From Hoeflea sp. IMCC20628 (GTDB taxonomy: Bacteria > Pseudomonadota > Alphaproteobacteria > Rhizobiales > Rhizobiaceae), in assembly GCF_001011155.1 (NCBI RefSeq), contig NZ_CP011479.1:4537662-4601661 (forward strand): 64,000 nucleotides of DNA, given 5' to 3'. A program made the position numbers and the translations under genes. The number at the start of each line of letters is the position of its first letter. Within the stretch, counting starts at the first letter, position 1. Below are positions 1 to 64,000 of this stretch, piece after piece. The notes under the pieces were generated by a model. It was not told where the DNA came from and made no database searches. It worked only from the letters and a program-made list of their open reading frames with translations.

Positions 1-228
1 GTTGCTCTCCTCGAGCGCCTGTTTCACCAGCCGGTCGAGCGTCGTGACATGCGAGCGGGCGGCAAGTTCCGGCACCACGCCGCCAAAGGCTGCATGCAGG
101 TCAAGCTGGCTCAGCACCACGTCGGAGAGGATCTCGCCGGTGCCGTCGGCATGGCGGCGGACGATGGAGGCCGCGGTCTCGTCGCAGCTTGTCTCGATGC
201 CCAGAATGTCCAGATTGCCAATGCTCAT
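1..228 (-). CDS. tsaD: tRNA N6-threonylcarbamoyladenosine transferase TsaD (5' part only)
   Basis: This is the first 76 codons of the catalytic subunit that attaches the threonylcarbamoyl group to A37 of ANN-decoding tRNAs. Read leftward from the ATG at 228 the protein begins [18 protein letters not shown], the family's ASKHA-type nucleotide-binding start, and goes on to the conserved segment [12 protein letters not shown]. The frame is open to the window edge, so the gene continues outside. It is divergent from hemC across about 76 bases, a common rhizobial arrangement. The same t6A pathway reappears at 43.4 kb with mtaB, whose product further modifies t6A. Family assignment is firm; only completeness is unknown. 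Confidence 0.93.
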
Positions 229-304
229 GCGTGTCTCTGTCGTTGCGCTTGCGGGATGATCCCGGTACCTGTTTGTCGGTAACAACGGAACGGATGTCTT
301 GCAA

Positions 305-1228
305 ATGAAACCTTACCGCATCGGAACCCGTGGCAGCCCGCTGGCACTGGCGCAGGCGTCGGAAACGCGCGCCCGGCTGATGGTGGCGCATGAACTGCCG
401 GAAGAGGCCTTCGAGATCGTGGTGTTGTCGACCAAGGGCGACCGCATCACCGACCGGCCGCTGTCGGAGATCGGCGGCAAGGGGTTGTTCACCGAGGAGC
501 TTGAAGAGCAATTGAGCGACGGGCGGCTGGATCTGGCGGTGCACTCGACCAAGGACATGCCGACAGCGCTGCCCGAAGGCCTTGGGCTGGTGGCCTTTCT
601 CGAACGCGAGGATGTGCGTGATGCCTTTATCGGCCGCACCGCGAAGCGGCTCACCGATCTGCCGCAAAACGCCGTGGTCGGATCGTCGTCGCTCAGGCGT
701 CAGGCGCTGATCCGACGGCTGCGGCCGGATATTTCGGTGATCACCTTTCGCGGTCAGGTGGAAACACGACTGCGCAAGCTGGAAGAGGGCGAGGTTGACG
801 CCACGCTTCTGGCCCATGCCGGGCTCAAACGGCTCGGCAACACCGAGGTGATCACCGAACTGCTCGATCCGGAGAGTTTTCCGCCGGCACCGGGGCAGGG
901 CGCGATCTGCATCGAAGCCCGGATTGATGATGTGCGGGTGGGTGATCTGCTGGCCCCGATCAATCACGCCGAGACACAAATTACCTTGGCCTGCGAGCGG
1001 GCGTTTCTGGCAGCCCTTGACGGCTCCTGCCGGACGCCGATTGCCGGCCTGGCCAGACTGACAGGCGACCGTATCTCGTTTTCCGGGATGATACTGACCC
1101 CTGACGGTGCGGTCTGGCATCAGGTGAAAGCCGAGGGTCTAGCGTCCGACGCCGCCGCCCTGGGCCGTGCTGCTGGTGACGAAGCGCGCCAGAAGGCGGG
1201 TCCCGGCTTCTTTGAAAGCTGGGGCTGA
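305..1228 (+). CDS. hemC: Porphobilinogen deaminase (hydroxymethylbilane synthase)
   Basis: The enzyme polymerises four porphobilinogens to hydroxymethylbilane in cytoplasmic haem synthesis. The 308-residue product has the usual family length. It opens with [13 protein letters not shown] and carries [11 protein letters not shown] near residue 235, whose Cys holds the dipyrromethane cofactor. An in-frame TTG lies two codons upstream (299), but the ATG at 305 gives the normal family N-terminus. The ribosome site is weak (GGA about 15 bases upstream). hemD follows 7 bases after the stop, so the two are almost certainly co-transcribed. Confidence 0.97.
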
Positions 1229-1235
1229 ACCCGAG

Positions 1236-2000
1236 ATGCGCGTTCTGGTCACGCGGCCTGAGCAGGCCGGGCTGAGAACGGCAAGGAGACTGACCGATCT
1301 CGGCTATGATCCGGTGCGGATGCCGTTATTTGACTCCTTTATTGTCGCCACACCTGAAGATCTGCCGCCGGCCGAAAATATTGCCGGTTTCATTGCCACC
1401 AGCGCCCGGGCCTTGGCACTGTTCGAACCCGCAGGTGGGTTAGCCCCCGGACTCCGGGATCTGCCGGTGCATGTTGTCGGGCCTGCCACGGCGGATGCGG
1501 CTCGCAAGGCGGGCTTTGGCGACATTCGCGTAGGCAAGGGCACGGCACAAGCGCTGGCCGAGGCGATCACCAGCCACCAGCCCAACATTCAGGCAGGCAG
1601 TCAGCCGACTGAGTCTGACACCAATGTCCGGGTATTGGTTTATCTTGCCGGCATGCCGCGAACGACTGCCATCGAAGACGTCTTTGCCAGGGCAGGACGG
1701 CCGCTAATGGTGCTTGAGTGCTATCAAATGCGTGAAATAAGTTATACAACTGACTTTATAATATCGGGCATATTGTCACCCGCACCGGATCTGGTGCTGC
1801 TCTACTCAGCCAATGCGGCGCGGCGGTTTTGCAGACTGTTTGATGGCAATGAACTGGGTGAAAGGCTGGAATCGACACGATTTATCTGTCTTTCACAGAC
1901 GATTGCCACGGAATTGCCCGATCTGTGGCAGAGACGGACCATCACAGCTGAACGCCCCAATGAGGACAGCCTGCTTGCATCGCTGGCCGCATTGGGCTGA
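1236..2000 (+). CDS. hemD: Uroporphyrinogen-III synthase
   Basis: The enzyme cyclises hydroxymethylbilane with inversion of ring D to uroporphyrinogen III. The 254-residue protein starts MRVLVTRPEQAG, the hallmark HemD start, and has VLLYSANAARRF near residue 190, matching the second Rossmann-like half. HemD sequences diverge strongly, so identity rests on these motifs and on position directly behind hemC. The open frame extends upstream into hemC, but the ATG at 1236 matches the family N-terminus. The stretch 1590-1770 uses more AT-rich codons than the rest of the operon. That may only reflect the poorly conserved linker. Confidence 0.93.
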   Translation: MRVLVTRPEQAGLRTARRLTDLGYDPVRMPLFDSFIVATPEDLPPAENIAGFIATSARALALFEPAGGLAPGLRDLPVHVVGPATADAARKAGFGDIRVGKGTAQALAEAITSHQPNIQAGSQPTESDTNVRVLVYLAGMPRTTAIEDVFARAGRPLMVLECYQMREISYTTDFIISGILSPAPDLVLLYSANAARRFCRLFDGNELGERLESTRFICLSQTIATELPDLWQRRTITAERPNEDSLLASLAALG

Positions 2001-2091
2001 TTTGCAGACATGTTGGCAGGGATTGTTCCAGACTGTGAAAGCAGCGCGCGGAAATCCGATCCCGCCGTAACCAGATCAAGCAGGATATGCC

Positions 2092-3552
2092 ATGAACAAA
2101 GGCCCTACCCCGCGACATTCCAAATCGCCCAAACCGGTCGTCATCGACCTCGACGCCACTGATGTGACGCCGAAGGATGCGGATCTGTCCTCAAAACCAG
2201 CTGCCAGCGCAGCATCTGCGCCGAAACCGGGACCTGCCAAGTCCACGCCGGTCGTTTCCAAGACAGATGATGGGAAAACATCAGCCAAGCCCGATGCGAC
2301 TGTGACAGCGGACAAGCTGAAAACCGACAGCACGGCAAAACCGGGCGGCGAGACCAAAACCGCTGGCGCAGCCGCGGCTAGCGCAACGCCGGACCCAAAG
2401 CCAAAGCACCCCGAAAACAAAACGTCTGCAGCGGGCCAGAAGCCGGCTGCGGCAGGCAAACGTGGCGGCGGGCTCGGCATGGTCGTATCCGGCGTGATTG
2501 GCGCGGTGATCGCGCTGGGCGGCGGCTATGCCCTGCAATCGGGTGGTCTGCTGCCGGTGCCGGGAGGCAACAATGATCAGGTTCAGGCTCTGTCGTCGAA
2601 AGTCGAGGCCCTTTCCACAACTGTCGGAAGTCTCGCAACCCAGGTGACTGATTCGACCAACGCCGGTGAAACCGATATTTCGGCTCAGCTGTCAGCACGT
2701 CTCACCGGCCTGGAGACTTCCGTCAAGGAATTGGCGGAGGGCAGCACTGACGCTGCAGATCCTGCTGCAGTAGAAGCCCTGCAGACCCGGCTTTCAGCTA
2801 TCGAAACCGAGATCGCGTCACTTGATCAGGCTGATGGAAACGCCGCCACCGCTGCTGCCGACCCCGCAGTTGCCGAAGCCGTCTCCGAATTGCAGGCCGC
2901 CCAAAGTGGGTTGCAGGCCTCGCTGGCCGATATTCAGACAGTCACGGAAACGTTGTCTGGCAAAATCGCGACCATCGAACAGGGTCAGGCAGAATTGTCG
3001 CAACAGCTTGGCGAGCCGGGTCGGCAGATCGATCTGGCCCGCGCCATCTCGGCGGCCGGGCTCAAATCGGCTATCGACCGCGGTGGATCGTTCATGTCCG
3101 AACTCGAGGCCTTTGCGTCCGTGGTTCCCGATGACCCGGCTGTGCCTGAACTCAGGGACCTTGCCGCCCGCGGCGTGCCGAGCCGTTCCAAGCTGATCGA
3201 AGGATTTCCCGATGCTGCCAGCAAGGCCATTGCTGCGGCGGAACCGGTGGATCCAAACAGCGGACTGGTCGACAGATTGATGTCGAGCGCCCTCTCGGTG
3301 GTCAAGGTGCGAAAGGTTGGTGACGTCGAGGGCGACAGCGCCGAAGCCATCGCAGCGCGGGCCGAGGCGCGGTTGCTGGATGGTGATCTTTATGCGGCTC
3401 TGGCCGAGTGGAACACTTTGCCTGAAAGTTCCCGCCTCGCTGCGTCCGACTATGGCAATGCACTGGCAGCCCGTGCCCGGGCCGAGATGCTGATTGCCGC
3501 GTCGATGGCGCCGGTTGGTTCGCCTTCTCCGTCCGAAACCCCGGCCAACTAG
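2092..3552 (+). CDS. Mitofilin/Mic60-like inner-membrane protein (COG4223)
   Basis: The 486-residue membrane protein has three parts. Residues 1-125 are a Pro/Ala/Lys-rich cytoplasmic segment. One transmembrane helix lies at about 127-150 (GMVVSGVIGAVIALGGGYAL). A long coiled-coil periplasmic part follows, ending in a conserved C-terminal domain that includes residues QIDLARAISAAGL and LDGDLYAALAEWNTLPE. Alphaproteobacterial homologues of mitochondrial Mic60, which shapes cristae, are known to sit between hemD and hemY, as here. Such proteins are linked to intracytoplasmic membranes in phototrophic relatives; the role in this organism is inferred. The start is supported by AGGA 9-12 bases upstream. 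Confidence 0.85.
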   Translation: MNKGPTPRHSKSPKPVVIDLDATDVTPKDADLSSKPAASAASAPKPGPAKSTPVVSKTDDGKTSAKPDATVTADKLKTDSTAKPGGETKTAGAAAASATPDPKPKHPENKTSAAGQKPAAAGKRGGGLGMVVSGVIGAVIALGGGYALQSGGLLPVPGGNNDQVQALSSKVEALSTTVGSLATQVTDSTNAGETDISAQLSARLTGLETSVKELAEGSTDAADPAAVEALQTRLSAIETEIASLDQADGNAATAAADPAVAEAVSELQAAQSGLQASLADIQTVTETLSGKIATIEQGQAELSQQLGEPGRQIDLARAISAAGLKSAIDRGGSFMSELEAFASVVPDDPAVPELRDLAARGVPSRSKLIEGFPDAASKAIAAAEPVDPNSGLVDRLMSSALSVVKVRKVGDVEGDSAEAIAARAEARLLDGDLYAALAEWNTLPESSRLAASDYGNALAARARAEMLIAASMAPVGSPSPSETPAN

Positions 3553-3559
3553 GAGACGC

Positions 3560-5383
3560 ATGATGATTCGTTTATTGTTCTTTGTTGCGCTGGTTCTGGC
3601 CCTTGGCTTCGGCTTTGCTTGGCTCGCCGACCGTCCGGGTGACCTGTTTATTGTCTGGCAGGACCGCCGTATCGAAATGTCGTTGATGACGGCGGTGACC
3701 GTCGTCGCCTCATTGATCGCGGCGATCATGATCAGCTGGTGGTTGATTCGGGCCATCATTTTGTCGCCACGCACTGTCAGCCGGTACTTCCGCGCCAACA
3801 AGCGTGACCGCGGCTATCAGGCGCTGTCGACGGGCTTGCTGGCGGCAGGCGCAGGTGACGCCGCCATGGCGCGCAAGATGAACAAGCGCACCAAGGGTCT
3901 GTTGAAGGCCGATCAGGAGCCGCTGATTCATCTGCTCGACGTACAGGCCGCCCTGATCGAGGGCCGTCACGAGGAAGCCCGCAAGCTGTTTGAAGCCATG
4001 GCCGAAGATCCGGAAACCAAGTTGCTTGGGTTGCGCGGACTTTATCTCGAAGCCAAGCGCCAGGGCGCAGACGAGGCGGCGCAGCATTATGCTGAAACCG
4101 CCGCTGAGCAGGCGCCGCAATTGCCATGGGCTGGCTCGGCTGCCCTGGCCTACCGGACGCGCGAAGGAAAATGGGACGAAGCGCTTCGGCTTCTCGAACG
4201 CCAGCGTCACGCCGGCACCGTTGAGGCGTCGGACGCCGACCGGACCAAGGCTGTGCTGCTGACAGCCCGTGGCCGCGAAAATGTCGACAGCGATCCGGCT
4301 TCAGCGCGCGACGATGCGCTGACGGCGCTCAAACTGGCGCCGGCCTTCCCACCAGCGGCGGTTGTTGCAACCAAGGCGCTGCTGCGTCAGGACAATTTGC
4401 GCAAGGCTGCAAAGATCCTCGAAGCGGCGTGGAAAGCTGATCCGCACCCCGAGATTGCCGAGGCCTATGTTCGTGCACGCATGGGCGACACATCGGCTGA
4501 CCGGCTCAAGCGGGCCGAACGGCTGGAGAAGTTGCGGCCGATGAATCCGCTGTCTTTCGAAGTTGTCGCCCGTGCTGCGCTGGAAGATCACCGGTTTGAT
4601 CTGGCGCGCGACAAGGCCCAGGCGGCAGCGCGTTTGCAGCCGAGCGAGGGTGTCTATCTGCTGCTCGCTGATATTGAAGAGGCTGAAACCGGCGATCAGG
4701 GTCGCGTCCGGCACTGGCTGAGCCAGGCGGTGCGCGCGCCGCGTGATCCGGCCTGGACAGCTGACGGTTATGTGTCTGAAAGCTGGGAGCCGGTTTCGCC
4801 GGTCACCGGCAAGCTCGACGCCTTTGAGTGGAAGGTTCCGGTCGAGCAACTCGCAGGCCCGAGTCTTGAGAACGAACCGCAGGGGCAGACCTTTGAGCGG
4901 GCAATGGCAAGCCTGCCGCCGGTTCGCGGTCCGGGCGAGTTCGCCAGTGTACCAACCGCCGTTGCAATGTCGTCTGTCAAACCTGCTGCAGCCGAGCCCA
5001 AGGCGGAGGCACCGGTGGTGATGGCAAAAGCCGACGAAGCAGCAGCGATCAAGCCGTCGCCGGTCATCGAGCCCGATGCTGAGCCGGATTCACAACCACA
5101 GACAACGCCCTTGGTTGCCGCCAATGGATCTGATGGCAAGGAAGACGAGCCGGACCAGCGTGATGAGGACAATGCCGTCAAAACCGCTTTGCCGGCTGCT
5201 GATGCTTCACCTGCTCCAGCGCCGGCAGATGCTGCGGCAGAGACTGATGCCCCGGTTGCTCCGACGGATCCTGAAGAAGATGCGCGGGCCAAGGAAGCGG
5301 CCTTCCTGACCCATCGTCCTGATGATCCAGGAATTGACGTCAATGCCGAACCGGAAAAATCCGGCCGTTTCCGGTTGTTCTGA
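3560..5383 (+). CDS. hemY: HemY-like TPR inner-membrane protein
   Basis: This protein belongs to the family found downstream of hemCD, a tetratricopeptide protein anchored by two N-terminal helices. Helices are visible at residues 3-23 and 41-65. TPR-like helical repeats fill about 90-430. The C-terminal 170 residues are acidic, Ala/Pro-rich and probably disordered. The open frame starts 66 bases upstream inside the mitofilin gene, but TAGGAGACGC directly before the ATG at 3560 decides the start. The spacing of 7 bases behind mitofilin indicates one operon. The function of the HemY family is still uncertain; a scaffold for haem enzymes has been proposed. It should not be confused with the oxygen-dependent HemY oxidase of Bacillus. 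Confidence 0.88.
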   Translation: MMIRLLFFVALVLALGFGFAWLADRPGDLFIVWQDRRIEMSLMTAVTVVASLIAAIMISWWLIRAIILSPRTVSRYFRANKRDRGYQALSTGLLAAGAGDAAMARKMNKRTKGLLKADQEPLIHLLDVQAALIEGRHEEARKLFEAMAEDPETKLLGLRGLYLEAKRQGADEAAQHYAETAAEQAPQLPWAGSAALAYRTREGKWDEALRLLERQRHAGTVEASDADRTKAVLLTARGRENVDSDPASARDDALTALKLAPAFPPAAVVATKALLRQDNLRKAAKILEAAWKADPHPEIAEAYVRARMGDTSADRLKRAERLEKLRPMNPLSFEVVARAALEDHRFDLARDKAQAAARLQPSEGVYLLLADIEEAETGDQGRVRHWLSQAVRAPRDPAWTADGYVSESWEPVSPVTGKLDAFEWKVPVEQLAGPSLENEPQGQTFERAMASLPPVRGPGEFASVPTAVAMSSVKPAAAEPKAEAPVVMAKADEAAAIKPSPVIEPDAEPDSQPQTTPLVAANGSDGKEDEPDQRDEDNAVKTALPAADASPAPAPADAAAETDAPVAPTDPEEDARAKEAAFLTHRPDDPGIDVNAEPEKSGRFRLF

Positions 5384-5405
5384 GATGGCGCGAAAGGAAG
5401 TTTGA

Positions 5406-5891
5406 ATGCTTGAGCAACTGCGCACATTTTTGAACGGATTACGGGTCGACGGACCAGAAACGCCCGACGCAAGCAACCCCGATGTGGCAGCCGTCGCCCT
5501 GTTTTTCCATGTCATCGGTGCCGACGGCGTGGTTGACAAGGTTGAGTCCGAGAAACTCAAATCGCTGATCATCCAGGAATATGGCGTCAGCGGCGCCGAG
5601 ATGCGCAAGCTGATTGAGGCGGGCGAACAGGCGGACCGGGAAGCAGTCGATCTGTTTGCGTTTACCAGCGTCCTCAACCGCGCGCTGGATGCGGAGTCGA
5701 AAGTCCACTTCATCGAGTTGCTCTGGCATCTCGCCTATGCCGATGGCCATCGGCATGAACTGGAAGACCATGTGGTGTGGCGGATTGCCGACCTTATGGG
5801 CGTATCAAGCCGGGAGCGGGTGCTGGCACGGCAACGGGCGCTCGCTGCTGCGGGTGTTGCAGACGGTGACGCCGCGGGTGACGCGGACTGA
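5406..5891 (+). CDS. TerB-like / COG4103 family protein
   Basis: The 161-residue all-helical protein resembles the TerB/DjlA N-terminal fold. Two acidic repeats are visible, FHVIGADGVVDKVESEKL near residue 40 and LAYADGHRHELEDHVVWRIA near residue 115. Each has an ADG...E pattern thought to bind metal. AAGGAAG stands 8 bases before the ATG. It is the last gene of the hem operon, 22 bases behind hemY. TerB proteins were first linked to tellurite resistance, but there is no other ter gene here, so a housekeeping envelope role is more likely. Molecular function is unknown. Confidence 0.8.
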   Translation: MLEQLRTFLNGLRVDGPETPDASNPDVAAVALFFHVIGADGVVDKVESEKLKSLIIQEYGVSGAEMRKLIEAGEQADREAVDLFAFTSVLNRALDAESKVHFIELLWHLAYADGHRHELEDHVVWRIADLMGVSSRERVLARQRALAAAGVADGDAAGDAD

Positions 5892-5916
5892 TCTGACGGT
5901 GCGGTTCTCGGCCTTC

Positions 5917-7218
5917 TCAGGCCGGTCCGGAACCGGACTTGTCCTGCCGATCGAGTTCGGCTTTCAGCGAAGCCCGGCTTTCCTCCGCATCCTTGTCGAG
6001 CGACTGGATCTGGCGCAGTTGCGGGAAACCGAAACTCCAGGCCAGCGCCACGGCGAGTGTGCCGGCCCCACCGATGACCACAGCTGCGACCGGGCCGATA
6101 AGCGAAGCCATGATTCCGGCGCGAAATTCGCCGAGTTCGTTGGATGCGCCGATGAAGACCATGTTGACCGCGCTGACCCGGCCGCGCAGTTCATCGGGAG
6201 TCCACAATTGTACCAGACTCTGGCGAACATAGACTGAAACCATGTCGGACGCGCCCATGACGATCAGGGCCACCATGGTCAGCGGCAGTGATTTTGACAG
6301 GCCGAAGACAACGGTCGCGGCGCCGAAAACGCCGACCGAGATGAACATCGCCCGGCCGGCATGTTTGCGGACTGGCTTTGAGGCCAGATAGATGGCCATG
6401 CCGATGGCGCCAATGCCGGGGCTGGCGCGCAGAAAACCGAGCCCCCAGGGTCCGAGTTCAAGCACGTCGCGGGCAAATACCGGCATCAGCGCGATCGCCC
6501 CGCCTAGCAGCACGGCGAACATGTCCAGCGAGATGGCGCCGAGCACGATCTTCTGTTTGCGCACATAGCTGAACCCGGCCACCAGTGTCTGCCAGCTCTG
6601 GGCCTGGCCGCGCGATCGTTGCAGCGGCGGTGGTACCAGCGCGATGGCCGTGATGGCGAGCACGAGAAGAACGAAGGCTGTCATGTAGGGAACCACGGCC
6701 CCAAGCCCGTAGAGCAAACCACCCACGACAGGGCCGACAATGGTTGCGGTCTGCCAGGAGGTAGAATTCCAGGCAATCGCATTGGGAAGATCGTGCGCCG
6801 GCACCAGATTTGGCGCCAGCGATTGCGAGGCCGGAGCGAAAAACGCGCGCGAAATGCCGATGACCAGCAGCACGGCAAAGATCGGCATGGGTGAGGTTAG
6901 GCCGCGCCAGGCGAAATAGACGAAGGCGGCGGCGCAAAACCCGATGGTGATTTCGCTGATCAACATGATGGTGCGGCGGCCGTAGCGGTCGGCCGCAGCG
7001 CCGGTAAAAAGCAGTAACACCAGCGCCGGCAGGAACTGGATCAATCCCACAAGGCCGAGGTCAAAGGGGTCGCGGGTCAGATCATAGATCTGCCACCCGA
7101 CCGACACGCTGATGATCTGGAGGCCGAAGGACGACAGAAAACGCGCGGCGAAATACAAAGCAAAAGCGCGATGCCGAAAAGCGGCGAAACGATCTTCCGT
7201 CTGAACAGGGGATTGCAT
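5917..7218 (-). CDS. MFS transporter, EntS/MFS_3 type
   Basis: The 433-residue protein has about 12 hydrophobic segments typical of the major facilitator superfamily. The loop after helix 2 carries GAAADRYGRRTIM, the conserved cytoplasmic GxxxDRxGRR motif. The overall style (short N-terminal tail, then FRHRAFALYFAARFLSSFG) matches the enterobactin-exporter/EntS-like branch. The substrate cannot be told from sequence and no siderophore genes are nearby. It is convergent with the TerB gene and divergent from yggT, so it is probably transcribed alone. Confidence 0.85.
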   Translation of the reverse strand: MQSPVQTEDRFAAFRHRAFALYFAARFLSSFGLQIISVSVGWQIYDLTRDPFDLGLVGLIQFLPALVLLLFTGAAADRYGRRTIMLISEITIGFCAAAFVYFAWRGLTSPMPIFAVLLVIGISRAFFAPASQSLAPNLVPAHDLPNAIAWNSTSWQTATIVGPVVGGLLYGLGAVVPYMTAFVLLVLAITAIALVPPPLQRSRGQAQSWQTLVAGFSYVRKQKIVLGAISLDMFAVLLGGAIALMPVFARDVLELGPWGLGFLRASPGIGAIGMAIYLASKPVRKHAGRAMFISVGVFGAATVVFGLSKSLPLTMVALIVMGASDMVSVYVRQSLVQLWTPDELRGRVSAVNMVFIGASNELGEFRAGIMASLIGPVAAVVIGGAGTLAVALAWSFGFPQLRQIQSLDKDAEESRASLKAELDRQDKSGSGPA

Positions 7219-7392
7219 GGTGGTTATCCGATTGATGCATGACAGCTATACACCAGCAAGTTGGCGGTGCCACTCACTTGTCCACGTCTGGGCCGCCTCT
7301 CCTCACTCGCCTGACTGATAGCTGCCTGTGCCCTTGCCGCACGGTGCATCAATGTCTACATGTCTGTCACGCGACAACCGCCGGAGAATTTT

Positions 7393-7683
7393 ATGATTGC
7401 AGTCTTTCAAACCATCGACATGGTGCTGGGTCTTTACACCTGGATCATTATCGGCAGCGCCATCTTCTCCTGGCTCTACGCCTTCAACGTGGTCAATTCG
7501 AACAATCGTTTCGTCGGAATGATCGGCGAATTTCTCTACAAGGCGACTGAACCGGCGCTCAAGCCAATCCGCCGTATCATGCCGGATCTGGGCGGGCTCG
7601 ACATTTCGCCGATCGTACTTTTGATCGCGATCTTCTTCGTGCGCACCTTCATGGCGACTTCGATCGCGCCGATGTTCTTCTGA
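7393..7683 (+). CDS. YggT family membrane protein
   Basis: This small 96-residue integral membrane protein has two hydrophobic stretches separated by a conserved loop. [21 protein letters not shown] is the YggT signature (quoted in part: [12 protein letters not shown]). The open frame begins 33 bases upstream, but GGAG at 7383-7386 is six bases before the ATG at 7393 and gives the typical family length. YggT proteins have been linked to osmotic tolerance and to cell-division or photosystem maturation factors. The DUF167 gene follows immediately, the usual yggT-yggU pairing. Confidence 0.9.
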
Positions 7684-7730
7684 GCTGCTGGTTCAAGACA
7701 GGGGACGGCGCTGTCGATCTTGCCGTCCGA

Positions 7731-7988
7731 TTGACCCCGTCGGCCTCGGTCGACGGGATTGATGGACTGGTTGAGGATGCTGCCGGCGTGGTCCGGCTCA
7801 AGGCGCGGGTTCGCGCCGTGCCCGAAAACGGCAAGGCCAACCGGGCGATCGAGAAACTCATCGCCAAGCGGCTCAAAATTGCAAAATCCAAAGTCCGGGT
7901 CATCTCAGGTGATACCAGCCGCAACAAGACCCTCCGCATCGATGGCGATCCGGATGATCTTGTTGCAGCGCTTAAAAGCTTGGTCTGA
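7731..7988 (+). CDS. DUF167 (YggU-like) family protein, start uncertain
   Basis: This small basic protein contains the family core VVRLKARVRAVPENGKANRA (near residue 20) and a C-terminal part resembling RNA-binding folds; function unknown. The first ordinary start codon in frame is TTG at 7731. However, the frame is open upstream and encodes GDGAVDLAVRLTP at 7701-7739, the usual DUF167 N-terminal strand. The only start-like codon that would include it is CTG at 7680, overlapping the yggT stop. The true N-terminus is therefore probably upstream of the annotated TTG. It is translationally close to yggT. Confidence 0.75.
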   Translation: MTPSASVDGIDGLVEDAAGVVRLKARVRAVPENGKANRAIEKLIAKRLKIAKSKVRVISGDTSRNKTLRIDGDPDDLVAALKSLV

Positions 7989-7996
7989 ACCCCGAA

Positions 7997-8530
7997 TCAG
8001 CCCTTGGACTTGGCCCGCTCGATCGATTCAACGATGAGCTTGCGTGCGGTTTCGGCATCGCGCCAGCCGCCGATCTTGACCCATTTGCCCGGCTCAAGAT
8101 CCTTGTAGTGCTCGAAAAAATGCTCGATCTGCTGAAGCGTGATTTCCGGCATGTCGCCGTAATCGATCACCTTGGAGTATCGCTGGGTCAGATGGGCTGA
8201 CGGCACGGCGATGATCTTCTCGTCCTGACCGGCATTGTCTTCCATGATCAGCACGCCGATTGGCCGCACATTGATCAGGCAGCCGGGGATCAACGGTCGA
8301 GTGTTGCACACCAGCACATCGATCGGGTCGCCATCATCGGACAGCGTATGCGGCACAAAGCCGTAATTGCCCGGATAGGTCATCGGTGTGTAGAGGAACC
8401 GGTCAACCACCAGCATGCCGGCGTCCTTGTCCATCTCGTACTTGATCGGCTGGCCGCCGACCGGCACCTCGATGATCACATTGACGTCGTGTGGCGGGTT
8501 CTCGCCGATGCTGATGGCCTCTAGGCGCAT
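7997..8530 (-). CDS. ppa: Inorganic pyrophosphatase, family I
   Basis: The cytoplasmic enzyme hydrolyses pyrophosphate released by biosynthesis. The 177-residue protein contains [10 protein letters not shown] near residue 66, the metal-binding signature of family I, as well as [11 protein letters not shown] and the late [12 protein letters not shown]. The open frame reaches 8566, but the ATG at 8530 has GGAG seven bases upstream on the minus strand and fits the family start ([13 protein letters not shown]). It is convergent with the DUF167 gene, with 8 bases between the stops. Confidence 0.97.
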
Positions 8531-8724
8531 GATCGCTCCAATCCGGATCTGTTGCATGCCGAGCACAAGCGGGAGCCTCGTGCCAAACGGTCATGCGTCA
8601 ATTCAAAGCTCCACATGTGCTACGCGATCACGCTGACGCACAACACACCGGGCTGTCCCGGAATTAAAGCCAAAACTGCCGCAGTGCAACAGGACTTTCG
8701 GCGCGGCTGGTCTGATGCTTGGAA

Positions 8725-9231
8725 CTAGGCCCAGACGAAGGCGAGTTTCTTGAGCGTCTTGCCGTCAAAGGTCTCGTGTCCTTCGGCAACATCGCGGCCA
8801 CCCTGGAACCGGTAGAAATCGACGGACGAGTGATTTTCCTCAAGACACCAGACCACTGCGCCCTTGCAACCGAGCGATTCGAGCAGCTGCCGGGCCTCGG
8901 TGAACAGGCGCTTGCCCAGTCCGACGCCCTGGAATTCCGGCTTGAGATAAAGTTCGTAGATTTCGCCTTCTTGCGGCAGCGAGCGGGCTCTGTTGAGGCC
9001 CAGCGTTGCGTAACCGGCCACCGTACCGCCGACATCAAGCACCAGAATGGATGTCGAGCCACGGATGGCGCGCCGCCACCAGCCGACATTGCGGCGCTCG
9101 AGCATGTGCCGAAGCGCCTTGTAGGGCAAAATCCCGGTATAGGCATGGCTCCAAGCCGCGCGATGGGTGCCTGCAATGGCTTCAGCATCCTGCGGTTCAG
9201 CATGCCGTATGTCGATTGTTAACGTGCTCAT
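8725..9231 (-). CDS. GNAT family N-acetyltransferase
   Basis: The 168-residue protein has the GNAT fold. The acetyl-CoA pyrophosphate loop is visible as PEFQGVGLGKRLF (Q-x-x-G-x-G/A) near residue 98. Before it lies the beta-4 strand GEIYELYLKPEF and after it GAVVWCLEENHSSVDFYRF, the usual C-terminal helix-strand. The substrate is unknown. The flanking gaps (194 bases toward ppa, 151 bases toward the CAT-like gene) show nothing I recognise. Confidence 0.85.
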   Translation of the reverse strand: MSTLTIDIRHAEPQDAEAIAGTHRAAWSHAYTGILPYKALRHMLERRNVGWWRRAIRGSTSILVLDVGGTVAGYATLGLNRARSLPQEGEIYELYLKPEFQGVGLGKRLFTEARQLLESLGCKGAVVWCLEENHSSVDFYRFQGGRDVAEGHETFDGKTLKKLAFVWA

Positions 9232-9382
9232 GGCCTCACATTAGCGCTCCAGTGACATGCGAAGAAGGCGGAAGCCGCCATCCTTCGTGGTCTGCCCACA
9301 GCATTGTTCTGTGGACGGCGTTTTATGAGTTAACCGTCTGTTAACGAATTATGCAAGGGAAAGTGGAGCCTGACGCCCAGGT

Positions 9383-10030
9383 TCAGGCGGGGTCGGCAAA
9401 TCGGTTGAGGTTGGTCCGGGCCGCTTCAAAGAACTGGCCGACCTGCAATCCGTCAACCAGTGCATGGTGCACCTGCACGGCGACCGCACAGCTCCAGCGG
9501 CCATCGGACGCTTCAACGAACTTGCCCCACGAGAAGCGCGGAATGCAATCAAGCGGTCCGGGCAAGGCGTTGTCGAGGGCCGTGAAATCCAGCCAGGGCA
9601 GGCAGGAGAGATAGGCCAGATCAAACCGTTCACCGGTGTTGGCGCCGAGATCAACGCCCTTGGCGGTCTCTTCGATGATCGCCTTGCAGCTCTCATCAAA
9701 CCTTGTCCAGTCCGCGAAATAAGGCAGATAGGCATAGCCAAAGGTATCGCCGGGCCGGGGAACAGTGGCTGACAGCGAGATCGTGTCGTATTCCAGAACC
9801 CGATCGCCCTCAAATCGCATCTTTAGCGCCGGCACGGCGTGAACGCCGGAGCCAATGGCATGCATGAAGGCGCGATAGGGTGAGACGCCCCGGGGTTTGC
9901 CCAGGGTCATCAATGCGGTGACGTCGACACGCGCGGTGGTGGCGAAATGCGGCCGGTCATAGGTCCGGAACAGCTGAAACTGTCCGGCCCGTGACCAGGT
10001 CGCAAGGTCAATTTCGCGCGCGTCAGTCAT
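9383..10030 (-). CDS. Chloramphenicol acetyltransferase-like protein
   Basis: The 215-residue protein of the CAT family carries the catalytic motif VHHALVDGLQ (HHxxxDG) near residue 190, plus SPYRAFMHAI and SCLPWLDFTAL, which align with classical CATs. Chloramphenicol resistance is possible, but many chromosomal CAT homologues have other or no activity. The start is taken as the ATG at 10030 (MTDAREIDLATWSR), because the 10 residues encoded upstream overlap typA. Only one base separates it from the typA stop, so the two are almost certainly co-transcribed. Confidence 0.85.
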   Translation of the reverse strand: MTDAREIDLATWSRAGQFQLFRTYDRPHFATTARVDVTALMTLGKPRGVSPYRAFMHAIGSGVHAVPALKMRFEGDRVLEYDTISLSATVPRPGDTFGYAYLPYFADWTRFDESCKAIIEETAKGVDLGANTGERFDLAYLSCLPWLDFTALDNALPGPLDCIPRFSWGKFVEASDGRWSCAVAVQVHHALVDGLQVGQFFEAARTNLNRFADPA

Positions 10031-10031
10031 G

Positions 10032-11858
10032 TCAGGCGGCGTTGGCGCCGGTTTTACCAAACCGCTTGCGGTCAGTTGCGTCGAGGTAACGCTTGCGCAG
10101 ACGGATCGATTTCGGCGTGACTTCCATCAGCTCATCGTCCTGAATCCAGGACAGCGAACGGTCAAGCGTCATGCGGATCGGCGTTGTCAGCTTGATCGCC
10201 TCATCCTTGCCGGCGGCGCGGATGTTGTTGAGCTGCTTGGCCTTGAGCACGTTGACTTCAAGATCGTTGTCGCGGGTATGAATGCCGATGATCATGCCCA
10301 TATAGACCTTGTCGCCCGGCTCGATGATCATCGGGCCACGGCTTTCCAGGTTGAACATCGCGTAGGCGACGGCTTCACCGGACATGTTGGACAGCAACAC
10401 ACCATTGGTACGGCCGGCAATATCACCCTTGTAAGCCTGATACTCATGGAACAGACGGTTCATCACCGCAGTGCCGCGCGTATCGGTCAGCAGTTCCGAC
10501 TGGTAGCCGATCAGGCCGCGTGTCGGCGCGTGGAACACCAGGCGCTGACGATTGCCGCCCGAGGGGCGCAGTTCGGTCATCTCTGCCTTGCGCTCGGCCA
10601 TCTTCTGCACGACGATTCCGGAATGCTCTTCGTCGACGTCGATGACGACCTCTTCGATCGGCTCCATCAACTGGCCGTTTTCATCATTGTGCATGACGAC
10701 GCGCGGACGCGACACGGCCAGTTCGAAACCTTCGCGGCGCATGGTCTCGATCAGCACGGCCAGCTGCAATTCGCCACGGCCGGAGACGTAGAACGAATCC
10801 TTGGCGCTTGATTCTTCGATCTTCAGGGCGACATTGCCTTCGGCTTCGCGGAACAAGCGATCGCGAATGACGCGGCTTGTCACCTTGGTGCCTTCGGTGC
10901 CGGCCAGCGGCGAATCATTGACCATGAAGCTCATGGTCACTGTCGGCGGATCGATCGGCTGGGCGTGAAGCGGTTCGGTGACCGAAGGGTCGCAGAATGT
11001 ATCGGCGACGGTGCCCTTGGACAGACCGGCGATGGCAACAATGTCGCCTGCATGAGCTTCTTCGAGCGCCACGCGCTCAAGGCCGCGGAAGGAAAGAATC
11101 TTGGAAACGCGTCCGGTTTCCACCAGGCTTCCGTCGCCATGCAGAACCTTGACCTGCTGGTTGGCCTTGACGGTTCCGGAATGAATGCGGCCGGTGATGA
11201 TGCGTCCGAGGAACGGATTGGCTTCCAGAATGGTTCCGATCATCCGGAACGCGCCTTCTTCGACCTTGGGCTCAGGCACATGCTCGAGAACCAGGTCGAA
11301 CAATGGTGCAAGCGTGCCGCCATCTTCCGGACGATCCGGTCCGGTCGACATCCAGCCATTGCGGCCCGAACCATACATGATCGGGAAGTCGAGCTGCTCG
11401 TCGGTGGCGTCAAGCGCTGCGAAGAGGTCGAAGACTTCGTTGATGACTTCATCGACGCGGGCGTCGGGGCGGTCGATCTTGTTGATGGCGACGATCGGAC
11501 GAAGTCCGACCTTCAGCGCCTTGCCGACCACGAACTTGGTCTGTGGCATCGGGCCTTCAGCTGCATCAACCAGCACGATGGCGCTATCGACCATCGACAG
11601 AATGCGCTCCACCTCGCCGCCGAAGTCGGCGTGGCCAGGGGTGTCGACGATGTTGATGCGGTTACCCTTCCAATCCACCGAAGTGGCCTTGGCGAGAATG
11701 GTGATGCCCCGCTCTTTTTCGATGTCGCCCGAATCCATCGCGCGTTCCTGAACGCGTTCGTTTTCGCGGTAGACACCGGACTGCTTGAGCATTTCGTCGA
11801 CGAGCGTGGTTTTGCCATGGTCAACGTGGGCGATAATCGCAATATTGCGCAGGGACAT
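10032..11858 (-). CDS. typA: Ribosome-associated translational GTPase TypA/BipA
   Basis: The 608-residue translation-factor GTPase acts on the ribosome in 50S assembly and stress or cold adaptation. The GTPase motifs are present: [10 protein letters not shown] (G1), RGIT (G2), [12 protein letters not shown] (G3) and NKID (G4). They are followed by EF-Tu-like domain 2 and EF-G-like domains with [17 protein letters not shown], and the BipA-specific C-terminal domain. Its start lies only 27 bases downstream of a strong terminator-like hairpin (11885-11910), which suggests control by transcript termination. Confidence 0.97.
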
Positions 11859-11884
11859 AGGTAAGGTCTCATTCTGGAGAATAC

Positions 11885-11910
11885 AAAAGCGCCGGATGTG
11901 GATCCGGCGC
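11885..11910 (-). terminator. Terminator-like hairpin in front of typA
   Basis: GCGCCGGAT at 11889-11897 and ATCCGGCGC at 11902-11910 form a perfect 9-bp stem with a 4-base loop. On the minus strand it is followed by TTTT and then GTAT. It has the form of an intrinsic terminator, yet it lies 216 bases after the oligopeptidase stop and just 27 bases before the typA ATG. It may end read-through from the oligopeptidase gene, or act as an attenuator within the typA leader. Confidence 0.65.
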
Positions 11911-12125
11911 CGGCCGGCAAACGCCGGAATTCGTGCGGCTTATACAGGGTTTTTCGCAGTTGCGAAAGAGGTTATGACCACAGAGCTGCTCTCTCGTCAA
12001 GAAAGGGCGCAGATCGCCCTCTCTGATCATATCATACCGGTCACGTAACAAATGCCCGGATCCCGCTGACCGGATCAATTGTGATTTTTCAGCGTTTGCC
12101 GCCGGCCCGATCCGTCAGATCCGGC

Positions 12126-14174
12126 TCAGGCCAATCCACGCTTTTCAAGCATCGCCGTGGCGTCGGGCATGCGGCCGCGGAAAGCCTTGTACAGCTCTGC
12201 CGGATCGCGCGATCCACCGGCCGAATAGACATAGGAGCGCAGCTTTTCGGCGGTTTCCGGGTCAAACGGATCGCCGGTCTCCTCAAAAGCAGCAAAGGCG
12301 TCGGCATCGAGCACTTCCGACCACATGTAAGAATAGTAGCCAGCCGAATAGCCTTCGCCAGAGAACACATGCAGGAAATGCGGGCTGGCGTGACGCATGG
12401 CAATGGCCTCGGGCATGCCGAGTTTCTTCAGCGTGTCAGCCTCGAATGTTGCCGGATCGGTTTTCTCGCCGGCGGTGTGCCAGGCCATGTCGACCAGCGC
12501 GGAAGCCGTGAATTCGACAGCGGCAAATCCGGCATTGAAGGTTTGCGCCGCAAGCACCTTGTCCAGAAGCGCGCGCGGGATCGGCTCATTGGTCTTGTAA
12601 TGCCGCGCGTGTTTTTCGAGAATTTCGGGCACCGTCAGCCAATGCTCAAACAGCTGTGATGGAAGTTCGACGAAGTCGCGGCTGACCGATGTGCCCGACA
12701 GCGACGGATAGGTCACGTCCGACAACATGCCGTGCAGGGCGTGGCCGAATTCATGAAACAGCGTGCGCGCATCATTGAGGGACAGCAATGCTTCCTGCCC
12801 GGCTGCGGGCTTGGCGAAGTTCATCACATTGGTGATGATCGGCACTTCACCGGTTGAACCGTCCGGCATGGCCAGCTTGTGCTGGCTTCGCATGCCGCTC
12901 ATCCAGGCGCCGGAGCGTTTTGAGGGCCGGGCGAAGTAATCGGCGATGAACGTGGCGATCATCTTGCCGCCGCGATCGGTCACCTCAAACACCCGAGCAT
13001 CGGGGTGTGGACCACGGATATCCTTGCGTTCGGTCATCGTGATGCCGAAAAGCCGGTTTGCCACATCGAAACAGGCTTCGATAATCCTGCTCAGCGGGAA
13101 ATAAGGCTTGAGCTCGGCTTCGGAAAAGTTGAAGCGGCGGGCTTTCAGCTTCTCGGCGTAATAGCGCCAGTCCCAGGCGGCCACTTCATGGTTGCCGCCT
13201 TCCTCGGTGATCAGCTTGGCCAGCTCGGTGCGATCGGTGTCGGCATGGGTGACGGCGCGGGCCCAGACATCGCCAAGCAAGGCTTCGACTGCTTCCGGCG
13301 TCTTGGCCATGGTGTCGTCGAGCTTGTAGGCGGCGTAGCTGTCATAGCCGAGCAGCAGGGCTTTTTCCGTGCGCAAGCTGATGATCTGTGAAATCAGCGC
13401 GGCGTTGTCGGTCTCGCCGTCGGTGCCGCGCGCTGTCCAGGCCTTGAAGGCGATTTCGCGCAGATCGCGACGTGCGCTGGTGCTCAGGAATGGCTCGATG
13501 ATCGAGCGCGACAGGGTGACGGCATATTTGCCCTTGTGGCCGAGGTCTTCGGCAACGGCTGCCATGGCAGCGCGCAGATCATCGGACAATCCGTCCAGAT
13601 CGGCGCCATCATCGAGCAGCAGGAGATAGTTCTTCTCATCAGCCAGCACATTCTGGCCGAACTGCGCCCCGAGACCGGCGAGCTTCTCGCCAACTTCAGC
13701 CAGCCGCGACTGTCCGGCCTCATCGAGTGCTGCGCCTGATTTGACGAAGGATTTCCAGATCCGCTCCAGCACGCGGTCCTGTTCCGGCGACAATCCGATC
13801 TCGGCACGCTTCTGGTAAAGGCTGTCGACGCGCTCGAACAGCGCCTTGTTCATGGCGATCTTCGAGTAATGCCGCGACATGCGTGGCGCAATGTCGCGTT
13901 CCAATGCCTGAATGGCATCATTGGTGTCGGTTCCGGCCCGGTTCCAGAACAGGCTTGAAACTTTCGACAGCTTGTCACCAGCCAGCTCCAGCGCCTCAAC
14001 CGTGTTGGCGAAGCTCGGCGCCTCGGCATTGCCGGCGATGGCCTGAATGTCCGCATCATGCTCGGCAAGTGCTGTGTCAAATGCCGGTGCAAAATCCGTG
14101 ACTGCGACTTTTGCGAATTCCGGCAGACCGAGCGGTCCGGTCCAGTCGAATACGGGTGAAGCAGGTGATGTCAT
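12126..14174 (-). CDS. M3 family oligopeptidase (oligopeptidase A / Dcp type)
   Basis: This zinc metallopeptidase degrades short peptides, probably signal peptides and proteolysis products, in the cytoplasm. The 682-residue protein has the zinc motif TLFHEFGHALHGML (HExxH) near residue 454 and the downstream Glu helix FVELPSQLFEHW, as in M3A peptidases. The open frame extends 69 bases upstream, but AAGGAG stands 8 bases before the ATG at 14174 and the family N-terminus begins here (TSPASPVFDWTGP). There is no signal peptide. Dcp and PrlC/OpdA are hard to tell apart by eye. Confidence 0.92.
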   Translation of the reverse strand: MTSPASPVFDWTGPLGLPEFAKVAVTDFAPAFDTALAEHDADIQAIAGNAEAPSFANTVEALELAGDKLSKVSSLFWNRAGTDTNDAIQALERDIAPRMSRHYSKIAMNKALFERVDSLYQKRAEIGLSPEQDRVLERIWKSFVKSGAALDEAGQSRLAEVGEKLAGLGAQFGQNVLADEKNYLLLLDDGADLDGLSDDLRAAMAAVAEDLGHKGKYAVTLSRSIIEPFLSTSARRDLREIAFKAWTARGTDGETDNAALISQIISLRTEKALLLGYDSYAAYKLDDTMAKTPEAVEALLGDVWARAVTHADTDRTELAKLITEEGGNHEVAAWDWRYYAEKLKARRFNFSEAELKPYFPLSRIIEACFDVANRLFGITMTERKDIRGPHPDARVFEVTDRGGKMIATFIADYFARPSKRSGAWMSGMRSQHKLAMPDGSTGEVPIITNVMNFAKPAAGQEALLSLNDARTLFHEFGHALHGMLSDVTYPSLSGTSVSRDFVELPSQLFEHWLTVPEILEKHARHYKTNEPIPRALLDKVLAAQTFNAGFAAVEFTASALVDMAWHTAGEKTDPATFEADTLKKLGMPEAIAMRHASPHFLHVFSGEGYSAGYYSYMWSEVLDADAFAAFEETGDPFDPETAEKLRSYVYSAGGSRDPAELYKAFRGRMPDATAMLEKRGLA

Positions 14175-14254
14175 GAAAGGCTCCTTGTTAAGGCAACATG
14201 TAGGCCCGGAGGCGGCTTCGAACAAGACGACGGGCAAATGCAAAGCCGGGCGCG

Positions 14255-14292
14255 CAAAACAAAACGGGCGGGACCTTGGCCGGTCCCGCCCG
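14255..14292 (-). terminator. Intrinsic terminator of argG
   Basis: CGGGCGGGACC at 14265-14275 pairs perfectly with GGTCCCGCCCG at 14282-14292 (11 bp, loop TTGGCC). On the minus strand it is followed by TTTTGTTTTG. It stands 24 bases after the argG stop, as expected for that gene. Confidence 0.9.
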
Positions 14293-14316
14293 TGATTTTC
14301 AATGCTGTCTTCGAAT

Positions 14317-15546
14317 TCAGCTCTTGCGGTTGCGCGCTGCCAGTGTCCGCAGGCGCAGCGCGTTCAAGCGGATGAAGCCTTCCGCATCCTTCTGGTCATA
14401 GGCGCCGCGGTCGTCCTCGAAAGTGACCAGAGCATCGGAATAGAGCGACTGGTCGCTTTCGCGGCCGGTAACCATAACATTGCCCTTGTAGAGCTTGAGG
14501 GTGACTTCACCCTCGACATGTTTCTGGCTCAGATCGATGGCCGCCTGCAGCATTTCGCGTTCCGGCGAGAACCAGAAGCCGAAATAGATCAGCTCGGCAT
14601 AACGCGGCATCAGCTCATCCTTGAGATGGGCTGCGCCGCGGTCGAGCGTGATTGATTCCATTGCCCGGTGGGCAGTCAGCAGGATGGTGCCGCCGGGGGT
14701 CTCGTAGACGCCGCGTGATTTCATGCCGACAAAGCGGTTTTCGACCAGATCAAGACGGCCGATACCATTGTCGCGGCCATAGTCGTTGAGTTCGGCCAGG
14801 ATTGTCGCCGGGCTCTTGCGGACGCCGTTGATCGAGACTGCGTCGCCCTGTTCAAAACCGATCTTGATGATCGTTGCCTTGTCGGGCGCGGCTTCCGGCG
14901 AAATCGTGCGCATATGCACATATTCGGGTGCTTCGACAGCCGGATCTTCCAGCACCTTGCCCTCGGATGAGGAGTGCAGCAGGTTGGCGTCGACCGAGAA
15001 CGGGGCTTCGCCCATCTTGTCCTTGGCCACCGGGATCTGGTGCTCTTCGGCAAACTTGATCAGATCGGTACGGCTCTTGAAGGACCAGTCGCGCCATGGC
15101 GCGATGATCTTGATGTCAGGGTTGAGCGCATAGGCCGACAGTTCGAAACGGATCTGGTCATTGCCCTTGCCGGTGGCGCCGTGGGCGATGGCGTCAGCGC
15201 CGGTTTCATGGGCGATTTCCACCAGCCGCTTGGAAATCAGCGGCCGGGCAATAGAGGTGCCGAGCAGGTAGACGCCTTCATAGACGGCATTGGCGCGGAA
15301 CATCGGGAAGACGAAATCGCGGACGAATTCCTCGCGGACATCTTCAATGTAGATGTTCTTGTCGGGGATGCCGAGCATCTCGGCCTTCTTGCGCGCCGGC
15401 GCCAGCTCTTCGCCCTGGCCGAGGTCGGCGGTGAAGGTAACGACTTCGGCACCGAACTCGGTTTGCAGCCATTTGAGAATGATCGAAGTGTCCAGACCGC
15501 CGGAATAGGCGAGAACGACCTTCTTGACGTCCTTGTGCGATGCCAT
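14317..15546 (-). CDS. argG: Argininosuccinate synthase
   Basis: The enzyme joins citrulline and aspartate with ATP to argininosuccinate, the penultimate step of arginine synthesis. The 409-residue protein has the PP-loop [15 protein letters not shown] at residue 13, [15 protein letters not shown] near 95 and [15 protein letters not shown] near 120, all family signatures. It starts with [15 protein letters not shown]. It appears to be a single-gene unit with its own terminator. Confidence 0.98.
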
Positions 15547-15753
15547 GAATTGCTCTTTCTGTCTTGAAGCTTTGCCCCGGAAAGTTTTGAATTTTCAGGG
15601 GCCCTGAATTTTGCCGCACTTTTAGCGGGTTTGCAGCGCCATGCAAGGGTTAAGCCCGCTGCTGTGGAGCCAGCTGCAGACCACTGTGTTTGACGGGTGG
15701 TTGTCTCACGCATTATCTGTTCAACCAAACATTGAAGTAAGAGGGAGGCGGAC

Positions 15754-16579
15754 ATGGCTGATATTCAATCGGTGATGGACAAGGACAAGGTTGCGGTGGT
15801 GACGGGTGCCGCATCCGGCATCGGCCTGGCCGCAGCCAGGATCTTTGCTGCGCGTGGCATGTGCGTCGTGCTGGTCGACAATGACCGGGACAGGCTGGCA
15901 GAGGCCGAAAAGGCCGTGGCGGCACATTCAGCTAATCCTGCCACCGATATCGTGTCGATTGAAACCGATGTCAGTGATCTTGAAGCTGTCGAGGCGCTGG
16001 AGCGGGCGGTGCTGGAGCGGTTCGGCCGCGTCCACCTGCTGATGAACAATGCCGGCATCCAGCCCGGCAGCAGCGTGTTCGGGCCGCAGGCCAACTGGGA
16101 CAAGGTGCTAAGCGTCAATCTCGTCGGCATCATCAATGGCAGCCGTGTATTCGGGCCTTGGCGACATTGTAAGCGGGATCGCCGGGCGGCGTGGTGATGC
16201 CCTGCTTGGAGCCGGTATTGATGATCATGCCGGGGTGAAGGCTTTCACCGAGGCGCTTGAGCATGAGTTGCGCAACACATCTGATTGCCAGATCAGTGCC
16301 CATCTGCTGATTCCGGGGTTTGTCTACACGCCGCTGACCTCACGGGGCCGGAGCGAAAAACCGGACGCGGCCTGGACGCCGGAACAGACCGTCGATTTCA
16401 TGATCGACAGCCTGGAAAAGGGCGATTTCTACATTCTGTGCCCGGACAACGATGTCGACCGCGCCACCGATGAAAAGCGCATTGCCTGGGCCGCTGGCGA
16501 CATCATCGAAAACCGCCCGCCGCTGTCGCGCTGGCACCCGGATTATGCGGAGGCGTTCAAGGACTACCTCAAGACCTGA
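15754..16579 (+). pseudogene. SDR-family oxidoreductase, disrupted by an internal inversion
   Basis: This is a short-chain dehydrogenase. Residues 1-135 are intact: the NAD site TGAASGIGLAAARIF and NNAGIQP are present. After NGSRVFGP (about 16156) the frame runs into nonsense and stops at 16197. The C-terminal part (GVKAFTEALEHELRN onward) resumes in a different frame at about 16232 and ends at 16579. The missing middle, with the catalytic Ser and the YNVAK (YxxxK) motif, is readable on the opposite strand at about 16154-16234. The gene is thus broken by a small inversion with loss of roughly 20 bases. GAGGGAGG precedes the ATG, so translation would start but yield a truncated protein. No activity is expected unless the segment can flip back. 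Confidence 0.85.
16154..16234 (-). other. Inverted catalytic segment of the SDR gene
   Basis: Read on the minus strand this roughly 80-base segment encodes PGMIINTGSKQGITTPPGD, then PAYNVAKA, in one frame. These are the SDR catalytic Ser region and YxxxK motif. In a normal member they lie between NGSRVFGP and GVKAFTEAL, exactly the two flanks seen here on the plus strand. The right edge fits perfectly if re-inverted (NVAKA then GVKAF). At the left edge about 7 residues are missing, so the event was an inversion plus a small deletion. Confidence 0.85.
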
Positions 16580-16708
16580 GTAGGCTCCGGGAGCTTTCTG
16601 CCGCGCCGACCGGATCGACAAGGGTCTGCCTATCACATGAAAGGATTGGCAGCCCGGCCAAACCCGCCTACAAATCCCGCATTGCTGTTTCGAGCCATAG
16701 GGCTGCCC

Positions 16709-17350
16709 ATGACTTTCGTCCCTGATCTCTCCACCCTGCTCGCCTTTTTCGTGGCCTCGATCGTGCTGGCGATCACGCCCGGGCCGGACATGACGTTGTT
16801 TGTATCGCGCGCACTGTCTGATGGGCGGGCTGCGGGGTTTGCCTGTGTCGCAGGCGCGATGAGTGGAATAACGGTGCACACACTGATGGTGGCGCTGGGG
16901 CTCTCGGCGCTGGTGGTGGCGTCGCCGGCAGCATTTTTCGCGCTCAAGGCAGTGGGTGCAGCCTATCTTATGTGGCTTGCCATTCAGGCCATCCGCAAAG
17001 GTTCCAGCCTGACGCTGCCGGTATCAGGTCCGTCAGGTCGCGGCGCCATGGCGAATTGGGCGCAGGGGCTCGGGGTCAATCTGCTGAACCCGAAGATCAT
17101 CCTGTTTTTCATGACCTTCCTGCCGCAATTTGTCGCGGCATCCGATCCGCATATCACCGGCAAGCTGATTTTTCTGGGTATGTTCTTCGTGGTGGTTTCA
17201 ACGCCGATTGTCATCGGCATCGTGTTGGGTGCCCACGGACTGGCAGGCTGGCTGAAGCGCAAACCGCAGGTGATGCGGATCGTGGACTATGTCTTCGCTG
17301 CGGTGTTTTCGGTTTTTGCGCTGAAGATCTTGCTGGCCCAAAGCCGCTGA
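16709..17350 (+). CDS. LysE/RhtB family amino-acid exporter
   Basis: The 213-residue membrane protein has about six hydrophobic helices. The family motif AITPGPDMTLFVSRAL lies at residues 22-37 and GVNLLNPKIILFFMTFLPQF near 120, both diagnostic for LysE/RhtB exporters. The frame opens 72 bases upstream, but the ATG at 16709 gives the standard N-terminus. The substrate, probably an amino acid or homoserine-like compound, cannot be assigned. Its stop is adjacent to that of the next, convergent gene. Confidence 0.9.
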   Translation: MTFVPDLSTLLAFFVASIVLAITPGPDMTLFVSRALSDGRAAGFACVAGAMSGITVHTLMVALGLSALVVASPAAFFALKAVGAAYLMWLAIQAIRKGSSLTLPVSGPSGRGAMANWAQGLGVNLLNPKIILFFMTFLPQFVAASDPHITGKLIFLGMFFVVVSTPIVIGIVLGAHGLAGWLKRKPQVMRIVDYVFAAVFSVFALKILLAQSR

Positions 17351-17848
17351 TCAGCTCTCGACGTTCTCGACATCTTTCGAGCTGGCGCGTTCGCTCGGCA
17401 GCCAGCGGCCGGCATTGCGTCCTGTAAAAAGCCAGTAGACGCTGGCGCCGATGATGCCGCAGGCGATGTTGATTGCGATCAACCGTCCCGGTTCGATTGA
17501 TGCGGCTGAACCAGAGTTCATGCGTGTGACGAACGGCACGCTGGTCACCGCCAGCGCGATGACACCACCGGCCAGCGCGTAGCTCAGCCAGTCGCGCCGC
17601 CGCCAGAATTCGAAGATTGCGATGACGACAAGGGCAGGCAGCAGCACCGCGCGGGCAAACAGGCTGGAGACACCGATCACGCCGATCACCAGGGTCACGG
17701 TGAGCTCAAGCTCATTGATGCGGCCGAAATCCTCGGGCACCACCAGCCGGGCCAGAAAGGCGTAGGCGAGCCCTGCCGCCAGACAGCCGACGAAGAAGCC
17801 GAAGGCGATGGCAAACATCCGGACGAGAAGGCGGAGAATATCGCTCAT
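17351..17848 (-). CDS. Hypothetical inner-membrane protein
   Basis: The 165-residue protein has four predicted membrane helices (about residues 10-32, 48-75, 83-104 and 122-142) and a short charged tail. I recognise no named domain. It ends directly against the LysE gene (convergent, zero bases between stops). It begins 8 bases after the rlmN stop on the same strand, so it is likely the second gene of an rlmN operon. Confidence 0.75.
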   Translation of the reverse strand: MSDILRLLVRMFAIAFGFFVGCLAAGLAYAFLARLVVPEDFGRINELELTVTLVIGVIGVSSLFARAVLLPALVVIAIFEFWRRRDWLSYALAGGVIALAVTSVPFVTRMNSGSAASIEPGRLIAINIACGIIGASVYWLFTGRNAGRWLPSERASSKDVENVES

Positions 17849-17856
17849 CTGGTGCG

Positions 17857-19104
17857 TCAGTCGGCGCCGTGGCCGGCAATCATCACCGCTTCGAGCGCCA
17901 GGCGGTCGGTCTTGCGCATCCGCTCCGATTCGCTCTTGAGCTGACCGCAGGCGGCCAGAATGTCACGGCCGCGCGGCCGGCGGATCGGCGAGGCATAGCC
18001 ATTGGCATTGATGAAATCGGCGAATGTTTCGATCGTGTCCCAATCGGAGCACTCATAGTTGGAACCGGGCCAGGGATTGAACGGAATCAGGTTGATCTTG
18101 GCGGGAATGCCCTTGAGCAGCCGCACCAGTTCCTTGGCGTCGGACAGGCTGTCATTGACGCCCTTGAGCATCACATATTCGAATGTGATGCGCCGCGCAT
18201 TGGAGACGCCGGGATAGGTCCGGCAAGCGTCGAGCAGTTCCTTGAGCGGGTATTTCTTGTTGATCGGCACCAGTTCATCGCGCAATTCATCGCGCACAGC
18301 GTGCAGCGAAATCGCCAGCATGACGCCGATTTCTTCGCCGGTGCGAACGATGCCCGGCACCACGCCGGAGGTCGACAGGGTGATTCGACGCCGCGACAGG
18401 GCCAGCCCGTCGCCATCGGCGGCAATCAGCAGGGCTTTCTTGACATGGTCGAAATTATACAGCGGCTCGCCCATGCCCATCATGACGATATTGGTGACCT
18501 TGCGGCCTTCGGTCGGCACGATTGCGCCCTGCGGTGTATCCCGGTGCGGAAAGTCGCCGAGCTTGTCGCGGGCGACGAGCAACTGCGCCAGAATTTCTTC
18601 GGCGGTCAGGTTACGCACCAGCTTCTGGGTGCCGGTGTGGCAGAAGGTGCAGGTTAGCGTGCAACCGACCTGGCTGGAAATGCACAGCGTGCCGCGGCCT
18701 TCCTCGGGAATATAGACAGTCTCGACCTCGACCGGACGGCCGGCGCCGCGCGGGGGAAACCGCATCAGCCATTTGCGGGTGCCGTCATTGGAGATCTGCT
18801 CTTCGACAATTTCCGGACGTGCAATGGTAAACTTGGCATCAAGCTGCTCGCGCAGGTCTCGCGAGATCGTGTGCATGTCGGCAAAATCGGACGAGCCGCG
18901 CACATAGAGCCAGTGCCAGATCTGGTTGACCCGCATCTTGCGCTGACGCTCGGGCACGCCGGCGTCGGCCATGGCGGCGACCATCTCCTCGCGGTTCATC
19001 CCGACAAGCGTCGGCTTGCCGTCCATCGCCTGGTTGGTGGCTGGCGGGGTCGAAGGCCGCACGGGACGCGCGGAAGGGTCTGTCAGATCTATCGTGGCTG
19101 GCAT
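17857..19104 (-). CDS. rlmN: Dual-specificity 23S rRNA/tRNA adenine-C2 methyltransferase RlmN
   Basis: This radical-SAM methylase targets A2503 of 23S rRNA and A37 of some tRNAs. The 415-residue protein has the cluster motif [11 protein letters not shown] (CxxxCxxC) near residue 150 and [11 protein letters not shown]. The C-terminal [15 protein letters not shown] contains the catalytic Cys that forms the methyl-bridged intermediate. The first 30 residues are Pro/Thr-rich and not conserved, so a later start is possible, but the ATG at 19104 is reasonable. Confidence 0.95.
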
Positions 19105-19178
19105 CGGAAGTTGGTGCTCTTGTTGGATAAGAACCGGGCTTTATCAGGTTTCGCCGGGTTCGTCACCATCAGCGCCGT

Positions 19179-19397
19179 TCACAAGGGCTCACAGCACCGC
19201 GATTGTGGCACCCGCCGCCGTTTCAGCCGCTGCCACAGCCGTGCAAACACGCCAGGCGCCGTGTGGCGGACAACCGGGCAGGCCATCTCGTGATGCCGCG
19301 TGAGCTCGCGGTCCACCATGCTGGCCTGTCGCGCGCCTGCATCCGCCCAGGGTCCCAGTCTGTGGGCCATCAATGTTGCGTGATCATAGTAGCTCAT
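19179..19397 (-). CDS. Small hypothetical protein divergent from a WYL regulator
   Basis: The 72-residue protein begins MSYYDHATLMAHRLGPWAD and ends in a basic Arg/Cys-rich tail. I recognise no family. The frame is open further upstream, but the ATG at 19397 is preceded by AGGAC at a plausible distance. This start leaves the large inverted repeat (19436-19486) upstream rather than inside the gene. Its position suggests it may be a target of the divergent regulator. Coding status is probable, not certain. Confidence 0.55.
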   Translation of the reverse strand: MSYYDHATLMAHRLGPWADAGARQASMVDRELTRHHEMACPVVRHTAPGVFARLWQRLKRRRVPQSRCCEPL

Positions 19398-19435
19398 GGG
19401 TCTTGTCCTGTTGAGTTCAGGCATTTTTTGCCACG

Positions 19436-19486
19436 ACACTGCTGACACCCTGTTGTCAGTGGATGGTGCTAGAGTGTCAGCAGTGT
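19436..19486. promoter_or_regulatory. Large inverted repeat between divergent genes (candidate operator)
   Basis: ACACTGCTGACAC at 19436-19448 and GTGTCAGCAGTGT at 19474-19486 are a perfect 13-bp inverted repeat 25 bases apart. A second, smaller repeat (TGACA at 19443-19447, TGTCA at 19454-19458) sits inside. The element fills the gap between the 72-aa gene (minus) and the WYL regulator (plus, ATG 19503). This is the expected place for an autoregulatory operator. Confidence 0.65.
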
Positions 19487-19502
19487 TGTCGAGGATTTGC
19501 AG

Positions 19503-20207
19503 ATGCACCGTTCAAACCGCCTGTTCGAAATCATCCAGATTCTGCGGTCTGCCAGCCGGCCTATGACGGCTGAGGTTCTGTCCGGAAAACTGGAAGTCTC
19601 GGTCCGGACGGTCTATCGCGACATTTCCGCACTGCAGATGATGAGCACGCCGATCGAGGGCGAACCGGGCATCGGCTATGTGATGCGCCGCGGCTATGAT
19701 CTGCCGCCGCTCAATTTTGATCTTGAGGAGGTCGAGGCGCTGCGCGTCGGGCTGGCATTGTTGTCGCGCACCGGCGACAGCGCCCTGTTGCGGGCCGCCG
19801 GCCGGATCCACGAAAAGATTGACGCGCTGCACGGCCCGGCTGACTGGCTGCAGGTTGCGCCCTGGGGAGCGCCGCCGGATGATCCGGCCAAGGGATGCGT
19901 GTCCGTGTCGGTACTGCGCGATGCGATCCGCAACGAACGCAAGCTCGAGCTGACCTATCAGGATGAACAGCGCTGCCAGACCATCAGGACGGTGCGGCCG
20001 CTGGCGCTGGTTTACCACCTGGAATGCGTCATGCTGGCGTGCTGGTGCGAGTTTCGGGCGGCGTTCCGGCATTTCCGCACCGACCGGATTTACGGCTGTG
20101 AGCTGCTAGAGGACAATTTTGCCGGACAGGGCGATGTGCTAAGGGCGATGTGGCCTGATCTCAATCGCTGGGACGCCGCGGCCGCGCTGCCTGCCAACCC
20201 GGTTTGA
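19503..20207 (+). CDS. YafY-type transcriptional regulator (HTH + WYL domain)
   Basis: The 234-residue DNA-binding protein has an N-terminal HTH_11 domain (RLFEIIQILRSASRPMTAEV, then VSVRTVYRDISALQ). A WYL ligand-binding domain follows, with RPLALVYHLECVMLACWCEF and the downstream FRTDRIYGCEL. WYL domains sense small ligands or nucleic acids. GAGGA at 19491-19495 supports the ATG at 19503 over the TTG two codons upstream. The operator-like repeat just upstream suggests it controls itself and the divergent small gene. Confidence 0.9.
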   Translation: MHRSNRLFEIIQILRSASRPMTAEVLSGKLEVSVRTVYRDISALQMMSTPIEGEPGIGYVMRRGYDLPPLNFDLEEVEALRVGLALLSRTGDSALLRAAGRIHEKIDALHGPADWLQVAPWGAPPDDPAKGCVSVSVLRDAIRNERKLELTYQDEQRCQTIRTVRPLALVYHLECVMLACWCEFRAAFRHFRTDRIYGCELLEDNFAGQGDVLRAMWPDLNRWDAAAALPANPV

Positions 20208-20232
20208 TCGGCGGATCTCCGCGCCTCAACGC

Positions 20233-20258
20233 AAAAAGGCCGGTTGCCCGGCCTTTCT
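20233..20258. terminator. Bidirectional terminator
   Basis: AAAGGCCGG (20235-20243) pairs with CCGGCCTTT (20248-20256) around a TTGC loop. It lies between the convergent WYL regulator and IalB-like gene. The minus-strand side has five T residues (20233-20237), the plus side three, so it can serve both genes but better the minus one. Confidence 0.8.
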
Positions 20259-20283
20259 GAAATTGTCGGATGACTGCAACGGC

Positions 20284-20787
20284 TTATTTGCAGCTTGCAA
20301 TCTGGTCGAGTGCGGCGGTCACGCCCTTCAGCGAATAGCTGTAGGAGGTGTCGGTGCCGCGGCGCGAAACGGCCTTGACCGTCATCGAGCTGCCGGCCTT
20401 CATTGCCGCAACCAATTGCGGTTCCTGGGCGGCGTTTTCCACCCAAGCCGAATTGCCGCGTGTAAACAGGCTGAAGTTACGCCCGTCGACATTGACAGTG
20501 ACCTTCGATGATTCCTGCAGCGGATAGCCCATCATGGCATTCGGTTCGTAGCTGACATTCTGGCCTGGCCGCTGTGAGATCAGGAAAAACATATCGCCAT
20601 GGTCAACATTGGTCGGTGCAGAACTGATCGGCAATGACAGCACATAGCAGACCTTGCCGCCGGCTGAATCGTACGAATACGCTCCCCAGGCATCAAACTG
20701 CTTTATTCTGGTCGGCGATTGCGCGGCGGCGGCGGCGGTCAAAACGAATAACGCCGTCACTGCGGTTGCGATTGTCTTCCCAAACAT
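20284..20787 (-). CDS. Invasion-associated locus B (IalB) family secreted protein
   Basis: The 167-residue protein has a clear signal peptide (MFGKTIATAVTALFVLTAAA, cut after about AAAQ). An IalB-like beta-rich domain follows: WGAYSYDSAGGKVCYVLS near residue 32 and a C-terminal Cys that could bridge. IalB of Bartonella aids erythrocyte invasion, but homologues are common in free-living rhizobia and probably help envelope integrity. AGGAAAG precedes the ATG at 20787; the longer open frame to 20868 is not needed. Confidence 0.88.
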   Translation of the reverse strand: MFGKTIATAVTALFVLTAAAAAQSPTRIKQFDAWGAYSYDSAGGKVCYVLSLPISSAPTNVDHGDMFFLISQRPGQNVSYEPNAMMGYPLQESSKVTVNVDGRNFSLFTRGNSAWVENAAQEPQLVAAMKAGSSMTVKAVSRRGTDTSYSYSLKGVTAALDQIASCK

Positions 20788-21080
20788 AGCTTTCCTACCG
20801 GTTCTTAATCTGATTCTCTGGACCTCTGGTCCTGACAGTTCCCGCTCGTTGCGAGGTGATTGTTTCATTTTGACTTAATCCTGGTTACCAAACCGTCAAT
20901 ATCGCCCACGTCATTTGGCAAGCTTGTCGCAGGCGCGGTTGGCCGTGTCCCTTACTCACCGTTTGTAACAACCTGAATCTGGCAACAGTTTGACCTTTGT
21001 AAAATTCCGTGTCCGTGTTGATATGATGGCAACGGGGTGGCATTTGGTTACCACCATGCATAGGGGCCGTGCAGTCTTAG

Positions 21081-21656
21081 ATGTCGGATGAGTTGAAAAT
21101 GCGGTTCGCCCGTCTCGCAGAGGCGGTTGCCGTCAGGCGGGATCAGAAGGCTTTTGCCGAACTTTTCGATTATTTCGCACCGCGGCTCAAAGCCTATCTG
21201 CGGCGGCTCGGCATGGAACCCTCCCAGGCCGAGGAAATGACCCAGGAGGTCATGATCGTGCTCTGGCACAAGGCGGCGCTGTTTGATCCGGTCAAATCCT
21301 CGCTCGCAACCTGGTTGTTCCGGGTGGCGCGCAATCGTCGCATCGACGCGCTTCGACGCGACAAATCGAGCCTGCTCGATCCGGACGATCCGGCATTGCA
21401 GCCCTCGCAGCCCGAAGCAGCCGACGACGCAATGGACGCCGAGCACCGCGACGAGCGGGTTCGCAAGGCGATGCTTGATTTGCCCGAAGAACAGGCTTTG
21501 CTGGTCCGGCAGGCATTTTTTCTGGGAAAGTCGCACAGCCAGATCGCCGATGACACCGGTTTGCCGCTGGGCACGGTCAAATCGCGCATCCGGCTGGCAT
21601 TTTCACGGCTGCGCCGGACTCTTGAAAATGATGATGGCGACATGACATTGCATTGA
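21081..21656 (+). CDS. ECF sigma factor, ECF11/RpoE-ChrR type, without its anti-sigma gene
   Basis: The 191-residue sigma factor directs RNA polymerase to stress promoters. Region 2 is at about 25-90 (AEEMTQEVMIVLWHKA and WLFRVARNRRIDALRR) and region 4 at about 130-185 (SHSQIADDTGLPLGTVKSRI). These sequences resemble the RpoE branch that senses singlet oxygen with the zinc anti-sigma ChrR. ChrR normally follows in an operon, but downstream here is only a short gap and an opposite-strand gene. The sigma ends in MTLH, similar to how ChrR proteins begin. This may hint at a past deletion (inference). Confidence 0.9.
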   Translation: MSDELKMRFARLAEAVAVRRDQKAFAELFDYFAPRLKAYLRRLGMEPSQAEEMTQEVMIVLWHKAALFDPVKSSLATWLFRVARNRRIDALRRDKSSLLDPDDPALQPSQPEAADDAMDAEHRDERVRKAMLDLPEEQALLVRQAFFLGKSHSQIADDTGLPLGTVKSRIRLAFSRLRRTLENDDGDMTLH

Positions 21657-21705
21657 GGCGTCAGACGCAGTCGCAGGCTAACGGAGATTCCGCCGTGTAA
21701 GCCGG

Positions 21706-22101
21706 TCAGTCCGGCTTCTTGTTGGCGGCGAAATTAGCCAGTGATGTGCGGGCTGCAATCCGGTGCGCTTCGGTCAGGTTCGAGCGCACGGTGGCAATGG
21801 CGAGAGACAGCACCGCAATATCATCGGAAAATCCGACAAAGGCCAGAATGTCCGGGATCGCGTCCATCGGCATGATGAAATAGGCCAGCGCGCCAAACAG
21901 AACCGCCTTGGACTTGCCCGGCGTTCTTGGGTCGAGCGCGCAATAGTAAGATGCCACCACATCCTCGGCGAAAGGGATCTGCCCGGCAGCCTTGCGAAAG
22001 GTGCGCCAGAACCCGGCCTTGATCGAGGTTTCGTCCGCACCTGCGCCGGTGTCGCCGGTTTTCTGACCCGGCTCGAGGATTTCGCCTTCCAGAGTGGTCA
22101 T
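21706..22101 (-). CDS. DUF1232 (YkvA family) protein
   Basis: The 131-residue protein contains the DUF1232 core YFIMPMDAIPDILAFVGFSDD near residue 70 (key part YFIMPMDAIPD), a short membrane-associated helical pair of unknown function. CACGGAGGA stands right before the ATG at 22101. It is convergent with the sigma-factor gene, 49 bases apart, and not obviously in an operon. Confidence 0.88.
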   Translation of the reverse strand: MTTLEGEILEPGQKTGDTGAGADETSIKAGFWRTFRKAAGQIPFAEDVVASYYCALDPRTPGKSKAVLFGALAYFIMPMDAIPDILAFVGFSDDIAVLSLAIATVRSNLTEAHRIAARTSLANFAANKKPD

Positions 22102-22236
22102 GCTGTGTCCTCCGTGTTTCATCTTGCATTATATGGCTATTTGCCCGGCCTGCTTCAATACCGGGGCATTCCGAGCAGCTTTCGGTTTTGGCGCGTGTTT
22201 TTGCCGAAAACCGGTTCCCGCTTTTCGGAACACGCT

Positions 22237-22542
22237 TTAATGCCCGGAACTGCCGACGATGCGGTCCATGGCGATGGCCAGATCGAAATCCAGAGCGGTC
22301 AGGCCGCCGGCATCATGGGTGGTCAGCCGCACTTCGACGGTGCGGTAGACGTTCTTCCACTCGGGATGATGATCGAGCTTTTCCGCCACAAGGGCTGCTC
22401 GCGTCATGAAGCCGAAGGCCTCGCTGAAATTGGCGAATTTGAAGGACTTCGACAGCGCTGTCTCGCCCGCGTCGATTTCCCAGGAAGAAACTGTGGCAAG
22501 CAATTCGGAAATGGCTGTGCTATCGAATTTTTGGCGCTTCAT
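22237..22542 (-). CDS. phhB: 4a-hydroxytetrahydrobiopterin dehydratase (pterin carbinolamine dehydratase)
   Basis: The 101-residue enzyme recycles the pterin cofactor of aromatic-amino-acid hydroxylases, or acts in related pterin chemistry. The signature [20 protein letters not shown] at residues 53-72 contains the paired His residues, and the C-terminal [11 protein letters not shown] completes the fold. GGAGG precedes the ATG at 22542. There is no phenylalanine hydroxylase gene nearby, so a partner lies elsewhere or it serves another pterin reaction. Confidence 0.93.
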
Positions 22543-22575
22543 GGCGTCCTCCAGGATTAACAGGGCAAGTTCACA

Positions 22576-23094
22576 ATGGAACCTAACGCATCGGATGGCG
22601 GAAAAAAGGTGCAAATTTCGGTTCTTTTTGTCTGCATGGGCAATATTTGCCGTTCACCCCTGGCCGAAGGCATCCTGCGGCGTGGCCTTTGTGATGCCGG
22701 ACTTGCGGAACATGTGCACATCGATTCGGCCGGAACCGGCAATTGGCATCAGGGCGATGCGCCTGACCCACGTTCGGTTGCCACAGCCGCCAATCACGGC
22801 ATCGACATTTCCGCCCAGCGGGCGCGAACGGTGGTGCCGGAGGATTTTGATCGTTTTGACCTGATCCTGGCGATGGACCGCTCCAATGAAGCCGGTCTGA
22901 TGGCGCGGGCGCCCTCTTCGAGGCGGGACAGGGTTTTCCTGTTTCTCGAGTACACGCTGGCTGGCCGTGCCGATGTGCCTGACCCCTATCATGGCGGCGC
23001 CACCGGTTTTGAGGACGTCTATCAGTTGTTGCTTGAGGGCTGTAGCGAGCTGGTCCCCAGGCTCGGCAGGGAATTGCGCCAGCCGAGCGGATAG
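22576..23094 (+). CDS. Low-molecular-weight protein-tyrosine phosphatase
   Basis: The 172-residue phosphatase has the catalytic P-loop [11 protein letters not shown] (CX5RS) at residues 18-28, the [17 protein letters not shown] segment near 51 and the acid loop VPDPYHGG near 136. It removes phosphate from tyrosine in small proteins or from low-molecular substrates. It is divergent from phhB, 33 bases apart. Its last 73 bases overlap the 3' end of thpR on the other strand. Confidence 0.93.
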
Positions 23095-23612
23095 GCTTCC
23101 TCGACGATATAGGGGCCGCCGCCGACCGAATCACGTGATGACATCACCACGAATCGCCCGACTTCGAAGGGCAATGTGCAGAAATTGCCGCGGCCGCCCA
23201 GATATTCGACCACATCGCCCACCCGCGGATTGCGCAGCCGTGCCAGCGAGACATGCGGCGCGAACCGGCGCGGATCCGGCGGCAGGCCGTGGCGCTGGCA
23301 GATCCGCTCGATCTCGGCCTGCAGTGCCTTGAGTTCATTTGACGGAGACACGCCGGCCCAGATCGAATGCGGCCGCTTTGAGCCGAAAGACCCCATGCCT
23401 GATAGCGATAGTGAAAAGGATGACCGGTCGATCCGGTCGAAGGCGCTGACCAGTTCATCGGCGGTGGGACCGTCGACGTCTCCGATAAAGCGCAAGGTGA
23501 TGTGGTAATTCTCGACATCCATCCAGCGTGCGCCGGGTAGTCCGCCGCGCAACAATGACAGCGACATGGCTGCATCGCGCGGGATCTCGAGAGCGGTAAA
23601 AAGCCTTGGCAT
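23022..23612 (-). CDS. thpR: RNA 2',3'-cyclic phosphodiesterase (2'-5' RNA ligase family)
   Basis: This is a 2H phosphoesterase. The two catalytic tetrapeptides are NYHITLRFIG (HxT) near residue 38 and APHVSLARL (HxS) near 119, in a 196-residue protein that starts MPRLFTALEIPRDA. Family members open 2',3'-cyclic phosphate ends of RNA. The C-terminal 25 residues are encoded antisense to the end of the phosphatase gene and are not conserved in style, so the protein may be somewhat longer than its relatives. Confidence 0.9.
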   Translation of the reverse strand: MPRLFTALEIPRDAAMSLSLLRGGLPGARWMDVENYHITLRFIGDVDGPTADELVSAFDRIDRSSFSLSLSGMGSFGSKRPHSIWAGVSPSNELKALQAEIERICQRHGLPPDPRRFAPHVSLARLRNPRVGDVVEYLGGRGNFCTLPFEVGRFVVMSSRDSVGGGPYIVEEAYPLGWRNSLPSLGTSSLQPSSNN

Positions 23613-23707
23613 CGCTGTTTCCCCCGAATCGTCGGATGTGCCCAGCGAATCACGACATGGCCGTCAGGGCAAGTTCCAAGATCAAGGGTTTTGACCGCCA
23701 AAATGCC

Positions 23708-24370
23708 CTATGGGTTCTTGATCTGCTCAATGAACTGCTCCGCCACAGGCAGGATGTTTTCAACCATCTTGTTGATTCCACTTGCATTCGGATGCATGCC
23801 GTCAGGCAATTGCAGGGCTGAATTGCCGGTCACCCCGTCGAGAAAAAAAGGATAGAGCAAAAGTTCATGCTCGCTGGCCAGTTCGGGATAGATCGCATTG
23901 AACGCCGTTTCATAGTCGGTGCCCAGATTGGGCGGGGCGAGCATGCCGGCGAGCAGCACCGGAATGCCGCGTTCCTTGAGCCGCGAGATCATTGCCTCGA
24001 GGTTTTCACGGCTGGTTTCGGGCGGCAGGCCACGCAGTGCGTCATTGGCGCCGAGTTCGAGAATCACGCCGTCAACACCGTCGGGGATCGACCAGTCGAG
24101 CCGCGCCAGGCCGCCGGATGTGGTGTCGCCCGACACTCCGGCATCAATGATTTCAACATCGTGCCCGCGTTGTTGAAGTGCCGCCTGCAATTGTGCGGGG
24201 AAGCCTTGATCGCCTTGCAGCTGGTAACCTGCCATCAGGCTGTCGCCAAAGCCGACCAGCTTCAATGGAGCTTCGGCGAAGGCGCGTTCGGGCATGGAAA
24301 CCATGCCCAGTGTCAAAAACAATGCGGCCGCCAGTCCGGCAATCGCATGGGTCAAACCTTTAAATTGCAT
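23708..24370 (-). CDS. tesA: SGNH-hydrolase: arylesterase / acyl-CoA thioesterase I (TesA-like)
   Basis: The 220-residue exported esterase has a signal peptide of about 32 residues. The SGNH blocks follow: GFGDSLMAGY (nucleophile Ser), GVSGDTTSGGL, LELGANDALRG (GxND) and DGMHPNASG (Asp-His). It sits divergently next to a lipoprotein-type ABC transporter, as tesA does beside ybbA-ybbP in E. coli. It probably acts on lipid-derived esters in the periplasm. Confidence 0.93.
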   Translation of the reverse strand: MQFKGLTHAIAGLAAALFLTLGMVSMPERAFAEAPLKLVGFGDSLMAGYQLQGDQGFPAQLQAALQQRGHDVEIIDAGVSGDTTSGGLARLDWSIPDGVDGVILELGANDALRGLPPETSRENLEAMISRLKERGIPVLLAGMLAPPNLGTDYETAFNAIYPELASEHELLLYPFFLDGVTGNSALQLPDGMHPNASGINKMVENILPVAEQFIEQIKNP

Positions 24371-24442
24371 GGCAAGGGTCCTAAGTGCTCGTGATCAACT
24401 GGCTCGCGCCCGCCTGTTTCTTTCATATAGGATGTTCATCCC

Positions 24443-25168
24443 GTGTCTCAATCCATTGCCGAACCCATTGTCACACTCAGGCAGGCTCATCTGACGCTGG
24501 GCAAGGGCGCGTCGTCCGTACATGTGCTCAAGGGCATCGACATCGATATCGCCGCGGGCGAATCAGTCGGCATCGTCGGACCGTCCGGATCGGGAAAATC
24601 TACGCTTCTGATGGTGATTGCAGGGCTCGAACGGCTGGATTCGGGAGAAGTCAATGTCGCAGGCAATGCGCTGCATGGGTTGAGCGAGGATGCGGTCGCG
24701 GCTGTGCGGGGCCGCTCGATCGGCATCGTGTTCCAGTCATTTCATCTTATTCCCAACATGACGGCGCTCGAAAACGTCGCCGTTCCGCTCGAGCTGGCTG
24801 GCAAACCCGACGCTTTTGAGCGGGCGCGGGCGGAATTGATCGCGGTCGGCCTCGGTGACCGCCTGACCCATTATCCGGGCCAATTGTCTGGCGGCGAACA
24901 ACAGCGCGTGGCGATTGCCCGGGCACTGGCGCCGGATCCGGCGCTGATCGTGGCCGATGAGCCCACCGGCAATCTCGATGGCGAAACCGGACGGCAAATC
25001 ACCGACCTGTTGTTTGCCAAGCAAGCCGAGCGCGGCACGACCCTGATGCTGGTGACCCACGACGTGACGCTGGCGGCGCGCTGCGACCGGCAGATTGCGG
25101 TGCGGTCGGGCCGGATTGTCGGCGAGGAAACCTCATCGGCCCAGTCCTCCAGCAAGGTCGTGGCCTGA
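24443..25168 (+). CDS. ABC transporter ATP-binding protein, YbbA/LolD type
   Basis: The 241-residue ATPase has Walker A GPSGSGKST at residues 48-56, signature LSGGEQQRVAIARAL near 151 and Walker B with ADEPTGNLD. It belongs to the LolD/MacB/FtsE group that powers FtsX-like permeases rather than a solute channel. The start is GTG (24443), 72 bases from divergent tesA. Its stop overlaps the permease start (TGATG), so the two are translationally coupled. Confidence 0.93.
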   Translation: MSQSIAEPIVTLRQAHLTLGKGASSVHVLKGIDIDIAAGESVGIVGPSGSGKSTLLMVIAGLERLDSGEVNVAGNALHGLSEDAVAAVRGRSIGIVFQSFHLIPNMTALENVAVPLELAGKPDAFERARAELIAVGLGDRLTHYPGQLSGGEQQRVAIARALAPDPALIVADEPTGNLDGETGRQITDLLFAKQAERGTTLMLVTHDVTLAARCDRQIAVRSGRIVGEETSSAQSSSKVVA

Positions 25169-27753
25169 TGGCCGCGTCATCTTCGCAGACTGGTACTCAA
25201 ACCGGGGCAAACCGTCTGCGGCTCGGGCTTGCCGCCCGTCTGGCGCTGCGTGAATTGCGCGGCGGCCTTTCCGGGTTCTACATTTTTCTCGCCTGCGTGG
25301 CGCTTGGCACCGGGGCGATTGCCGGGGTCAATTCGGTCTCGCAGATGATGACCGGCTCGATTGCCTCGGAAGGCAAGACCATCCTGGGTGGCGATATCCG
25401 CTTTGAAATCGACAACCGTGACATCGGTGAAGTGGAACGGAGCTATATTGACGGGCTTGGCACCGTGTCGGAAGGCGTCAACATGCGCACCATGGCGCGA
25501 AAGACCGACGGCTCCGACCAGTCGCTGGTCGAACTGCGCGCCGTTGATGAGGCCTATCCACTGTATGGCGCCTTCGAGACGATGCCAGCGATGCCGATCG
25601 AGGCGGCATTTGCTGCCGAGGATGGTGTCTATGGCGCAGCCGTCGCGCAGATCCTGCTTGATCGTCTCGGCCTTGAAGTTGGCGACACAGTGCTTGTCGG
25701 CCAGGCCAGCCTGCAGATCCGCAGCGTCATTGCCACAGAGCCCGATGCGCTGTCGGAAGGTTTCGGCTTTGCGCCGCGGCTGATGATGTCACGCGATGCA
25801 CTTGATCAGGCCGGTCTTCTGCGCCCGGGCAGTCTGGTGGAGTTCAGCTACCGGGTGCGGCTTGCCGATCAAGCTTCTGCCGCAGAGCTTGCGGGTTTGC
25901 GCGATCAGTCGACCGAGCGCTTTCCCGATGCCGGCTGGCAGATTCGAACCAGCCAGAACGCGGCACCCTCGCTGACCCGTAATATCGAGCGTTTTTCGCA
26001 ATTCCTTACCCTGGTCGGCCTCACGGCGCTGATCGTCGGCGGCGTCGGCATTGCCAATTCGGTCCGGGCCTGGCTCGACGGCAAGCGCGGCGTCATCGCC
26101 ACGCTGAAATGCGTCGGCGCGCCCGTCAGACTGGTGGTGGCGATCTATCTGATCCAGGTGATGCTGATTGCCGGTTTCGGGGTGATTCTGGGGCTGCTGT
26201 TCGGCGCCGCGACCCCCTTTGTTGCCGCTGGCGCGCTGTCCGGCGTGATCCCGATTGCGGTCGAGGCGTCATTCTACCCGGCGTCGCTGGCCATTGCCGC
26301 GGGCTTCGGGCTGGTGACGGCGTTCGCCTTCGCCGTGCTGCCACTGGGCCGGGCCGGCGAGGTTCCGGCGACGGCGCTGTTTCGCCAGCAGGGGCTTGAG
26401 ACAAACGGGCTGCCACGCTGGCCCTATCTGCTGACCGCGGGTCTCACACTTGCTGCACTGGGCGCGGCTGCGATCTGGTTTGCCGATGACCGCCGCATTG
26501 CCATGGTGTTTGTTGCCGCCGTGATTGCGGCCTTCGTGGTGCTGCGTCTGGTCGGGTTTGCCGTGCAGGCAATAGCCAGAAGGTGGCCTGCTGTCCGGTC
26601 GACGCCGCTTCGGCTGGCGATCGGCAATATTCACCGCCCCGGCGCGCTGACCCCTTCGGTGGTGTTGTCGCTCGGTCTGGGTCTGGCGCTGTTGGTGACA
26701 TTGGCGCTGATCGACACCAATCTCAGGCGTGAACTCTCGGGAAACCTTCCGGAGAGGGCGCCAAACTTCTTCTTTGTCGACATCCAGTCCAACGAGATCG
26801 ACGGGTTCGAGAAAGTTGTCACCGATCTGGCACCGGGCGGTAAGGTCATCAAGGTGCCGATGCTGCGCGGTCGCATCACCCAGCTCAAGGGTGAAGACGT
26901 CAATGCGGAGAATGTGCCGGCCGAAGCCCGTTGGGTGCTCCGCGGCGATCGCGGCGTCACCTACGCCAAGAATCTTCCGGAAAATTCGAAACTGGACGCC
27001 GGTACATGGTGGGCGCCGGATTATGAAGGCGAACCTCTGGTTTCGTTTTCGGCCGAGGAAGCGCGCGAAATCGGCCTCGATGTCGGCGACAGCATCACCG
27101 TATCGGTGCTCGGGCGCTCGATCACGGCGAAAATTGCCAATCTGCGCGAAGTCGAATGGGAATCGCTGTCGATCAATTTCGTCATGGTGTTTTCACCCAA
27201 CACGTTTGCCGGCGCGCCGCATTCTTGGATGGCGACATTGTCCGATCCGGGTGCGGATGCTGCGCTCGAGGGTGAGATTTTGCGCAGCGTGACCCAGGCC
27301 TATCCGACGATCACCAGTGTCAGGGTCAAGGATGCGCTCGAGCTTGCCAACCGGCTGGTCGGGCAGATCGGCATTGCCATCCGTGCCGCAGCACTTGTGG
27401 CGCTGGTGGCGTCGGTGCTGGTGCTGGCCGGGGCACTGGCCGCCGGAAACCGCTCCCGCATTCACGATGCCGTGGTTCTCAAGACGTTAGGCGCGACAAG
27501 GGCGACGCTGATTCGTGCCTATGTCTATGAATATGGCCTGCTCGGGCTGGCCACTGCCATTTTCGCGCTGGCTTTCGGTGGCGTGGCGGCCTGGTTCGTG
27601 GTCAGCCAGATCATGACACTGCCGTCGAAGTTCATGCCCGACATCGCGCTGGCAACGCTTGCTGGCGCACTGATCCTCACCGTCGGCATCGGATTGCTGG
27701 GCACCTGGCGTGTGCTTGGACAAAAAGCCGCACCGGTTTTGCGGGAACTTTGA
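25168..27753 (+). CDS. FtsX-like ABC permease, YbbP type
   Basis: The 861-residue membrane protein has one N-terminal helix, a large periplasmic domain and two FtsX blocks of four helices each (about 275-400, and 490-520 with 730-855). The C-terminal block includes AALVALVASVLVLAGALAAG. It matches E. coli YbbP in length and layout. With the adjacent ATPase and TesA it forms the conserved tesA-ybbA-ybbP set, thought to act in extraction or handling of membrane lipids or lipoproteins; direct function is unproven. Confidence 0.9.
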   Translation: MAASSSQTGTQTGANRLRLGLAARLALRELRGGLSGFYIFLACVALGTGAIAGVNSVSQMMTGSIASEGKTILGGDIRFEIDNRDIGEVERSYIDGLGTVSEGVNMRTMARKTDGSDQSLVELRAVDEAYPLYGAFETMPAMPIEAAFAAEDGVYGAAVAQILLDRLGLEVGDTVLVGQASLQIRSVIATEPDALSEGFGFAPRLMMSRDALDQAGLLRPGSLVEFSYRVRLADQASAAELAGLRDQSTERFPDAGWQIRTSQNAAPSLTRNIERFSQFLTLVGLTALIVGGVGIANSVRAWLDGKRGVIATLKCVGAPVRLVVAIYLIQVMLIAGFGVILGLLFGAATPFVAAGALSGVIPIAVEASFYPASLAIAAGFGLVTAFAFAVLPLGRAGEVPATALFRQQGLETNGLPRWPYLLTAGLTLAALGAAAIWFADDRRIAMVFVAAVIAAFVVLRLVGFAVQAIARRWPAVRSTPLRLAIGNIHRPGALTPSVVLSLGLGLALLVTLALIDTNLRRELSGNLPERAPNFFFVDIQSNEIDGFEKVVTDLAPGGKVIKVPMLRGRITQLKGEDVNAENVPAEARWVLRGDRGVTYAKNLPENSKLDAGTWWAPDYEGEPLVSFSAEEAREIGLDVGDSITVSVLGRSITAKIANLREVEWESLSINFVMVFSPNTFAGAPHSWMATLSDPGADAALEGEILRSVTQAYPTITSVRVKDALELANRLVGQIGIAIRAAALVALVASVLVLAGALAAGNRSRIHDAVVLKTLGATRATLIRAYVYEYGLLGLATAIFALAFGGVAAWFVVSQIMTLPSKFMPDIALATLAGALILTVGIGLLGTWRVLGQKAAPVLREL

Positions 27754-27784
27754 GGTCCAGCTGACGGGTTTATTAAGCAAACAC

Positions 27785-27930
27785 ATAGGTTTCGGCGAAA
27801 CTTGGACCACAAGGGGTCTTGTCGTGGGCGCTGATCATGCTCATATTGTAAGGCAGGCATGCTGGAGCCCCACAGCGGCGCCTGGGATCTTGAACCCGAC
27901 ACCGTAACCAACATCGGGGCTTATAAAGAG
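27785..27930 (+). ncRNA. Candidate ybhL RNA leader
   Basis: The 183-base gap before the Bax-inhibitor gene can form several hairpins: ACAAG/CTTGT around a GGGT loop near 27812, CATGC/GCATG at about 27838-27863, and a GTGGG/CCCAC closing pair. A structured RNA called the ybhL motif was described upstream of ybhL homologues in Rhizobiales (Corbino et al. 2005). Gene context fits exactly, but I could not verify the consensus by eye. Edges are approximate. Confidence 0.45.
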
Positions 27931-27936
27931 GAAAAC

Positions 27937-28713
27937 ATGGCTGACCTTCGCAATTCGAATGTCCGCACAGCAAACGGCGCCTATGCGGGTGCCGACATTG
28001 ATGCAGGCCTTCGCGCCTACATGCTGCGCGTTTACAACCTGATGGCACTGGGCCTCGGCATCACCGGTGTCGCAGCCTATGCGATCGCAATGTTCGCAAC
28101 CACCAATGATCCGGCCGCTGCAGTTGCAACGCTGGGCAATGGCAAGATGCTGACCGGCCTTGGCGCCGCGCTCTATGGCTCGCCGCTCAAATGGGTGGTC
28201 ATGCTGGCTCCACTCGGGATGGTGTTTTTCCTGAGCGCCCGCATTGAAAAGATGAGCGTCTCTGCTGCGCAAACCACTTTCTGGGTCTTTGCCGCAATGA
28301 TGGGCGTCTCGCTGTCGTCGATCTTCCTGGTCTACACCGGTGCATCGATCACCCAGACGTTCTTCATCACCGCTGCTTCTTTTGGTGCGTTGTCGCTTTA
28401 CGGCTACACCACCAAGAAGAACCTGTCGGCGATGGGCTCGTTCCTGATGATGGGCCTGTTCGGCCTGATCATCGCCATGGTGGTCAACATCTTCCTGCAG
28501 TCGCCGATGATGGAATTCGTCATCTCCGGTCTTGGCGTGCTGATCTTCGCAGGTCTCACCGCCTATGACACTCAGCAGATCAAGTCGATGTATTACGAGA
28601 GCGACAGCCACGACACGGCTGGCCGCAAGGCTATCATGGGCGCGCTGCGCCTGTATCTCGACTTCATCAACCTGTTCATGTTCCTGCTGCACTTCCTCGG
28701 CAATCGCGAGTAG
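27937..28713 (+). CDS. Bax inhibitor-1/YccA (YbhL-type) membrane protein
   Basis: The 258-residue integral membrane protein has seven hydrophobic segments. The BI-1 signature is visible in VLIFAGLTAYDTQQIKSMYY near residue 200 (core AGLTAYDTQQIK), with GALRLYLDFINLFMFLL at the C-terminus. Bacterial members leak Ca2+ or protons and interact with FtsH in E. coli. AGAGGAAAAC precedes the ATG at 27937; the longer open frame from 27859 runs through the leader RNA and is rejected. A strong terminator follows. Confidence 0.95.
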   Translation: MADLRNSNVRTANGAYAGADIDAGLRAYMLRVYNLMALGLGITGVAAYAIAMFATTNDPAAAVATLGNGKMLTGLGAALYGSPLKWVVMLAPLGMVFFLSARIEKMSVSAAQTTFWVFAAMMGVSLSSIFLVYTGASITQTFFITAASFGALSLYGYTTKKNLSAMGSFLMMGLFGLIIAMVVNIFLQSPMMEFVISGLGVLIFAGLTAYDTQQIKSMYYESDSHDTAGRKAIMGALRLYLDFINLFMFLLHFLGNRE

Positions 28714-28740
28714 TTCTCGGAACAGATCAATCTGATCAGG

Positions 28741-28768
28741 AAAAGGCGGTCTTCGGGCCGCCTTTTTT
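28741..28768 (+). terminator. Intrinsic terminator with UUCG tetraloop
   Basis: GGCGGTC (28745-28751) pairs with GGCCGCC (28756-28762, one G-U pair) around a TTCG loop closed by C-G, the extra-stable tetraloop. Six T residues follow. It is placed 31 bases after the Bax-inhibitor gene stop. Confidence 0.92.
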
Positions 28769-28827
28769 GTTGGCTGTGATCCGGTGGGACGATACACGGG
28801 TGGCCTGACCCATTTGGACCGGTGCCC

Positions 28828-29379
28828 ATGATCATCCGCGACCCCACGCCAGCAGACCTGCCCGAGATCACCCGCATCTATGCCGACAGCGTACTTTACG
28901 GCGTCGCCAGCTACGAATTGCTCGCACCCAGCCAGGCGGAGATGGCGGAGCGGATGGCGGCGATCACAGACAAGGGCTATCCCTATCTGATCGCCACAGA
29001 CGATGAGGGCGGGGTGCTGGGCTATGCCTATGCCTCGGCGTTCCGGACGCGCCCGGCCTATCGCTGGCTGGTGGAGGATTCAATCTATCTGGCACCCGAA
29101 GCGCGCGGCCGGGGCGTTGGCGGGGCTTTGCTCGAAACCTTGATCGGTCGGTGCGAGGCGCTCGGATTCCGGCAGATGATCGCAGTGATCGGCGGCGCCC
29201 ACCCGGCCTCGATCGCAGTTCATCAAAAGGCGGGTTTTGTCAGCTCCGGCATGATCACCGGCTCCGGTCACAAACAGGGCCGCTGGCTTGATACCGTCTT
29301 CATGCAGAGGCCGCTGGGTCAGGGCAAGGCAACCGATCCGGACCCGACGATTTATCCCGGCACATTGTTCGGCGGGTAA
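28828..29379 (+). CDS. GNAT acetyltransferase, phosphinothricin-acetyltransferase (PAT) type
   Basis: The 183-residue protein begins with the PAT-like IIRDPTPADLPEITRIYADS. It contains YRWLVEDSIYLAPEARGRGV (acetyl-CoA loop RGRGVGGALLE near residue 93) and MIAVIGGAHPASIAVHQKAGF, the typical sequence of methionine sulfone/sulfoximine or phosphinothricin acetyltransferases. It probably detoxifies glutamine-synthetase-inhibitor analogues. A GTG two codons upstream (28822) is possible, but the ATG at 28828 fits family starts. It is convergent with the DUF2794 gene, 5 bases apart. Confidence 0.88.
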   Translation: MIIRDPTPADLPEITRIYADSVLYGVASYELLAPSQAEMAERMAAITDKGYPYLIATDDEGGVLGYAYASAFRTRPAYRWLVEDSIYLAPEARGRGVGGALLETLIGRCEALGFRQMIAVIGGAHPASIAVHQKAGFVSSGMITGSGHKQGRWLDTVFMQRPLGQGKATDPDPTIYPGTLFGG

Positions 29380-29384
29380 CGCTA

Positions 29385-29774
29385 TCAACGGACCACGCGC
29401 GGTGCCTTGTCGAAATATCTCAGTACGGTTTGCAGTTCGTGGCCGCGTTTGAGCACCACGCCGGCGGCCGAAATGATGGCGAAGGCGCCCTGCTTGCGAG
29501 CTCGGGAGGGGTCTTTTTCGATGCGGTAGAGCGGCACTTCGCTGGTGCGGCGAAAGGCGGAGAAAATTGCCCGGTCGCGCAGATGGTCTATGGCGTAATC
29601 GCGCCATTGGCCCTCGGCAACCATCCTGCCGTACACCTGCAGGATGCGATCCAGCTCGCGGCGCTGGAATGTCACCGGCTCTGGCGTGTTACGGCGGCGG
29701 TGTTCAGACAGGTCAACTGTCGCGGCGCTGCCGCCCGCACTGCGGCTCGCTGAGTAATCCGCCCCGTCAGCCAT
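29385..29774 (-). CDS. DUF2794 family protein
   Basis: The 129-residue protein is of a family confined to alphaproteobacteria. The conserved core is VTFQRRELDRILQVYGRMVA (residues 34-53), WRDYAIDHLRDRAIFSAFRR and RKQGAFAIISAAGVVLKRG. The N-terminal 30 residues are variable. Function is unknown. A 460-base non-coding gap with its own terminator follows to the right. Confidence 0.88.
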   Translation of the reverse strand: MADGADYSASRSAGGSAATVDLSEHRRRNTPEPVTFQRRELDRILQVYGRMVAEGQWRDYAIDHLRDRAIFSAFRRTSEVPLYRIEKDPSRARKQGAFAIISAAGVVLKRGHELQTVLRYFDKAPRVVR

Positions 29775-29972
29775 TATGTGGACTGCAAATCATTGCTCAT
29801 AAGTCCAGTTTGCCTGACACAGTCGCAAATTCAAGGCTGGCGGCGGATTTTCCAGCGTCTGTCGCTTTTCAGGACAATCCCGCGTTGCACCATCACGAAA
29901 CGATTCACCTCGTTGCGGTTGTTTACCGTGTTCAGGGGTGAAACCGGACACCGGCATAATTGGGCCGCATTT

Positions 29973-29999
29973 CCGCCAAATCCGCGCCCGATTTGGCGG
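29973..29999. repeat. Perfect 10-bp inverted repeat in a non-coding gap
   Basis: CCGCCAAATC (29973-29982) and GATTTGGCGG (29990-29999) flank a 7-base loop. No T-run follows on either strand, so it is not a standard terminator. It lies in the 29775-30234 gap, 14 bases upstream of the candidate small RNA. An operator or an RNA hairpin are both possible. Confidence 0.6.
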
Positions 30000-30012
30000 C
30001 AATTGTTGCCGC

Positions 30013-30218
30013 GTTGCCTCAGACGGTTCGAACCGGGGACTTCGATTTACAGCCCCCCAGCCCCCCTCGGGGTTCCCGGAACGGATCTTTCGCAAGCGTT
30101 CGGTCTCTGATCGTAACTGATTTGATGATTGATGCGCCTTGCAGCTTCAGGCCGTTCCCGCGACTGATGCGTGAGGCAGCCCCCTATCAACTGGACCGGC
30201 TTCATGCCGGTCCTTTTT
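30013..30218 (+). ncRNA. Candidate small RNA (6S-like or rhizobial trans-acting sRNA)
   Basis: No protein frame of quality exists in the 460-base gap between DUF2794 (minus) and DUF1223 (minus), yet a strong plus-strand terminator ends it at 30193-30218. GTTGCCTCA (30013-30021) can pair with TGAGGCAGC (30172-30180) to close a 168-base rod. Inside are further helices such as CCGGGGA/TTCCCGG. A long irregular hairpin of about 160-170 bases is the shape of 6S RNA, and several rhizobial sRNA families of about 150 bases also end this way. I see no convincing promoter, so the 5' end is a guess. Confidence 0.45.
30193..30218 (+). terminator. Intrinsic terminator with no upstream gene on its strand
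   Basis: GGACCGGC (30193-30200) pairs perfectly with GCCGGTCC (30206-30213), loop TTCAT, followed by five T residues. The nearest upstream plus-strand gene ends at 29379 and is separated by a minus-strand gene. The terminator therefore implies an unannotated plus-strand transcript. Confidence 0.88.
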
Positions 30219-30234
30219 CGTATGGTGTGTCTTT

Positions 30235-30993
30235 TTACGTGGAAGCATCCGGTTCGATCATGGCGGCTCCAAGAATACGTCCTGGCGAACCGTCCTCGCC
30301 GACCACTTGCAGCAATATCGCGCAGCCGCGCCCGGGGTAGGCGGACATGACCGATACGGGCAGTATCAGGCTGAGTGCCTCTCCGTCCCACATTCCGATG
30401 GTTTCCATGTCCCGCACACTGTGGTGATAGGTGATCGAGCGGCCGCTGTTTTCGCCGCGCTTGATGTTCACCTCGGTGGCGTCATCGAAATAGACCGCAA
30501 CGATGTTAGCCTTGCCTTCGCCCGCACCGACCGAGATCTTCAATCCGACCGAGTCGATCTTGGCCGCCACGTCAACGGTGAGTCCGGCGCCGCTGTCGGA
30601 CAGGGTCTTGACGATCTTGTCGACCGCTTCGCGGTCAGCGCCGTTGGTATGGTCCTGGCCATTGATGACCATTTGCGGCGTGTAGACATTCTTGCGCCGG
30701 AGCGAGAGGGCATAGCCATATTGCCGCTCGGTGCTGGCGGCGCTCGACAGCGTGTCGGCCCAGCCGAGATAGTTCCAGTAGTCGACATGGTAGCTGAGCG
30801 CCAGAACCTCTCCCTGCTTGACCATCTTGGCAATTTCCGCGTCGGCTGGCGGACAGGAGGAGCAGCCCTGGCTGGTGAACAGCTCGACGACACCGGTGAA
30901 GTCGCCCGCTCGTGCGATGCCGGGGGCGGCAATGCTGGTTGCCACCGTCAGCAGGGGAAGGGCAAAAGCGAGAAAGCAGGCGCGGGCGGTCAT
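30235..30993 (-). CDS. DUF1223 thioredoxin-fold secreted protein
   Basis: The 252-residue protein has a signal peptide (about residues 1-29, cut before GDFTG). A thioredoxin-like N-terminal domain follows with LFTSQGCSSCPPADAEI near residue 37, whose CxxC is the probable redox or metal site, and then SYHVDYWNYLGWADTLSS, typical of DUF1223. Function is unproven. The frame opens 159 bases upstream, but the ATG at 30993 gives a proper signal peptide. It lies between acnA and the small-RNA gap. Confidence 0.88.
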   Translation of the reverse strand: MTARACFLAFALPLLTVATSIAAPGIARAGDFTGVVELFTSQGCSSCPPADAEIAKMVKQGEVLALSYHVDYWNYLGWADTLSSAASTERQYGYALSLRRKNVYTPQMVINGQDHTNGADREAVDKIVKTLSDSGAGLTVDVAAKIDSVGLKISVGAGEGKANIVAVYFDDATEVNIKRGENSGRSITYHHSVRDMETIGMWDGEALSLILPVSVMSAYPGRGCAILLQVVGEDGSPGRILGAAMIEPDAST

Positions 30994-31109
30994 GCGGGTG
31001 GGTCCGTTTCTGTCAGGGTGATACTCCAGATACTGACAAAAGGTAACGCGGAGTCCCGGACACGTCCAAATCACGTTGCGGTGAGGCTGGAGTGCAGGGT
31101 TCTCAAACG

Positions 31110-31137
31110 AAAAACGCCGGGGCAATGTGCCCCGGCG
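31110..31137 (-). terminator. Intrinsic terminator of acnA
   Basis: CGCCGGGGCA (31115-31124) and TGCCCCGGCG (31128-31137) form a perfect 10-bp stem around ATG. On the minus strand it is followed by TTTTT (31110-31114). It stands 27 bases after the acnA stop. Confidence 0.92.
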
Positions 31138-31163
31138 CCGGTTGTTGATCAAGCTGAAATCGG

Positions 31164-33854
<2,691 letters not shown>

Positions 33855-34082
33855 GAGCAACCTGCTTTCATGAGTTCGGCCGAACATCGAGGGCGAACAC
33901 CTTACACGCTGACTGCGTGGACAAGGATGCGGGTACGGTCATTTCCGCTGTCCGCCCGTGATGCTTGGGGCATCATGTTCGGCGCTAGATTGAATTCACG
34001 CCGACCGCTGGCGTGGTTGCGGGCCTTATAGATTCTTTCGCGTGAACGTGCCAGATCAACCAAAGGCCCATTTCAATATTTT

Positions 34083-34110
34083 TTGACGAATGTTTTCTGG
34101 GCGATGGTAT
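34083..34110 (+). promoter_or_regulatory. Candidate sigma70 promoter of ccmABCDG
   Basis: TTGACG at 34083-34088 and TGGTAT at 34105-34110, 16 bases apart, stand about 50 bases upstream of the ccmA start in the divergent acnA-ccmA gap (33855-34156). The -10 match is modest. Nothing else is recognised in that gap. Confidence 0.45.
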
Positions 34111-34156
34111 GGAACACGACAGCCGGGCTCGTTGAGCGGGCCGAATGCGGGGGCCG

Positions 34157-34807
34157 ATGCAGGCGACAGCTTTGAAACTCAAGGGACGGCGCGGCGACAG
34201 CGTCCTGTTCGAAGACATCGGCTTTACCATTGCGCGTGGGCAAGCGATGGTCATCACCGGACCCAACGGATCGGGAAAATCAACGCTTTTGAGAGTGCTG
34301 GCCGGATTGCTGGCGGCCGATTCGGGCAGTTTCGTGCTCACCGGCGACGACGGTGTGGCGCTGCCGGTTTCCGAATTCGCCCATTATCTCGGCCATCGCA
34401 ACGCCATGAAGCGCGAGCTTCGGGTCTCGGAAAATCTGCAATTCTGGAAAAATTTTCACCACACCGAAAACGCAGAAGGCCTGTCAGTCGATGCGGCGAT
34501 TGATGCGGTCGAGCTTACCGGCGTGGCGCATCTGCCGTTCGGCTATCTTTCTGCCGGTCAACAGCGCCGCATCGCGCTGGCGCGGCTGCTGGTTTCGGCG
34601 CGGCCGCTGTGGTTGCTCGATGAACCGACGGCAGCGCTCGACAAGCGCTCCGATCAATTGTTTGCCGATCTGGTCAGCGATCATCTCGACAATGGCGGAC
34701 TGGCGATTGCCGCCACACATCAGCCGCTAGGGCTGAATAATATTCAGTCGCTGGAATTGACCGGCGTTCATCGCCCGGCCTCAAGCTCCGGGGAGTCCTG
34801 GACATGA
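34157..34807 (+). CDS. ccmA: Haem exporter ATP-binding protein CcmA
   Basis: The ATPase of the CcmABCD complex releases holo-CcmE in cytochrome c maturation. The 216-residue protein has Walker A GPNGSGKSTLLR near residue 36, signature YLSAGQQRRIALARLL near 131 and Walker B WLLDEPTAALD. The small size and HRNAMKRELRVSENLQFW are typical of CcmA. An alternative ATG lies four codons upstream (34145); GGGGG just ahead supports 34157. It overlaps ccmB by 4 bases. Confidence 0.94.
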   Translation: MQATALKLKGRRGDSVLFEDIGFTIARGQAMVITGPNGSGKSTLLRVLAGLLAADSGSFVLTGDDGVALPVSEFAHYLGHRNAMKRELRVSENLQFWKNFHHTENAEGLSVDAAIDAVELTGVAHLPFGYLSAGQQRRIALARLLVSARPLWLLDEPTAALDKRSDQLFADLVSDHLDNGGLAIAATHQPLGLNNIQSLELTGVHRPASSSGESWT

Positions 34808-35466
34808 TGGCGCTGCTGAGGCGCGATCTGGCAATTGCCACCCGCTCCGGCGGGGCGGCGATGCTCGGCGTGTTGTTCTTTCTCGCAGTGGTGGCGGTGA
34901 TTCCCTTTGGCATCGGCCCGGATCTCAATCTCTTGGCGCGGATCGGCCCGGCGATCCTGTGGATCGGTGCGTTGCTGGCCTCGCTGCTCGGTCTCGACCG
35001 GCTGTTTCAGGCCGACCGCGAAGACGGCTCGCTCGACATGCTGGTGATGCAGGACTGGTTCTCGCTGGTGCTGACGGTGTTCGTCAAAAGCCTGGCGCAT
35101 TGGCTGGCCACCGGCCTGCCCCTGGTGCTGGCAGCCCCGCTGCTGGGGCTGTTGATGAACATGAGCGCCACCTCCACCGGTGCTGTCATGCTGACACTGC
35201 TGGTCGGCACCCCGGCGATCTCGTTCATCGGCGCTGTCGGCGCTGCCGTCGCCGTTGTCTTGCCGCGTGGCGGGTTGCTGGTCTCGATCCTGATTCTTCC
35301 CCTGGCGATCCCGATCCTGATTTTCGGCGTCAGTGCGTCTTACGCTGCAGTCACCGACCCGGATCCATTCATGCCGCCGTTCATGATCCTGTCGGCAATC
35401 GCGCTGTTTTTCGCCGCTCTCGGCCCGGTTGCGGCGGCTGCGGCGCTCAAAGGAGCCTCTGATTGA
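34804..35466 (+). CDS. ccmB: Haem exporter permease CcmB
   Basis: The 220-residue protein with six membrane helices starts MMALLRRDLAIATRSGG. It contains FQADREDGSLDMLVMQDW, the characteristic CcmB loop between helices 2 and 3. It forms the membrane channel-like part with CcmC for haem handling. ATGA overlap with ccmA indicates translational coupling; ccmC follows after 44 bases. Confidence 0.94.
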   Translation: MMALLRRDLAIATRSGGAAMLGVLFFLAVVAVIPFGIGPDLNLLARIGPAILWIGALLASLLGLDRLFQADREDGSLDMLVMQDWFSLVLTVFVKSLAHWLATGLPLVLAAPLLGLLMNMSATSTGAVMLTLLVGTPAISFIGAVGAAVAVVLPRGGLLVSILILPLAIPILIFGVSASYAAVTDPDPFMPPFMILSAIALFFAALGPVAAAAALKGASD

Positions 35467-35510
35467 TTTGCCGCATTGAAACCACACGCAGCAAGCATTA
35501 GAAAAAAGCC

Positions 35511-36281
35511 ATGAGTGACACCACAGCATCCCAGGGCTGGTTTACCAGCCTCGCCAATCCGACCCGGTTTCTTGCCCTCTCCGGCAAGATTCTGCCCTAT
35601 CTGGCCACAGCAGCGGTTTTGTCGCTGCTGGTCGGGCTCTACATGTCGTTTGCCGCGCCCGAGGATTACCAGCAGGGCATCACCGTCAGGATCATGTTCA
35701 TCCACGTGCCTGCGGCCTGGCTTGCGATGATGTGCTATTCGGTGATGGCGATCGCCTCGATCGGCACCCTGGTCTGGCGACATCCGCTGGCCGATGTGGC
35801 GGCCAAGACGGCGCTGCCGATTGGTGCAGCCTTCACCTTCCTGTCGCTCTTGACCGGCTCGCTATGGGGCCGGCCGATGTGGGGCACCTGGTGGGTCTGG
35901 GACGCGCGGCTGACCTCGGTCTTCGTGCTTTTCCTGATGTATCTGGGGCTGATGGCGCTGCACAAGGCGATGGATGATCCGGCCCGTGCCGCCCGTCCGG
36001 CTGCGGTTCTCACACTGGTTGGTTTCATCAATATCCCGATCATCAAGTTTTCGGTCGAATGGTGGAACACGCTGCACCAGCCGGCCAGCGTGATGCGGCT
36101 TGACGGCCCGACCATTCACCCGACGATGCTCTATCCGCTGCTGGTGATGGCAGTGGCCTACACGCTGATCTTTTTCACGCTGCATCTGATGGCGATGCGC
36201 AACGAGATCCTGCGGCGCCGGGTGCAGGCAATGCGGCGTCAGGCCGCGCAAGCAATTGGCGCTGGAGGTGGGCGCGCATGA
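35511..36281 (+). CDS. ccmC: Haem transporter CcmC (WWD-domain protein)
   Basis: The 256-residue six-helix protein has the tryptophan-rich haem-binding WGTWWVWDARLTSVF motif near residue 126 and flanking His residues (FIHVPAAWLA and WWNTLHQPASV) that ligand haem. It transfers haem to CcmE. Its stop overlaps ccmD by four bases (ATGA). Confidence 0.96.
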   Translation: MSDTTASQGWFTSLANPTRFLALSGKILPYLATAAVLSLLVGLYMSFAAPEDYQQGITVRIMFIHVPAAWLAMMCYSVMAIASIGTLVWRHPLADVAAKTALPIGAAFTFLSLLTGSLWGRPMWGTWWVWDARLTSVFVLFLMYLGLMALHKAMDDPARAARPAAVLTLVGFINIPIIKFSVEWWNTLHQPASVMRLDGPTIHPTMLYPLLVMAVAYTLIFFTLHLMAMRNEILRRRVQAMRRQAAQAIGAGGGRA

Positions 36282-36451
36282 TGAGCCATCAAGCTTTCGT
36301 GTTTTTGTCCTACGCAGCCACAGCCGTGACGCTGGCCGGATTGCTGATCGGCATCCTGCTTGACGGCCGCGCCCGCAGAGCCGAACTGGCCGAGTTCGAG
36401 GCGCAAGGTGTGCGGCGGCGCTCCAAGGCGGAAGGCGGGCCGCGGTCATGA
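36278..36451 (+). CDS. ccmD: Haem exporter small subunit CcmD
   Basis: This 57-residue protein is easily missed because of its size. It starts MMSHQAFVFLSYAATAV, has one membrane helix at about 10-28 and ends with a basic, Arg-rich cytoplasmic tail, the usual CcmD topology. It is coupled at both ends by ATGA overlaps, with ccmC upstream and ccmG downstream. It helps release haem-loaded CcmE from CcmABC. A second ATG one codon later (36281) is an equal choice. Confidence 0.9.
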   Translation: MMSHQAFVFLSYAATAVTLAGLLIGILLDGRARRAELAEFEAQGVRRRSKAEGGPRS

Positions 36452-37056
36452 GCGAAGAGACCCATGACGCGACACCGGCTGCCCCCAACCGCAAGCGGGC
36501 GCTGATTGCCTATTTGCCGCTGGCGCTGTTCATCGCGCTGGCAGGGGTGTTTCTCTATCAGCTTGGCTCCGGCAAGGACGCCAGCGAAATTCCCTCGGTG
36601 CTGATCGGCTCGCAAGCCCCGTCGCTGAGCCTGCCGCCGCTTGAAGGTTTGATCGCGGATGGCAAGCCGGTGCCGGCGCTGACCGATGCGGCGATTGCGG
36701 GCAAGCTGTCACTGGTCAATGTCTGGGCGTCGTGGTGCGTGCCCTGCCGCCAGGAGCACCCGGTGCTGCTCGAACTCTCGCAAGATCCGCGGCTCGAGCT
36801 TGTCGGCATCAACTACAAGGACAAGAACGACAACGCGCTGAGGTTTCTGGGCGAGCTCGGCAATCCGTTTTCCGCCGTCGGCATCGACCCGGTGGGCAAA
36901 TCGGCGATCGACTGGGGTGTTTACGGCATTCCGGAGACCTATCTGGTGGCGCCGGACGGAGAAATCCTGTTCAAGCAGATCGGCCCGTTCACCACCGAAA
37001 GCCTGCGCGACAAGCTGTTGCCGGCGATTGAAAAGGCGATGGCGCCCGCAAGCTGA
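36448..37056 (+). CDS. ccmG: Thiol:disulfide interchange protein CcmG/DsbE
   Basis: The 202-residue membrane-anchored periplasmic thioredoxin has one helix at residues 18-37 and then a thioredoxin fold with NVWASWCVPCRQEHPVLLEL near residue 90 (active CxxC in WCVPC). YGIPETYLVAPDGEI holds the cis-Pro. It reduces apocytochrome c cysteines before haem attachment. This closes the ccmABCDG operon; ccmE, ccmF and ccmH are not in the window. Confidence 0.95.
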   Translation: MSEETHDATPAAPNRKRALIAYLPLALFIALAGVFLYQLGSGKDASEIPSVLIGSQAPSLSLPPLEGLIADGKPVPALTDAAIAGKLSLVNVWASWCVPCRQEHPVLLELSQDPRLELVGINYKDKNDNALRFLGELGNPFSAVGIDPVGKSAIDWGVYGIPETYLVAPDGEILFKQIGPFTTESLRDKLLPAIEKAMAPAS

Positions 37057-37121
37057 GTTTTTTGACATTCTGTCAGCGGATTGATCTCGCCGTGCATGTC
37101 TCTGCGCTCTATGTTTGAGCG

Positions 37122-37649
37122 ATGAGCACCGAGAAACACTTCGACCGTCTGGTTCCCGCTGGCGACACCCATGCACGCGATGTCTGCCAGACATGCGGCT
37201 TCGTCGATTACCAGAACCCGCGCATTGTCGTCGGATCGGTGGTCCGGCACGAGGGCAAGGTCTTGTTGTGCCGCCGCGCCATCGAGCCGCGCCGCGGCTT
37301 CTGGACCGTGCCGGCAGGCTATCTTGAACTTAATGAAACACCCGAGGATGGCGCCCGCCGCGAGGCGCGCGAAGAGGCGCTGGCCAATCTCAAGCTCGGC
37401 GAATTGCTGGCCATCTATTCCGTCCCGCGCCTGAGCCAGGTGCAACTGATCTGGCGCGCTGAACTGATTGATCCGGGTGCGGGTGCTGCCTTGTTCGGCA
37501 TTGGCGAGGAAAGCCTGGAAGTTGAGCTGTTCGACTGGGACAAGCTGCCGATGGACGAGATCGCCTTTCCGACGGTGCACTGGATGCTCGGCCACGAGCG
37601 CGAGGTGATGGCGCGGGGTTATTCCGGGCCGTTCGGGAATGCGGGTTAA
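37122..37649 (+). CDS. NUDIX hydrolase with N-terminal zinc ribbon
   Basis: The 175-residue protein has two Cys (CQTCGFVDYQNPRIVVG) in the N-terminal ribbon. A NUDIX box GYLELNETPEDGARREAREE at residues 66-85 follows, with the REAREE metal-binding glutamates intact. The glycine normally found two residues after the box is replaced. Substrates may be ADP-ribose or other nucleoside diphosphates. It stands 65 bases behind ccmG and may be read through from it. Confidence 0.88.
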   Translation: MSTEKHFDRLVPAGDTHARDVCQTCGFVDYQNPRIVVGSVVRHEGKVLLCRRAIEPRRGFWTVPAGYLELNETPEDGARREAREEALANLKLGELLAIYSVPRLSQVQLIWRAELIDPGAGAALFGIGEESLEVELFDWDKLPMDEIAFPTVHWMLGHEREVMARGYSGPFGNAG

Positions 37650-37701
37650 GCCAATCAGAGGCGCCGCTCTCGGGCTTCTCCGCATGACATGATCGTGTGG
37701 G

Positions 37702-37726
37702 TGCCGGGGGGTGTGATCCCCCGGCA
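37702..37726. terminator. Hairpin between convergent genes
   Basis: TGCCGGGGG (37702-37710) and CCCCCGGCA (37718-37726) form a perfect 9-bp stem with a 7-base loop, between the NUDIX gene and the phytase-like gene. Only ATTTC follows on the plus strand, so termination may be weak. Confidence 0.55.
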
Positions 37727-37737
37727 ATTTCAACGCC

Positions 37738-39081
37738 TCATTGCGCGGCCAGCAACTCGGGCACGCTCAGCAGCACCACTTCATTGTCCGCCGCGGCGTC
37801 GAGCTTGCGGCCTGACGAGAACGGCAAATTGTTGTCTATCGCCACCATGATATGGGTATCGTCGACCCGCATCACATCCTCGATGGTGAAGAAGGGCAGG
37901 CTGAATCGGCCTTCTTCACCGCCATCCGTGGTAATCCGCGCCCGTCCTTCGGGATCGGCGATGTTCATCAGGTCGATCTGCCCGATACGGCGCACATAGC
38001 CATCCGCATCGACGCTTGCGGTATCGATCAGCACGACGTGCTTGACCATTGCCGGGTTCGGGAAACAATCAGCCGCCGGCTCACCGGCGCATTTCAGGCT
38101 TGGCTCACCCTCGCCATTGTCGCGCTCGATCACCAGCGCACGTGTGTCGTCGATGAAGTTGAAATCACCGATCGCCGTTGCACCTTCGGCAAGCTTGAAC
38201 TTGAAGCTGTCACCGGTCCATTCGCGCTTGGCCGGATCGAAGGCCAGCACGCGCAGGAAATCGCCTTCACTCTTGCCGTCTTCACCTAGTAGCGGCTTCT
38301 CCAGCATTGCCCACAAAAGACCGGTGCCGGGCTGCAGCGCCATGCCCTCGTAGCCGCCCGAACGCGGAACGGTCCAGTCCTTGCCGATCACGGATGTGGC
38401 CGAGATGCCCGGCGTGTCAGCGCCCTTGAGTTGTTTGCCGTTCATCATCGTGGGATAGACACCCTTCACCCGGCCATCAAGGTCGGCTTCAATCAGGTAA
38501 GGCCCGAACTCTTCGCCGATCCAGATCGAATCGCCAATGCGCTGGATGCTTTCGAGGTCGAAATCGGCCCCCGTCAGATAGCGGTTGTCGGTTCCGTCCC
38601 AGGAGATGCGGAAGGGCACCTTGAAATCGGGGTCATGCAGGAAAACGGTTTCCTTGATGTCGACTTTTCCGGTCTCGAAATCGGCCATCATGCGGCTGAA
38701 AAAAAGCATTGTGTCAGGGCTGTTGGCCTTCGAGCCAAAGCCGTTGTCGGTCAGCACATAGACCGAACCATCTTCGGCCTTGTCCATGGCAAAACCCGAA
38801 AATCCCTGCAGCGGCTGGCCGATGAAGGGCAGGCTGATTCCGGTCAGGCGTTTGCCGTGCATGCCGCCGGTGTCGCCCGGCACGGACAGAGGCACTCCGT
38901 TGCGGCCAACGCCGGTAAACTTGCCGCTGATCCAGCCATCGCGGGGTGCATCGGCAGGCGGTGCCAGCAGGCTTAGAGCAGGCAGATAGGCGTGGCCGGC
39001 CAGAGTGGCGGGAAAGATCTCCTGGGCGGTGGCCGGGGATGCCAGGGCAAGGATGGCGAGGGATAGAATACGAGCTTTCAC
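37738..39081 (-). CDS. Exported 'esterase-like activity of phytase' family protein
   Basis: The 447-residue protein has a signal peptide (KARILSLAILALASPATAQE). A beta-propeller-like domain follows with GISLPFIGQPLQGFSGFAMD, SIWIGEEFGPYLIEADLDG and GGYEGMALQPGTGLLWAMLE, characteristic of the phytase-like esterase family. The substrate is not known. The frame opens at 39111, but AAGGAGATCCTC right before the GTG at 39081 decides the start. It is convergent with the NUDIX gene. Confidence 0.9.
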   Translation of the reverse strand: MKARILSLAILALASPATAQEIFPATLAGHAYLPALSLLAPPADAPRDGWISGKFTGVGRNGVPLSVPGDTGGMHGKRLTGISLPFIGQPLQGFSGFAMDKAEDGSVYVLTDNGFGSKANSPDTMLFFSRMMADFETGKVDIKETVFLHDPDFKVPFRISWDGTDNRYLTGADFDLESIQRIGDSIWIGEEFGPYLIEADLDGRVKGVYPTMMNGKQLKGADTPGISATSVIGKDWTVPRSGGYEGMALQPGTGLLWAMLEKPLLGEDGKSEGDFLRVLAFDPAKREWTGDSFKFKLAEGATAIGDFNFIDDTRALVIERDNGEGEPSLKCAGEPAADCFPNPAMVKHVVLIDTASVDADGYVRRIGQIDLMNIADPEGRARITTDGGEEGRFSLPFFTIEDVMRVDDTHIMVAIDNNLPFSSGRKLDAAADNEVVLLSVPELLAAQ

Positions 39082-39225
39082 GAGGATCTCCTTTTGTGAG
39101 AAGCCTCTCATGCCCGGACCGGATTACAGCCCGATGACGCGCGCGTTATGGTTCTGTGACAGCCCCTGGAGACGGAACTATCCGACATGGAGGAGCTGCA
39201 TTTACCCACCCGCCACAAAAATACC

Positions 39226-39289
39226 TAGCAACATTGCTAACTGTCCCTTGACGGCGCCGCGCGGTCGAGATACTTAGCTGTATGGCTAA
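39226..39289 (+). promoter_or_regulatory. Promoter and two operators of the ArsR operon; transcript likely leaderless
   Basis: TTGACG (39248-39253), a 17-base spacer and TACTTA (39271-39276) form a good sigma70 promoter. It predicts transcript start at about 39283, on the ATG (39282-39284). Two palindromes flank it: TAGCAA-CA-TTGCTA (39226-39239) and TTAGC-N6-GCTAA (39274-39289), the second covering the -10 box and the start codon. This is the expected layout for ArsR autorepression. No Shine-Dalgarno sequence is visible. Confidence 0.75.
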
Positions 39290-39623
39290 GCATGATACTG
39301 ATCTCTCGAACCTGTTTCACGCACTGGCGGACCCGACCCGGCGCTCAATCTTGACGCGGCTGGCGCAGGGATCTGCACCGGTGACCGAGTTGGCCAATCC
39401 GACAGGACTGCGCCTGCCCACGGTGATGCGGCATCTTTCGGTGCTGGAGGAAGCTGGGTTGATCGCAACCTCGAAGGACGGGCGGGTGCGCACCTGCGCC
39501 ATCGTGCCTGAGGCGCTGGCGCCGATGCGGACATGGCTCGATGAGCAGAGGCAAATCTGGGAATCCCGGCTCGACCGGTTGGACGATTATGTGAAAACGG
39601 TGATGGAGGAGCAAAAGACATGA
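39282..39623 (+). CDS. ArsR-family transcriptional repressor
   Basis: The 113-residue winged-helix regulator starts MAKHDTDLSNLFHALADPTR. It contains SILTRLAQGSAPVTELANP and LPTVMRHLSVLEEAGLI (recognition helix), as in ArsR/SmtB members. It lacks the metal-site CxC and belongs to the group paired with AHSA1/SRPBCC proteins. The ATG overlaps an operator and the predicted transcript start. Its stop overlaps the next gene by 4 bases (ATGA). Confidence 0.93.
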   Translation: MAKHDTDLSNLFHALADPTRRSILTRLAQGSAPVTELANPTGLRLPTVMRHLSVLEEAGLIATSKDGRVRTCAIVPEALAPMRTWLDEQRQIWESRLDRLDDYVKTVMEEQKT

Positions 39624-40102
39624 CACTGAAACTGGAGCTGGATCCGGCCACGGACTTGAGCTTTACCCGCACGCTGGCCGTGCCGCGGCATCTGATCTGG
39701 GAATGCTGGACGCTGCCGAAGCACATCCCGCACTTCTTCATCCCCGCCCCCCACAAGGTAACCTCGGTGGAGATCGACTTGCGGGTTGGTGGGCGGTTCA
39801 ACACCACCTTCGATGTCGAAGGCAATGTCATGGAAAATCTCGGGGTTTATCTGGAGGTGGTGCCGGAGGAGAAACTGGTGTTCACCGATACCTATAGCGA
39901 AGGCTGGAAACCGGCGCCCGACCCTTTCATGACCGCGATCCTGCTTCTCAAGGATACGCCCGACGGCGGCACCAGCTACACCGCGATTGCCCGTCATCGC
40001 AATCCGGAGACCAGGGCGACGCATGAGCAAATGGGCTTCTTTGATGGCTGGGGCACGGTGGTGACGCAACTCGAAGCCTATGCGAAAGGACTTGTGAGAT
40101 GA
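39620..40102 (+). CDS. SRPBCC/AHSA1-like protein
   Basis: The 160-residue START-like fold protein contains the AHSA1 features TLAVPRHLIWECWTLPKHIP at the N-terminus, VTSVEIDLRVGGRFNTTF, and the C-terminal helix MGFFDGWGTVVTQLEAYA. These proteins bind hydrophobic ligands, and their role beside ArsR repressors is generally unknown. It is coupled by ATGA overlaps both to the ArsR gene and to the next gene. Confidence 0.9.
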   Translation: MTLKLELDPATDLSFTRTLAVPRHLIWECWTLPKHIPHFFIPAPHKVTSVEIDLRVGGRFNTTFDVEGNVMENLGVYLEVVPEEKLVFTDTYSEGWKPAPDPFMTAILLLKDTPDGGTSYTAIARHRNPETRATHEQMGFFDGWGTVVTQLEAYAKGLVR

Positions 40103-40974
40103 GCGGACGTTTTGCGACGCTGACATTTGAACGGCAGTTTGCGGCCCCTGTCACAACCCTGTGGGAAGCCTGGACTGCGCCGGCCGCGCGGGCAGTATGG
40201 GCACCACCTTCGCCCTTGGTTACTGTGGAATTTCTCGAGGCCGATACCCGTGTCGGAGGCCGCGAAGTCTCGCTGTGCAAGGTGGAAGGATTTCCCGACA
40301 CGCGCTGCGAGGCCGGATGGCTGGAGTTGCAGCGGGCTGCGTGCAGCGTCAATTACGAGGTGATCTCGACTGAAGGGGTCACCCAGTCGGCGGCATTGAT
40401 CACGGCGGATTTCTCCAGCGTGGGCGAGGGCAGCCGGGTGATCATGACCGTGCAGCTTTCTTCACTGGCTGAAGACATGGAGGACGGCTACCGCGAGGGA
40501 TTTGGCGCCGGGCTGGACAATCTGGTGGCGGTGAGCGAGCGCACGATGCTGCTGAGCCGGGTGATCGAGGCGCCGCGCAATATCGTCTGGGGCGCCTGGC
40601 TCAACCCGGAATCCCTGCCCAAATGGTGGGGGCCGGACGGGTTTACCTGCCGTACCAGGCGAATCGACCTGCGGGCCGGCGGCGAATGGGTGTTCGACAT
40701 GATCGGGCCGGACGGTACGGTCTACCCCAACCACCACATCTATGGTGATGTCAAAACCGAGGACCGGATCAGCTACACGCTGCTTTGGGGCGAGAACGGA
40801 CCAAAGCATGCCGATGCCTGGGTTTCGTTTGAGAATCAGGGCGGGGCCACGAAAGTCACATTGGGCATGGTGTTCAGCACGGCAGCGGAATTTCAGCAGG
40901 CCAAGGGTTTTGGCGCGGTGGAACTCGGCCAGCAAACGCTGGGCAAGTTGGCACGCAGTGTCGGCGCGGCTTGA
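40099..40974 (+). CDS. Tandem AHSA1/SRPBCC-domain protein
   Basis: The 291-residue protein contains two AHSA1-like domains. The first is at about 1-145 (FERQFAAPVTTLWEAWTAPA and YREGFGAGLDNLVAV). The second is at about 150-290 (LSRVIEAPRNIVWGAWLNPE, LPKWWGPDGFTCRTRRIDLR and RAGGEWVFDMIGPDG). Each looks complete, so it arose by fusion or duplication. It is the last gene of the ArsR operon, so the operon encodes three such domains. Function is unknown. Confidence 0.9.
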   Translation: MSGRFATLTFERQFAAPVTTLWEAWTAPAARAVWAPPSPLVTVEFLEADTRVGGREVSLCKVEGFPDTRCEAGWLELQRAACSVNYEVISTEGVTQSAALITADFSSVGEGSRVIMTVQLSSLAEDMEDGYREGFGAGLDNLVAVSERTMLLSRVIEAPRNIVWGAWLNPESLPKWWGPDGFTCRTRRIDLRAGGEWVFDMIGPDGTVYPNHHIYGDVKTEDRISYTLLWGENGPKHADAWVSFENQGGATKVTLGMVFSTAAEFQQAKGFGAVELGQQTLGKLARSVGAA

Positions 40975-41037
40975 TATGTATTGATCTGTTGCCTCTGCCA
41001 GCATCGTCCGGGCGGCTGCCATTGATGATCAGACAGC

Positions 41038-41736
41038 CTAACTTTCTGCGCTTTCCACACCCTCTTCCGGCAGTGCATGCCGCTGCATCAGCGGCAGTTG
41101 CGCCAGCGTGAAGACGATCGACAGCGGCATGTTGCCCCAGACCTTGAAGGTGATCCAGAAGTCGGTGGAGAAATTGCGCCAGATCACCTCGTTGATCACC
41201 GCCATCAGCAGGAAGAACAGGCCCCAGCGGAAGGTCAGGATGCGCCAGCCTTCGGCGTCGAGCTTGAAGGCGGAATCAAACACGTAGCCGAGGAACGATT
41301 TCCCGAACAGCAAGCCGCCCAGCAGGATGGCGCCAAACATGGTGTTGATGATGGTCGGCTTGACCTTGATGAAGGTCTCGTCCTGCAGCCACAGCGTCAG
41401 CGCGCCGAAGATCAGCACGATGACGCCCGACAAGAGCGGCATGATCGGCAGGGTGCGGGTCAGGATCCAGGATGCGGTCAGCGCAATCGCCGTGGCGATC
41501 ATGAAGCAGGCAGTGCCGACAAAGATCGGACCGCCGATATCGGCCAGGAACGGCACCCGTTCGGCAATCCAGGCGCCCTTGGAATTGGCGAAGAAAAACA
41601 CCAGCAGCGGTCCGAGTTCGAGCACCAGCTTGAGCAGCGGATTGACGTGCTTGCGCTTCGGGTCGCCAGGATCACGCTCGAATATATGGATGTCTTGGTC
41701 GGCAGCCTCGGCTTCGAGTGGCTTGCGGTCGCTCAT
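41038..41736 (-). CDS. yciB: Inner-membrane septation protein YciB/IspZ
   Basis: The 232-residue protein has five or six hydrophobic helices. [37 protein letters not shown] and [20 protein letters not shown] are YciB/IspZ signatures. It affects envelope and septum synthesis. The start codon overlaps the ftsY stop by four bases, so it is translationally coupled as the last gene of the dapF-mtaB-ftsY-yciB operon. Confidence 0.94.
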
Positions 41737-43376
41737 TTGACTTCTCCGGTCGGTTGTCCGGCAATGGCTGATGCGAAATCAGCCGCCTCAAAGGGTTCGA
41801 GATCGTCTACACCCTCGCCGACACCGACGAAATAGACAGGCAATTTATGTTTGGCGGCAATGGCGACAAGGATGCCGCCGCGGGCGGTGCCGTCGAGCTT
41901 GGTCATCACCAGCCCGTTGACGCCGGCGACATTGCGGAAGATCTCGACTTGGCCCAGCGCATTCTGACCGGTGGTGGCGTCGAGCGTCTGCAGCACCGTG
42001 TGCGGTGCGTCGGGGTCGAGTTTCTTGATGACCCGAACCACCTTGGCCAGCTCATCCATCAGCTCGGTGCGGTTTTGCAGCCGTCCGGCGGTGTCGATGA
42101 TCAGCACGTCGGCGCCGTCAGTGCGGGCGGACTCGAAGGCCTCATAGGCCAGGCCAGCGGCATCGGCGCCAAGCTTGGTCGAAACCACTTTCGAGCCGGT
42201 GCGGTCGCCCCAGATCTTCAGCTGCTCGATGGCAGCAGCGCGGAATGTGTCGCCGGCAGCAAGCATCACCTTCAGCCCGCCGGAGCTCAGCTTTGCGGCG
42301 AGCTTGCCGATGGTGGTGGTCTTGCCGGTGCCGTTGACGCCGACGACCAGAATCACATGTGGCTTGTGGCTCAGATCAAGTTCAAGCGGCCTGGCCACCG
42401 GCTCCAGAACGCGTGTGATCTCCTCGGCCATGACCTTCTCCACTTCCGCCGGCGAAATGTCCTTGCCGTAGCGGGTGGCAGACAACACGCCGGTGATCTT
42501 CATTGCGGTCTCGACGCCCAGATCGGCCTGAAGCAGAATGTCTTCCAGCTCTTCCAGCGTGTCATCATCCAGCTTGCGCTTGGTGAAGATGCCGCTGATC
42601 TGGCCGGTCAGCTGACCGGAAGTGCGCGACAGGCCCTGGCGCAGACGCTGCCACCAGTTGGATTTCTCTTCCGCCACCGGCTCAGGCGCAACAACCGGCT
42701 CCAGCGGGGACACGGTATCGCGAACAACCACGCTGCGCTGCGCCGGCTCCTGTGTGGGCTCTGGCGTTTCGTCGGGCACGGGCGGGACGGCCGGATCGGC
42801 GGACAGTTCTTCCGGGGTCAGCCCGTCCTCGGGGCCTTCTTCCACGGGTTCGGCGTGAATCGGGGCTTCGGTCGCATGGTCTTTATCAACCGGAGCGGCC
42901 GGTGGCAGCTCATCGGTGGCCGCCATTTCCGGGGTGACCTGCATGCCGCCGCCATCCTGAGGCAAGGCCTTGGACGCCGTGTCTTGCGATGCGGGTTCCG
43001 GTGTTTCGTCGGGCACGGGCGCGAGGACCGGATCGGCGGACAGTTCCTCCGGGGTCAGCCCGTCCTCGGGGCCTTCTTCCACGGGGTCGGCATGTATCGG
43101 CGGTTCGCCCGCATGCTCTTTGTCAGCAGGCGCGGGCGGTGACAGCTCATCAGCAACCGCTGTCTCCGGGGTGAACTGCATCTCGCCGCCATCGTGCGGG
43201 AAAGACTGTTCTGGCGCAGCTGCGGGCGTGGCGGATGCGAGCGGCGCCTCGGGTTCGGATGCTGCCTCGGGTGCGGTTTCGGCCGCTGAATCCGGCGCCG
43301 GTTCAGCCGCGGGGTCCGGCGCGACTTCCTTGTTTCGCCCGAAGGAGAAAACTTTCTTGATGAAGCTGAGCGCCAT
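41733..43376 (-). CDS. ftsY: Signal-recognition-particle receptor FtsY with repetitive acidic N-terminus
   Basis: The membrane-associated SRP receptor GTPase is 547 residues long. The NG domain occupies about 245-545, with [15 protein letters not shown] (G1), [19 protein letters not shown] (G3) and [10 protein letters not shown] (G4). The N-terminal A domain is acidic and Pro/Ala-rich, and holds two copies of a 79-residue repeat (59-137 and 138-216; core [17 protein letters not shown]). The repeat makes it longer than usual. Ffh, its partner, is encoded at 56.5 kb. Confidence 0.95.
42729..43202 (-). repeat. Tandem 237-bp repeat inside ftsY
   Basis: Two in-frame copies of 79 codons (43202-42966 and 42965-42729) encode the acidic A-domain repeat. 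The most alike stretch is near 42770-42860 versus 43007-43097, where the DNA is nearly identical; the rest has diverged. This indicates a fairly old duplication under coding constraint, or recurrent exchange. Confidence 0.85.
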
Positions 43377-43400
43377 GCCTGTCTGTCGTCCTTGCTGGGG

Positions 43401-44711
43401 TCAGCCTGCGGCGCGGGCCGGGGTGGTGTTCCCCTCCGCTGCCGTGCCAACCAGTTCGCCGGTCAGGTGATCGCCATCCCGTCCGGTCACCCTTATCACC
43501 GCCATCTGGCCCCTTGGCGCGTTTGACGCAACCACCGGGGTGAAATTTTCCGTCCGCGCCGTGCCTGAAAACTCGACCAGCACCGAATGGGTATCGCCGT
43601 TTTCGACCATTTTTGCGAGATGCGCGTCATAGGCTTTTTCGCCATGCGCCCGCAGCCGTGCAGCGCGGGTCTTGATCAGTCCGCGGTCAAGCTGCGGCAT
43701 CCGTGCGGCCGGTGTTCCCTCGCGCGGCGAATAGGGAAACACATGCAGGAAGGCAATGCCGCACTCGTCGATGATGTCGAGCGAGCGGGCGAACATCTCT
43801 TCCGTCTCGGTCGGAAATCCGGCAATCAAATCGGCGCCGAAGGCAAATCCCGGCCTCAGATCGCGCACCGTGCGGCAGAACTTGATCGCGTCATCGCGCC
43901 TGTGCCGCCGTTTCATCCGCTTGAGAATCATGTCGTCGCCATGCTGCAGCGACAGGTGCAGATGCGGCATGAAGCGCGGTTCATCCGCAATCAGATCCAT
44001 CAGCGCGTCATCGACCTCGATCGAATCAATCGACGACAGCCTGAGCCGCTTCAGCTCCGGCACTTGCCTGAGAATCGTCGCAGCCAGCGTTCCGAGCTTT
44101 GGCTGTCCGGGCAGGTCGGCGCCATAGCTGGTGGCGTCAACGCCGGTGATGACGACTTCGTCATAGCCGTTGTCGACCAGCTTGGCGATCTGCTCGACAA
44201 CCGCACCCATCGGCACCGAGCGGGAATTGCCGCGGCCAAAGGGGATGACGCAGAAGGTGCAGCGGTGATCACAACCGTTCTGCACCTGGACGAAGGCGCG
44301 GGCATGGCCGGACACCGCCTCGATCATCTGCGGCGCGGTTTCGCGCACCGACATGATGTCGTTGACGCGGATCTTTTCGCTGTCGTCGACGCCGAAGTCC
44401 GGCAGTTTCTTGTAGGTCGAAACCCGGCCCTTGTCGTCATTGCCGATCACCGCGTCAACTTCGGCCATCGCCGCAAAGGTCTCCGGCTCGGTCTGTGCGG
44501 CGCAGCCCGACACGACGATGCGGGCATGCGGGTTTTCGCGTCGCGCCCGGCGGATCGATTGCCGCGCCTGGCGCACCGCGTCAGCGGTCACCGCGCAGGT
44601 GTTGACCAGAATCGCATTGTTGAGCCCGGCGGTTTCGGCCGCATTGCGCATGGTCTCGGATTCGAACGTGTTGAGCCGGCATCCGAATGTCAGGACGCGG
44701 ACACCGCTCAC
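43401..44711 (-). CDS. mtaB: tRNA t6A37 methylthiotransferase MtaB
   Basis: This radical-SAM enzyme adds the 2-methylthio group to t6A37 of ANN-decoding tRNAs. The 436-residue protein has the N-terminal cluster cysteines in [22 protein letters not shown] and [10 protein letters not shown]. The radical-SAM motif [17 protein letters not shown] lies near residue 148, and a TRAM-like end follows. It overlaps dapF by four bases and precedes ftsY by 24 bases. TsaD at the window start makes its substrate modification. Confidence 0.95.
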
Positions 44712-45586
44712 GCCGCCGCCTCATCAGTCAGCCAGCCGCCGGTTGCCGGGTTGATGCGGCCTGAAAATTCCCATTCGGCCGGGCCGGTCATGACCACGTG
44801 ATTGTTGGCGCGCCAGTCGATCTTCAGCGGACCGCCGGGCAGATTGACGGTGACCTGGCGGCCGGTGCGGTCGGTGCGCGACGCCGAGGCCGCCGCAGCA
44901 CAGGCCGCCGAGCCACAGGCGCGGGTGAGGCCGACGCCGCGTTCCCAGGTTCGCAAATCCATGTTGGACGCATCGATCACCCGGGCAATCGAGATATTGG
45001 CGCGCTCGGGAAAGATCGGATGGTTTTCCAACAGCGGTCCGAAGCGTTCCAGATCATAGGACCAGACATCGTCCTTGACCCAGAAAATCGCATGTGGATT
45101 GCCCATCGACATGGCCGACGGCGAGTGCAGCACCGGAGCGTCAATCGGACCGATCTGCAATTCGATGCGGGTGGTGTCGTAAAATTCTTCGGCCAGCGGG
45201 ATCTTGTCCCAGGCAAATTCCGGCACGCCCATGTCGACCGAGATCAGCCCGTCGTCATGCTCTTCGGCATTGAGAATTCCGGCCAGCGTCTTGAAGGTGA
45301 AACTCTTGCGCCCGGTTTCACTTGCCAGCGCCTGCACCACACAGCGTGTGCCATTGCCGCAGGCCTGGGCGCGGGAGCCGTCGCGGTTGAGAATGTCGAT
45401 GCGGTAATCGACGCCGTGGATCTCGGTATCGTGGATCGCCATGATCTGGTCGAAGCCGGTTTTTTCACCCGCCGCCAGCGCGATTGCCGCTTCCGCGGTT
45501 ACGGCATCGCTGCGGCCGCGCATGTCGATGACGACAATGTCGTTGCCCAGTCCGTTCATCTTGGCGAAAGGGACCATCGGTTCCAT
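44708..45586 (-). CDS. dapF: Diaminopimelate epimerase
   Basis: The enzyme converts LL- to meso-diaminopimelate for lysine and peptidoglycan. The 292-residue protein has both catalytic cysteines: [14 protein letters not shown] near residue 76 and [15 protein letters not shown] near 226, plus [15 protein letters not shown] at the start. The open frame reaches 45631; the ATG at 45586 ([12 protein letters not shown]) fits the family. It is the first gene of the operon dapF-mtaB-ftsY-yciB. Confidence 0.96.
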
Positions 45587-45666
45587 GCTGCGCACCCGTT
45601 GCTGTTGACGGCCTATATGGCAAAAATGCACCGCAATTACCAGTGCCGGGCAGCCGGGCTCAGCGT

Positions 45667-46749
45667 CTAGACGCTTGTTGCTGGCGCTTCCCAGGTCTCG
45701 CCAACATGCAGCGGCCGGAACCGGTCCTTGGCCACACCCTTTTCGGCCAGCTTGGCATGAAGTACTTCCGCAGGCGCGTCGCGGCCTTCGTCGGTCAGCT
45801 GGAAGGTGCCCCAGTGATGGCCCAGCGCATGGTCGGCGCCCGAAAGCAGGAAACCGTCAATCGCCTCGTCGGGATTCTGGTGCTGATCCTTCATGAACCA
45901 GCGCGGCTCATAGGCGCCGACCGGCAGGATCGCGGCGCGGAACTTGCCATGCTTGTCGCGGGCGTTCTTGTAAGGCCGGCCATTGTCGAAGCCGGTGTCG
46001 CCGATATGCAGAATCTTGCCGCCCGGCGTCTCGATCACAAAGGCCGCCCACAGCGCCATCGAGCGGTCATTCATGCCGCGCGCCGACCAATGGTGGCAGG
46101 GTTCGAAATGCACCGTCGCCGGGCCGGATTCGACCGCCTGGCCCCAGTCGGCGGTGATCACCCGCATTGTCGGGGTGTGCGCCTTGATGATGGTGTCATT
46201 GCCGAGCGGCGTGATCACCAGCGGATTGTGCGCCTGTCTCAGCCGCGCCAGCGTCACCAGGTCGAGATGGTCGTAATGATTGTGCGACAGCAGCACCAGG
46301 TCGATGTCCGGCAGATCCTCGAAAGCGATGCCGGGGGCGGTCACCCGCTTCGGTCCGGCAAAGGTGAGCGGACTGGCGCGATCAGACCAGACCGGATCGG
46401 TCAGAATGTTCAGCCCGGCGGTCTGGATCAGCATGGTGGCGTGGCCGACCATTGTAATGCGCAATTGGTCGCCTTCGACGCGAGGCTCGGGCCGGGCAGG
46501 GGCGAACGGGCTTCTGACTGTGGCTGGCCAGCTCACTTGCTTGCCGTTGAACTTCCATCTCAACAGATCGGAAAAGCCTTTTGGCGCCGCGCCATCGGGA
46601 TTGAAGAACCGCACCCCGTCGAAATGGTCGCTGACCGGACCGGAGTGATAGCGGTTGGAGTTGCGGGCTAAAGCCATTGCGGTCCCCGATGCGCCAAGGC
46701 CGAAAACGGCGGCGAGGGCTGAAAATTTGAGAAAGGAGCGGCGTTTCAT
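45667..46749 (-). CDS. Tat-exported MBL-fold metallo-hydrolase (NAPE-PLD/UlaG-like)
   Basis: The 360-residue protein has a twin-arginine-type signal ([17 protein letters not shown]). A beta-lactamase-fold domain follows with the metal motif [12 protein letters not shown] (HxHxDH) near residue 155, [11 protein letters not shown], and [12 protein letters not shown] (metal Asp). This pattern is typical of N-acyl-phosphatidylethanolamine phospholipase D-like or UlaG-like hydrolases. Substrate is unknown; it is not a true metallo-beta-lactamase by motif context. Confidence 0.9.
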
Positions 46750-46824
46750 CGACAGAATATGGTGCGAGGGGGAGCGGGATCAAGTGAAGCCAGCGATTGC
46801 CAGCCCGGATAGCGGATCTGGCTA

Positions 46825-47628
46825 TCAAGGAATCGCTGCGATCAATTCGGGCCATTGCTTGATAAAAGCGGTCTCCGCCCGGATCCCGGCCGAGCCTTTT
46901 TCGCGTTTCTCGTCCTGGTTGAGGCGGGTAAAGACCAGCCTGCGACCATCCTTTTCAGCCCAGCCGACAAACCAGCCCCAGCCCTTTGCCCGGTCAAAAG
47001 ATCCATCTGCCAGCCGGGGATAGGCGGAGCCGGTCTTGCCGGAAATCATCCAGCCACCGCTGGCGGGTGTGGTTTCAACAATTGCCATGGTCAGGTTGAG
47101 GGCTTGGGGTGTGGCGGGCAGTGTGCGGTTCGTGAGATTGCGCAGGAACGTAACCTGCTCCAGCGGCGCGATCTTCAGGGACGAACTGATCCATGCGCGT
47201 TCCAGCGCGTTGTTCTTGCCCGGGTCACCGCTGAAGTCGGCGTTTCCATAGTCGAAGGTTTCGGCGTAGCGCTGCAGTTTTTTGACCCCCAGAGCAGAGG
47301 TGATCTGTTGGGAATACCAGACCACCGAATATTTCATCCATCGGGTTGGATCGGTTGGCTGGGTCCAGCTCGACCCGCCCCAATCGGGATACCCCTGTTT
47401 GAACGGCAGGACCGGTGCGTTGACGCCGGTGAGAAAGCCGGACTCAAACCCCATCAGGCTCAGCGCAATCTTGAAGGTTGAGGCCGGCGTCACCCGGGAG
47501 CGGCAATCACCCTGCTCAAGCAGCACGTCTCCGGACATTGCATCTGCAATGACGGTGCAAATGGTCTTTGCGCTGGCAGGTGCCGCCGATAACAGGAGAA
47601 CGACGAGCGACGGGAGAATATGTTTCAT
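46825..47628 (-). CDS. Class D (OXA-type) beta-lactamase
   Basis: The 267-residue exported serine hydrolase has a signal peptide of about 20 residues. All class D motifs are present: TPASTFKIALSL (STxK) near residue 49, KYSVVWYSQQ (SxV) near 98, FDYGNADFSGD (YGN) near 124 and MISGKTGSAYP (KTG) near 193. It also has the typical PLEQVTFLRNL. It should hydrolyse penicillins; spectrum cannot be read by eye. It appears to be a stable chromosomal gene without mobile DNA around it. The upstream extension to 47727 is rejected. Confidence 0.93.
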   Translation of the reverse strand: MKHILPSLVVLLLSAAPASAKTICTVIADAMSGDVLLEQGDCRSRVTPASTFKIALSLMGFESGFLTGVNAPVLPFKQGYPDWGGSSWTQPTDPTRWMKYSVVWYSQQITSALGVKKLQRYAETFDYGNADFSGDPGKNNALERAWISSSLKIAPLEQVTFLRNLTNRTLPATPQALNLTMAIVETTPASGGWMISGKTGSAYPRLADGSFDRAKGWGWFVGWAEKDGRRLVFTRLNQDEKREKGSAGIRAETAFIKQWPELIAAIP

Positions 47629-47846
47629 GGCTGCATGATCTACAATTTCAGCTCGTTTGGCAGGGCGAAAATGCGATTTATGCACTGGTTTTGTGATTTC
47701 GCAGATCGAAAGGCTGACACGGGGCATCGACCAGACGAACGGCCCGGACGAACGGCGTGAACCGGTGATGAACGGGGACTTCAGAAACGGTTCAACCGGC
47801 GTGGATCAGGGTGGCGTTATTGAAACCCACACACCGGAGACAGAGC

Positions 47847-48242
47847 ATGTTGACCAAATCCATTCTCACCCTCGCCGCCGCCAGCCTCGCAACCATCCTT
47901 ATCCAGGCACCGGCTCAGGCCAGCGATTCCTCCCGCAACGTCCGTGATCATCGTGCCGCCGCCGAAGTTCAGGTGCGTGACCACCGCATCGCCACACAGC
48001 CCAAGGTTCGCGATCACCGGGCAACCCGCAAGAATGAGGTGGTGAAGGTATCGCGCAAGGATTGCCGCGCCGGTGCCGAAAACCTGCGTCGTTCGGGCTA
48101 CAGACAGATCAAGATGCTCGACTGCCAGGGCACTGAATATTCCTATCTGGCGCAGAAGCACCACGCCCTGTTCGGTGCCAGGATGAATGCCTATTCCGGC
48201 ACGCTGAAGGTGTCTTACATCGGTCCGGTGAAGAAGCACTGA
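47847..48242 (+). CDS. Small secreted protein with VRDHR repeats, unknown function
   Basis: The 131-residue protein has a signal peptide (MLTKSILTLAAASLATILIQ, cut near APAQA). Three VRDHR repeats follow at residues 31, 42 and 53 (exact 11-residue period), then a C-terminal part with two Cys (SRKDCRAGAENLRRSG and KMLDCQGTEYSYL) that could form a disulfide. I recognise no named family. GGAG stands ahead of the ATG at 47847. A hairpin follows the stop. Confidence 0.75.
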   Translation: MLTKSILTLAAASLATILIQAPAQASDSSRNVRDHRAAAEVQVRDHRIATQPKVRDHRATRKNEVVKVSRKDCRAGAENLRRSGYRQIKMLDCQGTEYSYLAQKHHALFGARMNAYSGTLKVSYIGPVKKH

Positions 48243-48278
48243 GCTCGACCTCAGGAAATTGCCACGAAAAAGCGGGAT

Positions 48279-48309
48279 GCAGCGTCGGGGAGCCTTCTCC
48301 CGGCGCTGC
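48279..48309 (+). terminator. Hairpin terminator after the VRDHR gene
   Basis: GCAGCGTCGGG (48279-48289) pairs with CCCGGCGCTGC (48299-48309; one G-U pair), loop of 9 bases, followed by GTCTTG. The U-run is weak but the stem is strong. It separates this gene from the TPP riboswitch. Confidence 0.6.
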
Positions 48310-48387
48310 GTCTTGCCATGTCCGGAAACAACTATCGGCCACCAAACAAAAACCCTTGCATTTGCATGTAAATCCTGTTGAATGCGC

Positions 48388-48486
48388 CTCACCACAGGGG
48401 TGCCGCGTAGAGCCGCGGCTGAGACGCGGGCGCCATGCCCACGGACCCTCGAAGCTGATCTGGATAATGCCAGCGTAGCAAGGAGG
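48388..48486 (+). promoter_or_regulatory. TPP (thiamine pyrophosphate) riboswitch
   Basis: The THI-box core is readable: ACAGGGGTGCCGCG (48394-48407), GGCTGAGACG (48417-48426), GACCCTCGAAGCTGATC (48444-48460) and TGGATAATGCCAGCGTAGC (48461-48479). The ykoF-thiXZY operon follows directly. CCTC at 48387-48390 can pair with GAGG at 48483-48486 inside the ykoF Shine-Dalgarno sequence, which would block translation when TPP binds. Confidence 0.93.
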
Positions 48487-48493
48487 AACCAAG

Positions 48494-49102
48494 ATGTTCG
48501 CAGGCGCGCAAGTATCCCTTTATCCGATGACCGATGGGTTCGTCGACGTGATCGTGTCATCGCTTTCGGCGCTTGATCCGTACCGTGACCGGCTCAGGAT
48601 CGAGACCGACGATATCTCGACGCTGATTGTCGGTCCGCCCGAAGTGCTGTTCCCGGCGCTGCGTGATCTCTATGTTGCCGCCGCCGCATCGCGGCAGCAT
48701 GTGGTGCTGCGGGCGACGCTGTCGCGCGGATGTCCCGGCGAGCCGGATGACCCGATCTGCCAGACATCTTCACTGGCCAATCCATCCGAATCGCTTGAAA
48801 GCCGTCAGGCCGGGGCGCAGGCCGTACTGGCCGAAACCGCTATGACCGGGGAAGTCGCCCGGGCACAGTTCTCGCTCTATGTGATGGGCGCCGGCGACCA
48901 CATGGCCGAGATCATGGGCTGTATCGATTTTCTCAAATCAAGCGGCTGTTTCGACCGGTCGAAGAATTTCTGCACCCGCCTCATCGGCGATTCAGGGCCG
49001 GTGTTTGCCACGCTGCAGCAGGCCTTCTGCCGCTTCGGCCCGCCGCAAGGCCACGTCACCATCGATCTGACGGTTTCCGCCAACAGCCCTTCGATCCGCT
49101 GA
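48494..49102 (+). CDS. ykoF: YkoF-like thiamine/hydroxymethylpyrimidine-binding protein
   Basis: The 202-residue cytoplasmic protein is of the YkoF family, two ferredoxin-like halves that bind thiamine. The halves are visible as GAQVSLYPMTDGFVDVIVSS and ARAQFSLYVMGAGDHMAEIM (pattern A-Q-x-S-L-Y repeated). AAGGAGG stands 10 bases before the ATG and lies within the riboswitch end. It heads the ykoF-thiX-thiZ-thiY operon under TPP control. Confidence 0.92.
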   Translation: MFAGAQVSLYPMTDGFVDVIVSSLSALDPYRDRLRIETDDISTLIVGPPEVLFPALRDLYVAAAASRQHVVLRATLSRGCPGEPDDPICQTSSLANPSESLESRQAGAQAVLAETAMTGEVARAQFSLYVMGAGDHMAEIMGCIDFLKSSGCFDRSKNFCTRLIGDSGPVFATLQQAFCRFGPPQGHVTIDLTVSANSPSIR

Positions 49103-49106
49103 TCCC

Positions 49107-49895
49107 ATGGCTCGTTTACCGTCCGGGCTACCGGCGGCAAGGCTTGTTCAAGGCCTGCCGGCCATTCTCAGTGTGCTCACCGCGCTTTGTGTGTGGGAAA
49201 TCTATGTCCGGCTGTCGGGCATCTCGGCGCTGGTGCTGCCTGCGCCCTCGCGGGTGGCGCAGCAGATCGTGGTCAACCGCGACATGCTCTGGGCCAACAC
49301 GCTGCCGACACTTTATGCAACGCTGACCGGGTTCGCGTTCTCGGTCTCGGTGGCGTTTTTGCTGTCGCTGCTGATTGATTTCACCCCGAAGCTGCGCCGC
49401 GCGCTGTTTCCAGTGTTCGTCATCAGCCAGACCCTGCCGCTGGTGGCGATAGCGCCGCTGGTGGTGCTGTGGTTCGGCTTCGGGCTGACGCCAAAGATCC
49501 TGCTGGTGGCGCTGGTCACCTTCTTCCCGATGCTGGTGGCGCTGGTTGATGGTTACGAGTCCACCGAACCCGACATCGAGGCGCTGCTCGGCTCGATGGG
49601 GGCATCCCGCTGGAGCATCTTCCGCCGTGCCCGGTTCCCTTCGGCGATGCCCTATTTTTTCGCCGGGCTTCGGATCTCGATCACCTATGCGGTGGTGGCG
49701 GCAATCTTCGCCGAATATGTCGGCGCCCGCGCCGGTCTCGGCATAGTCATCCTCAACGCCAAGAACAGTTTTCGCCCCGACCTGATGCTCGCCGCCGTGG
49801 TGATCAGCTCGTTGCTGACGCTGCTGCTGTTTGGCGCCACCGCGCTGTTGCAGCGCCTCGTGTTGAGCTGGCGGCATGCGGGGGCAGCGCCATGA
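49107..49895 (+). CDS. thiX: ABC permease for thiamine-pyrimidine precursor (ThiX-like)
   Basis: The 262-residue protein has six membrane helices. The conserved permease loop lies near residue 160 (ALLGSMGASRWSIFRRARFP, EAA motif). It resembles SsuC/TauC-type permeases; the TPP switch and ThiY neighbour assign it to HMP or formylaminopyrimidine uptake. It starts 4 bases after ykoF and overlaps thiZ by four bases (ATGA). Confidence 0.9.
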   Translation: MARLPSGLPAARLVQGLPAILSVLTALCVWEIYVRLSGISALVLPAPSRVAQQIVVNRDMLWANTLPTLYATLTGFAFSVSVAFLLSLLIDFTPKLRRALFPVFVISQTLPLVAIAPLVVLWFGFGLTPKILLVALVTFFPMLVALVDGYESTEPDIEALLGSMGASRWSIFRRARFPSAMPYFFAGLRISITYAVVAAIFAEYVGARAGLGIVILNAKNSFRPDLMLAAVVISSLLTLLLFGATALLQRLVLSWRHAGAAP

Positions 49896-50641
49896 CCGCT
49901 TTGCAAATCCAAAACGTTTCACTCACGCTGGGCGGCACGCCGGTGCTCGACGATATCTCGCTGCAGGTCGGCAAGGGCGAATTCGTGTCGATCCTCGGAC
50001 CGTCCGGATGTGGCAAGTCGAGCCTGTTCCGGCTGCTCACCGGTGCGCTGTCGCCGGACCGGGGCACAATCGGGGTCAATGGCGCACCGCTCAGCCAAAA
50101 CCCGCAGGCCTTTGCCTTCATGCCGCAGCGTGACGCGCTGATGCCGTGGCGGCGGATTATCGACAACGTCATCCTCGGGCTGGAAGTGCAGGGGATGGAT
50201 CGTGACGAAGCCCGCGCCAAGGTACTGCCGCTGTTTTCAACCTTCGGGCTGGATGGTTTCGAGCAGCATTACCCGGCGCAACTCTCCGGCGGCATGCGCC
50301 AGCGGGCAGCCCTTTTGCGCACCATCGTACAGGACCGGCCGGTGCAATTGCTTGATGAACCGTTCGGCGCGCTCGACGCACTGACCCGCGCCGAGATGCA
50401 GGGCTGGCTGGAAAGCCGCTGGCAGCAGGCCCACTGGACCACATTGCTGGTCACTCACGATGTGCGCGAGGCGGTGGCGCTGTCGGACCGGATCTATGTG
50501 TTCTCACGCAGGCCGGCCCGGATCATCGCCGAATTTGCTGTCTCCGGCCCGCGCCCGCGCCTTGGCCGTCCCCCCTCCGCCGAGGCCGTCCAGCTTGAAG
50601 CCCAGCTCCTCGACACCCTTCTCACCCAAACCGGAGACTGA
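49892..50641 (+). CDS. thiZ: ABC ATPase for thiamine-pyrimidine precursor (ThiZ-like)
   Basis: The 249-residue ATPase has Walker A GPSGCGKSSLFRLL near residue 36, signature QLSGGMRQRAALLRT near 131 and Walker B QLLDEPFGALD with THDVREAVALSDR. It energises ThiX. It is coupled by ATGA overlap to thiX; thiY begins 2 bases after the stop. Confidence 0.92.
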   Translation: MTALQIQNVSLTLGGTPVLDDISLQVGKGEFVSILGPSGCGKSSLFRLLTGALSPDRGTIGVNGAPLSQNPQAFAFMPQRDALMPWRRIIDNVILGLEVQGMDRDEARAKVLPLFSTFGLDGFEQHYPAQLSGGMRQRAALLRTIVQDRPVQLLDEPFGALDALTRAEMQGWLESRWQQAHWTTLLVTHDVREAVALSDRIYVFSRRPARIIAEFAVSGPRPRLGRPPSAEAVQLEAQLLDTLLTQTGD

Positions 50642-50643
50642 TC

Positions 50644-51627
50644 ATGAAACATCTTCTCACTGCCCTGGCCCTGCTCATTGCTGTGCCGGTACAGGCCGCG
50701 GAAAAGCTCACCGTGGCGCTCGACTGGACGCCCAACACCAATCATGTCGGGCTTTACGTCGCCCAGGCCAAAGGCTGGTTCAAGGAAGCCGGTCTCGATG
50801 TCGAGATCCTGCCCTATACCGACACCTCGTCGGGCACGCTTGTTGCGACCGGCGTTGCGCAGTTCGGAATCTTGAGCGCCGTCGGCTTCCACAGCCAGCG
50901 CTCGATGGGCGCCGACATGACGGCGGTGATGGCGGTGGTTCAGCACGAGACCGGGCGTCTCGTCTTCAATGGCGAACGCGAGGACATTCAACGTCCCGCG
51001 GACCTTGATGGAAAGATCTATGCCGGTTTCGGCAGTGCCTGGGAAAATGCGCTGATATCCTCAATCATAAAGCACGATGGCGGCGAGGGCACATTCGACA
51101 CGGTGACGCTCGGCACCTCGGCCTATGAGGCGCTGGCCAATGGCTCGGTCGATTTCACCCTTGAAGTCAGTACCTGGGAAGGTGTGAATTCCGTGCTGCT
51201 GAACCGGCCGCAGCGGACGTTCAGCTATGCCGATTACGGCGTACCGGACCAACACACCACTTTTCTGGGCGGCAACGGCACCTGGCTTGCGGCCAATGCG
51301 GAAACGGCAACTGCTTTCGTTCAGGCAGCGCAGCGTGGTTACGCTTTCGCCGCCGACAATCCGGATGCCGCCGCCGACATGCTGATCTCCGGGACGGGCG
51401 GCATGCTGTCCAACCCGGACCTGGTCCACGCCTCGATGAAGGCGCTGGTCGAGGGAGGGTTCCTGCGTGATGCGGGCGAGCCCGTTGGCCTGATCGACGC
51501 CGATCTCATCACCGGCATCACCGGGTTCCTGTTTGAGGCCGGCATCTTGCGTGACGCCAATGGCGATACACTTACCGAGATGCCGGACGTGTCGGGCTGG
51601 TACACCAACGCCTGTCTGGCTGAGTAG
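50644..51627 (+). CDS. thiY: Periplasmic pyrimidine-precursor-binding protein (ThiY, NMT1/THI5-like)
   Basis: The 327-residue protein has a signal peptide (MKHLLTALALLIAVPVQAAE). An NMT1/THI5-like domain follows, beginning LTVALDWTPNTNHVGLYVAQ and continuing AKGWFKEAGLDVEILPYTD. In other bacteria ThiY binds N-formyl-4-amino-5-aminomethyl-2-methylpyrimidine for salvage. With ThiX and ThiZ it forms the transporter. A hairpin follows the stop. Confidence 0.93.
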   Translation: MKHLLTALALLIAVPVQAAEKLTVALDWTPNTNHVGLYVAQAKGWFKEAGLDVEILPYTDTSSGTLVATGVAQFGILSAVGFHSQRSMGADMTAVMAVVQHETGRLVFNGEREDIQRPADLDGKIYAGFGSAWENALISSIIKHDGGEGTFDTVTLGTSAYEALANGSVDFTLEVSTWEGVNSVLLNRPQRTFSYADYGVPDQHTTFLGGNGTWLAANAETATAFVQAAQRGYAFAADNPDAAADMLISGTGGMLSNPDLVHASMKALVEGGFLRDAGEPVGLIDADLITGITGFLFEAGILRDANGDTLTEMPDVSGWYTNACLAE

Positions 51628-51637
51628 GGTCTAAGTA

Positions 51638-51665
51638 AACCGGAGCCGGCAAAGCGGCTCCGGTT
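51638..51665 (+). terminator. Hairpin after the thi operon
   Basis: AACCGGAGCCG (51638-51648) and CGGCTCCGGTT (51655-51665) form a perfect 11-bp stem with a GCAAAG loop, 10 bases after thiY. The T-run is poor (TTGATC), so it may act as an RNA-stabilising end as much as a terminator. Confidence 0.65.
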
Positions 51666-51766
51666 GATCTGCATGCGCATTGCGGAATCCAGTTGACCCA
51701 AAATTCCGGCCATGTAACCCAAGTCGTAACTGTGCACATTGCACGCCGCGCAACGGGATGGGTTTC

Positions 51767-53533
51767 ATGACCACCGACCAGATCATGCTGTTTGGAATTC
51801 TTGTCGTCCTGTTCGGGATGCTGGTCTGGGGCCGGGTCCGCTACGATCTTGTTGCCTTCGTGGCGCTGCTGGTCACGGTGCTGGCCGGGTTGATCGAGCC
51901 GGACGAGGCGTTTCACGGCTTTGGCCACCCGGCCGTCGTCATCATCGCGCTGGTGCTGATCGTCTCGCGCGGGTTGATGAATTCCGGCGCGGTCGAATTT
52001 ATCGCCCGCTTCGTCACCAGCCCCGACCGGACCCTGCCGGTGCATATCGGTATCATGGCGGTGGTCGGCGCAATTCTGTCGGCGATCATCAACAATGTCG
52101 CAGCACTTGCGCTGCTGATGTCTCTCGACATGGATGCGGCGCGCAAGGCCAAGCGGGCGGTGTCTCTGACGCTGATGCCCTTGTCCTTCGGCACCATCCT
52201 TGGCGGCATGATCACCCTGATCGGCACGCCACCCAACATCGTCATCGCCCAATACCGCCAGGATGTGCTGGGCGAGCCGTTCTCGATGTTCGATTTCGCG
52301 CCGGTCGGCATCGCCGTGGCGATTGCCGGCATTGCCTATGTCGCCTTCATCGGCTGGCGGCTGATACCGGCCCGCGCCGACGCGATGTCGCTGGAAGGCG
52401 ACGCCGGGCTTTATGTTGCCGAAGCCCGGGTCAAGGAAGATTCCAAATCGATCGGTCAATCGGTGGGCGAGCTCTATCCGGTTGCCGAAGAAAACGATGT
52501 GACCATTCTGGGGCTGGCGCGGCAGGGCAAGCGCCTGCCCGGTCTGTCGCAGAGCCGCGAAATCCGTGAAGGTGATTTCCTGGTGCTGGAGGGCGATCCG
52601 AAACAGATCGAGGCCTTCATGGGCGCCGCCGAACTCGATGTCACCGGCACCGAGGAGCACAAGGGCCTGATGGGCAAGTCGCTCTCGCTCGTCGAGGCCA
52701 TTGTACCGGAAGAGGCCAATGTCGTCGGCCGCACCATGCTGGGAATGCGGCTGGTCCAGCGCCACGGGGTGACGCTGCTCGGCATCTCACGCCAGGGCAG
52801 ACGGTTCCGCGAGCGGGTCAGCAGCCTGCCGATCAAGGCCGGCGATCTGCTGCTCTTGATCGGGCCCGACAAGAACATCGCCGCCGCCAGCCAGTGGCTC
52901 GGCGTGCTGCCCTTGGAAAACCGCCGGCTCGAGGTTCTGCAGCGGACCAAGGCGCTCTTGGCCATCGGCATTTTCGCAGCGGCGATCGCGCTGTCGGTTC
53001 TCGGCATCACCTCGCTGGCAATCGCCTTGGGGCTTTGCGTGGTGGCCTATCTGCTGCTCGGCATCATCAGCGGTCGCGATTTCTATACGCTGATCCAGTG
53101 GAAGGTGATCGTGCTGCTCGCCTGCCTCATTCCCGTCGCCGCGGCGCTGGAAGACACCGGCGGCAGCCAGCTGATCGCCAATCTGATCGTCACCCAGACC
53201 GCCAATTTGCCGGCTTGGGGCGTGCTGGCCGTGCTGATGATCATCACTATGACACTGTCGGATTTTCTCAACAATGTCGCGACCGCGCTGATCGCCGCGC
53301 CCATCGGCGTCTCCGTCGCCAATTCCATCGGCGCCAATCCGGATCCGTTCCTGATGGGTGTGGCGGTGGCCGCCTCCTGCGCCTTCCTCACCCCGATCGG
53401 CCACAAGAACAACACCATCATCATGGGCCCCGGCAACTACAAGTTCGGCGACTACTGGCGCATGGGCCTGATGCTGGAAGTGATCGTCATCGTGGTGGGT
53501 GTGCCGATGATTGCCTGGGTCTGGCCGTTTTAG
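51767..53533 (+). CDS. SLC13-family transporter with two TrkA-C domains
   Basis: The 588-residue transporter has about 11-12 helices in two halves. Each half has its own signature: GMITLIGTPPNIVIAQYRQ near residue 147 and SDFLNNVATALIAAPIGVS near 498. Two cytosolic TrkA-C domains lie between them (about 208-290 and 295-375, e.g. REGDFLVLEGDPKQIEAF). Substrates in this family are sulphate, dicarboxylates or cations. The chosen ATG (51767) is one of two close together (51758). The 3' end (YWRMGLMLEV to WPF) is echoed at 54.24 kb. Confidence 0.92.
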   Translation: MTTDQIMLFGILVVLFGMLVWGRVRYDLVAFVALLVTVLAGLIEPDEAFHGFGHPAVVIIALVLIVSRGLMNSGAVEFIARFVTSPDRTLPVHIGIMAVVGAILSAIINNVAALALLMSLDMDAARKAKRAVSLTLMPLSFGTILGGMITLIGTPPNIVIAQYRQDVLGEPFSMFDFAPVGIAVAIAGIAYVAFIGWRLIPARADAMSLEGDAGLYVAEARVKEDSKSIGQSVGELYPVAEENDVTILGLARQGKRLPGLSQSREIREGDFLVLEGDPKQIEAFMGAAELDVTGTEEHKGLMGKSLSLVEAIVPEEANVVGRTMLGMRLVQRHGVTLLGISRQGRRFRERVSSLPIKAGDLLLLIGPDKNIAAASQWLGVLPLENRRLEVLQRTKALLAIGIFAAAIALSVLGITSLAIALGLCVVAYLLLGIISGRDFYTLIQWKVIVLLACLIPVAAALEDTGGSQLIANLIVTQTANLPAWGVLAVLMIITMTLSDFLNNVATALIAAPIGVSVANSIGANPDPFLMGVAVAASCAFLTPIGHKNNTIIMGPGNYKFGDYWRMGLMLEVIVIVVGVPMIAWVWPF

Positions 53534-53615
53534 AGGGCGGGAATTGCAACAGGCTTTGGTTGCATTGCTCCGTTGTCCATTGGGGCTAATGGGCACACCC
53601 GGAGCCGCACGAACC

Positions 53616-53655
53616 TTGATAATTCAATGTGGTTCACCTACAATCATGGTGAACC
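53616..53655 (+). promoter_or_regulatory. Promoter-operator of the toxin-antitoxin operon
   Basis: TTGATA (53616-53621), 17 bases, TACAAT (53639-53644) make a near-consensus promoter. GGTTCACC (53631-53638) and GGTGAACC (53648-53655) form a perfect palindrome whose 9-base centre begins with the -10 box. This is the expected binding site for the antitoxin that represses its own operon. Confidence 0.85.
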
Positions 53656-53671
53656 AAAGAAGGTCATCACC

Positions 53672-53917
53672 ATGTCCGCCTTTACCGTCCGCGTGCCCGA
53701 CGAGACTGCCGAGCGGCTTGACCAGATCGCCGAAAAACAGGATCGGTCCCGCTCCTACATGGCTGCAAAAGCCATCGAGGATTTTGTCGCCCGGGAAGAA
53801 TGGCAGCTTGCTGAAATTGAAGCGGGGCTTGCCGAAGCCGAGAGCGGGCAGTTTGCCAGCCCCGATGATGTTGCCAGCGTGATTGCCAAATATGTGCAGC
53901 CTGCCCGCCAGCCATGA
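53672..53917 (+). CDS. Ribbon-helix-helix antitoxin (CopG/RelB type)
   Basis: The 81-residue protein starts MSAFTVRVPDETAERLDQIA, a ribbon-helix-helix DNA-binding segment (residues 1-45). An acidic C-terminal part follows that should wrap the toxin. The frame opens 99 bases earlier, but the ATG at 53672 follows the promoter and operator. It overlaps the toxin start by four bases (ATGA), so production is coupled. Confidence 0.9.
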   Translation: MSAFTVRVPDETAERLDQIAEKQDRSRSYMAAKAIEDFVAREEWQLAEIEAGLAEAESGQFASPDDVASVIAKYVQPARQP

Positions 53918-54207
53918 CGCGCCGGACGATCAGGTGGACGCGCCTTGCGCTGAGGCGTCTGGACCAGATTGGTGCGTATATTGCCCAGAATAACCCCCAA
54001 GCGTCCGCCCGCGTCCTATCCCGCATCGTGACTGCGGTGGACGCCTTGGCAGCGCAGCCCGCGATGGGCCGTGCCGGCAGGATCAAAGCCACGCGTGAAC
54101 TGGTGCTGGCCGATATTCCCTACATCATTGCCTACCGCGTCACGGACAATCACGTGGATATCCTGACCGTGATGCAGGCTGCCCAGAAATGGCCTGAGAC
54201 GCTTTAG
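53914..54207 (+). CDS. ParE/RelE-type toxin
   Basis: The 97-residue protein has the RelE/ParE fold. RTIRWTRLALRRLDQIGAYI opens it and ALAAQPAMGRAGRIKATREL with VLADIPYIIAYRVTDNHVDI forms the toxin core. ParE members inhibit gyrase, RelE members cleave mRNA; the sequence looks closer to ParE but the target is not proven. It is the second gene of the operon. Confidence 0.9.
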   Translation: MTRRTIRWTRLALRRLDQIGAYIAQNNPQASARVLSRIVTAVDALAAQPAMGRAGRIKATRELVLADIPYIIAYRVTDNHVDILTVMQAAQKWPETL

Positions 54208-54237
54208 CAAGGCATCGGCCTGATGTGCCGGCGGAAT

Positions 54238-54312
54238 CTTCTGGCGCATGGGCCTGATGTTGGAAGTGCTGATGGTCGCAGTGCCGATGATTGCGTGGAT
54301 CTGGCCTTTTGA
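54238..54312 (+). pseudogene. 3'-end remnant of a second SLC13-type transporter gene
   Basis: The segment encodes WRMGLMLEVLMVAVPMIAWI then WPF, almost the C-terminus of the transporter that ends at 53533 (WRMGLMLEVIVIVVGVPMIA). Two residues are missing and several bases differ, and the stop codon is lost (TTTGAG instead of TTTTAG). No upstream part of a transporter is present; the toxin-antitoxin operon occupies that space. It is a diverged paralogue fragment, not a fresh copy. Confidence 0.75.
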
Positions 54313-54351
54313 GGGGCACATCCGGCACTTTCATCCGGATTGGAGATGCCG

Positions 54352-54987
54352 CTACACAGAACCCTGTTGTGTCGCCAAGAACGTGATGGCTGCAAAGAAG
54401 CAGGTGGAGGCGGCGATGACAAATCCATGCCAGATCGCGTTGGCGAACTTCATCGTCTTGGACGCATGGAAAACCACGCCAACGGTGTAGAGCAGCCCGC
54501 CGGCAATGATATAGCCGAAAGGCAGCACCGACCATGACGACCAGATCAGGATCATGCTCATCCAGCCCATGATCAGATAAAGCGTGGGGCCAAAACGGCC
54601 GGGCGTGCTCCAGAACACCAGCTTGAGCGTCATGCCGATGATCGCCAGCGCCCAGACAACGGCAAGAACAACATAAGCCAGACCGCTGCCGATCATGACG
54701 ACCAGCGGCGTATAGGTGCCGGCGATTTTCAGATAGATCGCCGCATGATCGATCCGCCGCAGGACCGGCCGGATGCTCTCCCACGGGGTCATGTGATAAA
54801 ACGCCGAGGCCGTGAACGTGGCTATCAAGGTGAGCGCATAGATCGTTATTGCTGCAATTTCTCCAGGCGAGGCGACCGGGGCTGACCACATCAGCAACAA
54901 AGCGGCCCCAAGCACCGACCCGATGACGCCGATGGCGTGCATGCTGCCGTCAGCAACGCGTTCTGATCTTGTGTAATCGGGATACAT
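54352..54987 (-). CDS. Hemolysin III (HlyIII/PAQR) family membrane protein
   Basis: The 211-residue protein has seven hydrophobic helices. YTRSERVADGSMHAIGVIGS opens it, and SAFYHMTPW, RRIDHAAIYLKIAGTYTPL and the late ANAIWHGFVIAAS carry the conserved Ser and His residues that could bind zinc in PAQR-like proteins. Despite the name, membrane-lipid roles are more likely than haemolysis. It is convergent with the transporter remnant. Confidence 0.92.
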   Translation of the reverse strand: MYPDYTRSERVADGSMHAIGVIGSVLGAALLLMWSAPVASPGEIAAITIYALTLIATFTASAFYHMTPWESIRPVLRRIDHAAIYLKIAGTYTPLVVMIGSGLAYVVLAVVWALAIIGMTLKLVFWSTPGRFGPTLYLIMGWMSMILIWSSWSVLPFGYIIAGGLLYTVGVVFHASKTMKFANAIWHGFVIAASTCFFAAITFLATQQGSV

Positions 54988-55127
54988 GCTTCGCCTTCAT
55001 TCTTCGGATTGATATCTGAAGATTGCCGCCCAGCCGCGCAAATTCAAGGGCGACGGTACTGAAATTCCTGCCGCCAGTCGAGCGAACCAAGGTAGCAGAT
55101 TGTCACAGGGGCCACGAAGCCTGTCGG

Positions 55128-55676
55128 CTATGAGTCTGAAGACGAGAGCGTGTCCCATTCCGTTCGCGTCAGTTCGTACCAGACCTCACCTTGTTCGCTA
55201 CCCGGAATGGGATGGGGAAAGTCGATATGGAGCGTGCGTGCGTACTGCATGCCGATCTTCTCCATCACCCGGCGCGAGGCCTGGTTCGCCGCCATCGTGG
55301 TCGCCGAGATCCTGTCGTAGCCGGCGCTTCCGAACCCCCAGTTGATTAAAGCCAAGGCGCCTTCCGAGGCCAGCCCCTGACCCCAGTCCAACCGGCGCAG
55401 GCGATATCCAATCTCGGCCAATTCAGAACTTTCAGGCCATAAGCAGAACCACCCGACGAAGGCGCCATTGGCGGTGCGGCGCGCCGTCCAGACATGCGGC
55501 TCGGTTCCCCGGGGCATAAGGAACTCTGCGTTTGGATCACTCTCCTCATGGTCGATGGCGTGTCCGCCATTGAGAAAGCGCATGATCTCCGGATCACGCT
55601 CGAGGGCGATGAAATCAGTCCGGTCTTCCGGGCTGCAAGGGCTGAGCGTCAGATGCCTTGTCTGCAACACGACCAT
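55128..55676 (-). CDS. GNAT acetyltransferase, RimJ/RimL-like
   Basis: The 182-residue protein of the RimJ/RimL-type GNAT group starts MVVLQTRHLTLSPCSPEDRT. It includes GYRLRRLDWGQGLASEGALA (acetyl-CoA loop W/RGQGLASEG) near residue 96 and ATTMAANQASRRVMEKIGMQ. The substrate may be a ribosomal N-terminus or an aminoglycoside-like amine. The 140-base gap to the HlyIII gene shows nothing notable. Confidence 0.9.
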   Translation of the reverse strand: MVVLQTRHLTLSPCSPEDRTDFIALERDPEIMRFLNGGHAIDHEESDPNAEFLMPRGTEPHVWTARRTANGAFVGWFCLWPESSELAEIGYRLRRLDWGQGLASEGALALINWGFGSAGYDRISATTMAANQASRRVMEKIGMQYARTLHIDFPHPIPGSEQGEVWYELTRTEWDTLSSSDS

Positions 55677-55856
55677 TTTCGAACCTCAATTCATCGCCTT
55701 GGCGCAGCTATGTGTTGCCAATACAGCGCGTCCAGTTCCCCTGCAAGAATCCTCCTTTTTGAGATCACAGCAAAACCCAGGTTGGCCCCAACGCCATAAT
55801 CTTGATTTCCCATCTCGTTAGGCGGATATATATATGCGCATAAAGAAGCGTTTCCG

Positions 55857-56261
55857 ATGGAGCGGAGCAGTCGGCAGATCATTCGGCGTCTTGAGAAGGA
55901 CGGGGACAGGGCCTTTGGCGTTCATTTTCCCGATGTGCCGGGCTGTTTTTCCGCCGCTGACGAATTGGATGACTTGCTGGCCAATGCCAGCGAAGCCTTG
56001 GCGCTGCATCTGGAGGGCGAAGTATTGCCGCAAGCGCGCACCCTTGAGGTCATGCGCGACGATGCGGACGTGGCGCGCGATCTCAAGGAAGGCGCGTTTC
56101 TTCTGGCGGTGCCGGTGATCCGTTTGAGTGGACGCACCACCAAGGCCAACATCACCATGGATGCAGGGTTGTTGGCGGCAGTGGACGCGACGGCACGGGA
56201 GCGCGGGCTGACCCGCTCGGCATTTCTCGCGGATCTGGCGCGCCGGGAAATTGCTGGCTGA
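55857..56261 (+). CDS. HicB-family antitoxin, apparently without HicA
   Basis: The 134-residue protein has a HicB-type partial RNase-H-fold domain (EKDGDRAFGVHFPDVPGCFS and LLANASEALALHLEGEVLP). A C-terminal ribbon-helix-helix follows (NITMDAGLLAAVDATARERG). The usual short HicA toxin, with its double-stranded-RNA-binding fold, is not found upstream or downstream. The first ten residues (MERSSRQIIR) do not resemble typical HicB starts, so the 5' end may be altered. An AT-rich TATATATAT stretch lies just ahead. Confidence 0.8.
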   Translation: MERSSRQIIRRLEKDGDRAFGVHFPDVPGCFSAADELDDLLANASEALALHLEGEVLPQARTLEVMRDDADVARDLKEGAFLLAVPVIRLSGRTTKANITMDAGLLAAVDATARERGLTRSAFLADLARREIAG

Positions 56262-56490
56262 GCCCTCCCAGACACCCCCAACCTTGACTCCACCGCGCTT
56301 TTCCTGTTTATCCCGCTCAAATCTGCGACGAGCATGACTCCGAGCCGCCGACCGGGACCCTAATTGGTATAAATCGATCCCGGAGGCCAACACCCGACAG
56401 CGCGATGCGCCCTCGGGTGCTGTTTGGCTTTGCATGACGCTCGCCCCATATCTGTTGAAGTGTTTCCTTCAGCAACAACAGGACGACCCT

Positions 56491-58068
<1,578 letters not shown>

Positions 58069-58078
58069 GGGACGGGAC

Positions 58079-58375
58079 ATGAGCACAGATACCGAAGCAC
58101 TGGCCAAACTGCAGCAATTCCGCCGTTCGATCGACAATTTCGACGCGGCGCTGATTCACATCCTGGCCGAGCGCTTCCGGGTGACCAAGGCTGTCGGCGC
58201 GCTGAAGGCGTCGGCCGATCTGCCGCCATCTGATCCGAACCGTGAAGCCGAGCAGGTTGCCCGTCTGCGCGAACTGGCCAAATCCGCCGATCTCGATCCG
58301 GATTTTGCCGAAAAGTTCCTTGAATTCGTCATTCGCGAAGTCATCCAGCATCACAAGCAGGCCGGCGCGAAATGA
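58079..58375 (+). CDS. Chorismate mutase, AroQ class
   Basis: The 98-residue helical protein has the AroQ pattern [34 protein letters not shown] (Arg and Lys of the active site) and [16 protein letters not shown] at the end. It converts chorismate to prephenate for phenylalanine and tyrosine. It starts 10 bases after ffh in the ribosome-related operon, its usual place in alphaproteobacteria. The start is the ATG at 58079, inside a longer frame open from 57812. Confidence 0.93.
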
Positions 58376-58460
58376 CCACACAGATCTGGCGCTGAGAAGC
58401 GCCCGAAGACATCCACTCAACCAACCAATCAACACACTTGTTAAAACGAAGGAAAAGAAA

Positions 58461-58928
58461 ATGGGATTGAAAATTCGTCTGGCCCGCGGTGGCTCCAAGA
58501 AGCGTCCTTACTACCACGTCATCGTTGCTGACGTGCGTTCGCCACGCGATGGCCGCTTCATCGAGCGTCTGGGCTACTGGAACCCGATGCTGGCCAAGGA
58601 CGACGCCACCCGCGTCAGCCTCAACCAGGAGCGCATCCAGCATTGGCTCGATCACGGCGCGCTGCCGACAGACCGCGTTGCCCGTTTCATGGCCGAAGCC
58701 GGCATGATGACCCGCGAAGCCCGCTCCAACCCGAACAAGGCGCTGCCAGGCAAGAAGGCCCAGGAACGCGTTGCCGAGAAGAAGCAGAAGCAGGACGACG
58801 CAACCGCCGCTGCAGCCCAGGCTGAAGAAGATGCGAAGGCTGCCGTCATCAAGGCTGCTGAAGACGCCGCTGCTGCCGCTGCAGCACCAGCTGAAGAAGC
58901 TCCTGCTGAAGAACCCGCTGCGGAATAA
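58461..58928 (+). CDS. rpsP: 30S ribosomal protein bS16 with long Ala/Glu tail
   Basis: This structural protein of the small ribosomal subunit starts [20 protein letters not shown] and includes [15 protein letters not shown]. It totals 155 residues. The core ends near residue 90; the rest is a Lys/Ala/Glu-rich extension, common in alphaproteobacteria. AAGGAAAAGAAA precedes the ATG at 58461. It is separated from rimM by a hairpin. Confidence 0.97.
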
Positions 58929-58957
58929 GTTTCGCCCGCACAGATTGTGCAATCCTG

Positions 58958-58978
58958 CGGGCGGCATCATGCCGCCCG
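58958..58978 (+). terminator. Hairpin between rpsP and rimM
   Basis: CGGGCGGCA (58958-58966) pairs with TGCCGCCCG (58970-58978), loop TCA, followed by TTTGG. It probably attenuates read-through from rpsP and lets ribosomal-protein and modification genes be expressed at different levels. Confidence 0.6.
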
Positions 58979-59009
58979 TTTGGCGTTTGGAATCCATCCG
59001 GAGCTGTCC

Positions 59010-59582
59010 ATGACCAAGCTTGACCATCCCGTTCTCATCGGCGTCATCGGCGCAGCACAGGGAATTCGCGGCGAGGTGCGGATCAAGCCGTTCACCGAGG
59101 ATCCTATGGCGCTCGCCGATTACGGTGCGCTCTACACCAAGGACGGCCGCCGTTTCGAAATTCTCGATCACCGCTTCGCCAAGACCGTTGTGGTGGTGCG
59201 CTTGCGCGGCATCAATGATCGCAACGCAGCCGAAGCGCTGAAGGGGCTGGAGCTGTTTATCGACCGCTCGAGCCTTGACGATGAAGAGCTCGAAGAGGGC
59301 GAATACTTCCACGCCGATCTCGAAGGACTGGAAGCCTGGGATGCCGACGGCCAGTTTTGGGGCACGATCTCCGGCGTGCTGGATTTTGGTGGCGGCGACC
59401 TGCTGGAATTGCGCGACGAGGGCAAGAAGCCGGTGGTGATTCCGTTCACGCTGGCCGCCGTGCCGAATGTCGATCTCGAGGCCGGCCGCATTCTGGTTGA
59501 TCCGATTGCAGCCGGTCTTATCAGCACCGGCGAGGACGACGAGGGTGATGAGGGTGACGGCCGTTCCGGTGGAGACCGGTAG
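59010..59582 (+). CDS. rimM: 16S rRNA processing protein RimM
   Basis: The 190-residue assembly factor binds the 30S head and S19. It has the RimM N-domain ([20 protein letters not shown]) and PRC-barrel domain ([18 protein letters not shown] and [20 protein letters not shown]). An acidic, Gly-rich tail follows. It starts at the ATG at 59010 rather than an upstream in-frame codon. trmD begins 2 bases after the stop. Confidence 0.96.
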
Positions 59583-59584
59583 AG

Positions 59585-60280
59585 ATGAGTTTTCGCGCCA
59601 CCGTGCTAACGCTCTATCCCGACATGTTTCCTGGCCATCTGGGCCATTCGCTGGCGGGCCGGGCGCTGGAACGCGGCGATGCGCTGATCGAGCCGGTCAA
59701 TATCCGCGACTATGCCACCGACAAGCATCGCTCGGTCGATGATACGCCGGCGGGCGGTGGTGCGGGCATGGTGCTCAAACCCGATGTGCTGGCGGCTTGC
59801 ATCGATGCGGTCAGCCCGGCGGGCGATACACGGCCACGGCTGCTGATGAGCCCGCGCGGGCGTCCACTGACGCAATCGCGGGTCCGTGAGCTTGCAGCGG
59901 GCCCCGGCGTGGTGATCATCTGCGGCCGTTTCGAGGGCGTTGACCAGCGGGTGATCGAGGCGCGCAACCTCGAGGAAGTCTCGATCGGTGATTATGTGCT
60001 GTCAGGCGGCGAACCGGCAGCACTGACGCTGCTCGACGCGGTGATCCGGGTGCTGCCCGGCGTCATGGGCAATGCGGAGTCGGGCACCCAGGAAAGTTTC
60101 GAGACCGGCCAGCTCGAACATCCGCACTACACAAGGCCGCAGGTCTTCGAGGGGCGCGAGATCCCCGAGGTTCTGACCTCGGGCAATCACAAGGCCATCG
60201 AAAGCTGGCGGCAGGCGCAATCGCTGCAATTGACGCGTGAGCGCCGGCCCGATCTGCTCGAGTCCGACGATTCTGCTTGA
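59585..60280 (+). CDS. trmD: tRNA (guanine-N1)-methyltransferase TrmD
   Basis: This SPOUT-class enzyme makes m1G37 in tRNA. The 231-residue protein has [18 protein letters not shown], the knot region with [20 protein letters not shown] and [20 protein letters not shown], and [20 protein letters not shown]. It is coupled to rimM (2-base spacing). The conserved order continues to rplS, here interrupted by an opposite-strand transporter gene. Confidence 0.97.
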
Positions 60281-60282
60281 AG

Positions 60283-61026
60283 TCAGCTGGTGAAATAATA
60301 CCAGGTCAGCAGCAGGCCGACGGCAACGACGGCACCGCGGATCACCGTTTGTGGCACCCGCCGGGCTGCCCAGACCCCGGCATGGCCGCCCAGTGCGCCG
60401 GCCGGAATCATGATCAGCGCCGGCAGCCAGGCCACCACCCCACCGCTTGAAAACACCACAATGGCGACGAGCGCGATGATGACCGCGACAAAATTCTTCA
60501 GCGCATTGAGCTTGTGGTAATCGCCGCCCTTGGTCACGCCGAGCACGGCCAGCATCATGATGCCCATGCCGGCGCCGAAAAACCCGCCATAGATCGAGGT
60601 CAGGAACTGGAAGGCCAGCCCGATCCGGGTGATCGGTTGTTCGGCATGCAGCGTCTTGGGACGCAGATAGGGGCCGGCGGCAAAAATCAGTGTCGCTGCC
60701 AGCAACAGCCAGGGCACCAGCTGACGGAACGAGGGGTTGGACATCGACACCAGGATCAGCGCGCCTGCGAGACTTCCCAGCAGGGACAGTCCGGCCAGCA
60801 CCCAGGCCTCGCGCCCGGCCTCGCGGATTTCGGTGCGGTAGGCCAGCGCCGAGGTGATGTAGCCGGGAAACTGGGTCACCGACGAGGTGGCATTGGCCAT
60901 GATTGGCGGCACGCCGACCAGTGTCATGGCGCCGAAGGTGAGGAATGTTCCGCCTCCGGCAATGGCGTTGACGACGCTCGACAAAAAGCCGGCACTAAAC
61001 AGAAGCAGTATCTCGGGAAATGACAT
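60283..61026 (-). CDS. TSUP-family (TauE/SafE-like) permease
   Basis: The 247-residue protein has eight or so membrane helices. SSVVNAIAGGGTFLTFGAMT near the N-terminus and YGGFFGAGMGIMMLAVLGV in the middle are the family's repeated signature. Members carry sulphite, sulphoacetate or other small anions; the cargo here is unknown. It interrupts the trmD-rplS stretch on the other strand, convergent with trmD by 2 bases. Confidence 0.92.
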   Translation of the reverse strand: MSFPEILLLFSAGFLSSVVNAIAGGGTFLTFGAMTLVGVPPIMANATSSVTQFPGYITSALAYRTEIREAGREAWVLAGLSLLGSLAGALILVSMSNPSFRQLVPWLLLAATLIFAAGPYLRPKTLHAEQPITRIGLAFQFLTSIYGGFFGAGMGIMMLAVLGVTKGGDYHKLNALKNFVAVIIALVAIVVFSSGGVVAWLPALIMIPAGALGGHAGVWAARRVPQTVIRGAVVAVGLLLTWYYFTS

Positions 61027-61317
61027 GACGCGCCAGCCAACTATTGATCAAGCCGGTCTTAGAGCATCGGGCAGAAGCCGTCGCAAGGCTTTCAACAAAA
61101 TTGCCGCGCGGGGCGTGACAAATCCCGGGTGATGGTGTATCTGCCCGCGATCGGCAATGTCCGACAGCCGTGCAACACGGTGCCTGCCAAACAATGAATG
61201 GTGAACCCGCTCCTGCCTTCACCGGCATAGCCACCGAGGATGATCCCAAGAGGGACATGCCAAAGTGGCGAGTTGAGAGCGCTCTGACCGTTTGAGAAAA
61301 AAGAAAGGTCAAGGACC

Positions 61318-61869
61318 ATGAATATCATTGCTCAGCTGGATGCCGAACAGGCAGCCAAGATTGAAGAAGCCCGCAAGTTCCCTGAATTCTCCGCCGGCGA
61401 CACGCTTCGGGTTCAGGTGCGCGTGACAGAAGGCAAGCGGACTCGTCTGCAGGCCTTTGAAGGCGTTTGCATCGCGCGCTCCGGCGCCGGCCTGAACGAA
61501 AACTTCACCGTTCGCAAGATCTCCTACGGCGAAGGCGTGGAACGCGTGTTCCCGATGTTCTCGCCGCTGGTTGAAGCCGTTGAAGTTGTCCGTCGCGGCA
61601 AGGTTCGTCGTGCCAAGCTCTATTACATGCGCGATCGTCGCGGCAAGTCGGCTCGTATCGTCGAGAACACCGGCACCCGCGCTCGCAAGCTCAACGACAC
61701 CGAGCGTCAGGCATTTGCTGCCGAGAAGGTCCGCATCGAAGCTGAAAAAGTTGCCGCAGCCCAGGCTCTGGCCGCTGAAAAGTCAGCAGCAGAAGCCGCT
61801 GAAGCAGCAGCAGCAAAGGCAGCAGCAGCAGAAGCCGCCGCATCGGCTGACGAAGCCAAGGGCGAATAA
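61318..61869 (+). CDS. rplS: 50S ribosomal protein bL19 with Ala-rich tail
   Basis: This ribosomal protein lies at the 30S-50S interface. The 183-residue product has the L19 core ([40 protein letters not shown] and [19 protein letters not shown]). A 60-residue Ala/Glu/Lys extension follows. AAAGGTCAAGGACC precedes the ATG. The 291-base gap upstream (61027-61317) has small hairpin sequences (GCCA/TGGC near 61260, AGAGCGCTCT near 61277) but no motif I recognise. Confidence 0.97.
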
Positions 61870-61911
61870 GCCGCTCCATCCGAATTTGACGGTCCTTCGG
61901 GGTCGTCCCTC

Positions 61912-61937
61912 AAAGCGCTGGGCACCCGGCGCTTTTT
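61912..61937 (+). terminator. Terminator of rplS
   Basis: AAAGCGC (61912-61918) and GCGCTTT (61929-61935) form the base of a stem with further G-C pairs inside (GGG and CCC). TTTTT at 61933-61937 overlaps the end. It stands 42 bases after the stop. Confidence 0.75.
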
Positions 61938-62000
61938 GCGTTTTGGGGGTGTTGCACGGGAGCCCGGAGTTCGCGTGTCCGTTGACCGCCACCCCTACCG

Positions 62001-62057
62001 TCGTCATCCTCGGGTCAAGCCCGAGGATGACGAATTGAGAGGCCGAGGATGACGACG
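62001..62057. repeat. Palindromic intergenic repeat (GTCATCCTCGGG type)
   Basis: TCGTCATCCTCGGG (62001-62014) and CCCGAGGATGACGA (62020-62033) form a perfect 14-bp stem with loop TCAAG. A partial further copy, CCGAGGATGACGACGG, follows near 62043. Such REP-like palindromes are scattered in many alphaproteobacterial genomes. No transposase is close by. Confidence 0.85.
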
Positions 62058-62117
62058 GAGGGAGAACGGGAACCAACGCACGGCCTGCGGCGTTTCACAG
62101 CTTTACAGGAGAGTGTG

Positions 62118-62258
62118 ATGACCCCGAAACCCGACACGCAGACAGACAAGCCCGAAACCGGCCCGGCCAAGCCCGAGCGCGAGGTCTCCGACCCGCATCC
62201 CGGCAGCGTCTCCGACGGCACCCACCCCGAAGCCAACGAAGACAAATCCAAAGATTGA
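62118..62258 (+). CDS. Very small hydrophilic protein, unknown
   Basis: The 46-residue protein, below usual size cut-offs, is nearly all Pro/Asp/Glu/Lys/Thr and likely disordered (MTPKPDTQTDKPETG start). AGGAGAGTGTG ahead of the ATG at 62118 is a good ribosome site, and codon use matches the surrounding chromosome. It lies after the palindrome and before the AT-rich region. Function is unknown. Confidence 0.55.
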   Translation: MTPKPDTQTDKPETGPAKPEREVSDPHPGSVSDGTHPEANEDKSKD

Positions 62259-62509
62259 GTGGAGTTGTCACGCCGGTCTGTCCCCTGGCCCCTCTGTTGT
62301 CGGCGAGTGGCGTAATTGGCGCTTGGTACTGGCTTCTGGAGATATCTAGCAGTTGATCAAAGTATGATTTTTGTAAAGCTCGCTAAGCTTGACTAATTCA
62401 GTTGAAATGGCAATGCTGGTTGCATTGGCCGCTGTGACACCCTTCAGTTGAGGGCGATATTCGTCATAATTGAAAAAATGGGATTTACCCTACATATTGG
62501 AGAAGAAAC

Positions 62510-63319
62510 GTGCCGGTTCGGGATGCTAAACTTCTCATTCTTTGCAAGACCTACCCTTCGCCAAGCGGTAAATATGCTGAAACATCCTGTGTCGCAGGAA
62601 TGGATGAAAATGGAAATCTAGTAAGGCTATTTCCGGTGCCATTTCGAATGATTACAAAGGAACAGCAATTCAAAAAATGGCAATGGATTGAAGCCAAAGT
62701 AGATACTGCGCGAGCTGATCATAGGCCTGAAAGTCTCAATATTAAGGTGGACACCATTGAAGGTGGTGAGGAGGTCTCAACTCGAAGGGAATGGGCCGAA
62801 CGCAGAGAGTTGCTGCAAAAAATAAAACTATTTACGCATTTTGATGAAATAGAAATTGAGAGGCTGACTGCGGATCGTTCGTTGGCGTTGCTGAAGCCAT
62901 CGAGGATTGTTGGCCTTGATGTTGTTCCAGTAGCAAAGCCTGAGTGGACTAAAGAGGAAATAAATAAACTCGAGCAGCAGCAACGGCAGGGTGGCCTGTT
63001 TGATGAAGCTGAGAAATCTAGCGTCAGAACTCTGAGAAAACTCCCATACGATTTCTATTACCGTTATGAATGTGAGTCAGAGTCCGGAGTTTTGCTACAC
63101 CGCCATAAAATCGTGGATTGGGAAATAGGTGCGCTCTTCTGGAACTGCCGTAAACACAATCGAGATAATTGGGAGTCTGCATTCCGAAGCCAATTGATGG
63201 AAAGCCTGCCATCAAGGGACCTAATGCTCTTAATGGGAAATATTCATCGTTTTCCGGATCAATGGCTCATAATCAGCCTCATCTACCCGCCAACTCAAGT
63301 TCACGGAAGTCTGTTTTAG
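62510..63319 (+). CDS. Unknown protein paired with DUF488, in AT-rich DNA
   Basis: The 269-residue protein starts at GTG with GGAG seven bases ahead. Conserved-looking blocks are KLLILCKTYPSPSGKYAETS (residues 7-26), LVRLFPVPFR, QFKKWQWIEAKV, LKPSRIVGLDVVP, LRKLPYDFYYRYECESESG and the end MGNIHRFPDQWLIISLIYPP. There is no signal peptide or membrane segment. I recognise no named domain and do not propose a function. Base composition is clearly more AT-rich than the chromosome. Its stop interlocks with that of the convergent DUF488 gene. The 251 bases upstream (62259-62509) show nothing recognised. Confidence 0.85.
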   Translation: MPVRDAKLLILCKTYPSPSGKYAETSCVAGMDENGNLVRLFPVPFRMITKEQQFKKWQWIEAKVDTARADHRPESLNIKVDTIEGGEEVSTRREWAERRELLQKIKLFTHFDEIEIERLTADRSLALLKPSRIVGLDVVPVAKPEWTKEEINKLEQQQRQGGLFDEAEKSSVRTLRKLPYDFYYRYECESESGVLLHRHKIVDWEIGALFWNCRKHNRDNWESAFRSQLMESLPSRDLMLLMGNIHRFPDQWLIISLIYPPTQVHGSLF

Positions 63320-63816
63320 ACTATTGCGGAGTTAATTGTCGGAAGTTTTTCTTGATGTCTTATGTATCGCTTCGGATCGTCTCCATATAAATGAAACATC
63401 TCGTACCCAAATGGAGCCATGCGTTCGCCAACAATTTGTCTATGACATGTTTTTGGATCTCGTTCAAAGCAAAGAAGGCAAACTATATTTGACTCAGCGA
63501 TCGTAGCTAGTTTTTTCAAGGCAGATTTAGGCTCTTCCTGATCCACATGCGCAGAGTAAAGTTTTCTGAATAATGTATAATTACCAGCCTTCGCTGCGTC
63601 TCTTCCTGGTTTCGGATCACCCAATTCCTTCATCGCAATATAATCAATGCCAGCTTGGTTTAGTTGGTCTTTGAGCGCGTTCTTCGAGAATCCCTTTTTC
63701 CGGGATAGCGGGAGTGCTCTCACATCAGCAATGGCTTCTACGCCTACTGCCTGAAGAGTCTCCACAAACCGATGAATATCGGTTCCTTCGTATCCGATTG
63801 TGTAGACTGTCTTCAT
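63316..63816 (-). CDS. DUF488 family protein
   Basis: The 166-residue protein starts MKTVYTIGYEGTDIHRFVET. It contains VEAIADVRALPLSRKKGFSK, AGIDYIAMKELGDPKP and VCLLCFERDPKTCHRQIVGE, the three blocks of DUF488, with Cys and His residues that could be catalytic or metal-binding. AAAGGAC supports the ATG at 63816 over the frame start at 63882. Biochemical role is unknown. It is AT-rich like its convergent partner, and the last 184 bases of the window (63817-64000) hold nothing I can name. Confidence 0.9.
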   Translation of the reverse strand: MKTVYTIGYEGTDIHRFVETLQAVGVEAIADVRALPLSRKKGFSKNALKDQLNQAGIDYIAMKELGDPKPGRDAAKAGNYTLFRKLYSAHVDQEEPKSALKKLATIAESNIVCLLCFERDPKTCHRQIVGERMAPFGYEMFHLYGDDPKRYIRHQEKLPTINSAIV

Positions 63817-64000
63817 AAATTTGTCCTTTTGACAGACGATTAGCTGCACCAGCTTGCCCGACGCTTGTCTGTGATCTTTCATTTTGGATGCGTGTTTAAT
63901 GCATGAGAGTAATAAGACCTAGTCACTTTTTCCCCACCCGCCACCCCGATGCAATACTCATGCCGCTCCCGCTCCCGCTGCCGGATGGTTCGCGAACGTG

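Follow-up and report, generated by a model that had tools for sequence, protein, structure and literature searches.

An SDR oxidoreductase gene at positions 15754-16579 of the window (the whole stretch of 64,000 nucleotides that was analysed) has its catalytic segment on the minus strand, with both ends of the gene on the plus strand. The host is a marine bacterium with a genome of 5.1 Mb, comprised of 3 contigs and 99.99% complete, and the inverted catalytic segment is a confirmed, real feature of this assembly. The best explanation, which we consider about 75% probable, is a single, recent event of the template-switch type that caused a micro-inversion in a conserved SDR gene.

Two plus-strand ORFs of 147 amino acids each (15754-16197 and 16136-16579) overlap in different frames, in agreement with the initial annotation, which had placed the two gene ends on the plus strand in different frames. 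The first, which matches PF00106 (E 1.1e-26) and reaches a stop soon past the left junction, contains the N-terminal half (15754-16153, plus strand), with a Rossmann NAD(P)-binding region (TGAASGIG, NNAG) and 72-87% DNA identity to 12 same-genus orthologues. This half contains the N-terminal TGxxxGxG, which we take to be the NAD(P) motif of classical SDR. The second ORF runs through the inverted core in a frame foreign to it and continues into the C-terminal half (16235-16579, plus strand), which is in normal orientation but in the other frame, as was checked. The core, (M)IINTGSKQGITTPPGDPAYNVAKA, is encoded on the minus strand at 16154-16229, displays 84-95% DNA identity to the opposite strand of the relatives, and comprises the catalytic Ser and YxxxK region (Ser and YNVAK, presumably the catalytic motif by role), out of frame with the N-terminal half. 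The gene thus shares the Rossmann motif of its N-terminal half with classical SDR oxidoreductases (PF00106), and its orthologues have Ser and YxxxK, whereas the window gene has its catalytic part on the other strand.

The three pieces become apparent when the same-genus orthologue P0001 is compared with the host's own genome: residues 1-136 match on the plus strand (85%), residues 142-174 on the minus strand (79%), and residues 168-283, corresponding to the C-terminal half, again on the plus strand (88%). Together with the opposite-strand DNA match, these pieces bear out the claim that the missing middle, with the Ser region and YNVAK, is on the minus strand. The same order, N-terminal half, minus-strand piece, C-terminal half, is found along the NCBIfam model NF004843, for which the matches are far weaker than for P0001 and all below the model cut-off: model positions 5-127 with the N-terminal half (E 6.2e-36), and two weak matches, positions 122-162 with the minus-strand piece (E 0.00027) and positions 161-204 with the C-terminal half (E 0.00028). 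NF004843 was the best NCBIfam model, and none of the best 25 of 212 models reached its cut-off; Pfam searches with the C-terminal half alone and the minus-strand piece alone gave no match. Among PDB chains, 5ig2_A is the closest in sequence.

Relative to the C-terminal part, the core is found on the strand opposite to that in the window at 16 of 16 whole-genome orthologue loci (13 from the same genus and three from outside it); among the 17 other genomes of the genus, the region was matched in 13 and unmatched in four. When named genomes were searched with the C-terminal half and the best 80 of 573 relatives compared, none of these 80 loci showed an opposite-strand catalytic motif, and the window, included as control, was scored as opposite strand. 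At 79 of the 80, a single ORF holds the C-terminal part together with the NAD and catalytic motifs; at the remaining locus (L108) the catalytic motif is on the same strand and the NAD pattern was unmatched. The sets of 16 and 80 loci overlap, as some genomes occur in both. Comparison with related genes had been named beforehand as a test, and with all relatives compared in normal orientation the objection that they might carry the same arrangement fails. The 12 same-genus genes that were translated are all intact, measure 855 bp including the stop, and have the catalytic Ser and YxxxK in frame; a thirteenth translated orthologue, from another genus of the same family, measures 864 bp. The window gene, at 826 bp, has therefore lost 29 bp compared with its same-genus counterparts, with a change of frame. 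A second copy serving as backup was ruled out: once the pieces of the gene itself are set aside, the best remaining match to the orthologue in the host genome is only 36% identical.

The junctions were defined by an ungapped three-piece (four-point template-switch) fit to each of the 12 same-genus genes. The segment matches, in reverse complement, the corresponding site in the relatives, with both flanks collinear; the fitted core extends from 16154, 16157 or 16158 to 16228 or 16229 (71-76 nt), and the fit skips 28-32 bases at the left junction and -3 to +1 at the right. In 12 of 12 genes it gained 86-98 score units over the best alignment without a switch. For L010 the gain was 88, whereas shuffling the segment 200 times gave gains that averaged 22.7 and never exceeded 40, which excludes a chance match of the inverted core. 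The same flank letters enclose 110 bp in all 13 relatives printed (one edge being extrapolated 1 to 20 bases beyond the BLAST ends for five of them) and 81 bp in the window, i.e. a larger region was replaced by a shorter inverted copy, the 1-3-2-4 pattern. Of the roughly 20 bases described at first as missing on the left, the position stands, since the loss is mostly at the left edge, and the size has to be revised to the net 29 bp; the exact join expected on the right was not recovered, as re-inverting 16154-16233 still leaves 2 nt lacking there in comparison with the relatives.

By eye, the junctions share GGCC (4 nt, 16154-16157) on the left and approximately 1 nt on the right (16228-16234, where the fitted breakpoint was also used), the latter if a single event is assumed; with an additional 24-bp deletion between near-identical direct repeats, a post hoc reading, the right junction would share six bases. 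This microhomology makes the edges ambiguous (16154-16158 on the left, 16228-16233 on the right). Microhomology of at least 4 nt has a chance of 0.023 per junction, and among random inversions of similar geometry (40,000 trials) at least 4 plus at least 1 shared bases occurred in 2.1%, and 6 plus 4 in 0.02%; the microhomology at the junctions is short and exceeds chance expectation only slightly. In two of the 13 relatives printed (L010 and L020) a 6-nt inverted repeat, CCCGGC/GCCGGG, was seen by eye at both edges.

The geometry of the segment also bears on an intragenic inverton, a reversible site-specific switch. Chanin et al. 2024 are said to have described intragenic invertons in bacteria, and the window has in common with them an inversion within coding sequence, but no inverted repeat of at least 8 nt was found bounding the segment, and the gene cannot be restored by flipping it back, bases being missing. 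Of the local pairs, the longest (16055-16069/16228-16242; 15 nt, 80%) and another of 11 nt and 91% (16125-16135/16222-16232) both have their left arm well outside the segment, separated from the breakpoint by normally oriented sequence. Matches to PF00589 or PF00239 are absent from the window, the nearest on the contig being approximately 35 kb outside it, and the inverted state occurs in none of the relatives compared (the 16 loci and the best 80 of 573). With no bounding repeat found and bases missing, a reversible switch is very unlikely, in line with the initial judgement that it was the less likely reading. Inverted repeats as the cause were likewise rejected, as no listed pair (at least 8 nt) bounds the segment.

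The opposite-strand copy, the net deletion, the short microhomology and the absence of long flanking inverted repeats support the initial reading of a template-switch or micro-inversion signature. In a template switch, the growing strand would have come off its template at the left junction during replication, aided by GGCC, and would have switched to the complementary strand, copying some 71-76 nt of it leftwards from the right side before rejoining the right flank with the net loss described above; in four-point notation this is a 1-3-2-4 event. The molecular route may have been a fork template switch, MMBIR or end joining. Small junction losses and short microhomology are compatible with end joining as well, and the features of this gene would fit two close double-strand breaks followed by religation of the fragment the wrong way round with trimming; such a course is improbable, as it would require two breaks within approximately 110 bp and the capture of a very short fragment. 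In PMC8755829, MMBIR is the preferred route for cases with very short edge repeats. DNA hairpins predicted at the junctions in 12 relatives were not more stable than those elsewhere in the gene (median fraction at least as stable 0.35-0.59), which gives no support here to the trigger by secondary structure that was proposed for E. coli.

No stop codons are present within either half up to the junctions, and the re-inverted core has zero amino-acid differences from nine of the 12 same-genus genes. When nonsynonymous counts are summed across all three pieces, nine of the ten other same-genus genes are closer to the window gene than to L010, the exception being L018 (60.5 vs 59.7). Conservation of the two halves and of the core equals that in intact genes, with no sign of relaxed selection, which suggests that the event is young relative to the divergence of the species or, less likely, that the assembly is in error. 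An assembly or sequencing artefact, with a normal gene in the living cell, would account for this conservation, but is unlikely in a genome of such completeness and so few contigs; moreover, a non-repetitive inversion with a 29-bp loss would be atypical of assembly errors, and no comparable case was found in approximately 609 kb of collinear sequence (see below). Judged from its sequence, the SDR gene is probably now a pseudogene, as it carries a frameshift and no coding frame of the plus strand includes the catalytic Ser and Tyr-Lys, and the enzyme should be dead with its catalytic residues on the other strand.

For similar events, 800 kb each of the own genome (G000) and of G010 were scanned, of which approximately 609 kb, roughly one eighth of the chromosome, is collinear. 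Thirteen opposite-strand matches were found within 400 bases of the expected place, and four of them were better than the collinear match: the SDR core, a 33-nt, a 35-nt and a 1.2-kb match. Within this sequence and the 400-base limit, the SDR core is the only opposite-strand match of 40-150 nt that beats the collinear one; as a control, planted loss-free inversions were recovered in 59 of 60 cases for 80 nt and in 55 of 60 for 40 nt. The 33-nt match (contig C1 of G000, 4835661-4835693; L190:13340-13372) is a GC-rich hairpin followed by T's and resembles a terminator, and the 35-nt match (4401448-4401482) scores 46.4 bits vs 42.8 for the collinear one. The 1.2-kb stretch (4257324-4258521; L221:15003-16199) is located in an open frame of 599 amino acids, is 88% identical to G010 in the orientation opposite to that of the alignment nearby, and is perhaps part of a larger inversion. 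A looser scan (half of the region, 1500-base tolerance) added a 40-nt and a 64-nt match (4602148-4602291), displaced by approximately 1.25 kb and hence outside the 400-base limit, which resemble dispersed repeats. Among the collinear blocks with G010 longer than 800 nt, one stops near window position 16572 and the next starts near 17387; the ORF downstream of the SDR gene (16637-17350, a LysE-like transporter by eye) lies between these blocks and may therefore differ between species.

Inversions of this kind have been described in other settings. PMC3161906 presents not-quite-reciprocal inversions from starving E. coli cells, in which a few tens of bp were gained or lost and which were attributed to in-fork template switches; the window shares with them the inversion, small junction losses, microhomology and a bacterial host, but those cases accompanied lac amplification under selection and secondary structure was invoked, whereas the window displays a natural intragenic inversion of approximately 75 nt without secondary-structure support. 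With the human-chimpanzee microinversions (PMC8755829) it has in common a short segment inverted in place and the possibility of very short edge repeats; those are 17-33 nt, mostly pure and all flanked by inverted repeats, while the window inversion is longer and has the 29-bp loss. The four-point notation comes from PMC7954356, which describes, in great apes, 1-3-2-4 events that swap a larger region for a shorter inverted one, as in the window. Small spacer inversions in yeast genes (PMC8604942) are likewise template-switch inversions in coding sequence, but consist of 2-5 bp changes between arms of more than 9 bp. PMC2483231, a bacterial paper, applies the term micro-inversion to mammalian markers only, and proposes something similar for microbes. 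Among the papers listed by the literature searches, which covered few subscription papers, none was recognised as a description of natural bacterial micro-inversions, so that their absence is not proven.

The SDR case belongs to a class of mutation already known, and for a bacterial gene the material for comparison is unusually good. Set against the 12 intact same-genus genes, it gives a well-resolved picture of inversion, deletion and frameshift arising in one event. A frameshifted gene can thus keep its missing piece on the other strand, where ordinary annotation may miss it, and the case can serve as a model for surveys that count short inverted template switches in bacteria. Tentatively, and with rather less confidence than we place in the origin of this one gene, it might be regarded as a natural 1-3-2-4 micro-inversion in a conserved gene, caught before decay, which would imply a recurrent and overlooked source of bacterial pseudogenes annotated as frameshifts.
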